Positions 1 to 64,000 of a stretch of 64,000 nt of DNA are shown piece by piece. Under the pieces are notes generated by a model. It ran no database searches. It was not told the origin of the DNA and saw only the letters and a program-made list of their open reading frames with translations. Each line of letters begins with the position of its first letter. Within the stretch, counting starts at the first letter, position 1. Origin of the DNA: Desulfosporosinus sp. FKB (lineage in GTDB: Bacteria > Bacillota > Desulfitobacteriia > Desulfitobacteriales > Desulfitobacteriaceae); the NCBI RefSeq assembly GCF_002196705.1, contig NZ_NADJ01000040.1, positions 248,001-312,000 of the forward strand, given 5' to 3'. Position numbers and translations under genes: made by a program.

Positions 1-17
1 CGATCAAGGCTTGAAAC

Positions 18-136
18 TTTATCCGGTTTTTAAAACCCCCGCTTCTATAAGTGGGGGTGGGTTCTTCGTTAACTTCAGGTGAGGTAGAGTCCCCATGGTA
101 AAGCCCCGATGTTCCGCTTAAGCTGAACGAGTTCAC
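18..136 (-). repeat. Miniature IS200/IS605-like palindromic element, copy 1
   Basis: About 119 bp, inverted relative to copies 2 and 3. It has a large hairpin at 35-58 (ACCCCCGCTT / AAGTGGGGGT, loop CTAT) and a small one at 111-128 (GTTCCGC / GCTGAAC, loop TTAA), joined by a conserved GGACTCTACC-type core. A hairpin near each end and no terminal inverted repeat is the architecture of IS200/IS605 ends, so I infer a transposase-less derivative. The small-hairpin end lies directly before the ribosome binding site of the symporter gene, so the element would form part of that transcript's leader. A cis-acting RNA element is the alternative reading. Confidence 0.6.
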
Positions 137-159
137 TAAGATAAAGGAGGATGGTAGGA

Positions 160-1581
160 ATGAACGTGCCCATGATTATTGTAGCACTCTATATCGTTGC
201 TTTGTTTGCGATTAGTGCTTATGCTCGTAAACTTGCCGCAAAGGGGAAGGACGGTTATTTACTGGCAGGACGTCAGTTGACAACTCTTCTTGTGGCTGTA
301 TCAATTACCGGTCTCGCCATTGGGGGAGCATCAACGATTGGTGTTTCTGAACAAGCTTACTCAGTGGGGTTAGCTGCAGGTTGGTACAATGTTGCTTGGG
401 GACTAGGTGCTATTATTATGGGATTTGTAGCAGCAGGACATTATCGCAGGCTTAATATTACTACAGTTCCCGAAATGTTTGAGCGCTTTTATGATGCTAA
501 AGGCAGAGTTATTAGTGTAGCGAGCCAAATCACCATTCAGCTCGTCATCACTTCACTTCAATACCTTGCCGGAGGAGCGATTCTTGCCTCCATGTTACCC
601 TCAGTCTTCACCCTGAAAAGTGGTATGGTTATGAGTGCCGTAGTGTTTATCGGCATCACCTTTGTTGGCGGAATGTGGTCTGCAGGGTTAGCAAATATTT
701 TAAATGTACTCCTCATCTATATCGGAATTACAGTCGCTGCGATTTTTACCGTAATTAGTCAAGGAGGAATCCATCAGATTGCCCTAAAACTTCCCCAAAG
801 TGTTCCCTATTTTCATCCGGTTGCAGGCCTGGGTTGGGGTATCATTGTTGGCTGGCTTGCTGTAATGATTACCATGGGGATGTCAACCCAAAGTATCGTC
901 CAAATCTCTTGTGGAGCTAAGGATATAAAGACTGCTCGCCGAGGCTTTGTCATCGGTGGAATGCTGATGATTCCAATTGGCTTTTTATCCGCGCTTATTG
1001 GAATGGCTGCCAGAGTTGCCTATCCTTCGATGAGTGCTACTTTAGCGATGCCTAAAATTATTATGAGTTTAAACCCTCTTCTCGCTGGGATTACTCTTGC
1101 AGCATTATGGGCGGCCGATGTGTCGACGGCAGGAAGCTTGTTGCTTGGTTCGGCAACCTTGTTCTCCCAGGATATCTATAAACGTTTTATCAACCCCAAT
1201 GTCAGCGAAAAACAATATGCACTGATCACTAAAGCATCGGTCATCATCCTTGGGCTCTTAACCTTTTTCTTAGCCATGAATGTGGCAGGGATATTAAAAA
1301 CCCTCATGGTTGGTCTTAGCCTGACAACAGCCTTCACTGTGGTCTTCTTATTTACTATTTTTGCCCCAGGGCTTGCACGTAAGAATTCAGCTTTCTTTAC
1401 TACCTTAGTTGGAGTCTTAGTCATTGTCCTGTGGCAGCTGGTTCCTGCCATTCGTGTTGTTTCCAATGTCATTTATTTTGAATGGATTGCCTGTGTCGGT
1501 ACGTATTTATTTACGGCCATCATCGATTCCAAGTCGGCAAATATAAACCCAGAATCCTTAGTGTCAACTTCAGAAATGTAG
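160..1581 (+). CDS. Sodium:solute symporter (SSS family)
   Basis: Integral membrane protein of about 473 residues with roughly 12-13 hydrophobic segments from start to end, typical of the solute:sodium symporter family, which imports organic solutes with Na+. The N-terminal LAGRQL and GGASTIG stretches (about residues 40-65) match the family's first two helices. The substrate cannot be read from sequence; pantothenate, proline, acetate and other carboxylates are all possible. ATG at 160 is chosen over the in-frame ATG at 151 because AAAGGAGG at 143-150 is then 9 bases away instead of touching the start. It is the only plus-strand gene in the first 38 kb and is bracketed by two inverted pieces of a palindromic element. 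Confidence 0.85.
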   Translation: MNVPMIIVALYIVALFAISAYARKLAAKGKDGYLLAGRQLTTLLVAVSITGLAIGGASTIGVSEQAYSVGLAAGWYNVAWGLGAIIMGFVAAGHYRRLNITTVPEMFERFYDAKGRVISVASQITIQLVITSLQYLAGGAILASMLPSVFTLKSGMVMSAVVFIGITFVGGMWSAGLANILNVLLIYIGITVAAIFTVISQGGIHQIALKLPQSVPYFHPVAGLGWGIIVGWLAVMITMGMSTQSIVQISCGAKDIKTARRGFVIGGMLMIPIGFLSALIGMAARVAYPSMSATLAMPKIIMSLNPLLAGITLAALWAADVSTAGSLLLGSATLFSQDIYKRFINPNVSEKQYALITKASVIILGLLTFFLAMNVAGILKTLMVGLSLTTAFTVVFLFTIFAPGLARKNSAFFTTLVGVLVIVLWQLVPAIRVVSNVIYFEWIACVGTYLFTAIIDSKSANINPESLVSTSEM

Positions 1582-1590
1582 CATTAAAAG

Positions 1591-1625
1591 ACTTATTGAA
1601 GTGGAGGTCTTAAAAATTGGATAAA
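1591..1625 (+). repeat. Palindromic element, end fragment (copy 5)
   Basis: About 35 bases match the right end of the element family: the second arm of the large hairpin (GAAGTGGAGGTC) followed by the TTAAAAATTGGATAAA tail also seen in copies 1 and 2. The first arm is decayed. It lies just after the symporter gene, inverted relative to copy 1. Confidence 0.5.
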
Positions 1626-1663
1626 CCTAAGCAGACCGGCAGAAAACTGTCGGACTGTTTAGG
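1626..1663. terminator. Stem-loop after symporter gene
   Basis: An imperfect stem of 17 pairs: CCTAAGCAGACCGGCAG pairs with CTGTCGGACTGTTTAGG around an AAAA loop, with two G-T wobbles and one mismatch. There is no good T-run on the plus strand, so termination is only likely. Confidence 0.45.
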
Positions 1664-1667
1664 TAAA

Positions 1668-1707
1668 AAGGGTACTATCACTAAATCAAATAGGTGACAG
1701 TACCCTT
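1668..1707. terminator. GGGTAY-family hairpin, convergent terminator
   Basis: AAGGGTAC and GTACCCTT form the outer stem, extended inward by ATCAC/GGTGA. It lies between the ends of the convergent symporter and alcohol dehydrogenase genes and belongs to a hairpin family found at several other gene ends in the window. Confidence 0.55.
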
Positions 1708-1880
1708 ACTCAATTTTTGAGGAACTTACTAACCCTCACCGGCCTAAACCTTTGCAATCAAAAAGGAGCAACTCCAATTATTGTAATGATTATTCTTTTA
1801 CTCTTAATACTCAAATGGTCAAACATTAAGAAAAGTTACTACTTAATAAAAATTTAAGCAATTCTTATCGAACCTCAGAA

Positions 1881-3053
1881 CTAAATAACAACGTCATAAC
1901 CGTAATAAGCTGCCTTATATACTTGAATCAAATCTTCGACGCTAGGCTTACGTGGATTAGTTCCAGTACATGGATCTTCCAAAGCGGCCTTAGCATAGGT
2001 TTCTGCGTTTTCCAAGAAAGAATTTTCGTCCATACCTAGTTCCTTAAGACTTGCCGGTATTCCAAGTGAAGTATTTAAATTTTTAATAGCTGCGACTAAT
2101 GAACTGACCAATGCCTCATTAGAAGAACCGGGTAATCCTAAATATTTGGCGATTTGTGCATAGCGCTGACCGGCAACCTTAGAATTGTACTGGATTACAG
2201 CGGGCATTAGGATCGTATTACAACGTCCATGGGTAGTATTAATTGTCGAGATTTTATGAGACAAGCTGTGGTCTATGCCTAAGATTGCATTGGAAAATGA
2301 CATGCCGGCATAGTTTTGGGCGATATGCATTTTGGTTCTGGCTGTGATATCCGATCCATCTCTAAATGCTTTGGGAAGCCACTCAAAGATTGTCTTAATA
2401 GACTCTAGAGCTAAGGTATCAGTATAGTCATTAGCCATAGTTGAAACGTACGCTTCTAGTGAATGAGACAAGGCATCAACTCCGGTATCAGCAGTAACAT
2501 TAGGGGGCATGGAAAGGCAAATTTCCGGGTCTAAGATTGCAATATCCGGAGTGATTTCATAGGAAGCCAAAGGATGTTTAATCCCGCCCTGTTCAGTAAT
2601 TACTGCTACGCAGGTTACTTCTGTTCCCGTACCGCTGGTAGAGGGAATAGCTACAAATCTGGCCTTATTTCTGAGTGGTGGAATACTAAACGGTGCCTTG
2701 ATATCTTCAAATCTCTTATCGGGATATTCATAAAATACCCACATAGCTTTAGCGGCATCAATTGCGGAGCATCCGCCTAAGCCCAGAATTAAATCGGGAG
2801 CAAACTCTTTCATTTTCTCTGCGCCGCGATAAACAGTCTCAACAGAGGGATCGCCCTCAACTCCGTCAAAGATTGTATAGTCGATATTTGATTCTTTGAG
2901 ATATCCTGTTACCTTATCCAGTACTCCATTTGCTCTCATTGAATTTTTGCCCATGCATATAAATGCCTTTGAACCCTGAACTTGCTTTAGGTACTCTAAG
3001 GTACCTGCACCGAACACTACATCTCTTGGCACTCTGAACCATTTTAAATCCAA
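1881..3053 (-). CDS. Iron-containing alcohol dehydrogenase
   Basis: About 390 residues, the normal size of group III NAD(P)-dependent alcohol dehydrogenases. It has the nucleotide-binding GLGGCSAIDAAK stretch (family consensus GGGS, here GGCS) and the metal-binding region DTGVDALSHSLEAYVS followed by GIDHSLSHK and THGRCN, which supply the Asp and three His ligands. It would interconvert an alcohol and an aldehyde in the cytosol; substrate unknown. The reading frame is open further upstream, but a TTG at 3053 preceded by GAAGGAG at about 9 bases, and alignment with the family N-terminus (LKWFRVP), argue for this start. It appears to be a single-gene unit. Confidence 0.85.
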   Translation of the reverse strand: MDLKWFRVPRDVVFGAGTLEYLKQVQGSKAFICMGKNSMRANGVLDKVTGYLKESNIDYTIFDGVEGDPSVETVYRGAEKMKEFAPDLILGLGGCSAIDAAKAMWVFYEYPDKRFEDIKAPFSIPPLRNKARFVAIPSTSGTGTEVTCVAVITEQGGIKHPLASYEITPDIAILDPEICLSMPPNVTADTGVDALSHSLEAYVSTMANDYTDTLALESIKTIFEWLPKAFRDGSDITARTKMHIAQNYAGMSFSNAILGIDHSLSHKISTINTTHGRCNTILMPAVIQYNSKVAGQRYAQIAKYLGLPGSSNEALVSSLVAAIKNLNTSLGIPASLKELGMDENSFLENAETYAKAALEDPCTGTNPRKPSVEDLIQVYKAAYYGYDVVI

Positions 3054-3146
3054 TGTTCTCTCTCCTTCACAATAATCCTTTTCTAATCGGCTGTCTCTAT
3101 TCGCCGCCAAAAAAGACTATGTGTCGCTGCTTAAATTTAGAACCGC

Positions 3147-4241
3147 CTATTTCTCCTTTTCTTGATTTGCTAATTGAACTGTAAACCAGAAAGAATGTTC
3201 ATCTTCCCTCGAAATCAATCCGACCTCTCCCCGGTGTTGGTTAATAATTTCTTTAACAATCGCCAGCCCAAGGCCCACTCCTCCTGTCTTGCGATTACGT
3301 GCGGAGTCCAAACGGTAAAAACGCTCAAACACCTGATCCGCTTTGTTTTCAGGAATGGGTTGACCCAAATTGGTCACCACCACTTTATAAACAGAGTTCA
3401 CTGGTTTTCCAGCGATTTTCACCCAGCCGCCCCGATCATATTTCAGAACATTTTTCAGCAGATTGGCGATAACCTGTTTAAGGCCCTCTTTATTTCCTAA
3501 AATATTGGCAGCTTGGATATTCGCTTCTACTTTTATTTGCCGATGATCCAATTCAAGTTCAAAACTTTTTAACGCAGAGGCAATTACATCTTCTACAGGA
3601 ATTATCTGCAGTTCATTCCAGCCCAGTCTTTTGGATTCCCAAATATTTAATTGATGAAGTTCTTCCACCAAGCCGGTCAAATGCAGTGCTTCCTCATGCA
3701 ATGAATGGTATAGTTCCTGGTTTCCCTGAATCACACCGGTGTCTAAGGCTTCCAGATATCCTGTCAGGTTAGTAAGAGGCGTCCTCAGTTCATGAGCTAT
3801 GTCACTCACCATTTTCTTTCGAAGTTCCTCTGTCTGCTGCAGCTTGACGGCTAAATGATTAAAATCAGAAATAAGACGGCCTATTTCATCATCCGCCGAA
3901 ATCTCTTGACAAGGATAAAACTCCCCTCTGGCCATCTTTTGAGCACATACTCCCAAGTTCTGTAATGGTAAGATTAACTTTCGCACCAGAAAATAGTAAA
4001 GGATACAAGCGACGATAACTGCCAAAATAATTGCCCGGATTAAATAAAATTGCATAGTCTGGTCAAACAAACTACCTGATGCTCCGCCCATAACTTGATA
4101 TTGCTTAGTCAGCAAACAGGCAAAATCCTTTACAGAAACGCCTGCCAGCCAAATAACAATAGCAATTACAAGCAAATTAATCAGAATTAACTTAAGCAGA
4201 AAACTCCTTCGCCAAAAAAACAAGCCCTTAGTAGGCAACAA
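3147..4241 (-). CDS. PhoR-type sensor histidine kinase
   Basis: A membrane sensor kinase. In order: a transmembrane helix (LILINLLVIAIVIWLAG), a short external loop of about 30 residues, a second helix, a HAMP linker, the phosphoacceptor motif DIAHELRTPLTN, then the ATP-binding domain with NLLKNVLKYD (N box) and GVGLGLAIVKEI (G box). It overlaps the end of the OmpR-type regulator gene, so the two are translationally coupled. The open frame extends to 4382, but that part lies wholly inside the regulator gene in another frame. I place the start near a TTG at 4241; a TTG at 4223 is also possible. The very short sensor loop suggests sensing at or within the membrane. Confidence 0.8.
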   Translation of the reverse strand: MLPTKGLFFWRRSFLLKLILINLLVIAIVIWLAGVSVKDFACLLTKQYQVMGGASGSLFDQTMQFYLIRAIILAVIVACILYYFLVRKLILPLQNLGVCAQKMARGEFYPCQEISADDEIGRLISDFNHLAVKLQQTEELRKKMVSDIAHELRTPLTNLTGYLEALDTGVIQGNQELYHSLHEEALHLTGLVEELHQLNIWESKRLGWNELQIIPVEDVIASALKSFELELDHRQIKVEANIQAANILGNKEGLKQVIANLLKNVLKYDRGGWVKIAGKPVNSVYKVVVTNLGQPIPENKADQVFERFYRLDSARNRKTGGVGLGLAIVKEIINQHRGEVGLISREDEHSFWFTVQLANQEKEK

Positions 4242-4917
4242 AACGATACCCCATTCCCCTGACCGTTTCAATGATTTCATGGTTACCATCATATCTGAGT
4301 TTTTCTCGCAATTTGCCGACATGCACATCGACCGTTCTTTCTGTAACGATTTTTTCCTGATGAGGATAAAGTTCGTCGACAATTTGTTCTCTGGTTAAGA
4401 TCTGGTCGGGATGACTCATAAGAAAATACAATAAGCGAAATTCATGGTGCGTCAAAACAAGGGATTCTCCCTTGTAATGGATTTCTCCCTTTAACGGTTT
4501 TAGAGTAAGTCCTCTGTAAGTTACTTTCCTGCAGTTCTGAGCGGTTCGCCGCAAAACGACCTCGACTCTTGTCACCAATTCTTGTGGGCTGAAGGGCTTT
4601 GTGACATAATCATCCGCGCCCATTTTTAAGCCCTGAATACGTTCAGCCTCTTCAACTTTGGCTGTTAACATAATAATTGGCACAGTGCTTCTCAAGTCTG
4701 TTCGGATCATTGTACAAACTTCTTCTCCGCTCAACTTGGGCAACATAAGATCGAGAATCAGCATACAGGGATCAAATTGTTTAAATATTTTCAAAGCCTC
4801 TTCTCCATTTTCTGCTTCCAAGGCTTCATACCCTTCTCTTTCCAAGTATACTTTGACCAGTTGGCGGATTTTAGCATCGTCTTCGACAATGAGTACAGAT
4901 TTCCCCTTTGGTGTCAT
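4228..4917 (-). CDS. OmpR/PhoB-family response regulator
   Basis: About 229 residues. The receiver domain (first 120 residues) shows the acidic pair VEDD, the phosphoacceptor Asp in LILDLMLPKLSG, the Thr of MLTAK and the Lys of VTKPF. A winged-helix DNA-binding domain follows (HEFRLLYFLMSHP, then TVDVHVGKLREKL and ETVRGMGYRF), diagnostic of the OmpR/PhoB class. ATG at 4917 has GGAGG 7 bases upstream; a GTG two codons earlier is too close to it. It is cotranscribed with the kinase that overlaps its 3' end. The resA-ccdA genes just upstream are possible targets, by position only. Confidence 0.88.
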   Translation of the reverse strand: MTPKGKSVLIVEDDAKIRQLVKVYLEREGYEALEAENGEEALKIFKQFDPCMLILDLMLPKLSGEEVCTMIRTDLRSTVPIIMLTAKVEEAERIQGLKMGADDYVTKPFSPQELVTRVEVVLRRTAQNCRKVTYRGLTLKPLKGEIHYKGESLVLTHHEFRLLYFLMSHPDQILTREQIVDELYPHQEKIVTERTVDVHVGKLREKLRYDGNHEIIETVRGMGYRFVAY

Positions 4918-4988
4918 GAACACGCCTCCATCCGTTCAGCAATAAATCTTAACCACATATCCATCTTCACAGCCTAAAAACGACTGCC

Positions 4989-5606
4989 TTATTTTATGGT
5001 ACCCAACATTTCTTGCATAGACTCATTGGTCATAGGTCCAACAATTTTATCACGGATTATCCCCTGAGAATCCAGGATAAAGCTGGCAGGAATTGACGAT
5101 ATATTATATAACCGAGCAGCATCTCCGCTTTTATCCAGTAGTACCGGGAATGTAATACCATCTGCCTTCATAAATGTGGTAACCTCTGCCTGACTCTTTT
5201 CTGCTGTAGTTAAATTGACGGCCAGAATTTCAACCCCCGTATTTTTATTCTTGGCATAATAGTTTTCCATTTCCGGCATCTCCAAGCGGCAGGGGGGACA
5301 CCAACTTGCCCAGAAGTTGACAATGACCTTCTTTCCTCTCAAGCTGGAGAGTTTCACGGTTTCTCCATTGACACTCTGCAGTTCAAAATCCGGTGCCAGG
5401 TTCCCATTTTCCAGGCCGACAGTCAACGACTGTCCTTGATCTGTATTTGTTGACGCTCCCGCAGAAGTTGAAGCAGGCTTTGAGTTCTGTACACTGGCTG
5501 AATTGGCCGCTGGTGAATCCGGACTCTTACTCTTATTCCCCCCCACATCATACATCCCCCAAATCACTAATCCAATCAAAACTACAATCGCTAAATATTT
5601 TTTCAT
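4989..5606 (-). CDS. resA: Membrane-anchored thioredoxin-like protein (TlpA/ResA type)
   Basis: About 205 residues: an N-terminal signal anchor (LAIVVLIGLVIWGMY), a low-complexity Ser/Ala/Asn linker to about residue 60, then a thioredoxin fold with the active site WASWCPPC and the cis-proline segment SSIPASF. ResA/TlpA proteins reduce disulfides outside the membrane, often apocytochrome c haem-binding cysteines. The gene follows ccdA by 15 bases, so the pair supplies reductant (CcdA) and acceptor (ResA). GAAAGGA precedes the ATG. The exact client protein is not shown by the sequence. Confidence 0.85.
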   Translation of the reverse strand: MKKYLAIVVLIGLVIWGMYDVGGNKSKSPDSPAANSASVQNSKPASTSAGASTNTDQGQSLTVGLENGNLAPDFELQSVNGETVKLSSLRGKKVIVNFWASWCPPCRLEMPEMENYYAKNKNTGVEILAVNLTTAEKSQAEVTTFMKADGITFPVLLDKSGDAARLYNISSIPASFILDSQGIIRDKIVGPMTNESMQEMLGTIK

Positions 5607-5621
5607 TGCTCAATCTTCCTT

Positions 5622-6353
5622 TCAACTAATAGGTAAAATAATAGGTAAAAAAGCTAAAGCTGTCAGCCAGGCACTAATCTTTTGCAGCTGATCTGTATAT
5701 AACAATAGACCCATACCAATGAGAATCCAGCCGTTAATTATGGAAAGCAGACCTAAACTCCGATTAACTTTTTTTACCAGCCGTAAAGAATATGTAATAA
5801 TCACTGAAATCGCCAGAAAGGGAATGCCTAAACCCAACGAATAAACAAAAAGCATCATCATCCCACTATAAACGGTCTTGGCAGATCCAGCCAAAAGGAG
5901 AATCGAAGATAAGGCTAAACCAACACAAGGGGTCCAACCAGCTCCAAATGACATACCCAAAATAAAAGAACGCCAAATATTTCTTTCTCCTGTTTGTTTA
6001 GCTTCCCAGCGTTTTTCCCTCATCAGAAAACGCAGCTTTAGGATTCCCGCCATTTGCAATCCAAAGATGATAATCAGGAGTCCGCTTATTTTTTGAATAA
6101 TATCCCGGTTATGGCTGAAGATCTGTCCCAGGGCGCTGGCTGAAGCCCCCATCATCACAAAGATTATACTAAATCCCAGAATAAAACTGAGCGAACGGGC
6201 CAGCAACAATCCCTTGGATACCTCTATCTTATTATTTCCAAGTGTTGAACCGGTAAGATTAGCGACATAAGCTGGAATCAGCGGAAATACACAGGGCGAT
6301 AAAAACGATAACATCCCTGCCGTAAAAGCAAATAGCACTGAAACATTCTCCAC
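5622..6353 (-). CDS. ccdA: CcdA-family thiol:disulfide electron carrier
   Basis: About 243 residues with six hydrophobic helices. The two redox cysteines sit in FLSPCVFPLIPAY near the N-terminus and in GWTPCVG in the middle, the signature of CcdA/DsbD membrane domains that carry electrons from cytosolic thioredoxin across the membrane. It starts with GTG behind GGGGGTGA. The next gene is a ResA-type thioredoxin, its usual partner. The role is probably cytochrome c maturation or another extracytoplasmic thiol reduction. No cytochrome c gene is seen in the window. Confidence 0.87.
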   Translation of the reverse strand: MENVSVLFAFTAGMLSFLSPCVFPLIPAYVANLTGSTLGNNKIEVSKGLLLARSLSFILGFSIIFVMMGASASALGQIFSHNRDIIQKISGLLIIIFGLQMAGILKLRFLMREKRWEAKQTGERNIWRSFILGMSFGAGWTPCVGLALSSILLLAGSAKTVYSGMMMLFVYSLGLGIPFLAISVIITYSLRLVKKVNRSLGLLSIINGWILIGMGLLLYTDQLQKISAWLTALAFLPIILPIS

Positions 6354-6502
6354 AGAACTTCACCCCCATGCTGGTATTTATATGAAGTAACATTTTCTAA
6401 TCCTAAGATAAGTTACTGAGTCATTAAGATCAATTGTATTTCTTTAAAATAACTATACTCTACAATAACTACACTTTACAAAGATCGTCCCTTAATAATC
6501 AT

Positions 6503-7156
6503 CTAGTTTAAAGAAGGCCTTTTTCTCTCAACAACCCAATCAATACTAAGACAAAGTATAGCGACGCTTAAATAGAGAATTTGCTCTTGAGAAAACCCCC
6601 GCCAATAATTATGGTTGAGCGGGTTCAAAAATTGAATAAACACTTGCCCCAGACTAAACCATAATAGACCCTGATTTAGCTGCTCAGGTTTGCCGATTGT
6701 CCTGCTCCTCCGAAATATTAGCAAAAGAATAAGTAAAGAAATGACAAGTTCGCTCCCATGAACCCGTGCCATTTGTCTAAGCAAAACCAAATCCAGCAAA
6801 GCATACATTGCTGTAGCAGCCAAAAAACCTATACTTAATAAATCCCCGTAAACCCAAATTGAATCGTGTTCCTTCTGCGCACGAAAAGCAATATAGATGC
6901 TCGCAATTGCCACCGCCAACCAGAATCCATGCTCCCCTCCCGAAAAATAGAGTAAAGCTAGAGGGTTGGTGATAACAGTTATCGGTTCGAAAAGAATCAA
7001 GCTAAATTTCCATATTACAAGTGCAATAATTAGACTGTTTTCAATAGTGTCGATCATCCGTTGAACCGGATACTCATCTCTAGGCAAACGGTTTCTTATA
7101 ACAAGATAACCCACGAATATGGAAAAACTGATAATTAGCCATTGAGTTTCCATCAT
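6503..7156 (-). CDS. Polytopic membrane protein, possibly a divergent Lgt-like protein
   Basis: About 217 residues with six or seven hydrophobic segments and no cleavable signal peptide. The layout and a GGEHG motif near residue 75 recall prolipoprotein diacylglyceryl transferase (Lgt), where a conserved HGG loop follows a similar helix, but the canonical Lgt signature is not present, so transferase activity is doubtful. It lies 149 bases upstream of ccdA on the same strand and could be in the same unit. AAGGAGG precedes two consecutive ATG codons. I do not recognise a family with confidence. Confidence 0.6.
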   Translation of the reverse strand: MMETQWLIISFSIFVGYLVIRNRLPRDEYPVQRMIDTIENSLIIALVIWKFSLILFEPITVITNPLALLYFSGGEHGFWLAVAIASIYIAFRAQKEHDSIWVYGDLLSIGFLAATAMYALLDLVLLRQMARVHGSELVISLLILLLIFRRSRTIGKPEQLNQGLLWFSLGQVFIQFLNPLNHNYWRGFSQEQILYLSVAILCLSIDWVVERKRPSLN

Positions 7157-7263
7157 TTCCCCTCCTTGGTCATGAATCGAGCGCGGCTTTTATATGAATA
7201 AGCATCTTATGGATAAACTATACCATCCAATTTTAAAGATTGTATAAAGATTGAGAAACGAGA

Positions 7264-7300
7264 AAAGCAACCGAAGTCTAGTTAAAACTCGGTTGCTTTA
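7264..7300 (-). terminator. Rho-independent terminator of ABC exporter operon
   Basis: AAGCAACCGA pairs with TCGGTTGCTT across a 17-base loop. On the minus strand the stem is followed by a T-rich stretch (TTTTCTCGTTTCTC). It sits about 90 bases after the stop of the permease gene. Confidence 0.65.
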
Positions 7301-7392
7301 GTTATTTAAGTTCTAAATCTGACAGAGAAAATAAAATCTTTAATTTGTAGCTTTCACTAATTTTCCTACCGTTGATTTCTTTAAACATAAGC

Positions 7393-9297
7393 TTATAGGC
7401 CAAAACCCAGCAGTTCTCTTTTGGAATATCTCAGCACAATAACGAATTGAAGCGCCGCTAAGCCTAATCCAATAACCAGACTGTAACCGGCAGCCTGCCA
7501 TCCATAGCCATAAAATTCATTGACTGCGTAGCCATAAAAACTCCCCATAAACAGACCGGCGATTACCTGAGGCATGAAGTAATAGGTGTTTTTATGACGT
7601 ATCATTGCCAGCATCTCCTCTGCAGTTACGCCCAGCCGGCAGAGACCGGACAATAGTCTCTGCTCTTCTTCCCCTTCAGCCATTATCTTAAAATGAATCA
7701 TGATATTGGCGGCAGCACAAAATAAAACCTCAACAAAGAACATCACAAACAGCAAAAATTCTGCCGACTGTTGGGCCAAGGTGTAGGATTCAATCCTGGA
7801 TGTTGCCCGGTAATAATGTTGCTGTACCGGCTGGTCAACTCGATTCTTTTTTAATAAATAGTTCTGGACAGCAGCAATTCCTTTTCCCGAATTCTGCCAC
7901 TGCTTAAAAGAGTACAATTTAATAATCCCTGCCGAATAGTCAGAACTATGCGCGGCTATTTTCTGGAAATCAGCATCATTCAAAACCAAAGTACGATCAG
8001 CCAAGGTCGGATTTCGGTTGAATAAGATACGCACGTCACTTCCTGCGGACTTTAATTCCATTGTCTCCTTGCCACAATCAAAACCGACCGTTGACGGTGA
8101 AGTCAGATCATGTTGGTATCCGTCCTGAAAGTCAAACTGGAAAACCGTCAAGAACTCACCTTTGGGAATTTGATAACTGGTGCAAAATTCCTTATTTACT
8201 TCGGAAAGCGGAAGCAAATTATAGACTCCGTTTCGCAAATAATCCACCTGCTTGACCCTTTGAACTGTTACCCCATTTTGCGCCAATAGGTTAACGATAT
8301 TACTGTCAGCCACCTGGTTTTTGCCGAAAATCTGAGAATACACCAAATCATAGGGTGAATTGCTGACAGCATCCTTGGTAAGAGCCGGATACATAATCCC
8401 GGTCGATCCGGCAAAAAAAATACAAAATCCAAGCAGCCAGGCAGCTATGATGCCAATCCTGCTTCTTGACCCGGCATGCTGCCTGTTAAAAGCGATCCCG
8501 AGAAAATGGTGCTCCCGAAACCCCGGAAATACTTTAGCCCAAACGTTATCCAACGCCTCCACCTGGGCCAAAATGAAACCGGAGCCTGCCAAGATAACGC
8601 CAAAACTAATTTCCAACCAAAGCACTGAATTAGCATGAACATAACCAATTAGCATCATCGGAACAGAAACGGAGACTAAGATCACGCCAAAGATAAATCG
8701 TCCCCTGCTTGATTTTCTTTTCCTTTCGCCGCGAAATTTATCTTTGATCAGATCGATAAGTTCCATCTTTTTGAATCCTATGACACTCATTATCAGGGTG
8801 AAAAGGATCGTCAGGCCATAGAGCAAAGCCGTCCATTTATAAGACTCGACGTTAAAATACCAATGCAATCCGGATACCCCAATCACGTGTTGAATTACGA
8901 AATAAAAGGCAAAGGCTATCAACGTGCCCAGGAGCAGCCCGGCGAGCAGCGATATCCCAGCAATCAGGCACTGCTCCAAGAGCATATTGGTTAAAACTTC
9001 CGTTTCACTCATTCCCATGGTCATTAAAATGCCATAGTCATGTTGGCGGAGCTTCATAAATTGCCGGTAGGAATAGGGGATAAAGAGAACGAAAAAAATG
9101 CCGACAAATAGGCTTGGGGCATAAATATTGCTGGAAATATAGCTGTTTACGTTTTTAGGATTCATAAACGCCTGATTGGTAAAAATGGCGGCAAAGCTAT
9201 AAAACAGGACAATAGAAAAAACATTGCATAAAAAATACAGCCGGTAACGCCGAAAGTTGGCCATTAACATTTTCCTGGAAATATCAAAAAATGTCAT
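7393..9297 (-). CDS. ABC transporter permease, BceB/FtsX type
   Basis: About 634 residues. There is one helix at the N-terminus, a block of helices to about residue 300, a large extracytoplasmic domain of roughly 200 residues, then three helices at the C-terminus. This is the ten-helix layout of BceB/YtsD/VraG-type permeases, which work with a BceA ATPase in resistance to antimicrobial peptides that bind cell-wall precursors. ATG at 9297 is preferred over GTG at 9306 because AGGAGG then sits 8 bases away. The start overlaps the end of the ATPase gene by 14 bases. BceAB systems usually pair with a loop-less kinase; the kinase at 3147 is the nearest candidate but is not adjacent. Confidence 0.83.
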   Translation of the reverse strand: MTFFDISRKMLMANFRRYRLYFLCNVFSIVLFYSFAAIFTNQAFMNPKNVNSYISSNIYAPSLFVGIFFVLFIPYSYRQFMKLRQHDYGILMTMGMSETEVLTNMLLEQCLIAGISLLAGLLLGTLIAFAFYFVIQHVIGVSGLHWYFNVESYKWTALLYGLTILFTLIMSVIGFKKMELIDLIKDKFRGERKRKSSRGRFIFGVILVSVSVPMMLIGYVHANSVLWLEISFGVILAGSGFILAQVEALDNVWAKVFPGFREHHFLGIAFNRQHAGSRSRIGIIAAWLLGFCIFFAGSTGIMYPALTKDAVSNSPYDLVYSQIFGKNQVADSNIVNLLAQNGVTVQRVKQVDYLRNGVYNLLPLSEVNKEFCTSYQIPKGEFLTVFQFDFQDGYQHDLTSPSTVGFDCGKETMELKSAGSDVRILFNRNPTLADRTLVLNDADFQKIAAHSSDYSAGIIKLYSFKQWQNSGKGIAAVQNYLLKKNRVDQPVQQHYYRATSRIESYTLAQQSAEFLLFVMFFVEVLFCAAANIMIHFKIMAEGEEEQRLLSGLCRLGVTAEEMLAMIRHKNTYYFMPQVIAGLFMGSFYGYAVNEFYGYGWQAAGYSLVIGLGLAALQFVIVLRYSKRELLGFGL

Positions 9298-10048
9298 CCT
9301 GCTCACCTCCTATCAAGGTAAGCATTTCTGTCAGGGAATCAAGAAATTCCCTGCGGCTGCCTTTCCGCTGTTCTTCGGCCACAAATTCACCGTCTTTTAA
9401 CAAAACCGTCCTGTGGCAATGGCTGGCAGCAAAGGTGTCATGAGTGACCATTAAAAGACTCGAGCCAAATTCATGATTAACCCGAAGAAAATAGTCCATC
9501 ACTTCCCGGGTGGACTTAGAGTCCAGGTTTCCCGTCGGTTCATCAGCCAAAATAAGAGCAGGATTATTGATAAGCGCCCTGCCAATAGCTGTCCGCTGTC
9601 TCTCTCCGCCGGATATTTCCGTAATACTTTGGTCCTGAATATCTTCGATGCCAAGAATCTTGAGGATTTTTTTCACTTGTTCTTCCTGTTCCTCCGCCGG
9701 CTTTTTCTCCAGGATCATCGGCAGCAGGACGTTTTCTTTCACGGAAAGGCTTTCAATCAAATTGAAGTCCTGAAAGACCATTCCTAAGCTTCTCCTGCGG
9801 AATAAGGCTATTTCCGCTTTATTCATCTCTGCCAGATACTGACCGTCAATCCAAACACTTCCCTGATCAGAACAGTCCACACCGCTGATAATATTTAAGA
9901 GGGTTGTCTTGCCGCTTCCCGACGGTCCCATGACAGCAACCATTTCTCCTTGTTCTACCCGCAAATTTAGACCTTTTAATATCGTAATTTGTTTGCCAAT
10001 CCTAGTTTGATAATGTTTCCATACATCTCGTATTTCCAAACTGATCAT
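9284..10048 (-). CDS. ABC transporter ATP-binding protein, BceA/LolD type
   Basis: About 254 residues. It carries Walker A GPSGSGKTT, the Q-loop FQDFNLI, the signature SGGERQR, Walker B LILADEPTGNLD and the H-loop THD. The LDSKST and GMVFQDFNL context is typical of the MacB/LolD/BceA branch. It drives the overlapping permease. The C-terminal 30 residues extend slightly past the usual end at the permease overlap. It is the first gene of a two-gene unit. Confidence 0.87.
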   Translation of the reverse strand: MISLEIRDVWKHYQTRIGKQITILKGLNLRVEQGEMVAVMGPSGSGKTTLLNIISGVDCSDQGSVWIDGQYLAEMNKAEIALFRRRSLGMVFQDFNLIESLSVKENVLLPMILEKKPAEEQEEQVKKILKILGIEDIQDQSITEISGGERQRTAIGRALINNPALILADEPTGNLDSKSTREVMDYFLRVNHEFGSSLLMVTHDTFAASHCHRTVLLKDGEFVAEEQRKGSRREFLDSLTEMLTLIGGEQDDIF

Positions 10049-10137
10049 ACCCTTATCCCCAATCTTTCATAAAAAATCCGCACACCAAAATAAAGCCGGG
10101 ATATCCGGCTTGAAAAATTGTTATGATTGGGCAGGGT

Positions 10138-10503
10138 TCATTCGTCCATACGAACGCACAACGATACAAGGGTATAGTTTCTTCTCCAGAGCAATTTGCT
10201 CTTGTTTTTCCAAATAAGACATAGTAATGGTAAAGAAAAAAGGATATCAACTCTACCACCAGATCCAATACCCTTGATATTGTCTCTGCTATAGGTATCC
10301 TTAATCTTTTCCCAGCCATATGTATCCGTTAAAAAAGTATGATTTAATACGATCGACTGACTGCTTGTAATTCCTTCGTGATCGACACTATTAGAAGAAG
10401 TTCCGCTTGAGACAGTCACATTTACAGCCAAGAAAAGAATAAAAGCCAACGGAATCAATGCGATTCTCGTTAAACATTTTTTACTTCTGTAGATTAATGT
10501 CAT
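10138..10503 (-). CDS. Small hypothetical protein with signal-like N-terminus
   Basis: About 121 residues. The N-terminus has basic residues followed by a hydrophobic run (IALIPLAFILFLAVNVTVSSG), like a signal peptide or anchor. The middle is polar (NHTFLTDTYGWEKIKDTYS). The last third reads as hydrophobic and basic, without clear sense, and another minus-strand frame is open across 10053-10319, so the 3' part may be frameshifted. AAAGGA precedes the ATG at a usable distance. No family recognised; it may be a decayed gene. Confidence 0.4.
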   Translation of the reverse strand: MTLIYRSKKCLTRIALIPLAFILFLAVNVTVSSGTSSNSVDHEGITSSQSIVLNHTFLTDTYGWEKIKDTYSRDNIKGIGSGGRVDILFSLPLLCLIWKNKSKLLWRRNYTLVSLCVRMDE

Positions 10504-10640
10504 CCTATCAAAATCCTTTAACTTGAATATACATTCATTTACAACTATATGAAGTCTAATTCCACATTTATTATATCATAAGCAGAAAATTTCAGTTCAA
10601 AAATACGTAATCGCTGCACGATGCTAAAACATAATAAATT

Positions 10641-10680
10641 AGGGTACAGTCTCCTAAATTATTAGGTAACGGTACCCTTT
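10641..10680. terminator. GGGTAY-family hairpin
   Basis: AGGGTAC and GTACCCT form the outer stem and CCTAA/TTAGG the inner one. A TTTCCCTTTT tract follows on the plus strand. It lies 50 bases after the stop of the minus-strand membrane protein gene and probably ends that transcript. Confidence 0.55.
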
Positions 10681-10729
10681 CCCTTTTATCAGCAACCCAC
10701 AAACCCATAAAAATATAAGACCTTGAGTT

Positions 10730-11626
10730 CTATTTTAATACCTTTCTTGATACATGTTTATCTTTGGCTACACAACTATAAAAATTGTCAATTATTAATA
10801 CTGAAAGGTACGTCCAACAAATTGAAATTGTTGAGACCAATACAAACCGACCTTCCTTAACCAAAACAATATTCAGTTTGCAGCCAATATAATAGATTAT
10901 ATATAGCGAGATTATCACTAAGGCTTTCCAAATCCCTTTAAGTCGCAAAAAATGTATCAGCATAACTGAACCCGATAACAAAAAGAAATGTCCCAAGGCT
11001 CCATAAAGACGACTAACTTCCGGATCTAAAATTAAGGTTGTGTTGAAATCCTGAAGTCTAGATAACATAAATAAGCCCCATACCAAAGTAAAAACATTAC
11101 ATGTATAAAGAGCCAAAAAGATATAACCATAATAAAATACAGGCTCAATACCCTGTATTGCTTTTACATACATTTTTTTAACTACCCAGAAGAAAAGCGG
11201 AATACCCATGACAGTCATCCAAGTTTCATACCAGTTATGGCGATAGATACCCAAACTTAAAAACAATTCCTCAATAAGGCCATATATCAAGCCAATTATA
11301 ATAAACCAATAAAATCTTAAATGAAAAACTACAACTAATAAGGCTGAAGCACCTACGGAAAATTGAGAAAATAAATTACCCGCCAGTACGTCGTCAAACG
11401 GGCGTGGGGGATTTTTCAGTATCATTGGATAATAGACATAAGCTTTTAGAAAAAACAGGACCATCGTTTCAAATGCAAGAGCTATCCCCGTTATCGTCAG
11501 ATAGAATGCGATTGTCAGTTTACGGCGATTTTTCGCCTTAATCATTGCGAGAATTAATTCTATAATAGTAGAGATACCTAAAAGTATGTACCATATTGTA
11601 TTAGTCCAAAATGTATTGTCATGCAT
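10730..11626 (-). CDS. Hypothetical polytopic membrane protein
   Basis: About 298 residues with eight or more hydrophobic helices spread evenly, and aromatic-rich loops. No motif I can assign; no lipobox or cleavable signal. ATG at 11626 is chosen over the frame's first start because GGTGG lies just before it. The gene appears monocistronic: a hairpin follows at 10641 and the upstream neighbour ends with its own hairpin at 11771. The many Ile, Leu and Tyr and the even helix spacing suggest a multi-pass protein rather than a transporter of a known class. Confidence 0.65.
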   Translation of the reverse strand: MHDNTFWTNTIWYILLGISTIIELILAMIKAKNRRKLTIAFYLTITGIALAFETMVLFFLKAYVYYPMILKNPPRPFDDVLAGNLFSQFSVGASALLVVVFHLRFYWFIIIGLIYGLIEELFLSLGIYRHNWYETWMTVMGIPLFFWVVKKMYVKAIQGIEPVFYYGYIFLALYTCNVFTLVWGLFMLSRLQDFNTTLILDPEVSRLYGALGHFFLLSGSVMLIHFLRLKGIWKALVIISLYIIYYIGCKLNIVLVKEGRFVLVSTISICWTYLSVLIIDNFYSCVAKDKHVSRKVLK

Positions 11627-11770
11627 AAGACCACCAGAAAAATACAAGCAGCACTTTTAATCCCTCCAAAAGTCATTTTTCATAGCTTGCCCAAAATTTT
11701 CAGAAAAGCACAATGGGCAATCAATATTATCCTTGATTTTAATGTTTACGATTTTTCACCCCATAAAATA

Positions 11771-11806
11771 GGGTATTGTCTCTTAATATCATAAAAGACA
11801 ATACCC
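11771..11806 (-). terminator. GGGTAY-family hairpin ending the fdhF-hydA operon
   Basis: GGGTATTGTCT pairs perfectly with AGACAATACCC over 11 bases with a 14-base loop. It lies about 65 bases beyond the stop of the last ferredoxin gene of the operon. On the minus strand TATTTTATGG follows. Confidence 0.6.
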
Positions 11807-11871
11807 ATTCTCAAGTTTGTAGATAGGAATAATCCCTGATTATACTGTGAGCCAGTGTTAATACGCCTAGA

Positions 11872-12447
11872 TCAATTCACCCGGTAGCAAGATAAGCCGC
11901 TCACACTCCGACGTCTCTTCTCTCTTGTTGCTCCTGCGATGCCATCGGAATTAACGATTCTTAAAGCATCTGTAGGACACACTTCCATACAGGCAGGTCC
12001 ACCTTGTCTTCCCAGGCACAGATCACATTTGTTCGCTACCATTTTCTCTTTAATGCAGAGCTTGCCGCTGTCATCACATTTTAATCCCGTTTGCTGCTTT
12101 TTCTCTCCGTCTTCAGAGCATGAGACCATGTCTATAGCACCAAAAGGACATGCCACAATACAGGTTTTACAGCCGATACAAGTCCTCTGATTAATATAAA
12201 TAACACCCTCCGTATTCACAATGCACCCTTCGGAACAAGCATTGGCACAAGGAGCATTTTCACAATGTCTGCACTGGATAGGAGCGCTTACAGCTGCGGT
12301 TTTTATAACACTTAGCCTGGGATTAAATTCAATTTCCCGTTGTGTCGAAGTAAACATATTCTTACTTGAATGCGCCACAACACAGGCTACTTCACAGGTT
12401 CTGCAGCCGATGCACTTATTGGGAGCTGCAACAACAAAGCTATTCAT
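11872..12447 (-). CDS. HycB/HydN-type four-cluster ferredoxin subunit (second copy)
   Basis: About 191 residues. Several CxxCxxCxxxC-type groups are visible: CIGCRTCEVAC near residue 13, CRHCENAPCANAC near 59, CIGCKTCIVACP near 90, and CDLCLGRQGGPACMEVCP near 141. These predict four [4Fe-4S] clusters, as in HycB/HydN subunits that wire formate dehydrogenase to hydrogenase. The start overlaps the hydrogenase stop (TAATG), showing translational coupling. It is a paralogue of the subunit at 13893. Two such subunits in one operon match the A. woodii hydrogen-dependent CO2 reductase. The last 30 residues are basic and variable. Confidence 0.85.
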   Translation of the reverse strand: MNSFVVAAPNKCIGCRTCEVACVVAHSSKNMFTSTQREIEFNPRLSVIKTAAVSAPIQCRHCENAPCANACSEGCIVNTEGVIYINQRTCIGCKTCIVACPFGAIDMVSCSEDGEKKQQTGLKCDDSGKLCIKEKMVANKCDLCLGRQGGPACMEVCPTDALRIVNSDGIAGATREKRRRSVSGLSCYRVN

Positions 12448-13841
12448 TAGTTCTGCCCCTTTCTTGCTACATATTCCGTATGCAATAGATGATGAGATTG
12501 ATGTCCCAAAGGTTCTCCCAAGAATTCCACATACAGTTTTTGGATATCCGGATTTTCATGAGACTTCCTTATATTCAGCTGGGAATCATGCTCATAAAGT
12601 GAAGCTTTTCTGCTCTTTGTCGCCTCTTCTCTGTACTCCGGTAAAAGAAACTTTGGCTGTCCTCCGCCGTTGATACATCCACCTGGGCAGGTCATTACCT
12701 CAATAAAGTGGAATTGGCATCTTCCTGCCTTTACATCTTCAAGGATCTTAGCAGCATTCTTTAAGCCTGAAACTACAGCAACCCTAAGTTCCAGCTCACC
12801 CGCCTGTATCATTGCAGTCCTAATACCCTCTCCGCCTCTTACAAAATTCAGTTCTAGTCTTGGGGCCGGCTTTTTAGTCATTAATTCATAACAGGTCCTC
12901 AAGGCTGCCTCCATAACTCCGCCGATTGTACCAAAGATAGCACCTGCTCCTGAATAGTTTCCTAATGGTAAATCAAAGGCTTCATCCGGCAGATTGGCAA
13001 AGTCAATTCCTCTATCCTTGATCAATTGTGCTAACTCCCTTGTTGTTAAGACGACATCCACATCCCTATAGCCGCTGTCAGCCATCTCTTCACGTGTACA
13101 TTCAAATTGTTTGCAGGTACAAGGCATGATTGCAGCGCTCAGGATTTTAGCAGGATTAATATTATCAATCTTGGCCCCATAAGTCTTGAAAATAACCCCG
13201 GACATCTGCTGAGGCGATTTACAGCTTGATAAATGAGCAAGCAATTCCGGATATTCCTGTTCAACGTATTTTACCCAAGCGGGACAGCAGGAGGTAAACA
13301 TCGGAAGATCCTTACCATCTCCCTCTGCTATCCGTTTTACAAGCTCATTGCCTTCCTCCATAATCGTTAAATCAGCTCCAAAATTTGTATCATATACACG
13401 ATCAAAGCCTAATCTTCGCAGTGCCGCGGCCATCTTACCGGGCGTGAGAGAACCGTAAGGAAAACCGAATTCTTCTGCCAGGGAAACTCTCACAGCCGGT
13501 GCACATTGCACAATTTTATAAAGTTCGGAAGAAGCTAAAGCCTCCTTTACTTGTTGAGCATGTCCTATATTATAAGCAGCAAAAAGAGGCTCCTTGACTG
13601 TTTCCAGCATATTCCTTTCCTTAAGTTTAATTGCTCTTGGTGTTATACTTTCATCAAAGATTGAAGCATAAACACTACATATCTGTACACATTGACCGCA
13701 GAAAACACAACGTTCCCTATTGATGGACTGCGGGGCATCCTTTTCCCCTTCAATAGCATTCACAGGACAAACTTCTGCACAGCGTCTGCACCCTGTACAT
13801 AATTCCCGATCTATATTAATCAAATAATCTCTGCTGACCAT
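12447..13841 (-). CDS. hydA: [FeFe] hydrogenase catalytic subunit
   Basis: About 464 residues. The N-terminus holds two [4Fe-4S] motifs (CTGCRRCAEVCP and CVFCGQCVQIC). The H-cluster follows: L1 TSCCPAW, L2 MPCTCKQFE and L3 EVMTCPGGCINGGGQP, supplying the four Cys ligands and the proton-relay Cys of TSCC. L2 has Cys where Ala is common (MPCTAK), an extra thiol near the active site. SGAGAIFG and GGVMEAALRT are also family hallmarks. The domain set, without long NADH-type modules, matches HydA2 of hydrogen-dependent CO2 reductases. It catalyses H2 oxidation or formation in the cytosol, passing electrons through the flanking HycB-like subunits. Maturases HydEFG are not in the window. Confidence 0.92.
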   Translation of the reverse strand: MVSRDYLINIDRELCTGCRRCAEVCPVNAIEGEKDAPQSINRERCVFCGQCVQICSVYASIFDESITPRAIKLKERNMLETVKEPLFAAYNIGHAQQVKEALASSELYKIVQCAPAVRVSLAEEFGFPYGSLTPGKMAAALRRLGFDRVYDTNFGADLTIMEEGNELVKRIAEGDGKDLPMFTSCCPAWVKYVEQEYPELLAHLSSCKSPQQMSGVIFKTYGAKIDNINPAKILSAAIMPCTCKQFECTREEMADSGYRDVDVVLTTRELAQLIKDRGIDFANLPDEAFDLPLGNYSGAGAIFGTIGGVMEAALRTCYELMTKKPAPRLELNFVRGGEGIRTAMIQAGELELRVAVVSGLKNAAKILEDVKAGRCQFHFIEVMTCPGGCINGGGQPKFLLPEYREEATKSRKASLYEHDSQLNIRKSHENPDIQKLYVEFLGEPLGHQSHHLLHTEYVARKGQN

Positions 13842-13892
13842 CGTTATTTTTCCCTTCCCTTAGCTGCAAATTATCCCTTACAGTTTACGCCG

Positions 13893-14471
13893 CTATTTTA
13901 ATGCTGCCAGAAGATTTACAGCGGCCTGACGGTTTCGCCGCTTTTTTTCTTCTGCAGGTATTACCAGAGTTAAAGCTTGCTGCGGACAAGCAGCAACACA
14001 TGCCGGCTCACCATGTTCTTGACATAAATCACACTTATAGGCAACGGTTTTAGCCTTTTCTTCGAGACCAAACTCGCCTTCCTCTTTCAGGTTGGCCTGA
14101 ATTACAGCTTCACCGTCCTTGAACTGCGGCAATAAATCTATAGCCCCAAAAGGACAAGCGAGCAGACATGTTTTGCAGCCGATACATTCATTCTCGTCTA
14201 TTACAATCCTATTGTCCTCCTGCTTAATCGCTCCAATGCGGCAGGAATTCGCACAGGGTGCATCTTCACAGTGCCGGCATTGAATAGGCATCTTAAGGAC
14301 TTCACTCCGGACCAGGTATAACCTTGGAATGATCGGAGCTGCTATAGTTCCCACAGCCATCGCCACTTGATCTTTCTTGTCATGAACTGCAAAGCAAACC
14401 ATTTCACAAACTTTACAACCGATGCATTTAGTTGGATTTGCCACTACAAATGAATTTAAAGTTCCGCTCAT
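13893..14471 (-). CDS. HycB/HydN-type four-cluster ferredoxin subunit
   Basis: About 192 residues with Cys groups CIGCKVCEMVC, CRHCEDAPCANSC, CIGCKTCLLACP and CDLCQEHGEPACVAACP, predicting four [4Fe-4S] clusters. It lies between fdhF (85 bases upstream) and hydA (51 bases downstream), all co-oriented. In hydrogen-dependent CO2 reductases and formate hydrogenlyase, such proteins pass electrons between the formate dehydrogenase and hydrogenase subunits. It is similar to the subunit at 11872, including the order of the Cys groups, so the two arose by duplication. Confidence 0.87.
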   Translation of the reverse strand: MSGTLNSFVVANPTKCIGCKVCEMVCFAVHDKKDQVAMAVGTIAAPIIPRLYLVRSEVLKMPIQCRHCEDAPCANSCRIGAIKQEDNRIVIDENECIGCKTCLLACPFGAIDLLPQFKDGEAVIQANLKEEGEFGLEEKAKTVAYKCDLCQEHGEPACVAACPQQALTLVIPAEEKKRRNRQAAVNLLAALK

Positions 14472-14555
14472 CTTGCCTCGACCTTTCCTCTGCCATCTTT
14501 AACCTTTTATCCAATCATACGACTCACACTTCTCCAAGCGGGAGTGGTTCCGAGT

Positions 14556-16712
14556 TCACTCTTTGTCCCTTGAAAGGAGTGTATTTACACCCATCTGTTT
14601 CCTTAATTTATCGTATTCGTCTCTTACGTGCTGCTCCGCCCATGCTTGGTCCTTAATTCGTTCCACTTTAACAGCGCAATACTTAAATTCAGGGGTTTTG
14701 GTAATCGGATCAACATGATCACTCGTCAATTCATTGCAGGCTCCAATCCACCACTGATAGGTCATATAGGTTGCACCTTTTTTCACTCTCTCTGTTACAA
14801 GAGCCCTGGCCATAACACTTCCTCTGCGCGAACTGATTCTTATCAGCTCCTGATCTTTAATATTAAGTTCTTCAGCGTCTTCGACACTCAGTTGTACATA
14901 TCCGGGTTCATCTGCAAGCTGCTGCAGAGCGCGGCAGTTTCCCGTCATCGTTCTGACAGAGTAATGGCCAACCTCCCGTACCGTTGACAGGCTCAGGGGA
15001 AATTCCTCATCTGCCAGTTCCAGAGGAGGTCTCCAGTCACAGGCAAATAGTTGTCCTTTTCCATTGGGCGTTGAAAATTGATTGCCTTCATATAAATAGG
15101 GAGTTCCGGTATGCTCCTCTGTTGGACATGGCCATTGAATGCTTCCCAATTCATCCAAGCGCTGATAACTTGCCCCTGCAAAACTTGGGCAGAGACCTCT
15201 CATCTCGTCCCATATTTCTTCGGTATCCTTATACTTCATCTCATACCCCATGGCCGTGGCTATTTCACATATAATCTGCCAATCAGGTTTGCATTCTCCC
15301 TTAGGTTCCACTGCTTTTTTGAATCTTTGGAAACCGCGGTCAGCAGAGGAATATACCCCTTCATGTTCTCCCCAGGAGGTAGCCGGCAGTATAACATCGG
15401 CGTGAAGCGCCGTCTTGTTCATAAAAATATCCTGCACAATGACCAGCTCCATCTTATCAAGGACTTCTCTTACCTCACCGGCATTAGGATCACTCTGTAC
15501 AGGATCCTCTCCCATGATGTAATACGCTTTAACCTTATCCTTATGGAGCACCAAATGAGGAATTTCCGTAAGCTTATAGCCGATCCGCCCGGATAATTTT
15601 ACTCCCCAGGCCTTTTCAAATTTCCTCCGTGCTTTGGCATCCGTCACCGCTTGGTAACCCGGAAAGACATCAGGAAGCGTTCCCATGTCACATGTTCCCT
15701 GAACGTTATTTTGCCCTCTTACAGGACCAATTCCCACATTCGCCCTGCCCAAATTACCCGTCAGCAGGACCAGAGAGGCCAATCCCCTGACAACGTCGAC
15801 AGCCTGAGAGAATTGACAAACGCCCATTCCATAGAGAATCATAGCGTTTTTCGCTCCGGCATATTCTCTCATCGCTTTTCTTATATCATCTGCCTTAACA
15901 CCGGTGATTGTCTCAGCATATTCAGGAGTGTATTTAGCCACCGCAGTTTTATACTCTTCAAGACCTTCAGTATACTTACTCACATATTCCTTGTCATACA
16001 GCGCTTCATTAATCAGGACATTACCGCAGGCATTAACTAAAGCCATATTGGTACCTCCTTTTAAGGGAAGCCACAAATCTGCAATCCTTACGGATTCAGT
16101 TATTCTGGGATCCACGACAATAACCTTGGCCCCTTTTTCCTTGGCCTTAATGATTCGCCGGGCAACAATCGGATGAGAGTCCGCCCCGTTGTAGCCGAAT
16201 ATCAGCAATAAATCTGCATTTTCTATCTCGGGGATAGAATTAGACATTGCACCATTACCTAATGACTGGGCCAGACCGGCCACAGAAGGAGCGTGTCAAA
16301 CTCTGGCGCAGTGGTCGATGTTATTGGTGCCAATCACAGCCCTCATGAACTTCTGCATGACATAATTCGCTTCGTTTCCGGCTCCTCGCGCTGAACCGGT
16401 ACCCATAATAGCATCCGGGCCGTATTTCTTTTTAATTTCAGTGATCTTCCCTGCAACAAATCCTATGGCTTCCTGCCAAGAAACTTCTTCTAATTTCCCA
16501 TTTTTTTTGATAAGCGGTTTTTTTAACCTTGAGGTCAAGATTTGAGGATCATTCAGGAAATCCCATCCATAGTAACCCTTTAGACATAGGTTTCCTTCAT
16601 TGGTTCTGCCATCGGCAGCCTCAGCTCTGATTACTTGCCCATCCTCAACAACAAGATACAACTTACATCCTGTACCACAATAAGGGCAGACTGTTAATAC
16701 TTTTTTCCCCAT
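14556..16712 (-). CDS. fdhF: Formate dehydrogenase, selenocysteine-containing (in-frame UGA at 16296-16298)
   Basis: Read through one TGA, this is a single protein of about 718 residues, close to E. coli FdhF (715). The N-terminus has the [4Fe-4S] motif CPYCGTGC with the fourth Cys in GNLCLKG. The TGA is codon 139, in the context DHCARV-U-HAPSVAGL, matching Sec140-His141 of FdhF. Downstream are molybdopterin-binding stretches (IFGYNGADSHPI, GPVRGQNNVQG, MGEDPVQSDPN). Without readthrough the catalytic residue and 80% of the protein would be lost. It reduces CO2 to formate, or oxidises formate, at a bis-MGD Mo/W centre in the cytosol; no Tat signal is present. It is the first gene of the four-gene operon, with AAAGGAG before the ATG. 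Confidence 0.95.
16264..16298 (-). promoter_or_regulatory. Bacterial SECIS element at the fdhF UGA
   Basis: Directly after the TGA codon, the minus strand can fold so that GGCC pairs with GGCC around a GGUCU loop, about 17 bases downstream of the UGA. E. coli fdhF has a GGUCU apical loop at the same distance, where SelB binds. The surrounding codons still read as the conserved HAPSVAGLAQS, so the hairpin is embedded in coding sequence. Confidence 0.85.
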
Positions 16713-16815
16713 GTTTTCTTCTCCTTTTAGATAGTTATCAAAGCCCGGCTAGATATAATTTCCGCTCGGACCTTGAATAAAGCAACAGTTAATTCGTATA
16801 AGCAATAAAAACAAA

Positions 16816-16857
16816 AAACCAGTACAAAGCGTATTAAAACGCAACTGTACTGGTTTA
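16816..16857 (-). terminator. Terminator of DUF2294 gene
   Basis: AACCAGTACA pairs with TGTACTGGTT, with an inner GCGT/ACGC stem. On the minus strand a TTTTTTGTTTTTATTGC tract follows. It separates the DUF2294 gene from fdhF. Confidence 0.7.
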
Positions 16858-16880
16858 TTTAAAAGCTAAAAAGTTTTATT

Positions 16881-17255
16881 TCAAACCTTTTTCTTTTCAA
16901 TCGAACCATCGGCTATTAACTTTAGAAATAAAGCAATCGTTCTGTCGGAACTTTCCAGGTTATTAATTTGCCAAGTATATTCAAAATTCCTGCCTATTAA
17001 TTCATAAACTTCTTCTGCAAATTGATTTTCCAGATAAGGCCTCAAGGTTTTCCAATATTCTTTGACCCGATCAACGTCGCCCTGTTCGACTAAGATTTCA
17101 GATAGATTTGAAAGAATCCCCTTAATAGTTATAGTTATCAATTCATCGTCTATTCTTACTATAACATACTCGGGGCCCTTTCCTCTATAGTGTTTCACTA
17201 TTTTTACGGCTAATTTTCTAATTTTCTCCTGCATTTCAGGGCTTTTGTCGAACAT
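16881..17255 (-). CDS. DUF2294 (MpsC-like) family protein
   Basis: About 124 residues, soluble. The pattern HYRGKGPEYVIVRIDDELITITIKGILSNLSEILVEQG near the N-terminus (residues 22-60) resembles DUF2294/MpsC-type proteins, found alone or in fusions in Clostridia, cyanobacteria and staphylococci (there in the MpsABC system). Molecular function is not established for stand-alone members. It lies just upstream of fdhF on the same strand, but a strong terminator lies between them, so cotranscription is unlikely. GAGGTG precedes the ATG. Confidence 0.65.
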   Translation of the reverse strand: MFDKSPEMQEKIRKLAVKIVKHYRGKGPEYVIVRIDDELITITIKGILSNLSEILVEQGDVDRVKEYWKTLRPYLENQFAEEVYELIGRNFEYTWQINNLESSDRTIALFLKLIADGSIEKKKV

Positions 17256-17424
17256 AACGATGACACCTCAACTAGCAACCTAGGTAAAGAATGATGAATA
17301 GATTCCATACAGCATTTAGGAGGTTGACTACTCATATTACAACATTCTACACTATACAATAGAGTTCGACAAGTTGCTCAGTATAAGGCAATGTCTCTTG
17401 ATATCCCTTCTTGCAATATTACCT

Positions 17425-18747
17425 TTATAATTCGTTTTGCCACCGAAAATCACTAGGATAAATTAAATCTAATTTGAGTTCCCGCAAATATTTGCCATCA
17501 TTACGTTCTTCCATAACATTTGAGGAAATAACTACCTCTATATCAATACCTTTAAGAAAATCGATGTCTTTTACATTGAACTCCAAAAAGTCATAGCATT
17601 TGCTAAGATTATAAGTTTTAATGTGATTTCTATCTAAAACCTGTTTGACAGTTAAAATATCTTTACCGAATACCTTAGCAGATTTGTAATAATGATCTTT
17701 TCTCGATAAGTAATAATAACTTTCAACACGCTGCCCAAGGTTTTGTTGATAAATTTGTCCAGTCAGCTTATTTTCAAGCGAACAGTAATGAACTCCTAAC
17801 TTAAGATGTTGTTCAACCGCATATTCCAGCAGATCAAGACATTCTAATTCACTTCTATCTATCGGCAGACCTCCGGCATACCAATAATCGTACAGCACAT
17901 TAAAAGGTGGATTTTTAATTTCAAATCCTCTGCTGCGAAATTCCCCAGCATTATAGAAAGGATAGCAAAACTCCAATAAATTAATACCGTTAATGTCCAG
18001 ATCATTTAAGCGAGATAATAATTTTTTCATTTCCTCTAAAGTTCCCGGAATTATCGGCATCTCAACCATGACAACAGGAATATACGATTTAGCTAATGCG
18101 ATATAATCGAGAACCCGGCTGCGTACTTCTTCAGGATCTTCCAGCTTAAGACTAAAGCGAATTTCATTCAGTCCATTTTCTCGAAGTACTCCTAATAAAT
18201 CCGGATTGAGAAGATCCCCAGCTGTGTAGAGTCGCGTATAGACCTTAGGAAATAATTCTAGCGCTGTTTGGAAAAAGTTGACGACTTCGACTGGATAAAG
18301 CAGTGGTTCTCCCCCGGATAAAGCTAAGTGTGAAATTTTTATTCCTTGTTGGTGAATTTCCTGTAATTCTTGGACACAGTTTCTCAGATTCTGACGATAA
18401 TATTCATATCCCTCTTGGTTAGGATTAAAACAAAAATAGCATTGACGCGGGCACTGAAGAGAAAAAAACAGGGTTGTCGATCCCACTCCAGTCTTACAAT
18501 TCTCACAAGCAGGTGACAACCAATTAAGGAAAAGGCTTTTATCATCGTTACGGAAGACTACACCCAAATCTCGCAATCGTTCGATTTTATGACTTATCTC
18601 TTTTTCTTGATTAGAGCCTAATTTAACACCAGAGGCAGTAATTTGAGTCAGAAATCTTTTGTAGATATCGCGATAGATCTGTGCATAACGAAGCAGACTT
18701 GAATTCTTAATAATTACATCTTGTTCATTATAGAGATTAATAAGCAT
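17425..18747 (-). CDS. Radical SAM protein of unknown substrate
   Basis: About 440 residues. The cluster-binding motif CPRQCYFC (CX3CX2C) lies near residue 110, followed by HLALSGGEPLLYP, the GGE motif that binds S-adenosylmethionine, and a TIM-barrel-like region (VMVEMPIIPGT, LEFCYPF). A preceding CENCKTG pair of cysteines near residue 90 may bind another metal. The N-terminal 80 residues and the C-terminal 130 residues match nothing I know. There is no adjacent precursor peptide gene to suggest RiPP maturation. ATG at 18747 is chosen because AAAGG is 7 bases upstream; the frame opens further. The fold is certain, the reaction unknown. Confidence 0.8.
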   Translation of the reverse strand: MLINLYNEQDVIIKNSSLLRYAQIYRDIYKRFLTQITASGVKLGSNQEKEISHKIERLRDLGVVFRNDDKSLFLNWLSPACENCKTGVGSTTLFFSLQCPRQCYFCFNPNQEGYEYYRQNLRNCVQELQEIHQQGIKISHLALSGGEPLLYPVEVVNFFQTALELFPKVYTRLYTAGDLLNPDLLGVLRENGLNEIRFSLKLEDPEEVRSRVLDYIALAKSYIPVVMVEMPIIPGTLEEMKKLLSRLNDLDINGINLLEFCYPFYNAGEFRSRGFEIKNPPFNVLYDYWYAGGLPIDRSELECLDLLEYAVEQHLKLGVHYCSLENKLTGQIYQQNLGQRVESYYYLSRKDHYYKSAKVFGKDILTVKQVLDRNHIKTYNLSKCYDFLEFNVKDIDFLKGIDIEVVISSNVMEERNDGKYLRELKLDLIYPSDFRWQNEL

Positions 18748-18946
18748 TTCTTTACCTTTCTTGATACATAAGATCATGCCATTTATGAAAGCTTAGCTGA
18801 TACTCAGTTGTTAGCTGGACACTCTTATCTTCTAATTAAAACAGCTCCTAAATTTACACTTAAGCAACCAGAAACCCGTAGTGTCTTCAAAAGGGGATAG
18901 GTAAAAACTTATCTCTAAAAATCAAACATGAGTGCAAAAAGCCAAA

Positions 18947-18990
18947 GGCGTTCTCACTTCACTAGTATAGTGGAGTGGAGTGAGAACACC
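18947..18990 (-). terminator. Terminator of the dms operon
   Basis: GGCGTTCTCACT pairs with AGTGAGAACACC (one mismatch) and an inner CACTA/TAGTG stem extends it. On the minus strand CTTTGGCTTTTTGC follows. It lies 25 bases after the dmsC stop. Confidence 0.65.
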
Positions 18991-19013
18991 GATATTTAAT
19001 GATTAGCATCTCA

Positions 19014-19889
19014 TCACTTTAAGCCAATCATTATTGATACTGCGGATCCGTAAAATACATAGCGGCCTACAAATTCTCCGACTGCGATCAGAGCCAGTGA
19101 ACCGTAAACCCATTTCTGGATGGGTACCTTATTCCTAGTTTGTTTTAATGCATAGTAAAGCAAACCTGCTCCAACAAGAGATATAAGCCCTCTTAGAATT
19201 AAGGGGAATAGATAGCTTCCCGTAAGAAGCTGGGCTGAGGCCACTGAGGCCATATCACCGCTGTCAAGGCTGCGAATAAAAACTGGCAGATATATCAGAG
19301 GGAGAATAACCGCAGCCCCGGTTATTAAGCTGATTTTCTTTAAATGTGCTGCGACTTTTTCGGAAAGTTGCATCCCTTTTCCTCCATATATAACTAAGGC
19401 AACACATCCTGCACTTCCCAAAGCCAACGTAGCTCCAAAAAAGGCAACATACGTATCAGCATTCATCCAAGCTGGACGGACCGAATGGCTATAAATATTC
19501 GACATACTCAAAACAGCTGCCAAGCCAACCAGTGAAGTAATCCATCCTAAAGCACTGCTCGCCTTCTCCTTTTGAAAGGCTTGATAACTGATAAAGGATA
19601 AAACAAGAAACCCTCCGGCAGTTAAAATTTCACGACTAAGCCAGGATGTTTTCAAGTTAAGAATAGAGCGATAGGCTCCTGTTGGTGTTCCTAAGTGGAA
19701 GAGAGAAAGGACAAGGGCAACGACCATAATTCCCACAACCGCTTTGAAGCCTGGCTGGGTTAATTTTGCTGCCTCTTGAGGATTTTGCTTCAATAATAAA
19801 GAGCGAACCACCATTAACATCAGAAAACTTCCAATGGCCAATTGGCTAACGAGCGTAAACATCATCAAAGGCCATTCTTGAGCAAACAT
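19014..19889 (-). CDS. dmsC: DMSO-reductase-type membrane anchor subunit
   Basis: About 291 residues with eight or nine hydrophobic helices, the size and layout of DmsC, which anchors DmsAB and passes quinol electrons to it. An early conserved region (LSLFHLGTPTGAYRSILNLKTSWLSRE, around residues 60-90) holds the His and Lys/Trp-Ser features typical of DmsC. It follows dmsB by 35 bases and ends the torD-dmsABC unit. AAGGAGG precedes the ATG. Confidence 0.88.
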   Translation of the reverse strand: MFAQEWPLMMFTLVSQLAIGSFLMLMVVRSLLLKQNPQEAAKLTQPGFKAVVGIMVVALVLSLFHLGTPTGAYRSILNLKTSWLSREILTAGGFLVLSFISYQAFQKEKASSALGWITSLVGLAAVLSMSNIYSHSVRPAWMNADTYVAFFGATLALGSAGCVALVIYGGKGMQLSEKVAAHLKKISLITGAAVILPLIYLPVFIRSLDSGDMASVASAQLLTGSYLFPLILRGLISLVGAGLLYYALKQTRNKVPIQKWVYGSLALIAVGEFVGRYVFYGSAVSIMIGLK

Positions 19890-19924
19890 GAAATAGGCCT
19901 CCTTCCATAATTTTTAGTTCTTCG

Positions 19925-20476
19925 CTATTTCATCGCTTCTTTATTCGCCTTAATGGTTAACGATGGATGGGTTATACCAGAGTCAGGCAAGGGTTTAATA
20001 TCCGCATTATTTCCGTATTTTTTTCGCAGTTCCTCAATATCGCCGAATTGCAAAGCTCTCATCTGGCAAGCATCGACACAAGCAGGGTTTTGGCCCTTAT
20101 CAATGAGGTCAGCGCAAAAAGTGCACTTACCCACCTTACCCAACTTCTCTATATACTGTGGTTCTCCATACGGGCAAGACCATGTACAGAGTTTACAACC
20201 GATACATTTATCGCGGTCGTGCATAACAATGCCGTCCTTCTCTCTCTTATACAGAGCTCCGGTCGGACAGTTCTGGGTACACTTAGGCTGAGCACAATGG
20301 TTACAAGCAATTGAAAGGTTATATTCCCAAGGATTCGGGTATTTGCCGCCTTCAAAATTGTAAACCTTGCGGAAAAAAATTCCGGCATCGAGATCATTTT
20401 TATCTTTACAAGCAATCTGACAAACCTTGCAGCCAGAGCAAATTGTCATATCATAATAAAACCCGAGTTGCGCCAT
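19925..20476 (-). CDS. dmsB: DMSO-reductase-type iron-sulfur subunit
   Basis: About 183 residues, the size of DmsB-type subunits, with four Cys groups: CSGCKVCQIAC, CNHCAQPKCTQNCP, CIGCKLCTWSCP and CTFCADLIDKGQNPACVDAC. These predict four [4Fe-4S] clusters that carry electrons from the anchor to the molybdenum subunit. It lies 14 bases after dmsA. AAGGAAG precedes the ATG. Confidence 0.9.
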   Translation of the reverse strand: MAQLGFYYDMTICSGCKVCQIACKDKNDLDAGIFFRKVYNFEGGKYPNPWEYNLSIACNHCAQPKCTQNCPTGALYKREKDGIVMHDRDKCIGCKLCTWSCPYGEPQYIEKLGKVGKCTFCADLIDKGQNPACVDACQMRALQFGDIEELRKKYGNNADIKPLPDSGITHPSLTIKANKEAMK

Positions 20477-20490
20477 TATTTTTCACTTCC

Positions 20491-23046
20491 TTAGAAAATG
20501 ATTCGTTGAGGCCATTTAACATCCGGATCGAGAGGTTGGTTATATTTCTCGAGCTTCACATTGCAAGAATTAAAGCCAGTATGCCCTTGACCGGTTGGGA
20601 TATGTCCGTCAAGAATTCCCGTACAGCCGGCTTTATCAACTCCGGCTTGCTCATCCATTTCCACCCAGGCACCTTCGCCAAGCGCAACGACACCTGGCAT
20701 AATACGCTCAGTGACCATAGCCTGACGAATAACTGAGCCATGACGGCTGGTTACTTTGACAATATCATTATTTTTAATTCCTAGTTTTTGAGCGTCACTG
20801 GCATTGATTCTCAGTTCCTGAGGAAAGGCTTCCCGCAGCCAGAGTACATTATCTAAGGTCGAATGAGACCTCCGATAGTAATGAAGAGTAATGACTTGGA
20901 AAGGATAACCGTTCTTAGCACCATCTTCATAGCCCTCACGCGAAGGTTCGTACTTAGGTAAAGGTGATTTCGTCGTAAAACCTACTTTTTCAATGGCCTT
21001 AGCGAGAGAGTCACAATAAATCTCAAATTTTCCGCTTGGAGTTGCTAATTTCTTGCCAACCGGATCGCCAATAAAGTCCTCAAAACTTGTAAATTCCAAT
21101 TTGTCGCCGCGAGACCTCGGAATTTGATAAATCCCCTTTTCTTTGAACTCCTTATAGGAGATGCGTCCCGTTTGCGGGGTTCCTTTCGCTCCCAATTCCT
21201 TGATATCTTCCGCCGTCAAGGTGACTAACTTTTCATAACCCGTTCCGTCTGCCTTCATCACCTTAGCGCCAGCTATCTGGTTATACAGCATTTGCGCTTC
21301 AGACAACGGGTTGATCGCCTTCGTTGGATTAATCCCCAGCCTTTTAGCCAATTCCGTTGCAATCCACATATCACTTTTGGCTTCAAAAAGCGGCTTCATG
21401 ATTTGACGAAAATAAATAAGAATTTCACGATTCCCGGTAAGCAATCCCCCCAGACGCTCCCACTGCGAGGTAACCGGTAAAACAACATCTGAATACCGGG
21501 CGTCCGTCGATAAGAATAGGTTTTGCGCAAGGACGAATTCAACTTTACGGTGTGCCTCAATACCCCGTGTGGTCCCCGCTCTCTGGTTCAAGGTATTCCC
21601 AAACCAATTCCAAACCATTTGGATATTGATATTTTTCTGGACACCTTTACTTGCAGTATATTTACCTGTGAAAACGGCGTTCCACATTTCACCACTATTA
21701 ATTTTACTTTTCGCTAGAGGATTGGGAATCGCAGGCAAGCCGCTGGCCCCAGGTTGTACTAACACCGGTCCGGCATTTGTTGCCCGATTGTGCATATTAG
21801 GGCTAACTCCTGCACCAGGTTTGCCAACATTACCTGTCATAAAGGCAAGGGTCATTATCGCATGGGGAAAATGCTCTCCATTGTTTATGCGGGCGGGTGC
21901 TCCACCAGTAATAATAGCTGCAGGTTTTGTCGTTGCATATTCCTGAGCAAGTTGACGGATCTTATCCGCACTTACACCACAAATCTTGGCTGCCCACTCC
22001 GGTGTTTTCGGGGTTCCATCAAAAGTACCCAAAACATAATCTTTAAAGTTATCCTTGGGATCTGCCCCATCCGGCATATGATCTGCATCAAAGCCCACAC
22101 AATAAGTATCCAAAAAGTCTATATCCAGTAAATTATTCGTTAAAATATGATGGGCCATCCCCAGAACTAATGTTGTATCAGTAGCCGGGTGAATCGGTAT
22201 CCATTCATCTGCCATAACTCTCGCTGTTTCAGAATGGACAGGATCAATCAAAATAAATTTGGCTCCTGCCTTTTTGGCCTGTAGATAATTAAACGTTGGC
22301 GTTCCCTGACTGGACTGAGCAGGGTTTGCACCCCAAAGAAAAATCAGTTTTGAATCGCGCAATCTGAAGCGATCGTTGCCGGCCATCGATCCATTATCGG
22401 TTGTGATGCCCGTGACCTTTTGCCATACTACAGGCCAGGCTCCCCAAGAAACATCTCCCCAACGAGTTGTACAGCCGCCATAGGCACTCATGAGCCGAAT
22501 AGGTTCCATGTCCCCTCCTGAACCGCCAGGGGGTAAAAAGAAACTGGCATTACCATATTTTTCTTTAATTCGTTTAATCTCACTAGCAACGATATCCAGG
22601 GCTTCGTCCCAAGAGATACGCACCCACTCATCTTTTCCGCGAAGTTCTTTTTTGCCGCCTCCCGGTTCCCAATTTTTCCGTTTCATCGGATATTTGAGGC
22701 GATCGGCGCCCAGTACCATCTTGCGATGAGAACGACCGCGTGCACATCCTCTTTGTTGAGGGTAATCCGGACTGTCCTCATGGGTATCGTCCGTCTTTTG
22801 ACGAACGACAACTCCATCCGCAACATAAGCCTTGTTTAAACAGCGTCCTCCACAATTATGCCAACAAGCAGCAGTAATCCACTCACCCTCCTTATCAGCT
22901 AACTCTGCAACACTTGAATCCACTTTTTGCAGCCCGCAGCCCGGCAGGGTTACAGCTGCTGCAGCTCCGGCAGCCAATGTTGCCGTTGCACCGAGAAAGG
23001 ACCTTCTGCTCATTATGTGGCTTTTTGCCTTCTCGATTAAACTCAT
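20491..23046 (-). CDS. dmsA: DMSO-reductase-family molybdopterin oxidoreductase, Tat-exported
   Basis: About 851 residues. The N-terminus has a twin-arginine signal (SRRSFLGATATLAAGAAAA) followed by a Cys-containing LPGC, so it is exported folded. The [4Fe-4S] ligands are CWHNCGGRC and the later RGCARG. The region GGCTTRWGDVSWG likely provides the Ser Mo ligand typical of DMSO reductase-type enzymes. Molybdopterin-binding stretches (FLWGANPAQS, ILIDPVHS, TGGAPARINNG) are evident. ATG at 23046 is preferred over an upstream GTG. Substrate (DMSO, TMAO, another S- or N-oxide, or another oxyanion) cannot be read from sequence. Partner genes dmsB, dmsC and torD are adjacent. Confidence 0.9.
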   Translation of the reverse strand: MSLIEKAKSHIMSRRSFLGATATLAAGAAAAVTLPGCGLQKVDSSVAELADKEGEWITAACWHNCGGRCLNKAYVADGVVVRQKTDDTHEDSPDYPQQRGCARGRSHRKMVLGADRLKYPMKRKNWEPGGGKKELRGKDEWVRISWDEALDIVASEIKRIKEKYGNASFFLPPGGSGGDMEPIRLMSAYGGCTTRWGDVSWGAWPVVWQKVTGITTDNGSMAGNDRFRLRDSKLIFLWGANPAQSSQGTPTFNYLQAKKAGAKFILIDPVHSETARVMADEWIPIHPATDTTLVLGMAHHILTNNLLDIDFLDTYCVGFDADHMPDGADPKDNFKDYVLGTFDGTPKTPEWAAKICGVSADKIRQLAQEYATTKPAAIITGGAPARINNGEHFPHAIMTLAFMTGNVGKPGAGVSPNMHNRATNAGPVLVQPGASGLPAIPNPLAKSKINSGEMWNAVFTGKYTASKGVQKNINIQMVWNWFGNTLNQRAGTTRGIEAHRKVEFVLAQNLFLSTDARYSDVVLPVTSQWERLGGLLTGNREILIYFRQIMKPLFEAKSDMWIATELAKRLGINPTKAINPLSEAQMLYNQIAGAKVMKADGTGYEKLVTLTAEDIKELGAKGTPQTGRISYKEFKEKGIYQIPRSRGDKLEFTSFEDFIGDPVGKKLATPSGKFEIYCDSLAKAIEKVGFTTKSPLPKYEPSREGYEDGAKNGYPFQVITLHYYRRSHSTLDNVLWLREAFPQELRINASDAQKLGIKNNDIVKVTSRHGSVIRQAMVTERIMPGVVALGEGAWVEMDEQAGVDKAGCTGILDGHIPTGQGHTGFNSCNVKLEKYNQPLDPDVKWPQRIIF

Positions 23047-23076
23047 ATTTTCCACCCCCACGAATTGTAAGAAATA

Positions 23077-23769
23077 CTAAGAATTTATTGTTAAAAGCTC
23101 GAGAAGAGCTTCTAGATCAAGAGTTAAGAAGCCTTGAAGAATTTTGCCCATTCCCTGATAGAAATCCGTCTCGGCGTGCTGGATCATGTCTTGACTGAAC
23201 TTTGGAACCCATTGCAAAAGATGCTCTTCTAAAAAAGACTTTTGATCTATCAAGAGTTGTCTGAGATCAACGCCATTTTGATCGTTATCCTCTAAACATA
23301 GTTCACTGAGCCGGAACATAAAATCCAACTCTAGTCCTAAGTGATCATCTGCCTCATGACCAAACTCTACAGGAAGAAACGAATACTTTAGATAAGCCTT
23401 CCTAACGGCTAGCGTCTCCTTCTGAAAGAGCAAACGCTCCTCGTTTAAATAAGTGGATTCCCAGGGCGGAGAAGGTAATTGATACGGACCGATAAAAAGC
23501 CGAGTGTATTCCCAATGCAAATCATTGCAAACAGTTTCGCTCTGTATATCGTTTTTAGAAAGGTAGTCTTTTATTTGTTGAACACCTTCTAAAATCATTC
23601 CACTTTCACTTGCCAAAGGAAAATCCGGTGCGATCATGCTATTTTTCACAAATACAAGGAAATCTTTTGTAGGTTCCATTAAGAAAGTACGGCGCAGAAA
23701 ATCGTAGTAAAAAAGACGCAACTCCAGTAATGGAGTCACTCGACTTGATGCATGATTCACTTTTGTCAT
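23077..23769 (-). CDS. TorD/DmsD-family molybdoenzyme chaperone
   Basis: About 230 residues, helical and soluble. The family motifs EYTRLFIGPYQLPSPPWESTY and EADDHLGLELDFM are present near the middle. TorD-like proteins bind the Tat signal of the molybdoenzyme precursor and protect it until the cofactor is inserted. It is the first gene of the unit, 30 bases before dmsA, which fits that role. CTAAGGAG precedes the ATG. Confidence 0.9.
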   Translation of the reverse strand: MTKVNHASSRVTPLLELRLFYYDFLRRTFLMEPTKDFLVFVKNSMIAPDFPLASESGMILEGVQQIKDYLSKNDIQSETVCNDLHWEYTRLFIGPYQLPSPPWESTYLNEERLLFQKETLAVRKAYLKYSFLPVEFGHEADDHLGLELDFMFRLSELCLEDNDQNGVDLRQLLIDQKSFLEEHLLQWVPKFSQDMIQHAETDFYQGMGKILQGFLTLDLEALLELLTINS

Positions 23770-23793
23770 AGTTTTACTCCTTAGTGTATAGCC

Positions 23794-23825
23794 ACTTACT
23801 AATACCTAGTTTCACATTAGTAAGT
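23794..23825 (-). promoter_or_regulatory. Inverted repeat in torD leader
   Basis: ACTTACTAAT and ATTAGTAAGT form a perfect 10-base inverted repeat with a 12-base spacer, 25 bases before the torD start. It could be a leader hairpin or a binding site for a dimeric regulator. Confidence 0.4.
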
Positions 23826-23873
23826 TAGTCAAATTGATGGGATTGCTGTATATTGTCTAATTGATTACCTGTT

Positions 23874-23888
23874 AGTTGTCATACAACT
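23874..23888. promoter_or_regulatory. Probable GntR (FadR-type) operator upstream of torD
   Basis: AGTTGTCATACAACT is a perfect palindrome with 6-base arms. The core TTGTNNNACAA fits the GT(N)AC-type boxes bound by FadR-subfamily GntR proteins. It lies 105 bases before torD, between torD and a FadR-type regulator gene on the same strand. Confidence 0.55.
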
Positions 23889-23962
23889 GACCAAGCACTA
23901 TCTTATCAGTTTTTTCTATGAAGTCAATAGAAACTTAGGATATAACGCATCGCCCCTTACTG

Positions 23963-24697
23963 TTAGCGAATCATTGAAGCCTCTTGTTCTGCATTCCTGA
24001 ACATTTCAAGTTTAGCATCGATCATATCGACATAAGCCTTAAGGGCCAGCTCGAGGTTCCTCGTCTTGAGACCATTAAGAATGTTATAATGCTCATCTTC
24101 CTCTGTCGCCTTGGGTACTCCATCAACTTCCCAACTTTTTTGAACGGTCGATTCATAATGCGCCAGCAAAAGGTTGCCCATGAGGTGAAAGGTGCTGATA
24201 AACAGACTGTTTTCGGATAAACGAAAAAGCCATTCATGAAATTGTCTATCCAGATAAAAATACTCCTCAAGATCCGATTTTTCAGAGGCCTGGCACATTT
24301 TTATATAGATTTGCTCCAAGTGGTGAATTCCTTCTTCACTGGCCCGTTGAAAGGCAAGACGTATGACTTCCGTTTCCAAAGCCTTTCTAAACTCTAAGAT
24401 CTCGATCTGGTTATGCGGTTTCATCATGATGGGGGCAAGTTCGGTTAAATAAACACTGGGTGTAAATTCCTTAACAAAAGTCCCTTCCCCCACCTTGGCT
24501 TCCAGTAACCCGAGGGTAATCATTTTCTGAATGGCAACGCGAACCGATACTCGGCTTACGCCAAATAATTCGGCAAGTTGGTTTTCTGAAGGGATTTTAT
24601 CCCCCGGCACCCATCGTTCATTTACAACATTTTCCTTCAATTGATTATAAACTAGTTCTGACACACTATCTTTAGAAATCTTCGTGATATTGTTCAT
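23963..24697 (-). CDS. GntR-family transcriptional regulator (FadR subfamily)
   Basis: About 244 residues. The winged-helix domain fills the first 75 residues with the GntR signature (PSENQLAELFGVSRVSVRVAIQKMITLGLLE), followed by an all-helical FCD effector domain with likely metal-binding residues (LDRQFHEWLF and a later HLMGNLL / EHYNILNGL). FCD regulators respond to small organic acids or acyl compounds. It lies directly upstream of torD-dmsABC and downstream of an MFS carrier gene, so either could be a target. A palindrome with the FadR-type core sits in the torD leader. Confidence 0.88.
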   Translation of the reverse strand: MNNITKISKDSVSELVYNQLKENVVNERWVPGDKIPSENQLAELFGVSRVSVRVAIQKMITLGLLEAKVGEGTFVKEFTPSVYLTELAPIMMKPHNQIEILEFRKALETEVIRLAFQRASEEGIHHLEQIYIKMCQASEKSDLEEYFYLDRQFHEWLFRLSENSLFISTFHLMGNLLLAHYESTVQKSWEVDGVPKATEEDEHYNILNGLKTRNLELALKAYVDMIDAKLEMFRNAEQEASMIR

Positions 24698-24810
24698 TCG
24701 TTTACCTACTTTTACAAGATTAAAGAAAACTCATTATTACACATTTCTAGAGCTTCTGTTAAACAAGCCCATCTACTTTCCATCATAGCATTCTGTGGGA
24801 TCCTGTCAAT

Positions 24811-26103
24811 TTATTCATTGGCAGTGTTTGTTGATTTCCGCTCATTAAGTTTTAGAATCAAAGTAAGTAAGAAAGCTGCCAAGCTGCAGGCAATCAAAAA
24901 TCCCAGGACACCATTAATGCCCATCGAAGAACCGTTAATGATGCCAACCAGCTTATTGCCGAGGAATCCTCCGATGCTTGATGATGAATTAATAATTGCT
25001 ACCCCCACCGCTGCCCCTTCTGTAGTGAGGAACGTGGCAGGAACGGACCAGAAGGGGCCGTAGAAGCAAGCATTACCCATTCCGTTCAAAACTACACCCA
25101 AAATTTTTATTGCTACACTCGAGGAAGTTCCTGCGAGTGCCAGCCCCGTAGCTGAAACAAGCATTGGGATCGCAATATGGTACTTTCGTTCTTTCATGCG
25201 ATCGGAATGGAGTGCCCATAAAGGCATGGCAATGGCACCAGCAATTCCGGGAAGCATCATGATAAATCCAATATCTGTATTAGAAAAGGTAGTTGAAAAT
25301 TCTTTGACTAAGGTGGGCATCCAAAAAGAGACGCTTTGGAACATCATTTGAATCGTAATGTGAATTGCAACAAGATGCCACACTCTGAAATGGGCAAAGA
25401 CCTTGGCTGCTGAGTATGGCTGAACTCGGTTTTGGTGTCGTTCCGCTTGTATTGCCTGAGTTAACCATTTCTTCTCGTCGGAGGTAAGCCACTTCGCATC
25501 TTCCGGTTTGTTCGTCATATAAAAATAAGTCAAAACACCTAGAAGAACGGCAGGAATTCCTTCAATAACAAACAGCCACCTCCACCCCGCATAACCCAAC
25601 CAGTGGATATGATCCAGGACATAAGTAGCCAGAGGAGCCCCAACAATATTGGAAATAGGACTCGCCACCATGAACAGTGACGTAGCCCAAGCCCTTTCTT
25701 TTGCAGGAAACCAATAGGTAAAATAGTATATGATTCCCGGGAAAAAACCGGCCTCGGCCATACCCAGCAAAAAGCGAAGAAGATAAACATGGGTAAAATT
25801 CTGAGCAAAAAAAGTTAAGGAGGTAATCATTCCCCAGGTAACCATGATCCGTGCAATCCATTTGTTGGTTCCGATTCGGTGGAGAAGAATATTGCTAGGA
25901 ACCTCGAAAATCAAAAATGTTATAAAATAAGCAGCCGAGAGCGATCCATAGGCTGCCGAAGAAATATGCAGCGCTTTATTCATTTCCAGGGCCGCAAATC
26001 CCAGATTTACACGATCTATGATATTAACGATATATAGAATAAAGGCAAACGGCAAAATTTTATGTTTAACCTTGGTCAATGTTTGTTTCGCTATATCTGA
26101 CAA
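24811..26103 (-). CDS. MFS transporter, ACS (anion:cation symporter) family
   Basis: About 430 residues with 12 predicted helices. N-terminal NIIDRVNLGFAALEMNK and the RFLLGMAEAGFFPGIIYYFTYWFP stretch are the signature of the ACS family, which imports organic anions such as hexuronates, phthalate, tartrate or allantoate. It starts with TTG behind GGGAG. It shares the strand with the GntR gene 113 bases downstream; the FCD regulator might sense the imported acid. Substrate not determinable. Confidence 0.86.
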   Translation of the reverse strand: MSDIAKQTLTKVKHKILPFAFILYIVNIIDRVNLGFAALEMNKALHISSAAYGSLSAAYFITFLIFEVPSNILLHRIGTNKWIARIMVTWGMITSLTFFAQNFTHVYLLRFLLGMAEAGFFPGIIYYFTYWFPAKERAWATSLFMVASPISNIVGAPLATYVLDHIHWLGYAGWRWLFVIEGIPAVLLGVLTYFYMTNKPEDAKWLTSDEKKWLTQAIQAERHQNRVQPYSAAKVFAHFRVWHLVAIHITIQMMFQSVSFWMPTLVKEFSTTFSNTDIGFIMMLPGIAGAIAMPLWALHSDRMKERKYHIAIPMLVSATGLALAGTSSSVAIKILGVVLNGMGNACFYGPFWSVPATFLTTEGAAVGVAIINSSSSIGGFLGNKLVGIINGSSMGINGVLGFLIACSLAAFLLTLILKLNERKSTNTANE

Positions 26104-26516
26104 AATAAATTTTCTCCCTTGTTATGTGTTGATACCAAAGTTTTTTATTCAGTCGAACTTATTGACGAACGCCCTACTTATCCTGTATTAGTGTACTTTA
26201 AGACGTGCCACAATACAAGCAATCACTAAGGTCATTGGCAGTTAGGTTTACCGTACTGGTTATATTGAACATAGCATCGTTGATTATATCATTGCAAATT
26301 TATACTGACAGTTGACTATAAACTTTATGAAAGGCTAGTATTCCTAAATACAAGGAATCAATAATAATAGGGTATTATTTCTTATAATCACTTAGAAATA
26401 ATACCCTCACTATATTTCATGCTAAACGCCTCAAAGTCATGGTAAGTGTTCTGGTTTTATTATACGGTTATCCTCTTGCTATCTTGTATTTTTTGTTTAA
26501 ACCTTATCAGCATGAA
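26104..26516. other. Intergenic region, 413 bases
   Basis: This holds the terminator hairpin at 26370-26406 and must contain the promoter of the MFS gene. I found no ORF, palindromic-element copy or recognisable RNA in it. Confidence 0.5.
26370..26406 (-). terminator. GGGTAY-family hairpin ending the peptide operon
   Basis: GGGTATTATTTCT pairs perfectly with AGAAATAATACCC, 13 pairs around an 11-base loop. It lies 110 bases after the stop of the M29 peptidase gene, the last gene of the operon that starts at dppB. Confidence 0.6.
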
Positions 26517-27461
26517 TCAGATATTGATAAAAACGCCTTGTTTCAGCACTAATTTATCGTCCAGATAAACGTCAGGTTGAAGAACAATCCCATCGAAGTG
26601 ACAGTTTGCTTTGACTGTACCGCCGAAGGATGTATTAGTACCAAAGGCAACATGAATCGTTCCGTAGACCTTTTCGTCTTCTAAAATAATGCCGCACAAT
26701 CTGGCATTTCTGTTTGTGCCAATCCCCAGTTCGCCCACACTGCCATTCTGATCATTGGCAAAGAGAACATTCAGTTTATCGGCATCCTCTCCGACAAGCT
26801 TCTTCAATTTTCCTTCAGAGATCACAGCATGCAAGGGTTTGGAAAGCTTTCCTACTCCAACCATACTCCCGTCAATGTCAATCTCGCCGGAGGCTGTGCC
26901 TTCAAGAGGCGCAATATAGGCTTCGCCTGAAGGTAAATTCCCCGAAGCCCCAGGTTGTTTATAAACACCGGTACTGGCAATTCCGTTTCGTCCCTTAAGA
27001 CTCATCGTTAACGTACAGCCGTTTTTGACAATCTTAGCTGTCTCGGCCTTTGTCAGCAATTCTGTCAATTTGAGCGTGAGTTCTTCGACTTCTTGGTAAT
27101 CAGCCGTGATCGCTCCTTCTGCGAACATCTCTTCCGTGATACCGGGCATAGTCGCAACTCGCGCACCACGCTGAACCGCTTTGATGCGGGCATTGGTATG
27201 CGTTAAAGAAGCAACGGTAGGACAGATAACCACATCTGCTTCCGCCATAGCCTTAGCAACCGGTTCAGGCGGTTCTTCTCCACTCACTTTTCTGGCCTTT
27301 GTGACCATGAGTATCGCCTCAGCACCCATCTCTTTTGCTTCTTCATAAAGCGCTTGACCTATGTTCAATTTTAGATCATCCGTAACCACTAAAACCTTTT
27401 CACTTTCTTTAACCGCCAAGCAGTCTCTTAAGACAACCTGACACCCTTTTTTCAATGACAT
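26517..27461 (-). CDS. M29-type (aminopeptidase T-like) metallopeptidase
   Basis: About 314 residues, somewhat shorter than classical aminopeptidase T. The C-terminal half carries the likely metal-binding sequence: GELGIGTNRNARL, then YGTIHVAFGTN and KANCHFDGIV, with Glu, His and His-X-Asp in the order expected for clan MQ. The N-terminal domain is an alpha/beta fold (KVLVVTDD, DVVICPTVASLTHTNAR). ATG at 27461 has AGAGGTGG upstream. It is the last gene of the peptide cluster and ends 14 bases after aroM. Specificity for a particular peptide or ring amide is possible; the neighbours suggest an acyl-amino-acid or small peptide substrate. Confidence 0.7.
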   Translation of the reverse strand: MSLKKGCQVVLRDCLAVKESEKVLVVTDDLKLNIGQALYEEAKEMGAEAILMVTKARKVSGEEPPEPVAKAMAEADVVICPTVASLTHTNARIKAVQRGARVATMPGITEEMFAEGAITADYQEVEELTLKLTELLTKAETAKIVKNGCTLTMSLKGRNGIASTGVYKQPGASGNLPSGEAYIAPLEGTASGEIDIDGSMVGVGKLSKPLHAVISEGKLKKLVGEDADKLNVLFANDQNGSVGELGIGTNRNARLCGIILEDEKVYGTIHVAFGTNTSFGGTVKANCHFDGIVLQPDVYLDDKLVLKQGVFINI

Positions 27462-27475
27462 TAAAGCCACCTCTT

Positions 27476-28150
27476 CTAATCCAACATTTCTCGAATAACC
27501 CCTGCCAACAAGGTCCTTGCCAAAATAACCGGCTTTCCTGTAATCTCCTGAACGGCTTGTTTCATCTCAATGGTATAACCAATGCAATCCATGACAATCA
27601 CATCAACATCTTTCACTTTTAACGCTTGAGCTGCATCAAGAACCTCTTGAAAATCTCCATAAGGTGAACCCGCTACAGCTGCTACGGTTTCGACATCCTT
27701 GCCCCAGGTTTCCAAACACTGTTTTATTTGATCTAAATCCGGATTGATCACGCCGATGCGGCTTCGTGGGGTTAGCTTAGGCACAACTGCATGAAGAATG
27801 GTATATGGATAAAGTAATATTTTTGAGGATTTAAAAGTTGCCGGGAACTTTCCTGTGCAGATAAAAGCGATGACCTCTGCGCCTTCGCTCTCCAGCCGGG
27901 TCAAGCATTCTTGCAGACGGGGTAAAATATAGCGTTCTCCAAACTTCACACTTGATCCGTCTCTTAACCGCGAGACAAGAACAATATCCCCCTCCTCGGG
28001 AAGGAACTGAGCAATTTCATCTTTGCTTAAACCATCTAAGGCACCCGCTTCAACAATTTCAATGTTTTCACCTAGGACATCCTTCATCTCTCCCGTAACA
28101 TCGATGCGCGGCGACTGTCCGATGGTAATAACCCCTACTTTTTTCTTCAT
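27476..28150 (-). CDS. AroM-family protein
   Basis: About 224 residues. GVITIGQSPRIDVTGEM at the N-terminus, GALDGLSKDEI and LVSRLRDGSSVKF are the family signature, and the later VIVMDCIGYT resembles the Cys motif of Asp/Glu racemase-fold proteins. The family is named for E. coli aroM, next to aroL; its biochemical role is not known. Repeated proximity of AroM, DUF1177 and M29 proteins to peptide transporters in other genomes suggests amino-acid or peptide metabolism. It sits between the DUF1177 and M29 genes, co-oriented. Confidence 0.85.
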   Translation of the reverse strand: MKKKVGVITIGQSPRIDVTGEMKDVLGENIEIVEAGALDGLSKDEIAQFLPEEGDIVLVSRLRDGSSVKFGERYILPRLQECLTRLESEGAEVIAFICTGKFPATFKSSKILLYPYTILHAVVPKLTPRSRIGVINPDLDQIKQCLETWGKDVETVAAVAGSPYGDFQEVLDAAQALKVKDVDVIVMDCIGYTIEMKQAVQEITGKPVILARTLLAGVIREMLD

Positions 28151-28186
28151 CGTTCTTTTGCTCCTTTAACCTCAACAAGAAAGACT

Positions 28187-29122
28187 TTATCTTCCTAAGG
28201 TTTGCAGGTGATTCATTGAGCCATATTTGGCCACGATCTTTTCATATTCTTTTTGATCATAAAAATGACATTGGCCTCTTCCAAAGTATTTCGCAGCCTC
28301 CAGCATGAATCGGGCGGCTTCTTCCATATCCATGAGATGACTTGCTCCGGAAGCTGATCCCGAAACAGGTGCTTCCGTCGTTATGGCTACACCAACTACA
28401 GGAGCTGCCGTCGCTGTTGCAGGTTGAAGAATGCTATTGAGATGATATAAATCATTGCCATACGGCGTAATATCCTGAGTCGATAACGCAAATACAAAGG
28501 GCAGCCGTCCGGTAGTCGTTTGCATTAAGTTAAGAAGATCATCACTGACTTTCAAGATATAGCCATCCTTGACGGTCGGCGAAATCGCAAATCCGCGGGT
28601 ATTGATAATCTTATTACCTTTCGTCGTATCACAGGAAAGAATGGCATCTAATTCACCATCGACTTCTTCCTGATTAACCACGGACATTTCCACAGGAGAG
28701 TCCATAAAGGGAACCGGAAAATGAGGCTGAGTGGGAGCATCGGCGCAAATATGCGTACTCACAACAACATCGCCCTCTAAAAAGTCTCCTTTTTGCTGCA
28801 TATCCAGCAATTTGGCAGCTGCGGCTAGAGCGACCAAGGCTCCGTCTCCATCCGATACCATACCGATAATCTCGGGCCGAGCCCCAAGTCCGCCAAGTCT
28901 TCCCAAGATACCTAAGGTCGGGGCATTGCCTCCACTGACCTTACCTTTTGTTCCTGCTATGCGAACACGGATGAAATCAGTACTTCCCTGAGCACCCGTA
29001 ATTTTCTTGACGGTAACATCTTTCGCATTATACTGCTTCTTTAAAAATTCCTTGACCGCATTTCCGTTGGCATCTGCGCGATCAACGAGTTCATAAATCT
29101 CCATTAACTGTTTCACTAACAT
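28187..29122 (-). CDS. DUF1177 family protein
   Basis: About 311 residues, soluble, matching the DUF1177 pattern: GSTDFIRVRIAGTKGK near residue 50, LGRLGGLGARPEIIGMVSDGDGA, THICADAPTQPHFPVPFMDSP and CDTTKGN. The conserved His, Cys and Asp residues suggest a metal-dependent catalyst of the amidase or peptidase class, but the function is unassigned. ATG at 29122 has GAGGAG 8 bases upstream. It lies 31 bases after the oppF-type gene. Confidence 0.82.
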   Translation of the reverse strand: MLVKQLMEIYELVDRADANGNAVKEFLKKQYNAKDVTVKKITGAQGSTDFIRVRIAGTKGKVSGGNAPTLGILGRLGGLGARPEIIGMVSDGDGALVALAAAAKLLDMQQKGDFLEGDVVVSTHICADAPTQPHFPVPFMDSPVEMSVVNQEEVDGELDAILSCDTTKGNKIINTRGFAISPTVKDGYILKVSDDLLNLMQTTTGRLPFVFALSTQDITPYGNDLYHLNSILQPATATAAPVVGVAITTEAPVSGSASGASHLMDMEEAARFMLEAAKYFGRGQCHFYDQKEYEKIVAKYGSMNHLQTLGR

Positions 29123-29153
29123 TGACAATTCTCCTCAATTTTAATTTCTTCAT

Positions 29154-30116
29154 TTAATATAAATGACACGCCAAAAAGTGCTCAGGGGATACTTCTTTCC
29201 ACTCAGGTGCTTCACAACTGCAAATTTCATTCGCCATGGAACACCGAGTATGGAAGGTACACCCCGGCGGCGGACTTGAAGGATTAGGAACATCCCCGCT
29301 TAAAACAATCTGATTTTTGGTAGCATCTGGATCGGGAACCGGAACTGCTGACATAAGTGCCTTCGTATAAGGATGAAGGGGTTCTCTAAAAAGCTCCTTC
29401 GTTGAGGCTAACTCAACCATTCTCCCCAAATACATTACACCTACCTGAGTGCTAATAAAGCGAACAACCGATAAATCATGAGAAATGAGCATATAGGTGA
29501 GAGAAAATTGATCCTGAAGGTCCCTCATAAGGTTAAGCACCTGAGATTGGATCGAAACGTCAAGTGCAGATACGGGTTCATCACAGACAATAAACTCCGG
29601 ATTAAGGGCTAGTGCTCTGGCAACTCCAATTCTCTGACGCTGACCCCCAGAAAATTCATGAGGATAGCGTTGGGCATGATAGCTGGAAAGCCCGACAACC
29701 TCCAGCAAATTCGCTACTTTGTCTTTCACTTCAGCTTCCGGAAGTTTCATATGAGTCCGTATAGGCTCTTCCAAAATCTTTTGGATGGTCCATTTGGGAT
29801 CCAATGAAGCAAACGGATCTTGGAATACAATCTGCATATGAGTTCGAAAACGCCGGAGTTCCTCTGGCTTTAACCTGCTTACATTCGTCCCATTGAAAAG
29901 GATTTCACCCTCAGTCGGCTCTATTAAGCGTAGAATAGCTCGCCCTGTTGTCGATTTCCCGCAGCCGGATTCGCCGACAATTCCTAAGGTTTCTCCCTTT
30001 TTAATATTAAAACTAACCCCATCAACGGCTTTGACCGCCCCAACCTGTTTGCCAAAGATACCTTTGCGAATCGGAAAATATTTTTTTAATTGGGATACTT
30101 CCAATAATGCACTCAT
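29154..30116 (-). CDS. dppF: Oligopeptide/dipeptide ABC transporter ATPase (DppF/OppF)
   Basis: About 320 residues with Walker A GESGCGKST, Q-loop FQDPFASLD, signature FSGGQRQR, Walker B FIVCDEPVSALD and the OppF-type C-terminal domain with the Cys-containing GCTFHTRCSMANEIC, a likely iron-sulfur site seen in many Dpp/Opp ATPases. ATG at 30116 overlaps the dppD stop (ATGA) and is supported by GAGGAAG; the frame extends further upstream inside dppD and is not used. It powers the dppBC permease together with DppD. Confidence 0.88.
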   Translation of the reverse strand: MSALLEVSQLKKYFPIRKGIFGKQVGAVKAVDGVSFNIKKGETLGIVGESGCGKSTTGRAILRLIEPTEGEILFNGTNVSRLKPEELRRFRTHMQIVFQDPFASLDPKWTIQKILEEPIRTHMKLPEAEVKDKVANLLEVVGLSSYHAQRYPHEFSGGQRQRIGVARALALNPEFIVCDEPVSALDVSIQSQVLNLMRDLQDQFSLTYMLISHDLSVVRFISTQVGVMYLGRMVELASTKELFREPLHPYTKALMSAVPVPDPDATKNQIVLSGDVPNPSSPPPGCTFHTRCSMANEICSCEAPEWKEVSPEHFLACHLY

Positions 30117-31090
30117 GAATCTTCCTCCTGACAAAGCAGACATCGACAATAGTGTCGATGGCCTAAATCGGCCAGTTCAGGTTTGAGCTGATCGCAGCGA
30201 TCCATTTTAATGGCACAGCGCGGAGCGAAACGACATCCTTTGGGTATATTCAACGGGTTAGGCACTTGACCAGGAATTGATTCCAGTCTATCCTGGCTGC
30301 CGTCAAGCCGAGGCAAAGAAGCCAACAGTCCTTTTGTATAAGGGTGTTTGGGATTGTTAAACAACTCCTTGACCTCTGCCTCTTCAACAATCTGGCCTGC
30401 ATACATAACAACAACCCCTTTACACATTTCAGCGACTACACCAAGATCATGGGTAATTAACAAGATCGCCGTCCCTTTTTCCGCTTGAAGCTTACGCATT
30501 AGGTTAAGAATCTGAGCCTGAATTGTAACATCCAATGCAGTCGTCGGCTCGTCTGCAATCAAAACACTCGGATTACAGGCCATAGCCATAGCAATCATAA
30601 CCCGTTGCCGCATCCCGCCCGATAGCTCGTGGGGATATTCTTTAGCAATTGCCTCCGGTCTAGGAATTCCGACAAGTCGTAAAAGCTCTACGACCTTCTT
30701 CCAGGCTTCCGTCTTTTTCATTTTTAGATGAAATTGGAGTGCTTCCGCAATCTGATTTCCAATTTTAAACACAGGATTTAATGAGGTCATCGGCTCCTGG
30801 AAAATCATCGCCATTTGATTGCCACGGATTTGCCGCATCTGAGACTCTGGCATAGCTAACACATTTTTCCCGTCAAATTTGATTTCTTGGGCAGAAACTC
30901 GGCTTTGCCCTTTTGGTAAAAGCCCCATGATGGAAAGCGAGGTCACACTTTTCCCACAGCCAGATTCACCGACGATTCCCAGCGTTTCACCAGGATAAAG
31001 GGTTAGATTAATACCATCGACGGCCCTAACCACTCCAGCTGGGGTCTGAAATTCAGTTTTTAAATCTAAGACCTTCAATAGCGGCTCCAT
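30113..31090 (-). CDS. dppD: Oligopeptide/dipeptide ABC transporter ATPase (DppD/OppD)
   Basis: About 325 residues with Walker A GESGCGKSV, Q-loop FQEPMTSLNP, signature LSGGMRQR, Walker B VLIADEPTTALD and the C-terminal Cys-rich GCRFAPRCAIKMDRC. Together with DppF it forms the heterodimeric ATPase of a peptide-type importer. ATG at 31090 has AAAGGGG upstream; an earlier start is possible. The M20 peptidase gene lies 62 bases upstream in the same orientation. Confidence 0.88.
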   Translation of the reverse strand: MEPLLKVLDLKTEFQTPAGVVRAVDGINLTLYPGETLGIVGESGCGKSVTSLSIMGLLPKGQSRVSAQEIKFDGKNVLAMPESQMRQIRGNQMAMIFQEPMTSLNPVFKIGNQIAEALQFHLKMKKTEAWKKVVELLRLVGIPRPEAIAKEYPHELSGGMRQRVMIAMAMACNPSVLIADEPTTALDVTIQAQILNLMRKLQAEKGTAILLITHDLGVVAEMCKGVVVMYAGQIVEEAEVKELFNNPKHPYTKGLLASLPRLDGSQDRLESIPGQVPNPLNIPKGCRFAPRCAIKMDRCDQLKPELADLGHRHYCRCLLCQEEDS

Positions 31091-31152
31091 ATTGAATCCC
31101 CTTTCCTGCTTATTTTCCGACAGTCGCACGGAATTTTCTGGTTTTGTAAAGG

Positions 31153-32409
31153 TTATTTAATCGTTCTCAGATATTCAAGAGCAGTTAAAGCATAAACTTT
31201 GGCGGACTCAATCAAATTTTGAATCGGTACGCGTTCATTAAAAGAATGAATTCCTGACAATTCAGCAGGTCCATATTGTAAAACAGGAATGCCATGCATA
31301 CGGAAATAACGAGCATCACTTGAGGCCCATTGTAAAACTCCATAAGCATCTTCTTGAGTTACCTTGGCAATATTCTTAACGACAAGATCAACGATCTCAT
31401 CGTTATCCGAGGTCCAGTTCGCATTTCCATAAAAGCCAAACGGTTTAACTGCAGTCTCAATACCTGCTTCACGCAATAAACGGTTTGCTTCAGCTAAGAC
31501 CTCGGTATAATCCAACCCAAAAGGAACACGAGAATCCACTTGTACCGTACAGCCATCAGCAACCATATTGACTTTGGTCCCGCCTTGAATAGTCCCAATG
31601 TTGACGGAAACATGATCGATGATATCACTTAAATCTTTGGGCTCTCTTTCCCGGATATATTTCTTGGTGATATTAATAATTCTTTGTTCCTCTTCAGGGA
31701 TATCCGGCTTCAGCTCCCAAAGCTTTTGGAGGGCCTGAATTCCCTTACAGGCCTTAACGATTGCGCTGTCTCCATTTAAGGGAGACAGACTGCCATGTCC
31801 CGGTACTCCTTTGACAGTAAACTCAAGCCAACAGCTTCCCTTCTGTCCGATCGTGGGATTCAAACGCGAAGAAGGCTCAGCAATCAGCGCAGCTGTACCT
31901 GTTATTAACCCTTGATCAAGAACCCAGGGTACGCCAAACTCTCCCCCAGTTTCTTCATCCGCTACAAGCAGCAGGGAGAGTTGACCGGCGAGGGGAATCC
32001 TTAATCTCGCAAATAAAGCAACTGTAAAGAGAAGTCCGGCAACGCCGCCTTTCATATCACTGGCTCCCCTGCCATTGATATATCCATCCTTGACGAGTCC
32101 GCTGAATGGAGGTATTTCCCATCGGGATAAATCGCCTGCAGGCACAACATCAGTGTGGCCGCAATATAAAAGATGCTTATCTCCAGGATTCCCAAGTGTA
32201 GAAACCAGATTTAACATCGTTTCATTCCCCGGATGTACAGTTACGCTGATTCCTGATTCCTTCAAATAATTCATGATAAACTGACTGATCGGACGCGAAT
32301 CTCCCGGCGGATTCTCATTAGGAAACTGTAAAAGTTTTGAACAGAGTTGAATCAACTCTTCCTGATTTTTATCGATCTCTTCGAGAACAAGTTCTTTCCA
32401 GTCTTTCAT
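31153..32409 (-). CDS. M20 family metallopeptidase (ArgE/DapE/ACY1 type)
   Basis: About 418 residues. Metal and catalytic residues appear in order: LLYCGHTDVVPAG (first His and Asp), GRGASDMKGG (bridging Asp), ADEETGGEFG (Glu-Glu) and later the SGIHSFNE His. A dimerisation domain lies in the middle (KGVPGHGSLSP). Such enzymes cleave N-acyl or peptide bonds of small substrates. Located between the binding protein and the ATPase genes, it probably acts on the imported compound. A hairpin terminator precedes it. Confidence 0.87.
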   Translation of the reverse strand: MKDWKELVLEEIDKNQEELIQLCSKLLQFPNENPPGDSRPISQFIMNYLKESGISVTVHPGNETMLNLVSTLGNPGDKHLLYCGHTDVVPAGDLSRWEIPPFSGLVKDGYINGRGASDMKGGVAGLLFTVALFARLRIPLAGQLSLLLVADEETGGEFGVPWVLDQGLITGTAALIAEPSSRLNPTIGQKGSCWLEFTVKGVPGHGSLSPLNGDSAIVKACKGIQALQKLWELKPDIPEEEQRIINITKKYIREREPKDLSDIIDHVSVNIGTIQGGTKVNMVADGCTVQVDSRVPFGLDYTEVLAEANRLLREAGIETAVKPFGFYGNANWTSDNDEIVDLVVKNIAKVTQEDAYGVLQWASSDARYFRMHGIPVLQYGPAELSGIHSFNERVPIQNLIESAKVYALTALEYLRTIK

Positions 32410-32475
32410 CAAAAAAACACCCCTAAAACTAATTCATTAATTTCCCCCATAGATTCTCAGCCATTAATTCTTAAA

Positions 32476-32506
32476 ATTACCCCCGGTCTCCAGAACCGGG
32501 GGTAAT
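32476..32506 (-). terminator. Attenuator-like hairpin between SBP and M20 genes
   Basis: ATTACCCCCGGT pairs perfectly with ACCGGGGGTAAT, 12 pairs with a 7-base loop. On the minus strand TTTTAAGAATTAATGG follows. It lies directly after the binding protein gene and inside the operon, so it probably lowers expression of downstream genes relative to the binding protein. Confidence 0.65.
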
Positions 32507-32519
32507 CATCGAGTATGCC

Positions 32520-34088
32520 TTACTTCGATAGTGAATAGAAGCGGATAATTTCATCAGGGTAGAAGACATAACCCTTCAGGTTTTTATTCATCCCTACGAC
32601 CCGGTTGTACTCATATAGATAAACCCAAGGTGCATCCGTTGTAATGATTTGTTGTGCCTGTTTATATAACTCGTTGCGCTTTGCTTGATCCGGTTCGACA
32701 TTCGCTTGTTCCCAAAGCTTATCCACCTGAGCATTTTGGTAGTTGCCATAGTTGGACGTACCTTTGCCGTAGAGCAGGAAGCCTAAATGATAACCCGGGT
32801 CATTGACGAAAGAAGTCCATTTGGATATATACGCCGTAAGATTATGGGTTTTTTGGGCCTCTAAGAATTGTGCACGAGCCATGTTTTGAATGTTCATCTT
32901 AACTCCGATTTTCGCCAATTCAGCTTGAATGAGTACTGCATCATCCTGCCAATCCTGGAATCCGGAGCCCAAGGTGAAGTCAAAGCTAAATCCATTTTCA
33001 TAGCCAGCTTCTTTTAGCAACTGTTTTGCTTTATCTAAGTCATATTTATAAACGAAACCTGCATCTGTAAAGCCTGGAGTATTGCTGGCTACTGCACTCT
33101 TCATTTGTTTTGCTTGATCATACATAACATCATGGACTAATTTGTCATAAGGAATAGCATACGAAATCGCTTGACGTACTTTTGGATTATCAAAAGGTTT
33201 AACCTTAGTATTAAAGGCGAGGTAAAGAATACGGTTACTTGCATCGGAACGTACTGTTAAATTAGCATTTTTCTTTAAGTCAGCAACGTTTTGAGCCGGG
33301 ATTTCAATCGCCATATCGGCATCACCTTTGTCGAGGAGGGTAACACGGTTTGAAGCTTCCTTAATAAATTTCATCGTTACTTTACTGATTTTTGCAGCTC
33401 CCTGCCAATAATTCGGGTTTGCTGTAAAAACGGCTTCTGTTGCCGGATCCCATTTTTCCACCTTGTAAGGGCCCGATCCAGCTTCATTGTTTTTCAGATA
33501 ATCTGCTCCTTTGTCTTTGACGACGGCAGGGTCAATAATAGAGAAAGTATACATCGCAATGATTTGCAGGAACAGATGATTAGGTTGACTGAGTTTAATT
33601 TCAACGGTTTTGTCATCTTTCGCTGTACAGGATTCGATCTCAGCCATTCCATAAAGAAAAGAACCCGACTTGGAATTTTTAACGTGGTCTAAAGACCAAA
33701 CAACGGCTTGTGCATTAACGGGGTTGCCGCTTTGGAATTTCGCATTGTCTTGTAATGTAAACGTATACGTCTTTTGGTCATCAGATACTTTCCATTCCTT
33801 AGCCAGCATCGGCTTAAGTTCTTCAGTATTTGCAATATCTGCGCCATTTGCTTTTTTTACACCATACGTGATTAACTGGTCATAAGCTGCCAGAACAAGC
33901 GTATCTGACGTTAAGTCATTCGCTTCAGCTGGGTCCATCGTTTGTCCCCCGTCGGAATAGGCAAGCACAATTTCTTTTCCGGCTGCCGCACCTGCATTAA
34001 CGGCCTGATTCGCATTGGTGCCGCAGCCTGCTGCAGTTAGAAGCATCACTGACGCTAGAACTACAGCCAACCATTTTGTTTTCTTCAT
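32520..34088 (-). CDS. Peptide-type substrate-binding lipoprotein (SBP_bac_5)
   Basis: About 522 residues with a lipoprotein signal (VVLASVMLLTAAGC, lipobox Cys at about residue 22) and the family 5 binding-protein fold (YTFTLQDNAKFQSGNPVNAQAVVWSLDH, KVRQAISYAIPYDKL, and YLYEYN near the C-terminus). It delivers peptides or another compound to DppBC. ATG follows GGGGGACAG. It is more abundant than the permease in most such systems, and the hairpin after it at 32476 would support that. Confidence 0.9.
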   Translation of the reverse strand: MKKTKWLAVVLASVMLLTAAGCGTNANQAVNAGAAAGKEIVLAYSDGGQTMDPAEANDLTSDTLVLAAYDQLITYGVKKANGADIANTEELKPMLAKEWKVSDDQKTYTFTLQDNAKFQSGNPVNAQAVVWSLDHVKNSKSGSFLYGMAEIESCTAKDDKTVEIKLSQPNHLFLQIIAMYTFSIIDPAVVKDKGADYLKNNEAGSGPYKVEKWDPATEAVFTANPNYWQGAAKISKVTMKFIKEASNRVTLLDKGDADMAIEIPAQNVADLKKNANLTVRSDASNRILYLAFNTKVKPFDNPKVRQAISYAIPYDKLVHDVMYDQAKQMKSAVASNTPGFTDAGFVYKYDLDKAKQLLKEAGYENGFSFDFTLGSGFQDWQDDAVLIQAELAKIGVKMNIQNMARAQFLEAQKTHNLTAYISKWTSFVNDPGYHLGFLLYGKGTSNYGNYQNAQVDKLWEQANVEPDQAKRNELYKQAQQIITTDAPWVYLYEYNRVVGMNKNLKGYVFYPDEIIRFYSLSK

Positions 34089-34130
34089 AACTGTCCCCCA
34101 TCCAAAAGTTTATTTTTTTCTATAATGATT

Positions 34131-35021
34131 CTATTTGCCAGTACGAATCCGGGGATCAAGAACATCCCGTAAACCGTCCCCCAGCAAATTAAACCCTAAG
34201 ATTGATGTAACGATCGCTAATCCCGGAAAACTAATAATCCACCATTGCCCTGAAATAATGTATTCCCGGCCTTCGGAAATCATCGCTCCCCACTCAGCCG
34301 TAGGCGGTTTTACACCAAGCCCCAAGAAGCTAAGACTTGCAGCAGTAAGAATGGCAAATCCTAAGCCCAAGGTTGCTCGAACAAGTAAAGGAGCAAGTGC
34401 ATTCGGAAAAATATGCTTTCTAAGAATAACACTGTCCTTCACCCCAATTGCTCGGCCGGCCTCAACAAATTCCTTTTCGCGAAGCGAAACAGTCTGTCCG
34501 AACATCAGACGTGCGAACTCCGGAATTCCGACAATTCCAACCGCAATCATGGCACTGATTAAGCCAGGTCCAATCGAAGCCGCAATGGCCATAGCTAATA
34601 TCAAGGAGGGAAAGGCCAAGAGAGTATCCATTACACGCATGATGACGTTTCCAAGTTTACCGCCATAGTACCCTGCAATCCCACCTAAAGGAATTCCAAG
34701 GCAGCAGGAAATTCCGACTCCAATTATCCCTGTCCACAAAGAAATCCTTGCACCAAAGATCACTCGGCTGAAGATGTCCCGGCCAAAGTTATCTGTACCC
34801 ATCCAGTGAGCCGCACTTGGAGCCTCAAGCTTGATCGCCGTATTTGTCGCAGTTGGACTATAGGGAGCAATGATGGGAGCAAATAGTGCAACAAAAGTCC
34901 AAAATAAAATGAAAAACAGACCTATCATTGCAAGACGATTTTTGAAGAGGAGTCCAAAAAAAGAATTCGGTTTAGAGGCAGAATTCTTGATTGAAGATGA
35001 ATTTTCAGCGATACTCAACAT
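34131..35021 (-). CDS. dppC: Peptide-type ABC transporter permease (DppC/OppC)
   Basis: About 296 residues with six helices and the N-terminal OppC-type extension (SHWMGTDNFGRDIFSRVIFGARISL). The EAA motif EAGRAIGVKDSVILRKHIFPNALAP is present. ATG at 35021 has GTGAGG upstream. Its partner dppB precedes it by 18 bases. A degraded copy of positions 34714-34846 exists at 60572-60703. Confidence 0.9.
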   Translation of the reverse strand: MLSIAENSSSIKNSASKPNSFFGLLFKNRLAMIGLFFILFWTFVALFAPIIAPYSPTATNTAIKLEAPSAAHWMGTDNFGRDIFSRVIFGARISLWTGIIGVGISCCLGIPLGGIAGYYGGKLGNVIMRVMDTLLAFPSLILAMAIAASIGPGLISAMIAVGIVGIPEFARLMFGQTVSLREKEFVEAGRAIGVKDSVILRKHIFPNALAPLLVRATLGLGFAILTAASLSFLGLGVKPPTAEWGAMISEGREYIISGQWWIISFPGLAIVTSILGFNLLGDGLRDVLDPRIRTGK

Positions 35022-35039
35022 ATGATCCCTCACTTAGAA

Positions 35040-36050
35040 CTATTCATAACGGATTCTCGGATCAATCAGCCCGTAAATCAGATCGACACTTAAATTGATC
35101 AACATGTAAAGTATCGCACTGACAAGCGTAAATCCCTGAATTGGAGCATAATCTGTTGCCAATATCGATTCGGTAATATAACTTCCAACCCCTGGCCACG
35201 AAAAAATCGTTTCCGTAATAACGGCTCCACCGATAAGGTATCCAAACTGCAGTCCTAAGATTGTCAAGGTTGGAATCAAAGCATTTACCAAAGCGTGTTT
35301 ATAAATGACAATTCTCTCGGGAAGACCTTTGGCTCGCGCAGTTCTAACATAATCCAACCCGATAACCTCAAGCATGCTGGAGCGAACCATCCGCGCGACA
35401 ATCGCAATAGTTCCCGTTGATAGACAGATTGCAGGAAGAATAATATGACTGATCGATTCTTTCAGAGCCACCATATCTCCGGTAAGCAGACTATCGAGAA
35501 TATACAATCCTGTAAGGTGTGTGGGGGGGTTGATATCTTGTCCAATCCTTCCCATCGGTGCTGGACTCCAACCTAATTTAGCATAAAAGATATAGATCAA
35601 AACCAAACCCAGCCAAAAAATCGGAATTGCTGCTCCCAGTAATGACAGTACACGTGAGACATGATCCACTGCCGAATTTTTTCGGGTAGCTGAAATCACA
35701 CCAACCGGAATCGCAAAGCAAACCGCGATAAACATGCTGACTAATGTTAATTCAAGTGTTGCGGGAAACCGTGTCGCAAAATCCTGAGCAACTAAATGCC
35801 CCGTATGCCAAGCTGTACCTAGATTCCCGCTCCCCAACTGTCGGATGTAATGAAAAAACTGTAAATAAAGCGGATCCTTCAATCCCATTGAGATTCGTAT
35901 GTTTTCGATTACGTCAGGCGGTGCTTGCTCACCAGCAATCATCACAGCAGGATCCCCCGGCAAGACACGAGACAAAATAAATGTAATTAATATAATGCCT
36001 AATACCCCAGGAATAGCATAGAGTAGGCGCTTTAAAACATACCTGATCAA
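35040..36050 (-). CDS. dppB: Peptide-type ABC transporter permease (DppB/OppB)
   Basis: About 336 residues with six helices, the DppB N-terminus (YVLKRLLYAIPGVLGI) and the EAA motif YVRTARAKGLPERIVIYKHALVNALIPT. A TTG at 36050 with AAAGGA 9 bases upstream gives the normal family N-terminus; the frame is open for 24 codons more. It is the first gene of the peptide operon. The 460-base region before it holds a palindromic element and a duplicated terminator. Confidence 0.87.
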   Translation of the reverse strand: MIRYVLKRLLYAIPGVLGIILITFILSRVLPGDPAVMIAGEQAPPDVIENIRISMGLKDPLYLQFFHYIRQLGSGNLGTAWHTGHLVAQDFATRFPATLELTLVSMFIAVCFAIPVGVISATRKNSAVDHVSRVLSLLGAAIPIFWLGLVLIYIFYAKLGWSPAPMGRIGQDINPPTHLTGLYILDSLLTGDMVALKESISHIILPAICLSTGTIAIVARMVRSSMLEVIGLDYVRTARAKGLPERIVIYKHALVNALIPTLTILGLQFGYLIGGAVITETIFSWPGVGSYITESILATDYAPIQGFTLVSAILYMLINLSVDLIYGLIDPRIRYE

Positions 36051-36111
36051 GAGATTCAGTCCTTTCAACGTTCTACCCGTAAATTTAATGGTATTATATC
36101 TGAACAGTTTG

Positions 36112-36181
36112 TATACAACCACGTTCTGTATTACAAAAAGAAAGAGGATTATTTATATCGGGTGCACAAACATCCTTTCAT
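36112..36181. repeat. Direct repeat A (degraded terminator copy)
   Basis: About 70 bases, roughly 80% identical by eye to 36441-36510: both begin TATACAACCACGTTCTGTATTA and end near TGCACAAA..ATCCTTT. The stem here is weakened. Confidence 0.65.
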
Positions 36182-36238
36182 AACATACCTTGATTTCCCT
36201 ATTTTCAATATATCAATTAAATTCTGCAGAATAATACA

Positions 36239-36421
36239 GTGAACTCATTCAGCTAAAGCTGAACATCGGGGCTTCAGATACAATAATGTCCAGTGGACAT
36301 TATTGCCGAGCCGCCTTTCCCAATAGGAATACTTAACGGCGAAGGAGGACTCTACCCCACCTGAAGTTAACGAAGGACCCACCCCCACTTATAGAAGTGG
36401 GGGTCTTAAAAACTGGATAAA
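36239..36421 (+). repeat. Miniature IS200/IS605-like palindromic element, copy 2 (long form)
   Basis: About 183 bp. It has a small hairpin TTCAGC/GCTGAA (36248-36263), a large hairpin ACCCCCACTT/AAGTGGGGGT (36381-36404, loop ATAG) and tail TTAAAAACTGGATAAA. Compared with copies 1 and 3 the centre has about 60 extra bases, including the palindrome AATAATGTCC/GGACATTATT at 36282-36304. The small-hairpin end faces dppB. Confidence 0.65.
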
Positions 36422-36440
36422 ACAAAGGCTGCCGCCGTGC

Positions 36441-36510
36441 TATACAACCACGTTCTGTATTATAAAAAAGAAAGGATCATTTATGTTAAATGCACAAATG
36501 ATCCTTTAAT
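36441..36510. repeat. Direct repeat B
   Basis: Second copy of the 70-base segment at 36112-36181. It contains the intact terminator described separately. Confidence 0.65.
36471..36507 (-). terminator. Terminator of pucR-type gene
   Basis: AAAGGATCATTT pairs perfectly with AAATGATCCTTT around a 13-base loop. On the minus strand CTTTTTTATAATAC follows. It begins four bases after the regulator's stop codon. Confidence 0.75.
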
Positions 36511-38031
36511 TTATTTCAGCAAATACCAAGTTAAGCAAAGATGGTAGATAAAGCACTGTTGTGCTGAGCTAAGGTCGAGCTGGGCAATTTCTTCAATTCG
36601 TTCCAACCGATATTTTACAGAATTGCGATGAATAAATAGCCGTTTTGCTGTTTCCTGCATGTTCTTGCCTAACTCAAGATAAATAAAAAGTGTTTTTAAA
36701 AGTTCACTCCGTGTTTCTTGATCATAGAGCAAAAGTTTTCCCAATTTTTTTTGAAATAGATTGGAAAGCTCTTTATTCTCCGCTACATCGGCGATAATCT
36801 CATAGACCTCGACATTTTCATATTGAATAAGTGAATACTGGGAATACATCTTCCGGCCAATTTCTAATGCTTTTCTCGCTTCTCGATAACTTTTATACAT
36901 ATTCCACAGGAAATACTTATTCCCCATTCCTACCCGAATTCGCGCCTTGTCCTCCTCAAGATGATGATCAATCCATAACTTGAGAATATCTAACCAAAGC
37001 GTACTTTCTTCTTCTACTGCGGGCAAAAACAGAAGTATCTGCGCTCCCCTTATTTCCATATGGGGCCGAAGATTTTTTTTCTTGCCCTCACTCATTAACA
37101 AGGCACGCAAATCGGAAAGAACGGCTTCATCAAGTCTAGAATCATAGCCTTCTATAAGGCTAATCTCCCAAAACTTATCTGCATCGAAATCTAACTGCCG
37201 GCCTTTTTTCTTGACCTCAAGCTCAGAAGGCGGCAGATCTGAAAGGAGTTCATCAATAAAGTTTCCTCTCAGCCTTATTTCCGTTTCCTCTGCTGTTTTT
37301 TTACGCATGAGTTCAAGCGAAAAAACAACTCTGGCTTGATCAACGCAAATCTGTTCCATCGTATCTAAAGATTCCTTATGAACAATGAGTTGACCTGCAA
37401 ACTGCTTGTTGACTGTTATATTCCATTTCATGCCACTGCCAATATCCAGTATTCTCGCTTCAGGAGATTGAGCCATTACACATCCCTTATTATCCAGCAC
37501 AGAAATCGGCGCATCTAATAATTTTGACACATTTCCAGCAAGAGCCTGAAGTCCTTGATTTTCCAGAACCATTGTTGTCAATTTCGTTCCAATCTCTTCA
37601 GCTCGGCTGAGAAGTGCGGTTCGCCAATTCAATACCAATTCCATAACAGAATGCGTTATATCAATTGAAGGAATCTCGGCAGGAATTGCGATTACAGGCA
37701 ATTGGTAACAATTGCTCACCTCAATCATCTCTTCAGGGATCTGGTGAATAAACCGTTCTGGTTTAAAGGCCAGAGCAGCTGCTCCGGCCTGAGCTAAATC
37801 CTCAACCAACTTAGGTAAAAGATTAGGCTCATTACGAATAGAATACGTTGTTGTAAGGAGAATTTCACCTTCTCTTAACCATGGTTTTATTTCCGGTATC
37901 TCCATAATATCAATGGAGCGAACGATTCGATTTAACCCCTCAAGTCCGCCCACTAATTTTGCATTTTTAAGAATTGGGAGCCGTAATATATCCTTAACTG
38001 TCACGCCATGCTGCTCTTTAATACTCTTCAC
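36511..38031 (-). CDS. PucR-family transcriptional regulator
   Basis: About 506 residues. The N-terminal PucR domain (VTVKDILRLPILKNAKLVGGLEGLNRIVRSIDIMEIPEI) fills residues 8-125. A GGDEF-like (CdaR-type) region follows, and the C-terminal helix-turn-helix carries ELGKNMQETAKRLFIHRNSVKYRLERI. PucR regulators control purine and related catabolic genes or respond to the transported compound. It starts with GTG behind GGGGG. It sits directly upstream of the peptide operon on the same strand, separated by its own terminator, and is the obvious candidate regulator. Confidence 0.87.
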   Translation of the reverse strand: MKSIKEQHGVTVKDILRLPILKNAKLVGGLEGLNRIVRSIDIMEIPEIKPWLREGEILLTTTYSIRNEPNLLPKLVEDLAQAGAAALAFKPERFIHQIPEEMIEVSNCYQLPVIAIPAEIPSIDITHSVMELVLNWRTALLSRAEEIGTKLTTMVLENQGLQALAGNVSKLLDAPISVLDNKGCVMAQSPEARILDIGSGMKWNITVNKQFAGQLIVHKESLDTMEQICVDQARVVFSLELMRKKTAEETEIRLRGNFIDELLSDLPPSELEVKKKGRQLDFDADKFWEISLIEGYDSRLDEAVLSDLRALLMSEGKKKNLRPHMEIRGAQILLFLPAVEEESTLWLDILKLWIDHHLEEDKARIRVGMGNKYFLWNMYKSYREARKALEIGRKMYSQYSLIQYENVEVYEIIADVAENKELSNLFQKKLGKLLLYDQETRSELLKTLFIYLELGKNMQETAKRLFIHRNSVKYRLERIEEIAQLDLSSAQQCFIYHLCLTWYLLK

Positions 38032-38223
38032 CGGCGAACCCCCTTTTCACTTTATTTTAACATAAAATGTTTTAAAACCTAACTGGAAACCCTATTACAT
38101 AAAGAAATACACAGGATTCTCTCTTCATGAAGTCAATGATATCCTAGGTGAGTTGGAAATTTACAGAATCCCAATCAACAACGTTTTAGGATGAAACAGC
38201 CAAAAAGACTACATCCAAATAGA

Positions 38224-38277
38224 AATAGGGTGTTGGTACACTAAATCACTCAAGACTTTAGCTACCAACACCCTATT
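38224..38277. terminator. GGGTAY-family hairpin (variant)
   Basis: AATAGGGTGTTGGTA pairs perfectly with TACCAACACCCTATT, 15 pairs with a 24-base loop. The arm begins GGGTGTT rather than GGGTATT. Confidence 0.5.
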
Positions 38278-38308
38278 GGTTATGCGGCCGGAAATAGAAA
38301 GTACAGCA

Positions 38309-38348
38309 AACGGCGGTTTTGTTTGGCAAGAAAATCAAAGCCGCCGTT
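38309..38348. terminator. Hairpin downstream of efflux MFS gene
   Basis: AACGGCGGTTTTG pairs with CAAAGCCGCCGTT (one mismatch), with a 14-base loop. It lies 107 bases after the stop of the minus-strand MFS gene and is followed on the plus strand by ACTCTTTTG. Confidence 0.5.
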
Positions 38349-38393
38349 ACTCTTTTGAAAAATTGAGTTACGGAGGGCGTGATATGTGCGTTG

Positions 38394-38472
38394 GGGCAGG
38401 ATTCCGTTTTAACTGAGTTTGATGAGGAGTTATTTCGCAGGTTCGTTGAAAAGGTTAGGGTGCGGTTGAATG
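38394..38472 (+). pseudogene. Remnant of a serine site-specific recombinase C-terminus
   Basis: The plus strand reads SVLTEFDEELFRRFVEKVRV, close to the segment that ends large serine recombinases of Firmicutes (TEFDEELF..LVEKV). There is no upstream recombinase frame, and the reading runs out in the 3' end of the MFS gene. It marks a past mobile element. Confidence 0.5.
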
Positions 38473-39870
38473 TGTTTTCTTATTCATTGAGAAAGAGCAG
38501 ACAAACCCTATTATGCCGAAAACAGCCCCTATCCACATTACGATTGAAAAAGTGGATAAAAAAGCTTGTTGGGCGGGAATGCCCTTTCTAGATAGGTTCA
38601 AGAGTATAAAACTGAATAATGAGCCTCCGATTGTCGTGCCTGCAATCATTCCGATATTTCGAAAGGTAGCCACAACGCCTGATGCAACACCTTGATAGTC
38701 TTTCGGTGCAGCGCCCATTATGGCGGAATTATTAGGTGCCGCAAAAATACCTGTGCCAAATCCGGCGCATATCAGTCCAAGAATCAATAGTAAAAATGCT
38801 ATAGAAGACGTTGTTTTTGCCATAATTACAAACAGAAGGAGACTAAGAATACTGAATCCCATTCCGGTCATTGAAAAAATTCGTGAGCCCAGACGGTCGG
38901 ATAAAGCTCCCACAATCGGTGAACATACCGTCATAATTAAGGGAGTGATGGTGAAAATAATGCCAGTTCGCATGGCGGAACTATGTAAAACCCGATCAAA
39001 GTAAAACGGAATAATAAATAATGTAAGGTAAAAACATAGATAATTAAATGCGGCTCCGAAAGCACCAAAACCAAAGTTTCGAATTCGGAATAGAGAAAGA
39101 GGTATCATAGGGGATACAGCCTTTTGCTCCGTACGAAAAAACAGCCAAAAAGAAAAAATCATGAGAATAAAAATCAGCAGTAAAATAACATGGGAGCTCG
39201 TTATGGAAGCGGCGTTTGAAAGCAGCGTAGCTGTTGTCATCGCAATTGCAAAGAAAATCATACCACGAACATCTATTAATTTAATATCTGTTATCGAAAC
39301 TTCCTTAACAAAGAGAATTGCTAGTAATAATCCGACTAAACCAAAGGGGACAGATGTAAAAAAGGTAAATCTCCAACCCCAAAGCTCTGTAATACTGCCT
39401 CCAAACAAGGGCCCGAGCGAAAGCCCAATATATGTCATCAAAGCCTGAATTCCAAGTGCCTTGCCTCTTTCTTCAGAAGAAAATGTGGTAGTTATAATCG
39501 CAGGGCCGACAGACAGGATTATCGATCCGCCAAGCGCTAGTATAGCTCTGCCTAAAATCAAAGACCAAAAACTTGAAGAACTTCCGCAGATGATTGCTGC
39601 GCATGTAAAAAGTGCAAACCCAAATAGGAATATTTTTCGATGTCCCAAAAGATCGGAAAGCTTTCCGATTGGGATTAACGTAACCGTCATAATGAGCAGA
39701 TAAATTAATACAATCCATTCAGACTGGCTGAGTGTAGTTTTGAGAGAAGATTCTATTACGGGTAAAATCGTGCTGGTAATGCTTGTGTTTAAAGAGGAGA
39801 GAAACGCACCGATACCCACACAGAGAAGGATAAGCCATTTATGTTGTTTAGATTGCGTGGCGATTTCCAT
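38455..39870 (-). CDS. MFS multidrug efflux transporter (DHA2, EmrB/QacA type)
   Basis: About 471 residues with 14 predicted helices. N-terminal SSLNTSITSTILPVIES and LLIMTVTLIPIGKLSDLLGHR (motif A) are DHA2 features, with motif C-like ALGGSIILSVGPAI and FTITPLIMTVCSPIVGALSDR. It exports drugs or other toxic compounds by H+ antiport. A divergent LysR gene lies 130 bases upstream and probably controls it. ATG at 39870 follows AGAGG. The 3' end overlaps a recombinase remnant, suggesting the pair arrived by transfer. Confidence 0.88.
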   Translation of the reverse strand: MEIATQSKQHKWLILLCVGIGAFLSSLNTSITSTILPVIESSLKTTLSQSEWIVLIYLLIMTVTLIPIGKLSDLLGHRKIFLFGFALFTCAAIICGSSSSFWSLILGRAILALGGSIILSVGPAIITTTFSSEERGKALGIQALMTYIGLSLGPLFGGSITELWGWRFTFFTSVPFGLVGLLLAILFVKEVSITDIKLIDVRGMIFFAIAMTTATLLSNAASITSSHVILLLIFILMIFSFWLFFRTEQKAVSPMIPLSLFRIRNFGFGAFGAAFNYLCFYLTLFIIPFYFDRVLHSSAMRTGIIFTITPLIMTVCSPIVGALSDRLGSRIFSMTGMGFSILSLLLFVIMAKTTSSIAFLLLILGLICAGFGTGIFAAPNNSAIMGAAPKDYQGVASGVVATFRNIGMIAGTTIGGSLFSFILLNLSRKGIPAQQAFLSTFSIVMWIGAVFGIIGFVCSFSMNKKTHSTAP

Positions 39871-39943
39871 CAAACAGAACCTCTTTCATTTCAATTTTAT
39901 CGAACGGCTTTATATTCATTATATTTAAAAACAATATATATGT

Positions 39944-39966
39944 ATAATACGTAAATATGATATTAT
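39944..39966. promoter_or_regulatory. LysR-type operator in divergent promoter
   Basis: ATAATA and TATTAT are a perfect inverted repeat separated by 11 bases, the T-N11-A geometry of LysR-type binding sites. It lies 35 bases before the lysR-type start in a very AT-rich region shared with the MFS gene promoter. Confidence 0.5.
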
Positions 39967-40000
39967 TGATATAAAAAAACATATAAGTTGGTGACTTGGA

Positions 40001-40873
40001 TTGGACCAAAAACAGCTTGTGTACTTCAAGGCAATTGTTGAAGAAGGCAATATTTCAAAAGCGGCAGAAAGACTACGTATTCCGCAACCCTATTTAAGCA
40101 GTCAGTTAAAGAATATAGAGACTGAGATAGGTGTGCAGTTAGCGGTCAGAAGCACTCGGAAATTGCAACTGACGGATGCCGGTAAGCGATTCTATATTCG
40201 AGCGACACAAATTCTTGACCTGATGGATACAACGATAACAGAGTTGGAGGCTTTTGAAAACGGATTGCAGGGCACGCTTACAGTTGGAACGATTGCTACA
40301 TCCGCTACAATTCTCCTGCCAAGTTCGATACAAAAGTTTCATCAGAAATATCCACTTGTCCAGTTTGAAATACAAAATATGAGTACTAAGAAAATACTGG
40401 AATCGCTAAAAATAGGGACAATTGAACTGGGAATTATCCGTTCACCATTTGAGACAAGCCTTTATGATTTTTATAATTTACCTGAACAGCCAATGGTGGC
40501 AGCACAAAATACTGAATACACTGATGTAAGTAATATCATTCAGCTTAGTGAACTTTCAAATAAACAGCTGCTCGTTAACTACCGATTTGCATCTATCATA
40601 GACGAAGCCTGTAAAGATGCGGGTTATGAACCCAAAATTTTATGTAAAGTTGATGATACACGATCAATTTTGACTTGGGCAAATGTAGGAATGGGTATAG
40701 CCATTATTCCGAAAGATTGGATTAATATTATTCCAGACTTAAATCTTTACTACAGGGAAATTAATGCACCATCTTTGAACACCCGTTCTGCTCTTGTATG
40801 GGTAAAAAAACGCACATTATCAGTTGTTGCACGAAATTTTATAGAGATTTTTAAAAATAATTTTTTAACCTAA
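40001..40873 (+). CDS. LysR-family transcriptional regulator
   Basis: About 290 residues. The N-terminal helix-turn-helix reads FKAIVEEGNISKAAERLRIPQPYLSSQLKNIE, then a periplasmic-binding-fold effector domain (LTVGTIATSATILLPSSIQKFHQKYPLVQFEIQ). It starts with TTG behind GGTGA. It is divergent from the drug-efflux MFS gene with a LysR-type palindrome between them, so it is likely its activator. It is among the few plus-strand genes in the window. Confidence 0.87.
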   Translation: MDQKQLVYFKAIVEEGNISKAAERLRIPQPYLSSQLKNIETEIGVQLAVRSTRKLQLTDAGKRFYIRATQILDLMDTTITELEAFENGLQGTLTVGTIATSATILLPSSIQKFHQKYPLVQFEIQNMSTKKILESLKIGTIELGIIRSPFETSLYDFYNLPEQPMVAAQNTEYTDVSNIIQLSELSNKQLLVNYRFASIIDEACKDAGYEPKILCKVDDTRSILTWANVGMGIAIIPKDWINIIPDLNLYYREINAPSLNTRSALVWVKKRTLSVVARNFIEIFKNNFLT

Positions 40874-40993
40874 ATAGTATTAACCGGATTATGTTAAGCA
40901 ATGCACATATTCAAGAAGTTGTTAACTACTTTTTTCTGTAACTTCATTTCAAGCATTCAATGTGTTACCAATATTCTTAGGGTAGAAGACCTC

Positions 40994-42166
40994 TTACACA
41001 TGTCTAAGTGCATCAATCGGATTTAATCTACTCGCTTTTCTCGCAGGGGCTAAACCGAAAATAATTCCCACAACTGCCGCAAATCCTACGGCCAGTAAGA
41101 CTGTCCAAGTTGTCAATATAAACGTAAAATTCATGAGTATAGATGCAGCTAAGGCAATCAAAATCCCAAGCAGCAATCCTAAAATGCCGCCAAATAAGGA
41201 AATAAAGATTGACTCGATCAAAAATTGCAATTGAATCTGTGCTGGCTCAGCTCCTAACGCCTTGCGCAGACCTATCTCCGTTGTGCGTTCCGTTACGGAT
41301 ACAAGCATCATATTCATAATCCCAATTCCACCTACAAGTAATGAAATGGAAGCAATCCCCGCCAATAAAAGGGCCATCATACCGGTAATATTACCAATCA
41401 TATTTATGATATTCTGCATATTAATCACATTAAATGAATCCTTATAATAATTAAATGCTGTATTTAGGACGGTTGTAAGATCATTGGTAATCGCAACTGA
41501 TTTACTGGAATCACTCATATAAACATCAACACTTTTTATGTACCCTATTTCCAATGTTTTCATAGCCGTAGTATAAGGAATCATGGCAAGTTTGTTGGTC
41601 GAACCCGCAATTGTGCTGCTTGAAGCTTTTAAAACTCCGACAATCGTAAATGTATTACCGTTAATCAGAATCTTTTGCCCAAGAGGATTGATTCCGAAAA
41701 AAAAATCTTTGACAAGATCGCTACCGAGAACAGCAACTTGATTTTTATCGTTCACATCCAGGATATTTATTCCCCGGCCAATTGCCATGATATCCGTTTC
41801 CTTTTTAAAGTATGTTTCATTTTTTCCTTGGACAGAAACGCCTGTTTCTACATGACTATCTTTCACAAGTGTAGCGATACCTGAAACCGTAGGTGAAACA
41901 CCGCCGACCAGCTTGACCTGGGCAAGCTGCTTCAAATCCGCCTCACTAAGCCCTTGCTTTAGACGGGTACCCACGGCTTGAATGGTAATTTTATCTGCTC
42001 CAAGAGAAGAAATCTGGCTGGTGATACTTCCTGTAGCACCTTGTACAATAGTAATTAGGGCGATGATGGAGGATACGCCGATGACCACCCCCAGCACAGT
42101 CAAAAATGAACGCACTTTATTATGCGTAATATTACTCCATGACATTTTGATGCTTTCTTTCAGCAC
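40994..42166 (-). CDS. MacB-type ABC transporter permease
   Basis: About 390 residues. One helix at the N-terminus (SFLTVLGVVIGVSSIIALITIV), a large extracytoplasmic domain of about 230 residues, and three helices at the C-terminus with GGIGIMNMMLVSVTERTTEIGLRKALGA, the MacB/FtsX signature. It starts with GTG. It works with the ATPase and HlyD-like adaptor immediately upstream as a MacAB-type exporter of peptides, macrolides or similar compounds in a single-membrane cell. Confidence 0.87.
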   Translation of the reverse strand: MLKESIKMSWSNITHNKVRSFLTVLGVVIGVSSIIALITIVQGATGSITSQISSLGADKITIQAVGTRLKQGLSEADLKQLAQVKLVGGVSPTVSGIATLVKDSHVETGVSVQGKNETYFKKETDIMAIGRGINILDVNDKNQVAVLGSDLVKDFFFGINPLGQKILINGNTFTIVGVLKASSSTIAGSTNKLAMIPYTTAMKTLEIGYIKSVDVYMSDSSKSVAITNDLTTVLNTAFNYYKDSFNVINMQNIINMIGNITGMMALLLAGIASISLLVGGIGIMNMMLVSVTERTTEIGLRKALGAEPAQIQLQFLIESIFISLFGGILGLLLGILIALAASILMNFTFILTTWTVLLAVGFAAVVGIIFGLAPARKASRLNPIDALRHV

Positions 42167-42170
42167 TGGC

Positions 42171-42848
42171 TCACACCCCCTCGCTTAAACGTCCGTCGAG
42201 TATATTGACAATTCTTTTGGCATGCCCGGCAATATCTTGGTCATGAGTAATCATAATAATTGTTCTTCCTTCAGCATTGAGGTCTTCAAACAATTCCATA
42301 ATCTGCTTACCGGTCTTTTGGTCAAGTGACCCAGTGGGTTCATCGGCCAGCAGGATAGCCGGCTCGGTTACGACGGCACGGGCAATCGCTACACGCTGTT
42401 GTTGTCCACCTGAGAGCTGATTAGGATAGTTTTTCATTCTTTCTCTAAGGCCCACACGCTCAAGGATCTCTTCGGCCCTTTTTTTTCGTTCTTCCGGTGC
42501 TACTCTGGCATAAATCATTGGCAGCTCCACGTTTTCCAGGGCATTCAGCCTTGGCAGAAGCTGAAAACTCTGAAATACAAAACCGATTAATTTATTACGA
42601 ATCCGGGCCAGTTCTATCTCATCCAAATCCGCAACATCATGGTCTGCTAAAACATATTTTCCGACTGTAGGAACATCAAGGCACCCTATGATATTCATCA
42701 AGGTGGATTTTCCTGAGCCAGAAGGCCCTAAAATAGAGACAAACTCTCCTTCATAAACTTTTAGACTGACCTCTTTAAGTACCGTAAACTCTTCAGCATC
42801 GAGATAATAGCATTTAACAATGTTCTGCATATTCAGTATTTCGCTCAT
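42171..42848 (-). CDS. MacB/LolD-type ABC transporter ATPase
   Basis: About 225 residues with Walker [11 protein letters not shown]-loop [19 protein letters not shown], signature LSGGQQQR, Walker [13 protein letters not shown] and switch His in ITHD. It overlaps the adaptor gene by 4 bases (ATGA) and lies 4 bases before the permease, so the three genes form one unit. Confidence 0.9.
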
Positions 42849-43759
42849 TGCCCACTGCCACCTCCGGAGGTTCCTTGTTGTGCAGTGTTCGAACCTTGAC
42901 GCATCTGTGAGCCCGGGCCGAAACCTGTGTTAGTGGTTGTCACAGGCGGTATTAGAATAATATCGTTTGTTGTCACACCGCTTTTGATCACAACATTGAC
43001 ACCGTTGTTAATACCAAGTGTAACCCCGACTTGTTTAGGCATATTACTGCTGTTTTTTAGCAGGACATATGGATTATTATCCACGTCGAACTGAATAGAA
43101 GACATGGGCAAAATAACAGCACCGGAAACACTTTGGTTTTTAATCTTTGCTTGCGCCGACATACCTACCCGAAGATCGCTCTCCTTGGGCAGGGAAATGG
43201 TCGCCGTAAAGGTAGAATAACCGTTTTGATAGGTACCTACTTGTGAAACATCCGTTATTTTTCCAGTGACATCTTTGTTCAAGGCATTAATGGTGACAGT
43301 GGCGTCTTTGCCAGTTGAAACAGCTGCTAAGTCGTTTTCATCAACCTGGGCTACCAATTGTAGATTTGAAAAATCAACGATGTCCAACAGTTTTGCCCCT
43401 GGCATCATTTGAGCATTAACATCTGCATAAATGGTTGTTATCTTCCCGGAAATATCCGGCTTTACTTCTATACCGTTTGTAGTCGTCATAAGTACAGTAT
43501 CCGGCGTAACTTGGTCACCCTCGGCGACCTTTATATCCTTTATTTGCATAGCCTGACCCGCATAGACTGTCTGACTGTCCTTGGCTTCAACGCTGCCGGA
43601 AAAACTGTAGTAAGTTGTTAAACTGCCAACTATCGGTTTAATTTCGGTATAGTTCAATTTCTTGGGTAAAGCAAATCTTGCAACAACTAAAGCTACAACC
43701 ACTATACCTAGGATTGACCAAATAATTGCTTTTCGATTTGACCTTTTCCTATTCTTCAT
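42845..43759 (-). CDS. HlyD/MacA-type adaptor subunit
   Basis: About 304 residues with an N-terminal membrane anchor (AIIWSILGIVVVALVVARFALP) and a biotinyl-lipoyl-like region (AGQAMQIKDIKVAEGDQVTP, GKITTIYADVNAQMMPGAKL), then a beta-barrel segment (NVVIKSGVTTNDIILIPP). It has no lipobox. The C-terminus is rich in Gly, Gln and Ser. In MacAB-type exporters it bridges permease and cell exterior. ATG at 43759 with GGAAAGG upstream; an in-frame GTG at 43771 is less likely. Confidence 0.83.
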   Translation of the reverse strand: MKNRKRSNRKAIIWSILGIVVVALVVARFALPKKLNYTEIKPIVGSLTTYYSFSGSVEAKDSQTVYAGQAMQIKDIKVAEGDQVTPDTVLMTTTNGIEVKPDISGKITTIYADVNAQMMPGAKLLDIVDFSNLQLVAQVDENDLAAVSTGKDATVTINALNKDVTGKITDVSQVGTYQNGYSTFTATISLPKESDLRVGMSAQAKIKNQSVSGAVILPMSSIQFDVDNNPYVLLKNSSNMPKQVGVTLGINNGVNVVIKSGVTTNDIILIPPVTTTNTGFGPGSQMRQGSNTAQQGTSGGGSGQ

Positions 43760-44137
43760 TATCTTAAGCACCTTTCCAAGTTAAATTACATGGAATGACG
43801 AGTTTATACTATGGAAGATATTTTGCAGAGATTAATCGAAAATATGCATGACTGCTCTAATCTAAACGTAGCAAGTTTAGAATGATGACGCGTCCGACAA
43901 GAGTAGGGGTATTTTCGTTAATCGTAATTCTTTGCGGAAGGTAAGTTGGAAGTTTGATCGGAATTTTCGCGACACTATCTGCAAACGCAGAAGTTATCGA
44001 ACCAAGTGCTATACTGAAGTTCGTTTTTCATCCGTTGGGTAGATAGGCTGTTTATATAAAGCCTTGTATCAAACACAAAGGAGCTGGATTTTCATCCAAC
44101 TCCAATTATCTTTACGTGCCAGCTTTAAAAAATACCT
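43760..44137. other. Intergenic region, 378 bases
   Basis: It holds the toxin-gene terminator at 44080-44103. A minus-strand frame at 43857-44027 (57 codons, containing SVAKIPIKLPTYLPQ) is coding-like but has no start codon and no ribosome binding site; it may be a gene remnant. Nothing else recognised. Confidence 0.4.
44080..44103 (-). terminator. Terminator of toxin-antitoxin operon
   Basis: GGAGCTGGAT pairs with ATCCAACTCC (one G-T wobble) around a TTTC loop. On the minus strand TTTGTGTTTGAT follows. It lies 35 bases after the toxin stop. Confidence 0.7.
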
Positions 44138-44455
44138 TCAGGAATCACGTAAACGCTTGTCTATATCGCTGGCACTGTACAAAACGTTTGTAATGATTAC
44201 CCGCTCTTCTCTAATATTAAAGAATACAGAAAAGTTATCAACAGACATTTGCCTGAGCCCCATCACATACTCTTCTTCTGTCTCCATTAACTTCACACGC
44301 TCCGGGAACGTAACAAGCGTCTCGATTGCGTCAGCTATTCTGTTATACTGTCCCATGGCTACTTCCGAGGCTTGTAGCTGTTCAGCGATATAATTATAAA
44401 TCGCCTCCATATCGGCGAGTGCCCTGTTCGTTATTTGAATCCTATACTGCATCAT
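44138..44455 (-). CDS. RelE/ParE-family toxin
   Basis: About 105 residues with the RelE/ParE fold pattern: YRIQITNRALADMEAIYNYI at the N-terminus, FPERVKLMETEEE in the middle, and the C-terminal strands NFSVFFNIREERVIITNVLYSASD. RelE toxins cut mRNA on ribosomes, ParE poisons gyrase; the sequence does not decide between them. Its start overlaps the end of the antitoxin gene by 4 bases. Confidence 0.8.
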   Translation of the reverse strand: MMQYRIQITNRALADMEAIYNYIAEQLQASEVAMGQYNRIADAIETLVTFPERVKLMETEEEYVMGLRQMSVDNFSVFFNIREERVIITNVLYSASDIDKRLRDS

Positions 44456-44757
44456 GCATGTGTCTCTCGAAATCTCTGAAAGGCAGCAGATGCATCCAGT
44501 ACATTACCTTTTTCGATATCGTTATATCCTTGCCTTAACTTCGCATAAATTTCGTCTGTTGTCATCAAATCAGCGTTTACGGAAATCGGTGCTTTCGGCA
44601 GTGTTACAGTAAAAGGTATTCCGCCGGTCATTGAAATCTGCTTCAGATAGATATCTATTGCTGTGGACATAGGGATGCCGAGTTGTGAAAGGACTTCCTC
44701 AGCCCTTCTTTTTACGTCAGGATTAACTCTTAGATTTAAAGTCGTAGTTTTTTCCAT
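44452..44757 (-). CDS. RelB/DinJ-family antitoxin
   Basis: About 101 residues with a ribbon-helix-helix start (TTTLNLRVNPDVKRRAEEVLSQLGIPMSTAIDIYLKQI) typical of RelB/DinJ proteins. The C-terminal part is acidic, as expected for toxin binding. ATG at 44757 has GGGAG 9 bases upstream. Promoter autoregulation is usual for such pairs; no obvious palindrome was identified. Confidence 0.82.
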   Translation of the reverse strand: MEKTTTLNLRVNPDVKRRAEEVLSQLGIPMSTAIDIYLKQISMTGGIPFTVTLPKAPISVNADLMTTDEIYAKLRQGYNDIEKGNVLDASAAFQRFRETHA

Positions 44758-44856
44758 AGTAATCATCTCCCTATTATTATATTGTAACGCTCTCGTCGTT
44801 ACCTTTCAATATAAAACATGGAGACAGTTTACAGGTTAGAGTGATCCTCATCTAAT

Positions 44857-45735
44857 CTAAAATTTTCTCCACGGCCACTCCGGCTCATTAAATAATCTCA
44901 AACGCAAGATTTTCCAAATCTCTTTGAAACCCTCTTGAATACTTTCCGCACTATGGCCCAAGGCCCGTAAACAATAAACCTGTCTCTTAATTTCAGTTCC
45001 GGCGGTCAAAATCTTATAACGTTCAGAGATCTGTTCCAAAAAGCCGTCTTCATCTTCCGTGTGGCGCTGCAAAAGTTCAGCCATTACCCCCGGCAGATGC
45101 TGATCAATGGCCCAAAAGGTACCATAATGCGTATAGCCATGCATCGGGCCAAGAGAGCTGTTCCAAGTGTGTAAAAATAGAGGCAGCTTTGGCGGCTCCA
45201 GCTGAAACCGGTCACAGCAAATTAATTCACTATCCAAAAAAATCCGGGTCTGCTGATCCAGAAAATTATATTGAAAAAGCTCTTGGCGGGCAACCCGTCC
45301 AGGAGCCGTAATTTCCCAAAAAAAGGCTGATGCTTGACTGGAAATCCAGAGATTAGTGCGACTGAAAAAACATGCTTCGGCAAAGGGTATGACCACTTCC
45401 GGCATATATTCGAGTCTGGCCCCTTTCTCGACAATCAAGGTTGTTAATTGCCGGGAGAGATTTCCTTGCGGTGAGCGAAAGACCTTGGTCGCCCCTTGAC
45501 CAAAAACAACGGCCTGTGCATCCGTCTTTACCCGTACAGAAATACTGTGCTGATCTCCTTGCAGAAGGCCGGCTGCAGGATTCATAATAAAGAAAAAAGC
45601 CGCTCTCTGATCATTGGCATAGAGGGGGGCTGAAGCATGCAGCGGCATTCTTTGCCGCAGAGAGCTGATATAACTCCTACCATTTTCTTGCTGAACTTCA
45701 ATTTGAAGAATACCGTGTTTTAAGCTTGGAATCAT
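44857..45735 (-). CDS. ureD: Urease accessory protein UreD (UreH)
   Basis: About 292 residues. UreD features include [17 protein letters not shown] and [17 protein letters not shown], and FNEPEWPW at the end. It forms the UreDFG complex that delivers nickel and carbonate to the urease apoenzyme. ATG at 45735 overlaps the ureG stop, with GGAGG 10 bases upstream. It is the last gene of the urease operon. Confidence 0.9.
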
Positions 45736-46346
45736 AAAGCGATATCCTCCATAATCACGTTTTTCCGTATCCACAATAAAACTTGATCTAAACCTTCTTC
45801 TGTTTTTAGATTGGTAAACAAGAAAGGCCGTTCACCGCGCATGCGCAGCGAATCTTGAGTCATCACTTCCAGACTGGCCCCAACATATGGAGCGAGATCT
45901 GTTTTATTGATGATCAAAAGATCGGAGCGCGTAATTCCAGGACCTCCTTTGCGGGGAATTTTTTCTCCCTGGGCCACGTCAATAATATAAATCGCCACAT
46001 CAACTAATTCCGGGCTAAAGGTCGCCGCTAAATTGTCCCCGCCGCTTTCCACAAAAATAAGTTTCACCTCTGGAAATCTTTCTTTAAGAATCTCAATCGC
46101 TTCCAGATTCATGGAGGCATCTTCCCTTATGGCTGTATGAGGACATCCTCCCGTTTCCACGCCAATGATTCGATCCGCCGGCAAAACCCCATTGCGGCAA
46201 AGGAATTCCGCGTCTTCTTTAGTAAATATGTCATTGGTTATCACAGCAACACTATAATCCGCTGCCAAATAGCGAGTTAGTTTCTCTACAAGGGCCGTTT
46301 TGCCTGACCCCACAGGTCCCCCTACTCCAATACGAATCGGCCACAT
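45732..46346 (-). CDS. ureG: Urease accessory GTPase UreG
   Basis: About 204 residues. P-loop [24 protein letters not shown] near the metal-binding Cys-Pro-His, [17 protein letters not shown], and [10 protein letters not shown] (NKxD) are the UreG signature. GTP hydrolysis drives nickel insertion. AAAAGGAGG precedes the ATG. It overlaps ureD by 4 bases. Confidence 0.95.
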
Positions 46347-46393
46347 AGCGAAATCCTCCTTTTATCCAGTTTTTTTAGAAAGCTCTTAAAGGC

Positions 46394-47074
46394 CTAAGAC
46401 ATAAAAATCCGGGAATATAATTGTTCATGAGCCATAGCGGCCCAATCGAAGGCCGGTGCACTGCCGCCCCAATCTTTTTCCGTAGCGGCAGCTGCCCACT
46501 GGATGCAAGTATTGAGCAAGGGTTGAAGCTGCGCAAGCACCTGCTGTCCGCTTGTTTGTCCCAACGGGACAGCCCGCACAGCGTTAGCAATCAGAGATGC
46601 TGTACTCATATGTGCAAAAGCAGCCAGCAGCAAGGGTAATTCGATTTTAGCGCTGGCTCCATAATGTCCCAGAATAATAGCATGATGACCAAAGGGGAAA
46701 CTTAGGTCAACAGAGTAATCAGCATCAATTTCCGCAAGTAATTGGCGCAGCCTCTTCCCCATCTTGTGACTGCCTGCACGGCTTTCCGAGGGCAATTTCA
46801 GAGCATTTAACCGCCTGTCTAATAAAGCAAGCCGCTGCCTGTCAGATTGCCGGGCAGCATCCCAAGCAAGTTTTACCGCGAGTAAATCTGTAGGCCGCCA
46901 AGTGTAATATAGAAAGGTCCGCATAAAGCGGTTTAATTCTTCCTTGCTATTAATGTCCCCGCGCTGAATCAAAGTTTCCATTCCGAAAGATTGGGTAAAC
47001 CCTCCTGAAGGAAAGGAGGAATCCGCCAGCTGCATCAAGCGCAGTCCTTTTTCCAAAGAAAATATGTCCATCAT
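46394..47074 (-). CDS. ureF: Urease accessory protein UreF
   Basis: About 226 residues, helical. LMQLADSSFPSGGFTQSFGMETLIQRGDI near the N-terminus is the UreF signature. It acts as the GTPase-modulating partner in the UreDFG assembly complex. It overlaps ureE by 4 bases and ends 47 bases before ureG. Confidence 0.92.
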   Translation of the reverse strand: MMDIFSLEKGLRLMQLADSSFPSGGFTQSFGMETLIQRGDINSKEELNRFMRTFLYYTWRPTDLLAVKLAWDAARQSDRQRLALLDRRLNALKLPSESRAGSHKMGKRLRQLLAEIDADYSVDLSFPFGHHAIILGHYGASAKIELPLLLAAFAHMSTASLIANAVRAVPLGQTSGQQVLAQLQPLLNTCIQWAAAATEKDWGGSAPAFDWAAMAHEQLYSRIFMS

Positions 47075-47502
47075 GGTGCGAAAACCCGGTTCTCTTTAAC
47101 TGGGGACAAACCCAGCTTAATCAGCTGTTCGAAGAGTACCGAATTATAAGGGGTCAGCAAAGCATCGCTCTTAACCTCGATGGGGGCATGCATATTGCCG
47201 ATGGCATGGGCAGCCAAACCCATTTCCTTCATATTCAGGACCGGAACATGCAAGACAGCTTCTTCCTTTACCCTTACAACAATGACGTGGTTATCTTCCC
47301 GGTGAAGAATATCCCCAGAATGCAGATGCCCGCTCTCCAGTTGGATTCCTATATCCCGGCCCACATCCGATATCTTGCGCAGAATTCTCTTCTGAAGTTC
47401 ATCCCAGGAAAGGAAGACCTGTTCAACGGTTAAAGCCTCTTTTTCAGGCTGCTGATCTTCTTCCAAGTCTCTCAGCTTACCTACCACTTTCGTAACTATC
47501 AT
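47071..47502 (-). CDS. ureE: Urease accessory nickel chaperone UreE
   Basis: About 143 residues. The central GDILHREDNHVIVVRVKEEAVL and HAIGNMHAPIEV contain the conserved His used for nickel binding. It lacks the His-rich C-terminal tail of Klebsiella UreE, ending near NRVFAP, like many Gram-positive forms, so it binds fewer nickel ions. It overlaps ureF by 4 bases. Confidence 0.9.
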   Translation of the reverse strand: MIVTKVVGKLRDLEEDQQPEKEALTVEQVFLSWDELQKRILRKISDVGRDIGIQLESGHLHSGDILHREDNHVIVVRVKEEAVLHVPVLNMKEMGLAAHAIGNMHAPIEVKSDALLTPYNSVLFEQLIKLGLSPVKENRVFAP

Positions 47503-47523
47503 CAGCTTAAACTCCCTCCCATC

Positions 47524-49230
47524 CTAAAACATAAAGTAGCGCTGAGCCAGAGGCAGGACTTCAAGGGGTTCACAAGTCAGGTTCTCTCCGTCGGCAGTCA
47601 CTTGATACGTTTCAGGGTCCACTGATATCTGCGGTGTCGCCGAGTTATGCTTCATATCGGCCTTGCCAATATTGCGGCAGTTCTTCACCGGAACAAGCTG
47701 TTTGGCCAGTTTTAACTCTCTGGCCAGTTTTTCTGAATCCGCTGCCCGAGATATAAACGTTAAGGAACAGGCGGCGATTGCTTGCCCAAAAGAAGCAAAC
47801 ATCGGCCGTTGGATCACCGGCTGAGGTGTGGGAATGGAAGCATTGGCATCGCCCATAGCGGCATACATAATAAATCCGCCCTTGATCACCATACTTGGTT
47901 TTACCCCAAAAAACTTCGGATTCCAAAGTACCAGGTCCGCTAATTTACCCTTTTCAACCGAGCCTACCAGATGACTGATTCCGTGGGTGAGGGCGGGATT
48001 AATGGTGTATTTGCTAATATAGCGTTTTATCCGGTTGTTATCATTCTCTCCGCTCTCAGATTCTAAAAAACCCCTCTGCAGCTTCATCTTATGGGCCGTT
48101 TGCCAGGTTCTGATGATCACTTCGCCAACCCGCCCCATGGCCTGAGAATCTGAAGACATCATGGAAATGACACCCAGATCATGTAAAATATCCTCGGCAG
48201 CAATGGTTTCCGGCCGGATGCGGGAATCAGCAAAAGCGATATCTTCCGGAACTCGTTTATCGAGATGATGGCATACCATGAGCATATCGAGATGTTCTTC
48301 CAGGGTATTCACCGAAAACGGCCGGGTAGGATTTGTTGAAGATGGCAGGACATTAGGCAACGAGGCTACTTTAATGATATCCGGAGCATGGCCTCCTCCC
48401 GCTCCCTCGGTATGAAAGGTATGGATCGTACGCCCGCCAATGGCAGCAATGGTATCTTCGACAAATCCGGCTTCATTCAGGGTATCCGTATGAATAGCGA
48501 CCTGAATATCATAGTCATCGGCAACTTTCAGGCAGCAATCAATAGCGGCAGGTGTTGATCCCCAGTCCTCGTGCAGTTTGAGGCCCATGGCCCCGGCGTT
48601 TACTTGGGCTATCAAAGGTTCGGGCAGCGAATTATTCCCTTTCCCGAAAAATCCCATATTAATTGGAAAGGCTTCAGCAGCCTGCAGCATCCGGTACATA
48701 TTCCATTCCCCCGGCGTACAGGTCGTAGCATTCGTTCCGGCTGCCGGGCCGGTCCCGCCTCCTAGCATGGTTGTAACGCCGGAAGCAATGGCCGTTTCAA
48801 CTTGCTGCGGAGAAATAAAATGAATATGGCTGTCAATTCCGCCTGCCGTAACGATAGAGTTTTCTCCGGCAATCACCTCGGTCCCAGCCCCAATCGGCAG
48901 GTTAACTCCAGCCATTGTTTTAGGATTTCCTGCACGGCCCAAGCCATAAATCCGACCTTTCTTAATCCCAATGTCAGCCTTGATAATACCCCAATGGTCG
49001 ATAACTACGGCATTGGTGATAACTACGTCCATAGCCTCGTTCAAGGCTTGAGGGTCCTGACCCATCCCATCGCGAATAACCTTCCCACCGCCAAATTTGG
49101 CTTCATCACCGGGGCTGGTCAAATCATCTTCTACTTCCAACCACAATTCCGTATCTGCCAAACGAATTTTATCGCCAGTGGTTGGTCCATACATATCGGC
49201 ATGCTGACGGCGGGTCATATTCAATGTCAC
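47524..49230 (-). CDS. ureC: Urease alpha (catalytic) subunit
   Basis: About 568 residues. All active-site pieces are visible: [11 protein letters not shown] (His pair), [10 protein letters not shown] (carbamylated Lys), [10 protein letters not shown] and [15 protein letters not shown] (nickel His), the flap [13 protein letters not shown] (Cys-His-His) and [11 protein letters not shown] (nickel Asp). It hydrolyses urea to ammonia and carbamate in the cytosol. A GTG at 49230 has GAGGAGG 9 bases upstream and gives the usual length; an upstream start at 49248 is less likely. Confidence 0.97.
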
Positions 49231-49270
49231 AGTTTCATTCCTCCTCACATTCTCAAGCAGGTCCTAACCA

Positions 49271-49624
49271 TCACCTTATAAACCCTTGTTCTTTGGCCCG
49301 CTCTATACATGCTGACTTGTCCATACAGCCGGAACTTAAGTTATTAGCTCCCAACCAAGGCCCTTTACCCGAAAATTGAACAAGGTTTACCTTGCGGCTT
49401 TCCCCGGGTTCAAAGCGAACTGCAGTCCCGGAAGGAATATTTAAACGCATACCCCAGGCTAAGGCCCGCGCAAAAATTAAATACCTGTTTACTTCAAAAA
49501 AATGAAAATGCGATCCCACCTGAATGGGCCGGTCCCCGGCATTCTCAACGACCAGGGTTTCTGTTTTCAAACCTTGATTGGCCTCGATAATGCCTTTGGC
49601 CAATTTAACCTCTCCCGGTATCAT
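49271..49624 (-). CDS. ureB: Urease beta subunit
   Basis: About 117 residues: PGEVKLAKG at the N-terminus, [11 protein letters not shown] and [24 protein letters not shown] are the UreB hallmarks. Separate alpha, beta and gamma genes follow the bacterial (Klebsiella, Sporosarcina) arrangement. ATG at 49624 has AAAGGAGG 9 bases upstream. Confidence 0.95.
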
Positions 49625-49681
49625 TAACATTTACCTCCTTTAGCCAAAAACCTGGTCTCATCTTCAAACCCAAACCTGAAT

Positions 49682-49984
49682 CTAAAGGATCGGATGATGA
49701 ACGGTCACCAATTTCGTCCCGTCGGGAAACGTTCCCTCAACCTGAATTTCCTCAATCATTTCCGGAACCCCTTCCATAACCTGATCACGACTTAAGATCT
49801 TTAGCCCCAGTTCCATGAGCTGGGCGACGCTATAACCCTCCCGAATTCGTTCCAAGAGTTCGGCGCTGATCAAGGACACGGCTTCCGGATAATTCAATTT
49901 TAGGCCCCGGTTTAAGCGGTCACGCGCCACCTGTCCTGCAGTATAAATTAATAATTTATCTTTTTCGGCCGGACTAAGATGCAT
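49682..49984 (-). CDS. ureA: Urease gamma subunit
   Basis: About 100 residues, standard UreA length. [20 protein letters not shown] at the start, [11 protein letters not shown], and [18 protein letters not shown] at the end match the family closely. It follows urtE by 27 bases, so uptake and hydrolysis genes are probably one transcript. Confidence 0.95.
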
Positions 49985-50011
49985 CCCCTAACCCCCTTTC
50001 CTGATCCGAAT

Positions 50012-50704
50012 TTAAATGGCCAGGAGTCTCTGAATCTCCTCTTTATTGATTTCCCGAGTGAAACCTTTGGCCACGATGCGTCCTTTTTCCATGACGTAAT
50101 AATAGTCAGAAACCTCCACGGCAAAGTCCAGATACTGCTCGACAATCAAGATCGTTAAGTTCTCATCCTGTTTCAATTGTTTAATGACCCGGCCGATTTC
50201 CTGGATCACAGAAGGCTGAATTCCTTCCGTTGGTTCATCGAGGATCAGTAATTTTGGCTTAGCTACCAAGGCCCGGGCAATCGCCAGCTGCTGCTGCTGC
50301 CCCCCGCTTAAGTCTCCCCCTTTTCGTTGCAGCATTGTTTTTAAAACCGGAAACAAGTCGTAAATCTTTTCATCAATACTTCCCTTGCCGCCAAGGGCCT
50401 CAAGACCAAGCAATAGATTTTCCTGAACCGATAACTGGGGAAAAATATCCCTCCCTTGAGGGACATAACTAATCCCTTGCCTCACTCTAAAATACGTAGG
50501 TTTCGCAATAATTTCCTGTCCGTTAAACTTAATGCTTCCCTTAGGGGTACGAACCAAGCCCATAATACTTTTTAAGAAAGTCGTCTTGCCCACCCCGTTG
50601 CGTCCGAGAAGGCAGACCACCTGCCCTTTAGGAACCTGCACATTTAAATGATTTAGGATGATGCTTTCTTCATAATTGGCCTCTAGTTTTGTTACATCAA
50701 GCAT
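50012..50704 (-). CDS. urtE: Urea ABC transporter ATPase UrtE
   Basis: About 230 residues, LivF-like. Walker A GRNGVGKTTFLKS, signature LSGGQQQQLAIAR, Walker B LLILDEPTEGIQPSVI, which is a typical UrtE Walker B extension. It overlaps urtD by 13 bases. It lies last in urtABCDE, directly before ureA. Confidence 0.92.
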   Translation of the reverse strand: MLDVTKLEANYEESIILNHLNVQVPKGQVVCLLGRNGVGKTTFLKSIMGLVRTPKGSIKFNGQEIIAKPTYFRVRQGISYVPQGRDIFPQLSVQENLLLGLEALGGKGSIDEKIYDLFPVLKTMLQRKGGDLSGGQQQQLAIARALVAKPKLLILDEPTEGIQPSVIQEIGRVIKQLKQDENLTILIVEQYLDFAVEVSDYYYVMEKGRIVAKGFTREINKEEIQRLLAI

Positions 50705-51453
50705 TCGCCTTCTCCACCCCGTCCAAGGTATACATCGATTACCTTTTGATTGCTTTGAACCTCAGAGACACTTCCCTCATCCAATATGGCCCCTTCATGC
50801 AGGACCGTAACCTTAGTGGCATAATCTCGGACAAATTCCATATCGTGTTCCACTACGATGATGGTACAATTTTGAGCTATTTTTTCCAAAAGTTTCCCGG
50901 TGGCATCCGTTTCGGAACGGCCCATACCGGCAACCGGTTCATCTAAAAGCATAAGCTTGGGCTCCTGGGCCAGAAGCATGCCAATCTCCAGCCACTGTTT
51001 TTCCCCGTGAGATAAGGCCTTAGGGGTGTTCAAGCGTTTTTTATATAAACCGATTGTCACTAAGATCTCTTCAATTCTCTCGTGTTGCTCTTTGTTCAGT
51101 TTGTGAAAAACAGACGAATATAACGACCTGTCTTTGACCACCGCAAGTTCCATATTTTCGTAAACGCTCATGTGCGTAAATACGGAAGGCACCTGAAACT
51201 TTCTGCCTATGCCGATATTAACAATCTCGTGTTCCGAATAGCGAGTAACGTCCAGATTGCCGGAAAACAAAACTTGTCCGGATTGAGGCTTAACCCGCCC
51301 ACAAATGGCATCGAGCAACGTTGTTTTGCCGGCGCCGTTGGGTCCGATAAAAAAACGAATCTCACCTTTCTCAACCTCTGTCTTAACATGATTTACAGCC
51401 CTGAATCCGTTAAAACTGACCGTTAAATTATCAATTTGCAAAATGGAATCCAT
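50692..51453 (-). CDS. urtD: Urea ABC transporter ATPase UrtD
   Basis: About 253 residues, LivG-like. Walker A GPNGAGKTTLLDAICG, signature LSHGEKQWLEIGM, Walker B LMLLDEPVAGM. The LSHGEKQWLEIGM form is characteristic of UrtD. ATG at 51453 follows GGCGGTGGGG. Confidence 0.92.
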   Translation of the reverse strand: MDSILQIDNLTVSFNGFRAVNHVKTEVEKGEIRFFIGPNGAGKTTLLDAICGRVKPQSGQVLFSGNLDVTRYSEHEIVNIGIGRKFQVPSVFTHMSVYENMELAVVKDRSLYSSVFHKLNKEQHERIEEILVTIGLYKKRLNTPKALSHGEKQWLEIGMLLAQEPKLMLLDEPVAGMGRSETDATGKLLEKIAQNCTIIVVEHDMEFVRDYATKVTVLHEGAILDEGSVSEVQSNQKVIDVYLGRGGEGECLM

Positions 51454-51488
51454 GTCCCCACCGCCTTTCAATTCTGTTGTTCTGCGGG

Positions 51489-52598
51489 TTAAGCCGCTTT
51501 ATCGGTACTTAGGTGCTCGGTATGGTTAGGGGTTTGCTTAAATTTCCGAGCCATTTCTTTGACCAGCCCAACAATCCCCTGGGGCATTAACAAGACAACA
51601 AGGACAAAGGCTAAACCAATGAAGTACGACCAGACATCCGGAAAGCTGTCACTGATTCCGCTTTTCAAAGCATTGACCAAAATTGCCCCAATCACAGCGC
51701 CGATCAGTGTTCCGCGGCCGCCAATTGCCACCCAGATAACCATTTCAATCGAAGGCACTATCCCCATTTCCGCCGGAGAAATAATACCGACCTGAGGCAC
51801 AAAGACAGCACCGGCAAGACCGGCAATGGCCGCAGACAAACAATAGACAAAAATTTTATAGGTAGCCGGATTATACCCCGAGAACCTTACCCGGTTTTCC
51901 CCGTCCCGGATGGCGACAAGGATCCTGCCGATTCTTCGTTTAACTAAAAAGTTGCAGAAGAGATAAGTCACAACAAGAAGAGCTAAGGAAATGTAATATA
52001 AAATAAGCTTTGTGGTATCGCTTGACAAAGAAAAACCCATGATGCTCCTGTAGTTTGTCAGACCGTTTGTTCCGCCGGTGTAAGCCTGTTGGCCAACAAA
52101 GAGCACACTAAAAATAATAGCCAAAGCTTGAGATAAGATAGAGAAATAAACTCCCCGAATACGATTCTTAAAGGTAAAAAAACCAATTACGAAAGCCAAC
52201 CCAGTTGGAATCAAGATGGCCATGGCGAAGGCCAAAGCGCTGTTAGTAAAGGGTTTCCAAAACCAGGGGAGAGATTCCAAGCCGCTCCAGGACATAAAAT
52301 CCGGCAGTTTCCCTTGGGCGGCTTCTAATTTGAGGTACATGGCCATACAATATGCTCCAAGTCCAAAGAAAACGCCATGTCCAAGACTGAGAATACCGGT
52401 AAATCCCCAAATCAAATCTAAACCAATTGCCAAAATAGCATACGCTATAAATTTTCCCAGTAGATTGATTCTAAAAATTGATAAAAATAAGGGAGCGAAT
52501 ACTAAAAGTAAAATAAGGAAAGCGAACACAAGCAACTCTTTAGATTTTATTAAACGTCGAAAATCAAATTGCGAATTTCGATCATTGGCCTCAGTCAT
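51489..52598 (-). CDS. urtC: Urea ABC transporter permease UrtC
   Basis: About 369 residues, LivM-like, with about nine helices and a conserved loop (GYNPATYKIFVYCLSAAIAGLAGAVF). IISPAEMGIVPSIEMVIWVAIGGRGTLIGA is typical of UrtC. ATG at 52598 has AAAGGGGG 6 bases upstream. It lies between urtB and urtD. Confidence 0.92.
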   Translation of the reverse strand: MTEANDRNSQFDFRRLIKSKELLVFAFLILLLVFAPLFLSIFRINLLGKFIAYAILAIGLDLIWGFTGILSLGHGVFFGLGAYCMAMYLKLEAAQGKLPDFMSWSGLESLPWFWKPFTNSALAFAMAILIPTGLAFVIGFFTFKNRIRGVYFSILSQALAIIFSVLFVGQQAYTGGTNGLTNYRSIMGFSLSSDTTKLILYYISLALLVVTYLFCNFLVKRRIGRILVAIRDGENRVRFSGYNPATYKIFVYCLSAAIAGLAGAVFVPQVGIISPAEMGIVPSIEMVIWVAIGGRGTLIGAVIGAILVNALKSGISDSFPDVWSYFIGLAFVLVVLLMPQGIVGLVKEMARKFKQTPNHTEHLSTDKAA

Positions 52599-52627
52599 TG
52601 TCATCCCCCTTTCCATCAGCAGCATCC

Positions 52628-53533
52628 TTAGTCATCTAAAGAACGGCTGCTGATATTGAACAACCCATTAGGCCTCCACTGTAATAAGGTAATAATTAAG
52701 ATAAAGACCAGGACCTTACCCAGAGAAGCATTAGTCAAAAATTCAAGGGTCGTGTTCGCCGTCCCGATTAAAAGCCCCCCCGCCGCTGTTCCCACGAGGG
52801 TTCCTACTCCGCCCAGAACAACAACCATAAAGGTATCGACAATATAATTCGTCCCTAAGGTCGACCCTATGGAACCGAGCAGGGTTAAAGCACAGCCGGC
52901 AATTCCGGCAAACCCTGAACCAATAGCAAAAGTGTAAGCGTCCACTCTGCGAGTATTGATCCCCATACTCTCGGCCATTTCCCGGTTCTGCATGACTGCC
53001 CGGATTCTTCGTCCGGTTTTGCTTTTGTAAAGCAGGAGAAACATGCTGAGCAGACAAACAATGACCAAAACGATAATAAACAGCCGCTTATAAGGCAATT
53101 GCAGCCCTTGACTTAGAACAAGTCCGCCGTCCAGCCAGGCCGGACTTTTCACATCAACATTCGGTGCGCCAAAAATATTGCGGGCCAGCTGCTGAAGCAC
53201 CAAGCTAACACCCCAGGTTGCCAGCAAACTGTCCAGCGGTCTATTGTAAAGGTGCCGTATAACTGTACGTTCCAGGACAAAGCCGACAAGACCGGAAACG
53301 ATAAACGACGCAGGAATAGCCAAGATAAAGTAGAGTCCGAATAAGCTTTTAGGCAAATGCAGGAATTGATTCTGCATGAGATACGTTACATAGGCACCTA
53401 TCATAATGAACTCACCATGGGCCATGTTGATGATTTTCATCAAACCAAACGTAATGGCTAGACCCAGTGCGGCTAATATAAGAATAGAGCTGACGCTGAT
53501 TCCATTAAAAATTTGCAGGAGATAAGTTCCCAT
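52628..53533 (-). CDS. urtB: Urea ABC transporter permease UrtB
   Basis: About 301 residues, LivH-like, with eight or so helices. AALGLAITFGLMKIINMAHGEFIMIGAY at the N-terminus and INTRRVDAYTFAIGSGFAGIAGCALTLLGSIGSTLG are UrtB features. GGTGGTGGAAG precedes the ATG. A hairpin and 207 bases separate it from urtA. Confidence 0.92.
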   Translation of the reverse strand: MGTYLLQIFNGISVSSILILAALGLAITFGLMKIINMAHGEFIMIGAYVTYLMQNQFLHLPKSLFGLYFILAIPASFIVSGLVGFVLERTVIRHLYNRPLDSLLATWGVSLVLQQLARNIFGAPNVDVKSPAWLDGGLVLSQGLQLPYKRLFIIVLVIVCLLSMFLLLYKSKTGRRIRAVMQNREMAESMGINTRRVDAYTFAIGSGFAGIAGCALTLLGSIGSTLGTNYIVDTFMVVVLGGVGTLVGTAAGGLLIGTANTTLEFLTNASLGKVLVFILIITLLQWRPNGLFNISSRSLDD

Positions 53534-53666
53534 TCTTCCACCACCTTTTCCATCGCTTTTTCAAGGCAGAAAGTATAAGTCCAACTAGACGTTCGCCCTC
53601 ACCAGAGACTCACAAGCGCGAAGGCAGTGTCTTCGGACGCCTGCCAAGTTTTCTTTATAAGGCTGG

Positions 53667-53706
53667 GGTTTAACGGCGGAAGGCAATAAGCCTGCACCGT
53701 TAAACC
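53667..53706 (-). terminator. Attenuating hairpin between urtA and urtB
   Basis: GGTTTAACGG pairs with CCGTTAAACC, with an inner AGGC/GCCT stem. On the minus strand a short T-poor sequence follows. It probably lowers permease expression relative to the binding protein. Confidence 0.55.
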
Positions 53707-53740
53707 AACATTTAAACCATCATTAAGAACATGAATTCTT

Positions 53741-55003
53741 CTAATTGCTGAGTCCTTTAGCCCAAGGGTAGGATTTTAGATAAGGATCAGGTTTGACCGC
53801 CTTGCCGGTGCTCCAAATCTCCTTAATCGAGCCATCGGCGGCAACCTCACCAATTCTGACCGTTTTCCAAAGGTGTTGATTTTCACCCTCGATTTTAACC
53901 TGGCCTTCCGGTGCCTGGAACTCAATTCCTTTGGCAGCCTGCCGGACCTTATCCACATCGGTGGAGCCTGCTTTCTTGACAGCTGCTGCCCATAAATATA
54001 CGGCATCATAACCTGCTTCAATCGGATCATCAGTTACACGGTCAGCCCCATATTTGGCTTGGTATTTCTTCACAAATTCTTTATTCTCCGGGGTATCGGT
54101 TGTTTGATAGTAGTTCCAGGATACCAATTGCCCGGCCATGTTGGCGGCGCCAATACCACGGACTTCTTCCTCAGCGACACTTACTGAAAGGGTTGTCAGG
54201 TCTTTAGAAGTGATCCCCGCATCCTTAAGCTGCTTAAAGAACGCAACGTTGCTGTCGCCATTCAAAGTATTGAAAACAACATCTGGTTTTGTGGCTTTAA
54301 TTTTGTTGATGATGGTACTATAGTCGGTAAACCCAAGTGGTGTGTATTCTTCATCAACCACTTCGCCGCCTAAATCTTTAAGCTGGGCTTTAATAATCTT
54401 GTTGGCGGTTCTGGGGAATACATAATCCGATCCCAGCAGGAAGAATTTCTTGCCTTTATTTTTGAACAACCACTCTACCGCCGGAACGATCTGCTGATTA
54501 GGCGCAGCCCCGGTGTAGAAAATATTGGGGGATGATTCCATCCCTTCATATTGAACCGGATACCAAAGTAAGCCATTGTTTTCTTCGAATACAGGCAATA
54601 CTGCTTTGCGGCTGGCCGAGGTCCAGCAGCCGAAGACAGTCGCCACCTTGTCTTGCTGCAACAGTTTCTTGGCCTTTTCAGCGAAAGTAGGCCAGTCTGA
54701 AGCGCCGTCTTCCACCACCGGCTCGATTTTTTTGCCTAATACTCCACCCGCCGCGTTAATCTCATCAATCGCCATCATTTCCGCATCTTTGACCGACACT
54801 TCACTAATAGCCATCGTTCCGCTTAAGGAATGAAGAATTCCAACTTTAATTGTGTTACCTGAAGTGTTCCCTGAACTTGTAGTTGCCGCCGGTTGACTAG
54901 TCTGAGCGGCTCCACAGCCTGTTAGCAGTAATCCGGCAACAAGTGTCAGGGAAATTACTCCCGTTAGGCGTTTTTTTAGTTGCGTCGCTAAAATCTTTTT
55001 CAT
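53741..55003 (-). CDS. urtA: Urea-binding lipoprotein UrtA
   Basis: About 420 residues. A lipoprotein signal ([16 protein letters not shown]) gives a lipobox Cys near residue 30. The binding fold shows [35 protein letters not shown] and [36 protein letters not shown], close to UrtA. It captures urea (or related short amides, as in FmdD) outside the cell. ATG at 55003 has GGGGAGG 9 bases upstream. It starts the urt-ure series. Confidence 0.93.
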
Positions 55004-55089
55004 ATCTTCCATCCTCCCCTTGAGCTAAGACAGCATGATTGGCCGCGATCAATGCTGAAGAGTTGCGATAGCGCTATCGAACCAAGCAA

Positions 55090-55154
55090 AAAGGCGCTGT
55101 AAAAAATGTTTTCTCTACCTCGTAAGGTACAGAACATTTATTCTCAGCGCCTTT
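55090..55154 (-). terminator. Long hairpin between the response-regulator gene and urtA
   Basis: AAAGGCGCTG pairs perfectly with CAGCGCCTTT, and inner arms AATGTT/AACATT and ACCT/AGGT extend it to a long rod. On the minus strand CTTTTTGC follows. It ends about 95 bases after the regulator stop and 87 before urtA, so it is either that gene's terminator or an attenuator in the urtA leader. Confidence 0.6.
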
Positions 55155-55247
55155 GCCAGTTAAACTATATTCATTTTTGCATTTATCCAAGAGAAATCAA
55201 ACCTTACAAAACAGCTTTTTTTACCCTAAAAAAACGGTTAAAAAATT

Positions 55248-56330
55248 TTACTCTTCCAGCTTTCGAAACTGTAAAGGAGTAAAACCGGTGTAATTCTTAA
55301 ATAGTCGGCAAAAATAATCCGGACTGCTGTAGCCAAGTTTTTCACTCACTTCATAGTTCTTATATTTGCCGGTTCCAAGCAAGTGCTTGGCATATTCCAT
55401 TTTGACCTTTGTAGAGTAATCATTAAAGTTCACTCCAATTTTTTGTTTAAAAACCTTCCCTAGATAGTCTTTGCTCACGTGGACTTCATGGGCAATTGAC
55501 TCGAGGGTAAGATCATCGCCTAGATGATCAATTAAGTATTGGCAGGCTTTTCTGAGCATACTGTCTCTCTGATGAAGCTCATATTTCTTTATCACATTGA
55601 CCGACTCTTTAATGCGGTCCAGAAACTCCGATTTCAGTGCATACAAAGAATGGGTATCCTGAAGAACATGGTCAAAAGCCTCGTTTTCAACCTTCTGGAG
55701 CCAGGAGTATTCCTGAAATATGGTTCCGGTTAAGTTTAAAAGCATGATTTCCAGTAACTTGGCCGTCTTAAACAGGTCTTGATCTAGTAACTTACTTAAA
55801 TCCGCAAAAGCCATTTCCGCTTCAGTCAATGCTCCCCAATTTCCTTGGAGGATAAAATCTGCAATTCGCTCTTCTCGATTTTTAGGGTAAAAGAGAGTCA
55901 GGCTTTCTTCAATCAGTCTATGTTCTTCCTCAGCCCTTATTCTTTGTTGGTTTCTTTCCTCCAAATATTCTTTCGTTCTTTGTAAAGCTTCGCTGAGAAT
56001 CTCATCCTCCAGTGGTTTGGTCATATAATCAAAGGCCCCTAAGCGTATTCCTTGTTTGGCATATTCAAAATCGCTGTGCGTACTCAACAAAATGGTACAA
56101 ATATCCCATTTCCGCTCCCGCAGTTCGCTGAGAAACTCTATCCCGTCCATCCCCGGCATCCTTATATCAGTTATGACAAGATCAATTTGACAATTTCCCA
56201 GTTTTCGCAAGGCTTCTTTGCCGTCACAAGCCTCTTCTTGCATTTGAAATCCATAATCCGCCCAATTTCTATATCTCCTTAACATGTACCTTACGGCTTT
56301 ATCATCATCAACAATTAAGACTTTAAACAC
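55248..56330 (-). CDS. Response regulator with AraC-type output (YesN-like)
   Basis: About 360 residues. Receiver domain at the N-terminus: VDDDKAVRYMLR (acidic pocket), DLVITDIRMPGMDG (phosphoacceptor Asp) and FDYMTKPL (Lys). The C-terminal 100 residues are two AraC helix-turn-helix units (LTLESIAHEVHVSKDYLGKVFKQKIGVNFNDY, then YEVSEKLGYSSPDYFCRLFKNYTGFTPLQFRK). It starts with GTG behind AGGAGG. It follows the hybrid kinase by 17 bases and precedes urtA, so it likely activates the urea genes. Confidence 0.9.
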   Translation of the reverse strand: MFKVLIVDDDKAVRYMLRRYRNWADYGFQMQEEACDGKEALRKLGNCQIDLVITDIRMPGMDGIEFLSELRERKWDICTILLSTHSDFEYAKQGIRLGAFDYMTKPLEDEILSEALQRTKEYLEERNQQRIRAEEEHRLIEESLTLFYPKNREERIADFILQGNWGALTEAEMAFADLSKLLDQDLFKTAKLLEIMLLNLTGTIFQEYSWLQKVENEAFDHVLQDTHSLYALKSEFLDRIKESVNVIKKYELHQRDSMLRKACQYLIDHLGDDLTLESIAHEVHVSKDYLGKVFKQKIGVNFNDYSTKVKMEYAKHLLGTGKYKNYEVSEKLGYSSPDYFCRLFKNYTGFTPLQFRKLEE

Positions 56331-56347
56331 CTGCCTAACCTCCTTGT

Positions 56348-59053
56348 CTAGGCTGTCGAGGCCGCACCCTTTTGAGTTAAAACTTTCTTTAGCTGAACTG
56401 CGGCCTCTTCAAAATTGTACGTGAAAATTGTTTCACTCAGTTGGTTATAGTCCTGACTACTCAACCCTGACTTCAGAAAAGACTGACAAGCTGCAAACAC
56501 AGTCGTCGCTTCAGCATCCCCTTCTTCCAGAAGCTTAACAAGTCTATCCAGCTCGTTATAAACAGTTTTATTTCTTACAGAAAATTCTTCTGCATCTAGG
56601 GGGGAGTCAGCAACAAACTGAGCTGCAGCTTTTAAAGTTGCTGCCAAGACTTTGGCATACTGATTTATTTCTTGAGCCATCATCTCTTCATTTCGGCTGC
56701 CTAGAGCATTTTCTAAGCGCAGGGATACTTCGTTCAGTTTCCTTGCTCCAATAGTTGCTGAAATTCCCTTAAGTGTGTGGATCAGTATTTTGGCTTCAGC
56801 AAAATCCCCCTTTGTCAAAAGTAAACTTAATTGATTATGATCATTTTTATGGGTAGCCAGGAATCTCTCCAGGATATGCTTATAGCCTTCCCGCTTGCCT
56901 TGTAAGCGCGCCAGGACACTTTCAAAATCGATCCATGTATCCGAATTATCTTCTTCTGTTACGGCTTGTTCCGCCAATCCGCTCGATTCAATCGATTCAG
57001 TTGATCCTTGGTACAGAAAGTTTCTTAACTCTTCAATCAGTTTCCCAGGGTTTAGGGGCTTCGTTAAGTAGCCGCTCATTCCTGCCGATTTGGCCCTTTC
57101 AGCAACCCCCTCAACAGCATCTGCCGATAAGGCGATAACCGGCGGAGCATCTATACCTTTAAGTTCTAAGATACGCCGGGCCGTTTCATAGCCATCCATT
57201 TCAGGCATTCGAATATCCATCAAAATGACATCATAACGGGTTCTTGCGGCCAGGGATACTGCATCAAAACCGCTCTGAGCTGTGTCAACTTCAAACCCAA
57301 GGTTTTCGAGAATCTCTTGGGTCATTTGTAAATTTATTTGATTATCCTCCGTCAATAGAAGTTTTTTAGCAGCAAACAGCCGCGAGTTTAGTTTTTCGCT
57401 TTGAGAAGATGCCGCTACATAACCGGCGATTTCTAATTTTGCCGTAAACCAAAAGGTTGATCCTTTTCCCGTTCTACTACGGACACTAATTTCCCCCGCC
57501 ATGAGGCTGACAATTTTTTTGCATATAGCCAGCCCTAAGCCGGTTCCCCCATACTTTCGGGAAGTAGAGGCATCCCCTTGGGTAAATACCTCAAACAAAT
57601 GCTTCATTTGTTCCTCAGGTATGCCTACTCCAGTGTCAGAAATACTAAAACGAAGGTAAACCTGGCTGCCGCCGCTTTTTATAACTTCAACTAAAACTTC
57701 CAATTTTCCCTTGTCCGTAAACTTAATTCCATTGGATAAGAGATTTAAAAGAACTTGCTTGAGTCTTGTCACATCCCCTTTTACATAGCGCGGAACATCC
57801 CCTTGTATTTCACAGTGAAAACTTAAGCCTTTGTGCTGAGCTTCAAGTTCAAACAAACTGCATATCTCCCTGACTGTCTCGTATAGGTTGAATTCCACAA
57901 CTTCGAGAATCATCCGGCCGGCTTCAATCTTAGAAAAATCAAGAATTTCATTAATAATCCCCAATAGGCTCTTAGCTGCCATATTTACATTTTGCAGGTA
58001 TTGCTTCTGTTTGAGCGTAAATTCGGTATGATCAAGTAAATAGAGATAACCAATAATTGTATTCAGCGGCGTCCTTATCTCATGACTCATATTGGCCAAA
58101 AATTCACTTTTAGCATTATTAGCTTTTTCGGCTTCTTCTTTAGCAGTTTTCATTTTTTCTTCGGCGTGTTTTCGCTTGACTAATTCCTCCTGAAAGGACC
58201 GGTATAAGTCATTAAAGGTATTGGCAAGCAATCTGAGTTCCAGGGAGCCTTCCGCCAACAAGCTGAAGTTTTCCTTGTTAAAGGAAAATACTTTTAACAA
58301 TTCGGTATAATTCCTGATGGGAAACGTCACCTGTGTAAAGAGAATTCGCAGCAATACCGCAACCGCACCAATAATAATAACTGCTAAGATTGCCTGCAGG
58401 ATCGCTGCCCTTTGGGTGGCATTCCGGGCACTTTCCAATTCTGCTTCCAAGCGGGTATTCATAATCTGCTGGAATTTGTCGATGGGGTCCATAATGCTCC
58501 GCTTGTCGGCATCGTATTTAGCATCAAACATGATGTCCCGTGCTTTAGCCAGCTTTTCCTCAGCACTCAGCTTTTGATCTTCGGCACTTAAACTGTAGGA
58601 AGCCACTTCTGGCGGCATTTGCGCCTCCGGTTCCTGCAAGGCATTAAGTACAAGCCGCATGGAATGTCTTTCCGTGTTCACCAGGGCATCTGAATTCTTT
58701 TTCGCCTCAGCCAACAAGGCCATTTCTTCACTGGGAGAGTGTAGTTCCGCCAGCCGAGAGATTACATGATCCCGTGTTTTGGTAACGTTGATCTCCTCCC
58801 AGTATTTGTTCATATGAGTCTTATCATTGGTTACCGCATACTTGCGCGCTTCATCCGTTAAATAATCCGAAGCATTGGCTAAATCAATGCCCAGTTGTTT
58901 AAATTCTGTTCTTCTTTTTTCGGCATTCTGTTCATCTTTAATGCTTGAACTCATGTAAACAACACTGCTTCCCAGCAGGATCGCAATTAGAAAAAAGATT
59001 CCTACCATTAAGGCACTAATTGTCGATTGTTTGATGATAATTTTTGATGGCAT
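56348..59053 (-). CDS. Hybrid sensor histidine kinase with receiver and HPt domains
   Basis: About 901 residues. Two membrane helices (near residues 15-35 and 225-250) bracket an extracytoplasmic helical sensor of about 190 residues. Then HAMP-like and coiled-coil regions, the phosphoacceptor FLANMSHEIRTPLNTIIG, ATP-binding domain (NLLSNGIKFTD, GGTGLGLAICK), a receiver domain (LTEDNQIN, VILMDIRMPEMDG, GYLTKPL) and a C-terminal HPt domain (HTLKGISATIGARKL). This is a full phosphorelay chain. Its output is probably the adjacent AraC-type regulator. ATG at 59053 has GGAG upstream; a TTG at 59068 is possible. The ligand is unknown; urea or a nitrogen signal is inferred from context only. Confidence 0.9.
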   Translation of the reverse strand: MPSKIIIKQSTISALMVGIFFLIAILLGSSVVYMSSSIKDEQNAEKRRTEFKQLGIDLANASDYLTDEARKYAVTNDKTHMNKYWEEINVTKTRDHVISRLAELHSPSEEMALLAEAKKNSDALVNTERHSMRLVLNALQEPEAQMPPEVASYSLSAEDQKLSAEEKLAKARDIMFDAKYDADKRSIMDPIDKFQQIMNTRLEAELESARNATQRAAILQAILAVIIIGAVAVLLRILFTQVTFPIRNYTELLKVFSFNKENFSLLAEGSLELRLLANTFNDLYRSFQEELVKRKHAEEKMKTAKEEAEKANNAKSEFLANMSHEIRTPLNTIIGYLYLLDHTEFTLKQKQYLQNVNMAAKSLLGIINEILDFSKIEAGRMILEVVEFNLYETVREICSLFELEAQHKGLSFHCEIQGDVPRYVKGDVTRLKQVLLNLLSNGIKFTDKGKLEVLVEVIKSGGSQVYLRFSISDTGVGIPEEQMKHLFEVFTQGDASTSRKYGGTGLGLAICKKIVSLMAGEISVRSRTGKGSTFWFTAKLEIAGYVAASSQSEKLNSRLFAAKKLLLTEDNQINLQMTQEILENLGFEVDTAQSGFDAVSLAARTRYDVILMDIRMPEMDGYETARRILELKGIDAPPVIALSADAVEGVAERAKSAGMSGYLTKPLNPGKLIEELRNFLYQGSTESIESSGLAEQAVTEEDNSDTWIDFESVLARLQGKREGYKHILERFLATHKNDHNQLSLLLTKGDFAEAKILIHTLKGISATIGARKLNEVSLRLENALGSRNEEMMAQEINQYAKVLAATLKAAAQFVADSPLDAEEFSVRNKTVYNELDRLVKLLEEGDAEATTVFAACQSFLKSGLSSQDYNQLSETIFTYNFEEAAVQLKKVLTQKGAASTA

Positions 59054-59068
59054 TTGACTCATCTCCAA

Positions 59069-59187
59069 TGAACTCGTTCAGCTAAAGCTGAACATCGAGA
59101 CTTCGTTGGGGGACTCTACCCCCACCGAAGCAGAGTACGGGGGACCCACTCCCACTTACAAGAAGTGGGAGTCTTACGATTGGATAA
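59069..59187 (+). repeat. Miniature IS200/IS605-like palindromic element, copy 3
   Basis: About 119 bp. Small hairpin GTTCAGC/GCTGAAC at 59076-59093 (loop TAAA), an internal TGGGGG/CCCCCA stem-loop around ACTCTA, and large hairpin ACTCCCACTT/AAGTGGGAGT at 59148-59172. Relative to copy 2, the third pair is T-A instead of C-G: both arms changed. The small-hairpin end lies 16 bases before the kinase start codon. Confidence 0.65.
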
Positions 59188-59192
59188 AAAAA

Positions 59193-59232
59193 GCAACGGA
59201 GCGAGTTTGATCCTTCAAACAGGCTCCGTTGC
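59193..59232 (-). terminator. Terminator-like hairpin in hybrid-kinase leader
   Basis: GCAACGGAGC pairs perfectly with GCTCCGTTGC, with an inner GTTTGA/TCAAAC stem. On the minus strand seven T follow directly. No minus-strand gene ends just upstream, so if the kinase promoter lies to the right it sits in the kinase leader as a possible attenuator. Confidence 0.7.
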
Positions 59233-59403
59233 CTTAATACCCAATAGGTTAAATGTATTATATAATAGAATTAGACCCTAAGCAAGGACCGCTTTAGCCT
59301 CTGACTTGTTTTACCGGCTCGAACTTGCCTTATTAGTTATCACTTGTTTTAGCAGAACCCTTCCTTTAGAATTTTACTATCAAATCAATTGGAGCTGGTC
59401 TTT

Positions 59404-60495
59404 TTGGATTTTACCCAAGCAATGAATCAACCAGAAATCCTCCTGGTGGACGATACACCGGAACATATTGAAACGGCTGTAATGATGCTGCGGGAAAGCA
59501 ACTTTAAAGTGCGCATCGCTACCAAAGGGAGTATTGCTTTTAAGTTAATTGAGCAGCATCCTCCGGATCTTATCCTCTTAGATGTCTACATGCCGGAAAT
59601 GGATGGCTTCGACATCTGCCGAATTCTTAAAACCGAAAGTGATTTTAGCTATATTCCCATTATTTTTCTGACATCCAGCAATGATGCGGAAAGTATTAAA
59701 AAAGGATTTGAACTCGGTGCCCAGGATTATGTCGTTAAGCCTTTTAATACTTCAGAACTTCTTGCTCGAGTCCATACCCATATCAAGCTTAAAAAACAAA
59801 CAGAATCCTTGATCAAGGCGAATCAAGAACTGGATAGTTTTTGCTATACCGTTGCTCATGACTTAAAAGCTCCGCTGCTCTCCCTCAGAAAACTCACAGA
59901 ATACCTGGCTTTAGACTACTCAATTCTACTGGATAACGATGGCCTGGAACTAATTGATAACATTCAGCAAAAGTCGCAGGAAGTTGTCAAACTTGTTGAC
60001 CATTTACTTGAGCTCTCAAGAATGAGTGAAATGCCGATGAACATCGAACCTATTAATTTAAAGCAACTATTTAAGAAAGTTTACGACGAGCTCATCAATC
60101 TTGAGCCTCCAAGAAATGTAAACCTTAGGATTAATTATATCCCCTTCATTCAAGGTGACCCAGTCATGATCAAACTCCTCGTTATCAATATTCTCTCCAA
60201 TGCTTTAAAATACACTCGCATTCGCAAAGATGCTTGTATTGATATCTCATCTTCAGAAAATGAGACTGAATATATCATCTCTGTCAGAGACAATGGTGCA
60301 GGCTTTGATATGCGTTATGCTTCACGATTATTTAACGTCTTTCAGCGACTCCATTCGCAAAATGAGTTCGAAGGTTCCGGTGTCGGTCTTGCTATCGTCC
60401 AAAAAATTCTTAAGAGACATCATGGTTTAGCCTGGATGACAGGAAAGGTTGATGAAGGCGCAACGTTTTACTTCAGTTTGCCCAAAACCCAATAA
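59404..60495 (+). CDS. Receiver domain-histidine kinase fusion (soluble)
   Basis: About 363 residues with no membrane helix. A receiver domain at the N-terminus (ILLVDDTPEHIE, LILLDVYMPEMDG, DYVVKPF) is followed by a coiled linker, a phosphoacceptor motif CYTVAHDLKAPLLSL and an ATPase domain (NILSNALKYTR, GSGVGLAIVQK). Such receiver-first kinases act within phosphorelays, for example downstream of another kinase. A TTG at 59404 with GGAG 9 bases upstream is chosen. It is divergent from the hybrid kinase, so it could be part of the same circuit; no output domain is present. Confidence 0.85.
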   Translation: MDFTQAMNQPEILLVDDTPEHIETAVMMLRESNFKVRIATKGSIAFKLIEQHPPDLILLDVYMPEMDGFDICRILKTESDFSYIPIIFLTSSNDAESIKKGFELGAQDYVVKPFNTSELLARVHTHIKLKKQTESLIKANQELDSFCYTVAHDLKAPLLSLRKLTEYLALDYSILLDNDGLELIDNIQQKSQEVVKLVDHLLELSRMSEMPMNIEPINLKQLFKKVYDELINLEPPRNVNLRINYIPFIQGDPVMIKLLVINILSNALKYTRIRKDACIDISSSENETEYIISVRDNGAGFDMRYASRLFNVFQRLHSQNEFEGSGVGLAIVQKILKRHHGLAWMTGKVDEGATFYFSLPKTQ

Positions 60496-60523
60496 AACAA
60501 AAATGCAGCTCTATCAGCCTATA

Positions 60524-60572
60524 GTGAACTTGCGTTAACGAAGGACCCGCCCCCACTTATAGAAGTGGGGGC
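60524..60572 (+). repeat. Palindromic element, deleted copy 4
   Basis: The element's outer end GTGAACT joins directly to the right-end region GTTAACGAAGGA and the large hairpin GCCCCCACTT/AAGTGGGGGC at 60549-60572. The centre and small hairpin are lost. The first pair is G-C here and A-T in copies 1 and 2, a compensatory change. It abuts a displaced dppC fragment. Confidence 0.6.
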
Positions 60573-60703
60573 CGACTTCAATTAGACCTGTCCACAAAGA
60601 AATTCTTGCATCAAAGATCACTCGACTGAAGATGTCCCGGCCAAAATTATCTGTACCTTCCAGTGAGCCGCACTTGGAACCTCAAGCTTGATCGCCGTAT
60701 TTG
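60572..60703 (-). pseudogene. Displaced fragment of a dppC gene
   Basis: 132 bases match 34714-34846 inside dppC with about nine substitutions and one deleted base. On the minus strand part still reads TDNFGRDIFSRVIFDARISLWTG, as in DppC, but the deletion breaks the frame before it. It covers only about 44 codons. It begins at the end of element copy 4 and runs into the 3' end of the zinc-ribbon ORF. Confidence 0.85.
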
Positions 60704-60906
60704 CCTCCGATAAAATTCATATTACAAAATTCGATGTTGTTATTACCTCGTTCTTGAAAGCAATGACATATCCTTACACATTCCGGACATCGGAAATACA
60801 TATAGGTTCTACCGTCGTGAAACGTATGAACCCCTTTCATCTCAAAATTACTAATCTTAATTTTATTGTTACAATGTTGGCACTTGATTTCATAAATAAC
60901 TTCCAT
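60682..60906 (-). CDS. Small zinc-ribbon-like protein, 3' end replaced
   Basis: About 74 residues. Two CxxC pairs (CQHC near residue 10 and CPEC near residue 42), plus an extra CHCF, suggest a zinc ribbon, of a kind common in small Firmicutes proteins. No family named. The ATG follows GGAG. Its last seven codons and stop lie in the displaced dppC fragment, so the original C-terminus is probably lost. Confidence 0.55.
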   Translation of the reverse strand: MEVIYEIKCQHCNNKIKISNFEMKGVHTFHDGRTYMYFRCPECVRICHCFQERGNNNIEFCNMNFIGGKYGDQA

Positions 60907-60971
60907 AATACTCCTATCTTTGACTGGCATACCCTGTTGCTTCCCAGTTCAAAAGGATAGCAAATTCAATT

Positions 60972-62321
60972 CTATCTGCATTTCTCAATGGCTGACTCTA
61001 AAATTTGCAATCCGCTTTCAAGCTGTGCATCAGTAACAACCAATGGGCACAAAAATCTTATGACATTTGCATAAATTCCCGCACTTTCTATGATCAAGCC
61101 GTTTGATGCCGCATACCTCACAATATCCGAAACCAATTTGGAATTAGGGTTCTTACTCTTTTTGTCAGAAACGAATTCAATGCCCATCATACACCCTATA
61201 CCTCTTACGTCGCCAACCTCTTCATAGTTCTCTTTCCACAGGTTGAATTTTTCTTTACATTTTTCAGCAATATCTAGAGAACGGTCACACAAGTTATCCC
61301 GCTCAATAATTTCTATAACCTTTAGGGCAGACGCGCAGGCAATAGGGTTTCCGCCGAAAGTACCTCCGATAATACTGCTTTTAACACCGTCAAAAATTTG
61401 GGCGCTGGCTGTAACGGCGCTAAGTGGAATTCCGCCGGCTATAGATTTTGCAGTTGTTATAATGTCTGGAGCACAACCAGCCTCAGACCAGTAGTTTGAA
61501 ACAAACATCCTGCCCGAACGAGCAAAGCCCGTCTGAACTTCATCGGCAATCATTAGTATACCGTTTTCATCACATATTTTTCGGATAGCCTTGACCCACT
61601 CTAAAGGTGCAGGAATAAAGCCACCCTCTCCTTGCACAGGCTCAAAAACAACTGCGGCCACATATTCTGGCGGTGATGCTTCTTCAAATACTTTTTGAAA
61701 TTTATCCGCATAATAAGCTATTTTCTCTTCTTCCGTATATCCTTGCGGTCCTCTAAATAGATAGGGGAATTCTGCCCGGTATACCCCATCTGGGAATGGA
61801 CCAATACCGAAGGAATAAGCCTTCTTGGAAGTCATAGCAGAAGCAAGCAGGGTTCGGCCATGAAAAGCGCCCGAAAATACGATGATGTTAGGCCGCTTTG
61901 TATAAGACTTAGCAATTTTGACGGCATTTTCAACAGCTTCTGCGCCGGAGTTTACAAACATTGTCTTTCTTTTTTCACCTTTGACGGGGATAATTTGGTT
62001 CATTTTTTCTGCAAGCTTAATATACCCTTCATGAGTCACTATGTTCATCATAGCATGGAAATATTTATCGGACTGTTCTTTGACAGCCTCTATTAGTTCA
62101 GGATGACTGTACCCTATATTCAGTACACCTACTCCTCCAACCCAATCGAGAAAAATATTACCGTCCACATCTTCCAGCATTGCACCTTCCCCTCTGCTGA
62201 TTACGCAGGGATAAATACAGTTTATGGCGCTTGGAACAGCCTCTCCTCTCCTTTCTATTATTGCTTTGGCTTTCGGGCCCGGCAAAGGTGTATTTATTTT
62301 TGGCAAAGCATCTCTAAGCAT
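60972..62321 (-). CDS. Class III aminotransferase (4-aminobutyrate aminotransferase-like)
   Basis: About 449 residues. Pyridoxal-phosphate features are NSGAEAVENAVKIAK, FSGAFHGRT, VVFEPVQGEGGFIPAP, MIADEVQTGFARSGRMF and the Lys of TTAKSIAGGIPLSA. The GabT-like length and the EPVQGEGGF motif suggest transfer of the amino group from GABA, or another omega-amino acid, to 2-oxoglutarate. AAGGAG precedes the ATG. Its neighbour is an iron alcohol dehydrogenase, which could reduce the resulting semialdehyde. Confidence 0.87.
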   Translation of the reverse strand: MLRDALPKINTPLPGPKAKAIIERRGEAVPSAINCIYPCVISRGEGAMLEDVDGNIFLDWVGGVGVLNIGYSHPELIEAVKEQSDKYFHAMMNIVTHEGYIKLAEKMNQIIPVKGEKRKTMFVNSGAEAVENAVKIAKSYTKRPNIIVFSGAFHGRTLLASAMTSKKAYSFGIGPFPDGVYRAEFPYLFRGPQGYTEEEKIAYYADKFQKVFEEASPPEYVAAVVFEPVQGEGGFIPAPLEWVKAIRKICDENGILMIADEVQTGFARSGRMFVSNYWSEAGCAPDIITTAKSIAGGIPLSAVTASAQIFDGVKSSIIGGTFGGNPIACASALKVIEIIERDNLCDRSLDIAEKCKEKFNLWKENYEEVGDVRGIGCMMGIEFVSDKKSKNPNSKLVSDIVRYAASNGLIIESAGIYANVIRFLCPLVVTDAQLESGLQILESAIEKCR

Positions 62322-62436
62322 AATAAATTATCTCCTTAAACTATAAATATTTTTTACGACTCCCATACCGTTTTACAGCACCACTGAGGTAAGGAAAATT
62401 AATATTCCTGGTAGAAAAACCTACGTTGTATACTTT

Positions 62437-63570
62437 TTATAAGGCTTTCCGGTAAATCTTTTTAATTTCTTCCAAACTAAATACAACCGGGTGATTGGCG
62501 ATACCTGCTGCAGAAACTTTCAGGCAATTTTCCGCCATCCAATCCACATCTTCCAGAGTAACTCCTTGCTCGCCCAGGGTCGTTGCTAAATCAATTTTAG
62601 TAAGTAATTCTCTAATTTTCGGTACACAGTCATTTTCATCCTTGCCACCTAAAAGTTTAGAAATAACAGCAAATTTCTCAGGTGCACCACTGATTGATTC
62701 TTCAAAAATTACCGGGGCAAGGGCTGCCAGCCCCCTGCCATGAACAATATTTTTCAAACCGCTTGCAGGATGTTCCATTCCATGCGGTGCTGTAACACCG
62801 GCTGTATTAATAACCATTCCGCCAAGTGTACTGGCGAAACACAGCTGCTCCCAGCTGGCAAGATCTGACGGATCATTATATACCTTGCAAAGGCCATAGG
62901 CACTTAGGCGGATGCCTTCCAAAGCCTGCATTCTGGTCAGCGGTTGCGCTAGAGAGGACAAATACCCCTCCATACAGTGACAAAGGGCATCAAAACCAAC
63001 GCCAGCCAGCGTGGATTTTGGCAGGGTAGTCATAAGCAGCGGATCTATTATGGAACAGGCAGGCACAATGGCCTTACAGCGCAAAGATTTTTTATCCATA
63101 GTTTCCGGATTGGTCATTACGGCAAAACCGTTTCCTTCACTTCCCGTACCGCAAGTGGTCGGTATGGCAATCACAGGCAGGGCTTGATCACTGAGTTTGC
63201 GGCCAAAAACATAGTCATTGATATCACCGCTGTTAACTATTTGAAAGGCAATACCCTTCGCAGCGTCAATACTGCTGCCTCCACCTACGCCGATTACAAC
63301 GTCGCAGCCCTCCGCAGCTGCCAGTGCTGCCCCTTCGTAGATTGTGGTAGTCAAAGGATTCGGGGTGACCTTGTCAAATAAACAAAAGGAAACCTTGTTC
63401 TCTTGCAAAAGTGTTTCAATCTTATGCAAAAGGCCGGAGCGTTTGGTGCTGCTGCCGCCAGTGACGAGCAGAGCGCGCTTGCCCAGTGCCGCCGCTTTTT
63501 CACCAATGGTATCTGATTTTCCGCAACCGAACACGAGATTAACAGGTAAATGGTAATCAAATTCCAACAT
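62437..63570 (-). CDS. Iron-containing alcohol dehydrogenase
   Basis: About 377 residues. Nucleotide motif GVGGGSSIDAAKGIA, then GVGFDALCHCMEGYLS and PHGMEHPASG and VHGRGLA with the Asp and three His metal ligands. It interconverts an alcohol and an aldehyde, or a hydroxyacid semialdehyde. ATG at 63570 has GGAGG 7 bases upstream; the frame is open upstream to 63609. It lies between two class III aminotransferase genes, suggesting a role in omega-amino-acid or polyamine breakdown. Confidence 0.87.
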   Translation of the reverse strand: MLEFDYHLPVNLVFGCGKSDTIGEKAAALGKRALLVTGGSSTKRSGLLHKIETLLQENKVSFCLFDKVTPNPLTTTIYEGAALAAAEGCDVVIGVGGGSSIDAAKGIAFQIVNSGDINDYVFGRKLSDQALPVIAIPTTCGTGSEGNGFAVMTNPETMDKKSLRCKAIVPACSIIDPLLMTTLPKSTLAGVGFDALCHCMEGYLSSLAQPLTRMQALEGIRLSAYGLCKVYNDPSDLASWEQLCFASTLGGMVINTAGVTAPHGMEHPASGLKNIVHGRGLAALAPVIFEESISGAPEKFAVISKLLGGKDENDCVPKIRELLTKIDLATTLGEQGVTLEDVDWMAENCLKVSAAGIANHPVVFSLEEIKKIYRKAL

Positions 63571-63721
63571 AAGTAATCCTCCAAAGGTGCGGGGAGAGAA
63601 GCTCAGCATCCCTCCCCATGATATTTCTGGTTTTGGTGCAAATCTGCTAAGATGTTCTCTTTCTCACATCGACCAAACCTTCCTTAAGATGATCGCACTT
63701 GCCTTAGGGGAGCGTTGATTA

Positions 63722-64000
63722 TTAGAGCGCATCAATCTGCTTATCCGCTTCAGCAACTGCCTGCTCAAAGCGTTCGACAACGATGTCAAAATCCTCGTAA
63801 GAAGTGGTCGCCGCAGGCTCAAAGCGGATTACCTTAGAATTGTTGAGGGTGCCGGCTGTCATGACACGTCGTGCAAACATGCCTTTGGCCACAATATAGC
63901 CGATCTCCGATTTGGGGAACTCAACCCCAATCATCAAGCCAATGCCGCGGATTTCACTTAGAACGCGCGGATACTTGGCCTGGACCCCCTTAAGCTTGCT
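63722..64000 (-). CDS. Class III aminotransferase, C-terminal part (gene continues past the window)
   Basis: Ninety-two codons are visible, open to the right edge. The sequence PRVLSEIRGIGLMIGVEF followed by MFARRVMTAGTLNNSKVIRFEPA and a C-terminal helix is the end of a class III aminotransferase, most like putrescine or GABA aminotransferases. A 150-base gap separates it from the alcohol dehydrogenase gene on the same strand. The catalytic Lys lies outside the window. Confidence 0.8.
   Translation of the reverse strand, partial: SKLKGVQAKYPRVLSEIRGIGLMIGVEFPKSEIGYIVAKGMFARRVMTAGTLNNSKVIRFEPAATTSYEDFDIVVERFEQAVAEADKQIDAL

Follow-up and report, generated by a model that had tools for sequence, protein, structure and literature searches.

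The described systems closest to the locus analysed here are the hydrogen-dependent CO2 reductase (HDCR) of Thermoanaerobacter kivui (PDB 7qv7), the CbFdh/Hyd tetramer of Clostridium beijerinckii NCIMB 8052 and the formate hydrogenlyase of Escherichia coli, composed of FdhF and Hyc. According to the accessible part of its report, the C. beijerinckii tetramer has been purified and catalyses both reactions at near-equal rates in the two directions, and its cluster carries maturation-factor genes between fdhF and hycB (PMC12905484). A further point of comparison is the mpsABC group of Staphylococcus aureus. In the accessible part of the report on these genes, a weak terminator separates mpsC from mpsAB, mpsA is down at 5% CO2, and mpsC, located beside a bicarbonate transporter, is reported as dispensable; the mpsC-mpsAB neighbourhood is reported there for staphylococci only (PMC6689103).

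We analysed a window of 64,000 nucleotides from Desulfosporosinus sp. FKB (contig NZ_NADJ01000040.1, positions 248,001 to 312,000). A compact operon of four genes, all on the minus strand, encodes a selenocysteine formate dehydrogenase FdhF (14556-16712, 718 aa), the ferredoxin subunit HycB1 (13893-14471, 192 aa), the catalytic subunit of an [FeFe] hydrogenase, HydA (12447-13841, 464 aa), and a second ferredoxin subunit, HycB2 (11872-12447, 191 aa). The first two gaps measure 84 and 51 nt, and hydA and hycB2 share one base (ATGA). Together with strong matches for the genes and the same order in D. acididurans, this layout bears out the co-oriented, overlapping fdhF-hycB-hydA-hycB operon read in a first-pass annotation. 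Gene calls and profile matches identified no NAD(P)-linked, electron-bifurcating, quinone-linked or membrane subunit among its genes, again as that annotation had stated. A terminator-like hairpin of 15 pairs from a simple terminator scan (11771-11806, minus strand) lies 3' of hycB2 and may close the operon, and is a weak prediction since the scan gave four sites of this kind, fewer than the 5.8 that shuffled sequence averaged. The next gene (11647-10730) encodes a membrane protein with no Pfam match.

The FdhF sequence matched E. coli FDH-H at 1028 bits (E = 0) and the family TIGR01591 at 912 bits, against a cut-off of 666, and both similarity and the tree placed it in the E. coli FDH-H lineage and not with the T. 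kivui type. The phylogenetic check proposed for FdhF came out on the E. coli formate hydrogenlyase side and away from T. kivui HDCR. An in-frame UGA at codon 139 (16296-16298, minus strand; context HCARV-U-HAPSV) aligns with the selenocysteine of the E. coli enzyme, which occupies the Mo-ligand position. Downstream of it, a bSECIS-like apical loop, GGUCU, is located 18 nt 3' of the UGA, as in E. coli fdhF, and the same loop at this distance was present in nine of nine selenocysteine genes compared and in none of three cysteine genes. We used this comparison of spacing and loop because the single-sequence fold of the element was not significant (z = -0.52). With the Cys clusters and hydrogenase motifs described below, the claimed set of a selenocysteine FdhF, two four-cluster ferredoxin subunits and an [FeFe] hydrogenase is present.

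For HydA the best match by far was T. kivui HydA2 (790 bits, E = 5e-237), with the next solved structure at 404 bits. Its sequence contains two N-terminal [4Fe4S] motifs in addition to TSCCP, MPCTCK and TCPGGC. In the tree, HydA groups with C. beijerinckii HydA and apart from the outgroup hydrogenases used, so that the HydA phylogeny agrees with an HDCR-type enzyme; T. kivui HydA2 falls inside this clade, for which the tree gives membership and not the inner branching order. The MPCTC form of the L2 motif, earlier regarded as unusual, turned out to be common, occurring in 20 of the 26 HydA sequences compared and in T. kivui. Each HycB has four Cys clusters. HycB1 scored 280 bits with T. kivui HycB4 and 139 with HycB3, and the tree also supports the HycB4 type, whereas HycB2 is no nearer to HycB3 than to HycB4 and, by similarity and tree, is not of a T. 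kivui type. The trees were built without the A. woodii sequences and without three loci (L019, L020 and L023) that are near-duplicates or cut off.

The locus therefore shows the features of HDCR and group A4 enzymes, namely an HDCR-clade HydA, two HycB subunits of which one is of HycB4 type, and a formate dehydrogenase catalytic subunit. It resembles T. kivui HDCR in subunit set, HydA, HycB1 and the MPCTC motif but differs in its selenocysteine-containing FdhF of the FDH-H lineage; the HydA-HycB4 pair is common to both, while the FdhF-HycB pair is not, and an FdhF and second HycB of T. kivui type were not found in the operon. The earlier proposal of an acetogen HDCR subunit set consequently holds for the set itself, HydA and HycB1, but not for FdhF and HycB2. 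We do not regard these last two as strictly defining for HDCR, because those of C. beijerinckii group with the operon's and away from T. kivui. All four subunits have counterparts in CbFdh/Hyd, and in C. beijerinckii HUN142 these are 77, 52, 67 and 61% identical (in operon order) and also have an mpsC gene and the RNA described below ahead of fdhF. Differences are the cysteine that C. beijerinckii FdhF carries in place of selenocysteine and, as far as the published cluster is described in the accessible part of the report, its maturation-factor genes, which the operon lacks (PMC12905484). The E. coli formate hydrogenlyase shares the FdhF lineage and the SECIS spacing; however, the operon has an [FeFe] and not a [NiFe] hydrogenase, and both a [NiFe] hydrogenase and a membrane arm are absent from it.

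The genus Desulfosporosinus and a sulfate-reducing sister species mark the host as a sulfate reducer, one of the two host types that the first-pass annotation had considered. The novelty attached to an HDCR outside the acetogens does not stand, since the C. beijerinckii complex has already been proven in both directions in the part of the report available (PMC12905484). Within the family of the host the operon is rare (2 of 45 genomes), the D. acididurans copies having the same order and 96, 89, 91 and 90% identity, and it was probably acquired horizontally. Of 80 HydA loci, 35 (L012-L045 and L053) were compared in detail; the others are 45-48% identical in HydA. The enzyme points to possibly separate histories of its FdhF-HycB and HydA-HycB halves.

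Upstream of fdhF lies an mpsC-like gene of the PF10057 (DUF2294) family (16881-17255, minus strand, 124 aa; 44.9 bits against a Pfam cut-off of 23); no further PF10057 match reached E<=0.001 in the genome. The first-pass annotation had overlooked this gene and the RNA element between it and fdhF. It is probably the first gene of the transcription unit that holds the operon. A promoter-like site upstream of it (17344-17372, minus strand; 9 of 12 consensus matches) is weak, given that shuffled sequence had 17.2 +/- 5.2 sites of this kind and the real sequence 22. Of the 25 named loci whose HydA is of HDCR type, 14 have mpsC upstream of fdhF, and many of the HDCR-type operons compared are without it. 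In 206 Clostridiaceae genomes, a close mpsC (E<=1e-29) was identified in 15. A search for mpsC on plasmids gave no match. The predicted structure of MpsC (pLDDT 79) was not assigned to a fold, because the best Foldseek (E = 0.017) and VIA (Z = 7.9) matches are unrelated proteins. The gene is similar to the S. aureus mpsABC group in protein family and in the terminator beside mpsC but here accompanies a formate dehydrogenase.

The RNA element (16809-16909, minus strand), supported by covariation, overlaps the last codons and the stop of mpsC. Its layout comprises GGUU-nG-AUU, a purine-looped hairpin and an AAU-AA-ACC-AGUAC terminator hairpin with its U run, and the 5' arm of the terminator could have an alternative pairing partner in an upstream strand. 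Across 20 sequences, both partners varied in 16 of 27 pairs, the paired fraction of cells was 95.6% and the covariation score was 0.374 compared to 0.220 in shuffles. A GGUU/AACC antiterminator could form in 20 of 20 rows with wobble allowed, a helix without covariation support in the formate dehydrogenase set because one strand is invariant there. The window element scored 96.3 bits with R2, whose training set included it. Alignments A2, A5 and A7 are chosen subsets of 18, 20 and 22 rows; A5 excluded weak elements and those with long first loops, and A7, fitted to R2, contains four rows from elsewhere than the 3' side of mpsC (L112 plus the second hits of L265, L266 and L236). In the window and at 17 other loci, no Rfam 15 family attained its gathering threshold across the element, with all matches at the window element far below it, and the structure is apparently undescribed. 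The element's hairpin was missing from the output of the simple terminator scan. Of 16 terminators located no more than 220 nt 3' of a distant mpsC gene, 14 had an upstream strand with a predicted pairing probability of at least 0.5 to the 5' arm, versus 26 of 48 other terminators, a weak difference (Fisher p = 0.015). A strand-swap test of the antiterminator was mixed, with p = 0.001 for 14 hand-picked distant elements and p = 0.08 for 18 hold-out elements.

In the 206 Clostridiaceae genomes, all 19 RNA matches at E<=1e-5 adjoin fdhF or an mpsC homologue, and six of them (L199-L204) are outside the training set. The RNA was absent at HDCR loci lacking mpsC in Tepidibacter, Romboutsia, C. senegalense, C. 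frigidicarnis and Sporomusa, and eleven other Mo-enzyme stretches of the host genome gave no convincing copy, with one weak match of 26.5 bits. A match before moeA (L206) was dropped, as its scores (R1, 42.5 bits; R2, 40.3 bits) were no higher than those of matches before unrelated genes (L205, 43.9 and 40.7; L207, 41.4 and 40.8; L212, 38.5 by R2). Beyond these loci, the RNA is found 3' of many distant DUF2294 genes, beside genes unrelated to fdhF. Genes for PEP carboxylase, PEPCK, biotin carboxylase, PurE/PurK, SbtA or CODH subunits follow at 16 of 88 such loci and lie upstream at 3 of 87, these categories having been set after the downstream genes had been seen. Against a carbon theme, a zinc alcohol dehydrogenase is present at 15 of the 88 and a gene resembling a chemotaxis receptor by eye at six; the restriction of the mpsC-mpsAB neighbourhood to staphylococci in the accessible part of PMC6689103 also speaks against it. 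The 60 hold-out loci were hand-chosen, mostly one per genome, and include some close relatives (L229, L231-L233 and L235).

On the basis of these sequence comparisons, the four proteins very probably assemble into one soluble HDCR-type complex that joins a formate dehydrogenase to an [FeFe] hydrogenase. HydA would split or make H2, the two HycB subunits would relay electrons through their [4Fe4S] clusters, and the selenocysteine FdhF would interconvert CO2 and formate, together giving H2 + CO2 <-> formate without an outside carrier. It is highly improbable that HydA instead serves ferredoxin and FdhF another partner, with no single complex. Five other PF02906 hydrogenase matches (one weak) and two other formate dehydrogenases over the family cut-off in the genome would allow such partners, but the gene set and order match the tetramer described as purified in the available part of PMC12905484. 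Catalysis is predicted from sequence, in which formate making and formate splitting read alike. In a sulfate reducer the complex most likely feeds or drains a formate pool tied to the Wood-Ljungdahl pathway, and two copies of FTHFS are present in the genome. A physiological role as a soluble formate hydrogenlyase, releasing H2 and CO2 from formate, has somewhat less than an even chance. It is favored by the FDH-H lineage of FdhF, by relatives in Paenibacillus and solventogenic Clostridium, which are fermenters, and by three PFL-like genes, although the latter may be either genuine PFL genes or genes for different glycyl radical enzymes. The near-equal rates given for the C. beijerinckii enzyme in the accessible part of its report (PMC12905484) point the same way, but the sister species grows on H2/CO2 and sulfate through the reductive acetyl-CoA pathway (PMC4541271).

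Expression of the operon is likely gated by transcription attenuation. RNA polymerase would run through mpsC into the leader, which could adopt either an antiterminator, with GGUU/AACC pairing around the hairpin with purine internal loops, or a terminator, in which AACCAGUAC would pair with GUACUGGUU ahead of the U run. In transcription attenuators and riboswitches, antiterminator and terminator are mutually exclusive and have one strand in common, and the leader could form such alternatives with a common strand. The switching, its signal and any role of MpsC are predictions, and a promoter between the hairpin and fdhF could let transcription bypass the leader. It seems quite unlikely that the RNA is a mere mpsC terminator with a conserved 3' end and that fdhF has its own promoter. 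The RNA does end in a terminator-like hairpin, two loci (L203 and L141) have an mpsC homologue and the RNA with no fdhF nearby, and in S. aureus mpsC and mpsAB are likewise split by a weak terminator in the available part of PMC6689103. However, at L199-L202 the RNA precedes fdhF by 25-450 nt without an intervening mpsC, and the conserved upstream hairpin and alternative partner strand would be needless for an ordinary terminator. MpsC could also serve the enzyme itself, in its assembly or as a structural component, with no connection to the RNA, given that all 15 Clostridiaceae genomes with a close mpsC have an HDCR-type HydA, compared to 32 of 206 overall, and that 14 of the 15 genes are directly upstream of fdhF. 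We consider this unlikely, as the RNA also occurs 3' of distant DUF2294 genes beside unrelated genes and many such operons have no mpsC. A more doubtful extension of attenuation is that the RNA represents a large class of attenuators, so far unrecognised and associated with DUF2294 proteins, tuning carboxylating and CO2/formate genes to inorganic carbon or formate, as an anion riboswitch or through DUF2294 as an RNA-binding sensor; no precedent for RNA-level control of inorganic-carbon use was identified among the literature matches listed.

Taken jointly, a complex of the HDCR kind with attenuation-gated expression is a quite likely explanation of the locus. With it, the organisms that carry H2/CO2-formate complexes would come to include a sulfate-reducing genus. 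Should the leader indeed switch, DUF2294 proteins would gain a testable function, and the element would be a candidate for RNA-level control of inorganic-carbon use.

The first-pass annotation had proposed an fdhF-hycB-hydA-hycB operon of the hydrogen-dependent CO2 reductase (HDCR) type, and the four genes were found at the expected sites, all on the minus strand: fdhF at 16712-14556, hycB1 at 14471-13893, hydA at 13841-12447 and hycB2 at 12447-11872. The assignment of fdhF as a selenocysteine type also held, as its one in-frame UGA (codon 139) matches the Sec position of E. coli FDH-H. A GGUCU loop lies exactly 18 nt past the UGA in 9/9 Sec-type genes, E. coli among them, and is missing from the three Cys-type genes compared. 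When folded as a single sequence, the post-UGA region of the window fdhF gave a z of -0.52, below significance.

HydA scored 790 bits against HydA2 of the Thermoanaerobacter kivui HDCR versus 404 against the next solved structure, and HycB1 scored 280 bits with HycB4 versus 139 with HycB3. For HycB2 the scores were 156 bits (HycB4), 133 (HycB3) and 111 (E. coli HycB), and FdhF matched E. coli FDH-H at 1028 bits versus 746 for T. kivui FdhF. The suggested kinship with acetogen HDCR was borne out for HydA and not for FdhF: in subunit trees that had flagged long branches and no A. woodii sequence, the window clade includes T. kivui HydA2 and HycB4, with T. kivui FdhF and HycB3 outside it. On the basis of these placements, the FdhF-HycB and HydA-HycB halves would be separately exchangeable. 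Each of the four subunits has a counterpart in Clostridium beijerinckii HUN142 (77/52/67/61% identity), and PMC12905484 describes the complex of strain NCIMB 8052 as a purified tetramer with both formate-hydrogenlyase (FHL) and H2-dependent CO2 reductase activities. Judged by sequence, the enzyme is a further member of this known kind, with a subunit set of mixed lineage.

In the same genus, the acidophilic sulfate reducer Desulfosporosinus acididurans M1, which has a reductive acetyl-CoA pathway (PMC4541271), carries a 91% identical HydA. At E<=1e-150 and with the window genome counted, such a HydA was present in 2/45 genomes of the family and 5/398 of the phylum sample. The FdhF tree groups the window FdhF with that of Clostridium sp. 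OS1-26 (support 99/98), a grouping that the HydA tree did not resolve; the block was most likely acquired horizontally. The host genome also encodes two FTHFS and three PFL-like genes. Beyond the operon, it has two formate dehydrogenases (FDHs) that exceed the family cut-off and five further matches to the hydrogenase family PF02906, one being weak. Elsewhere, HDCR-type genes were seen in loci L031 and L032, from MAGs named Deltaproteobacteria and Candidatus Adiutrix, with fdhF and hycB2 of L031 on the strand opposite hycB1-hydA, and a Bacillota MAG (L027:2246-4153) has a second fdhF-like gene, in three pieces, ahead of the intact one. Within the window, a Mo-oxidoreductase operon (19014-23769, minus strand) adjoins the HDCR operon and encodes, with names given by eye, an 856-aa catalytic subunit, FeS and membrane subunits and a TorD-like protein. 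On the plus strand, an Rfam 5_ureB_sRNA match (48792-49075, 80.9 bits) lies in antisense orientation to a urease alpha-like ORF of 574 aa and may reflect coding conservation alone.

Upstream of the window fdhF lies a 124-aa PF10057 (MpsC/DUF2294) gene, hereafter mpsC, the only such match in the genome (E<=0.001). The same order was found in 14/25 named loci having HDCR-type HydA, from Desulfosporosinus, Clostridium, Paenibacillus and one MAG, and a strong mpsC match (E<1e-29), always in single copy, was present in 12/20 genomes with this HydA. In the family to which Clostridium sp. OS1-26 belongs, 32 of 206 genomes carry HDCR-type HydA (E<=1e-150) and 18 have an mpsC match (E<=1e-8). All 15 strong matches (E<=1e-29) belong to HydA-bearing genomes, 14 of them immediately before fdhF. 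The remaining three matches, with E from 3e-17 to 9e-14, belong to genomes that lack HDCR-type HydA. According to PMC6689103 and PMC8552792, Staphylococcus aureus mpsC is dispensable and parted from mpsAB by a weak terminator, and mpsA is lower at 5% CO2; PMC6689103 confines mpsC-mpsAB adjacency to staphylococci. These data would fit in part with a regulatory, carbon-linked role. A 450-aa radical SAM protein (17425-18777, minus strand), below every NCBIfam cut-off, lies upstream of mpsC; the D. acididurans locus yielded no match to it, and different genes precede mpsC there.

Between mpsC and fdhF, overlapping the mpsC end, a conserved, attenuator-like RNA element was identified (16909-16809, minus strand), the hairpin of which was not listed by a simple terminator scan of the window. 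In its 5' part, GGUU-nG-AUU is followed by a 5-bp stem, a small internal loop of purines and a second stem; in its 3' part, AAU-AA-RCCAGUAC supplies the 5' strand of a hairpin that resembles a terminator and ends in a U run. In an alignment of 20 chosen sequences (A5), 95.6% of cells were paired, two-sided changes occurred in 16/27 pairs, and the covariation score was 0.374 vs 0.220 in shuffles (0/500 as high). The Paenibacillus elements have a G/C-rich stem in place of the A/U-rich one, with a similar loop. In 20/20 rows, the terminator arm offers AACC, or AGCC with wobble pairing, as a partner for GGUU, and therefore antiterminator and terminator would be mutually exclusive; this helix varies too little among the 20 rows for covariation to prove it. 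At gathering score, Rfam placed no family over the element in the window and 17 loci, lower hits being far below gathering. Among the matches listed from open-licence papers, the RNA was not described in work on DUF2294/PF10057/YbcI and MpsAB/MpsABC, on bicarbonate or CO2 riboswitches, or on MpsC or FDH with riboswitches or attenuation.

With a cut-off of E<=0.01, model R1, trained on 18 elements, gave 31 listed matches, spread over 30 of the 206 Clostridium-family genomes. The 19 that reach E<=1e-5 all adjoin fdhF or an mpsC homologue; six (L199-L204) are outside training, the other 13 coming from training or near-training genomes. Thirteen of the 19 lie between mpsC and fdhF, two beside mpsC homologues without fdhF, and four before fdhF (by 25, 61, ~360 and ~450 nt) in 3-kb loci without mpsC, two of these preceding an FDH only 47-48% identical. 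Three of these four genomes gave no mpsC match at E<=1e-8, so this MpsC subfamily would not be needed beside the RNA. The 12 weaker matches comprise one after a lone mpsC (genome G546), one before moeA and ten unrelated by eye; the moeA case scored no better than three unrelated weak matches and was not counted. In the third weak-mpsC genome, an element lies directly 3' of mpsC (L155, 36.6 bits and E 2e-4 with model R2).

R2, built from A5, was run at E<=1 on 30 distant-PF10057 loci (~100 kb; 18 hits) and 36 further loci, most of them from other taxa (~510 kb; one hit). On the same strand and within ~160 nt 3' of the DUF2294 gene were 12/18 hits, 24/39 in 60 hold-out loci never in training (several being close relatives), and all ten best hold-out hits. 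Because scores at distant genes are low (18-40 bits) and terminators follow genes anyway, the structure of the distant elements was examined. In 22 of them, two-sided changes occurred in 24/27 pairs and covariation was 0.680 vs 0.231 in shuffles, in an alignment biased towards the model to which it was fitted. The antiterminator strand varies with the terminator arm (GUUGGA/UCCAAC, UUGGC/GCCAA, UCGGC/GCCGG, GUUGGU/ACCAAC); a strand-swap test gave p 0.001 on 14 hand-picked and p 0.08 on 18 hold-out elements, and the terminator control of this pairing was weak.

The next two genes were scored in 90 distant DUF2294 loci, 88 with a downstream ORF, using families tested on representatives and extended by blastp. 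Under categories picked after the fact, 16/88 loci have a gene for PEP carboxylase (4), PurE and/or PurK (4), biotin carboxylase (2), an SbtA-type bicarbonate transporter (2), PEP carboxykinase (2) or a CODH/ACS epsilon-like protein (2), and four more have FdhD (2), an FDH-like enzyme (1) or a formate/nitrite transporter (1); the same categories occur upstream in 3/87. The RNA was detected at some carbon-gene loci only, e.g. 3/4 PEP carboxylase and 4/4 PurE/PurK loci, and 3' of mpsC at one PEP carboxykinase and one SbtA locus; at the two loci with biotin carboxylase, none was detected 3' of mpsC. Zinc alcohol dehydrogenases (15 loci) and DUF4914 (8) neither support nor exclude a carbon theme. 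The former recur at L256-L263, L267-L269, L282-L284 and L286, several with an RNA variant having AA/GG internal loops (by eye); DUF4914 recurs after DUF2294 and the RNA at L228, L229, L231-L233, L235, L130 and L132, preceded in six cases by an unknown protein of ~141 aa. One genome of the phylum has a c-di-AMP riboswitch (L107:1266-1397, RF00379, 104.8 bits) upstream of a DUF2294 gene. The leader makes the Desulfosporosinus operon a novel variant, in which the HDCR/FHL-type enzyme is probably, from the comparisons made here, under the control of an attenuator shared with DUF2294 genes.
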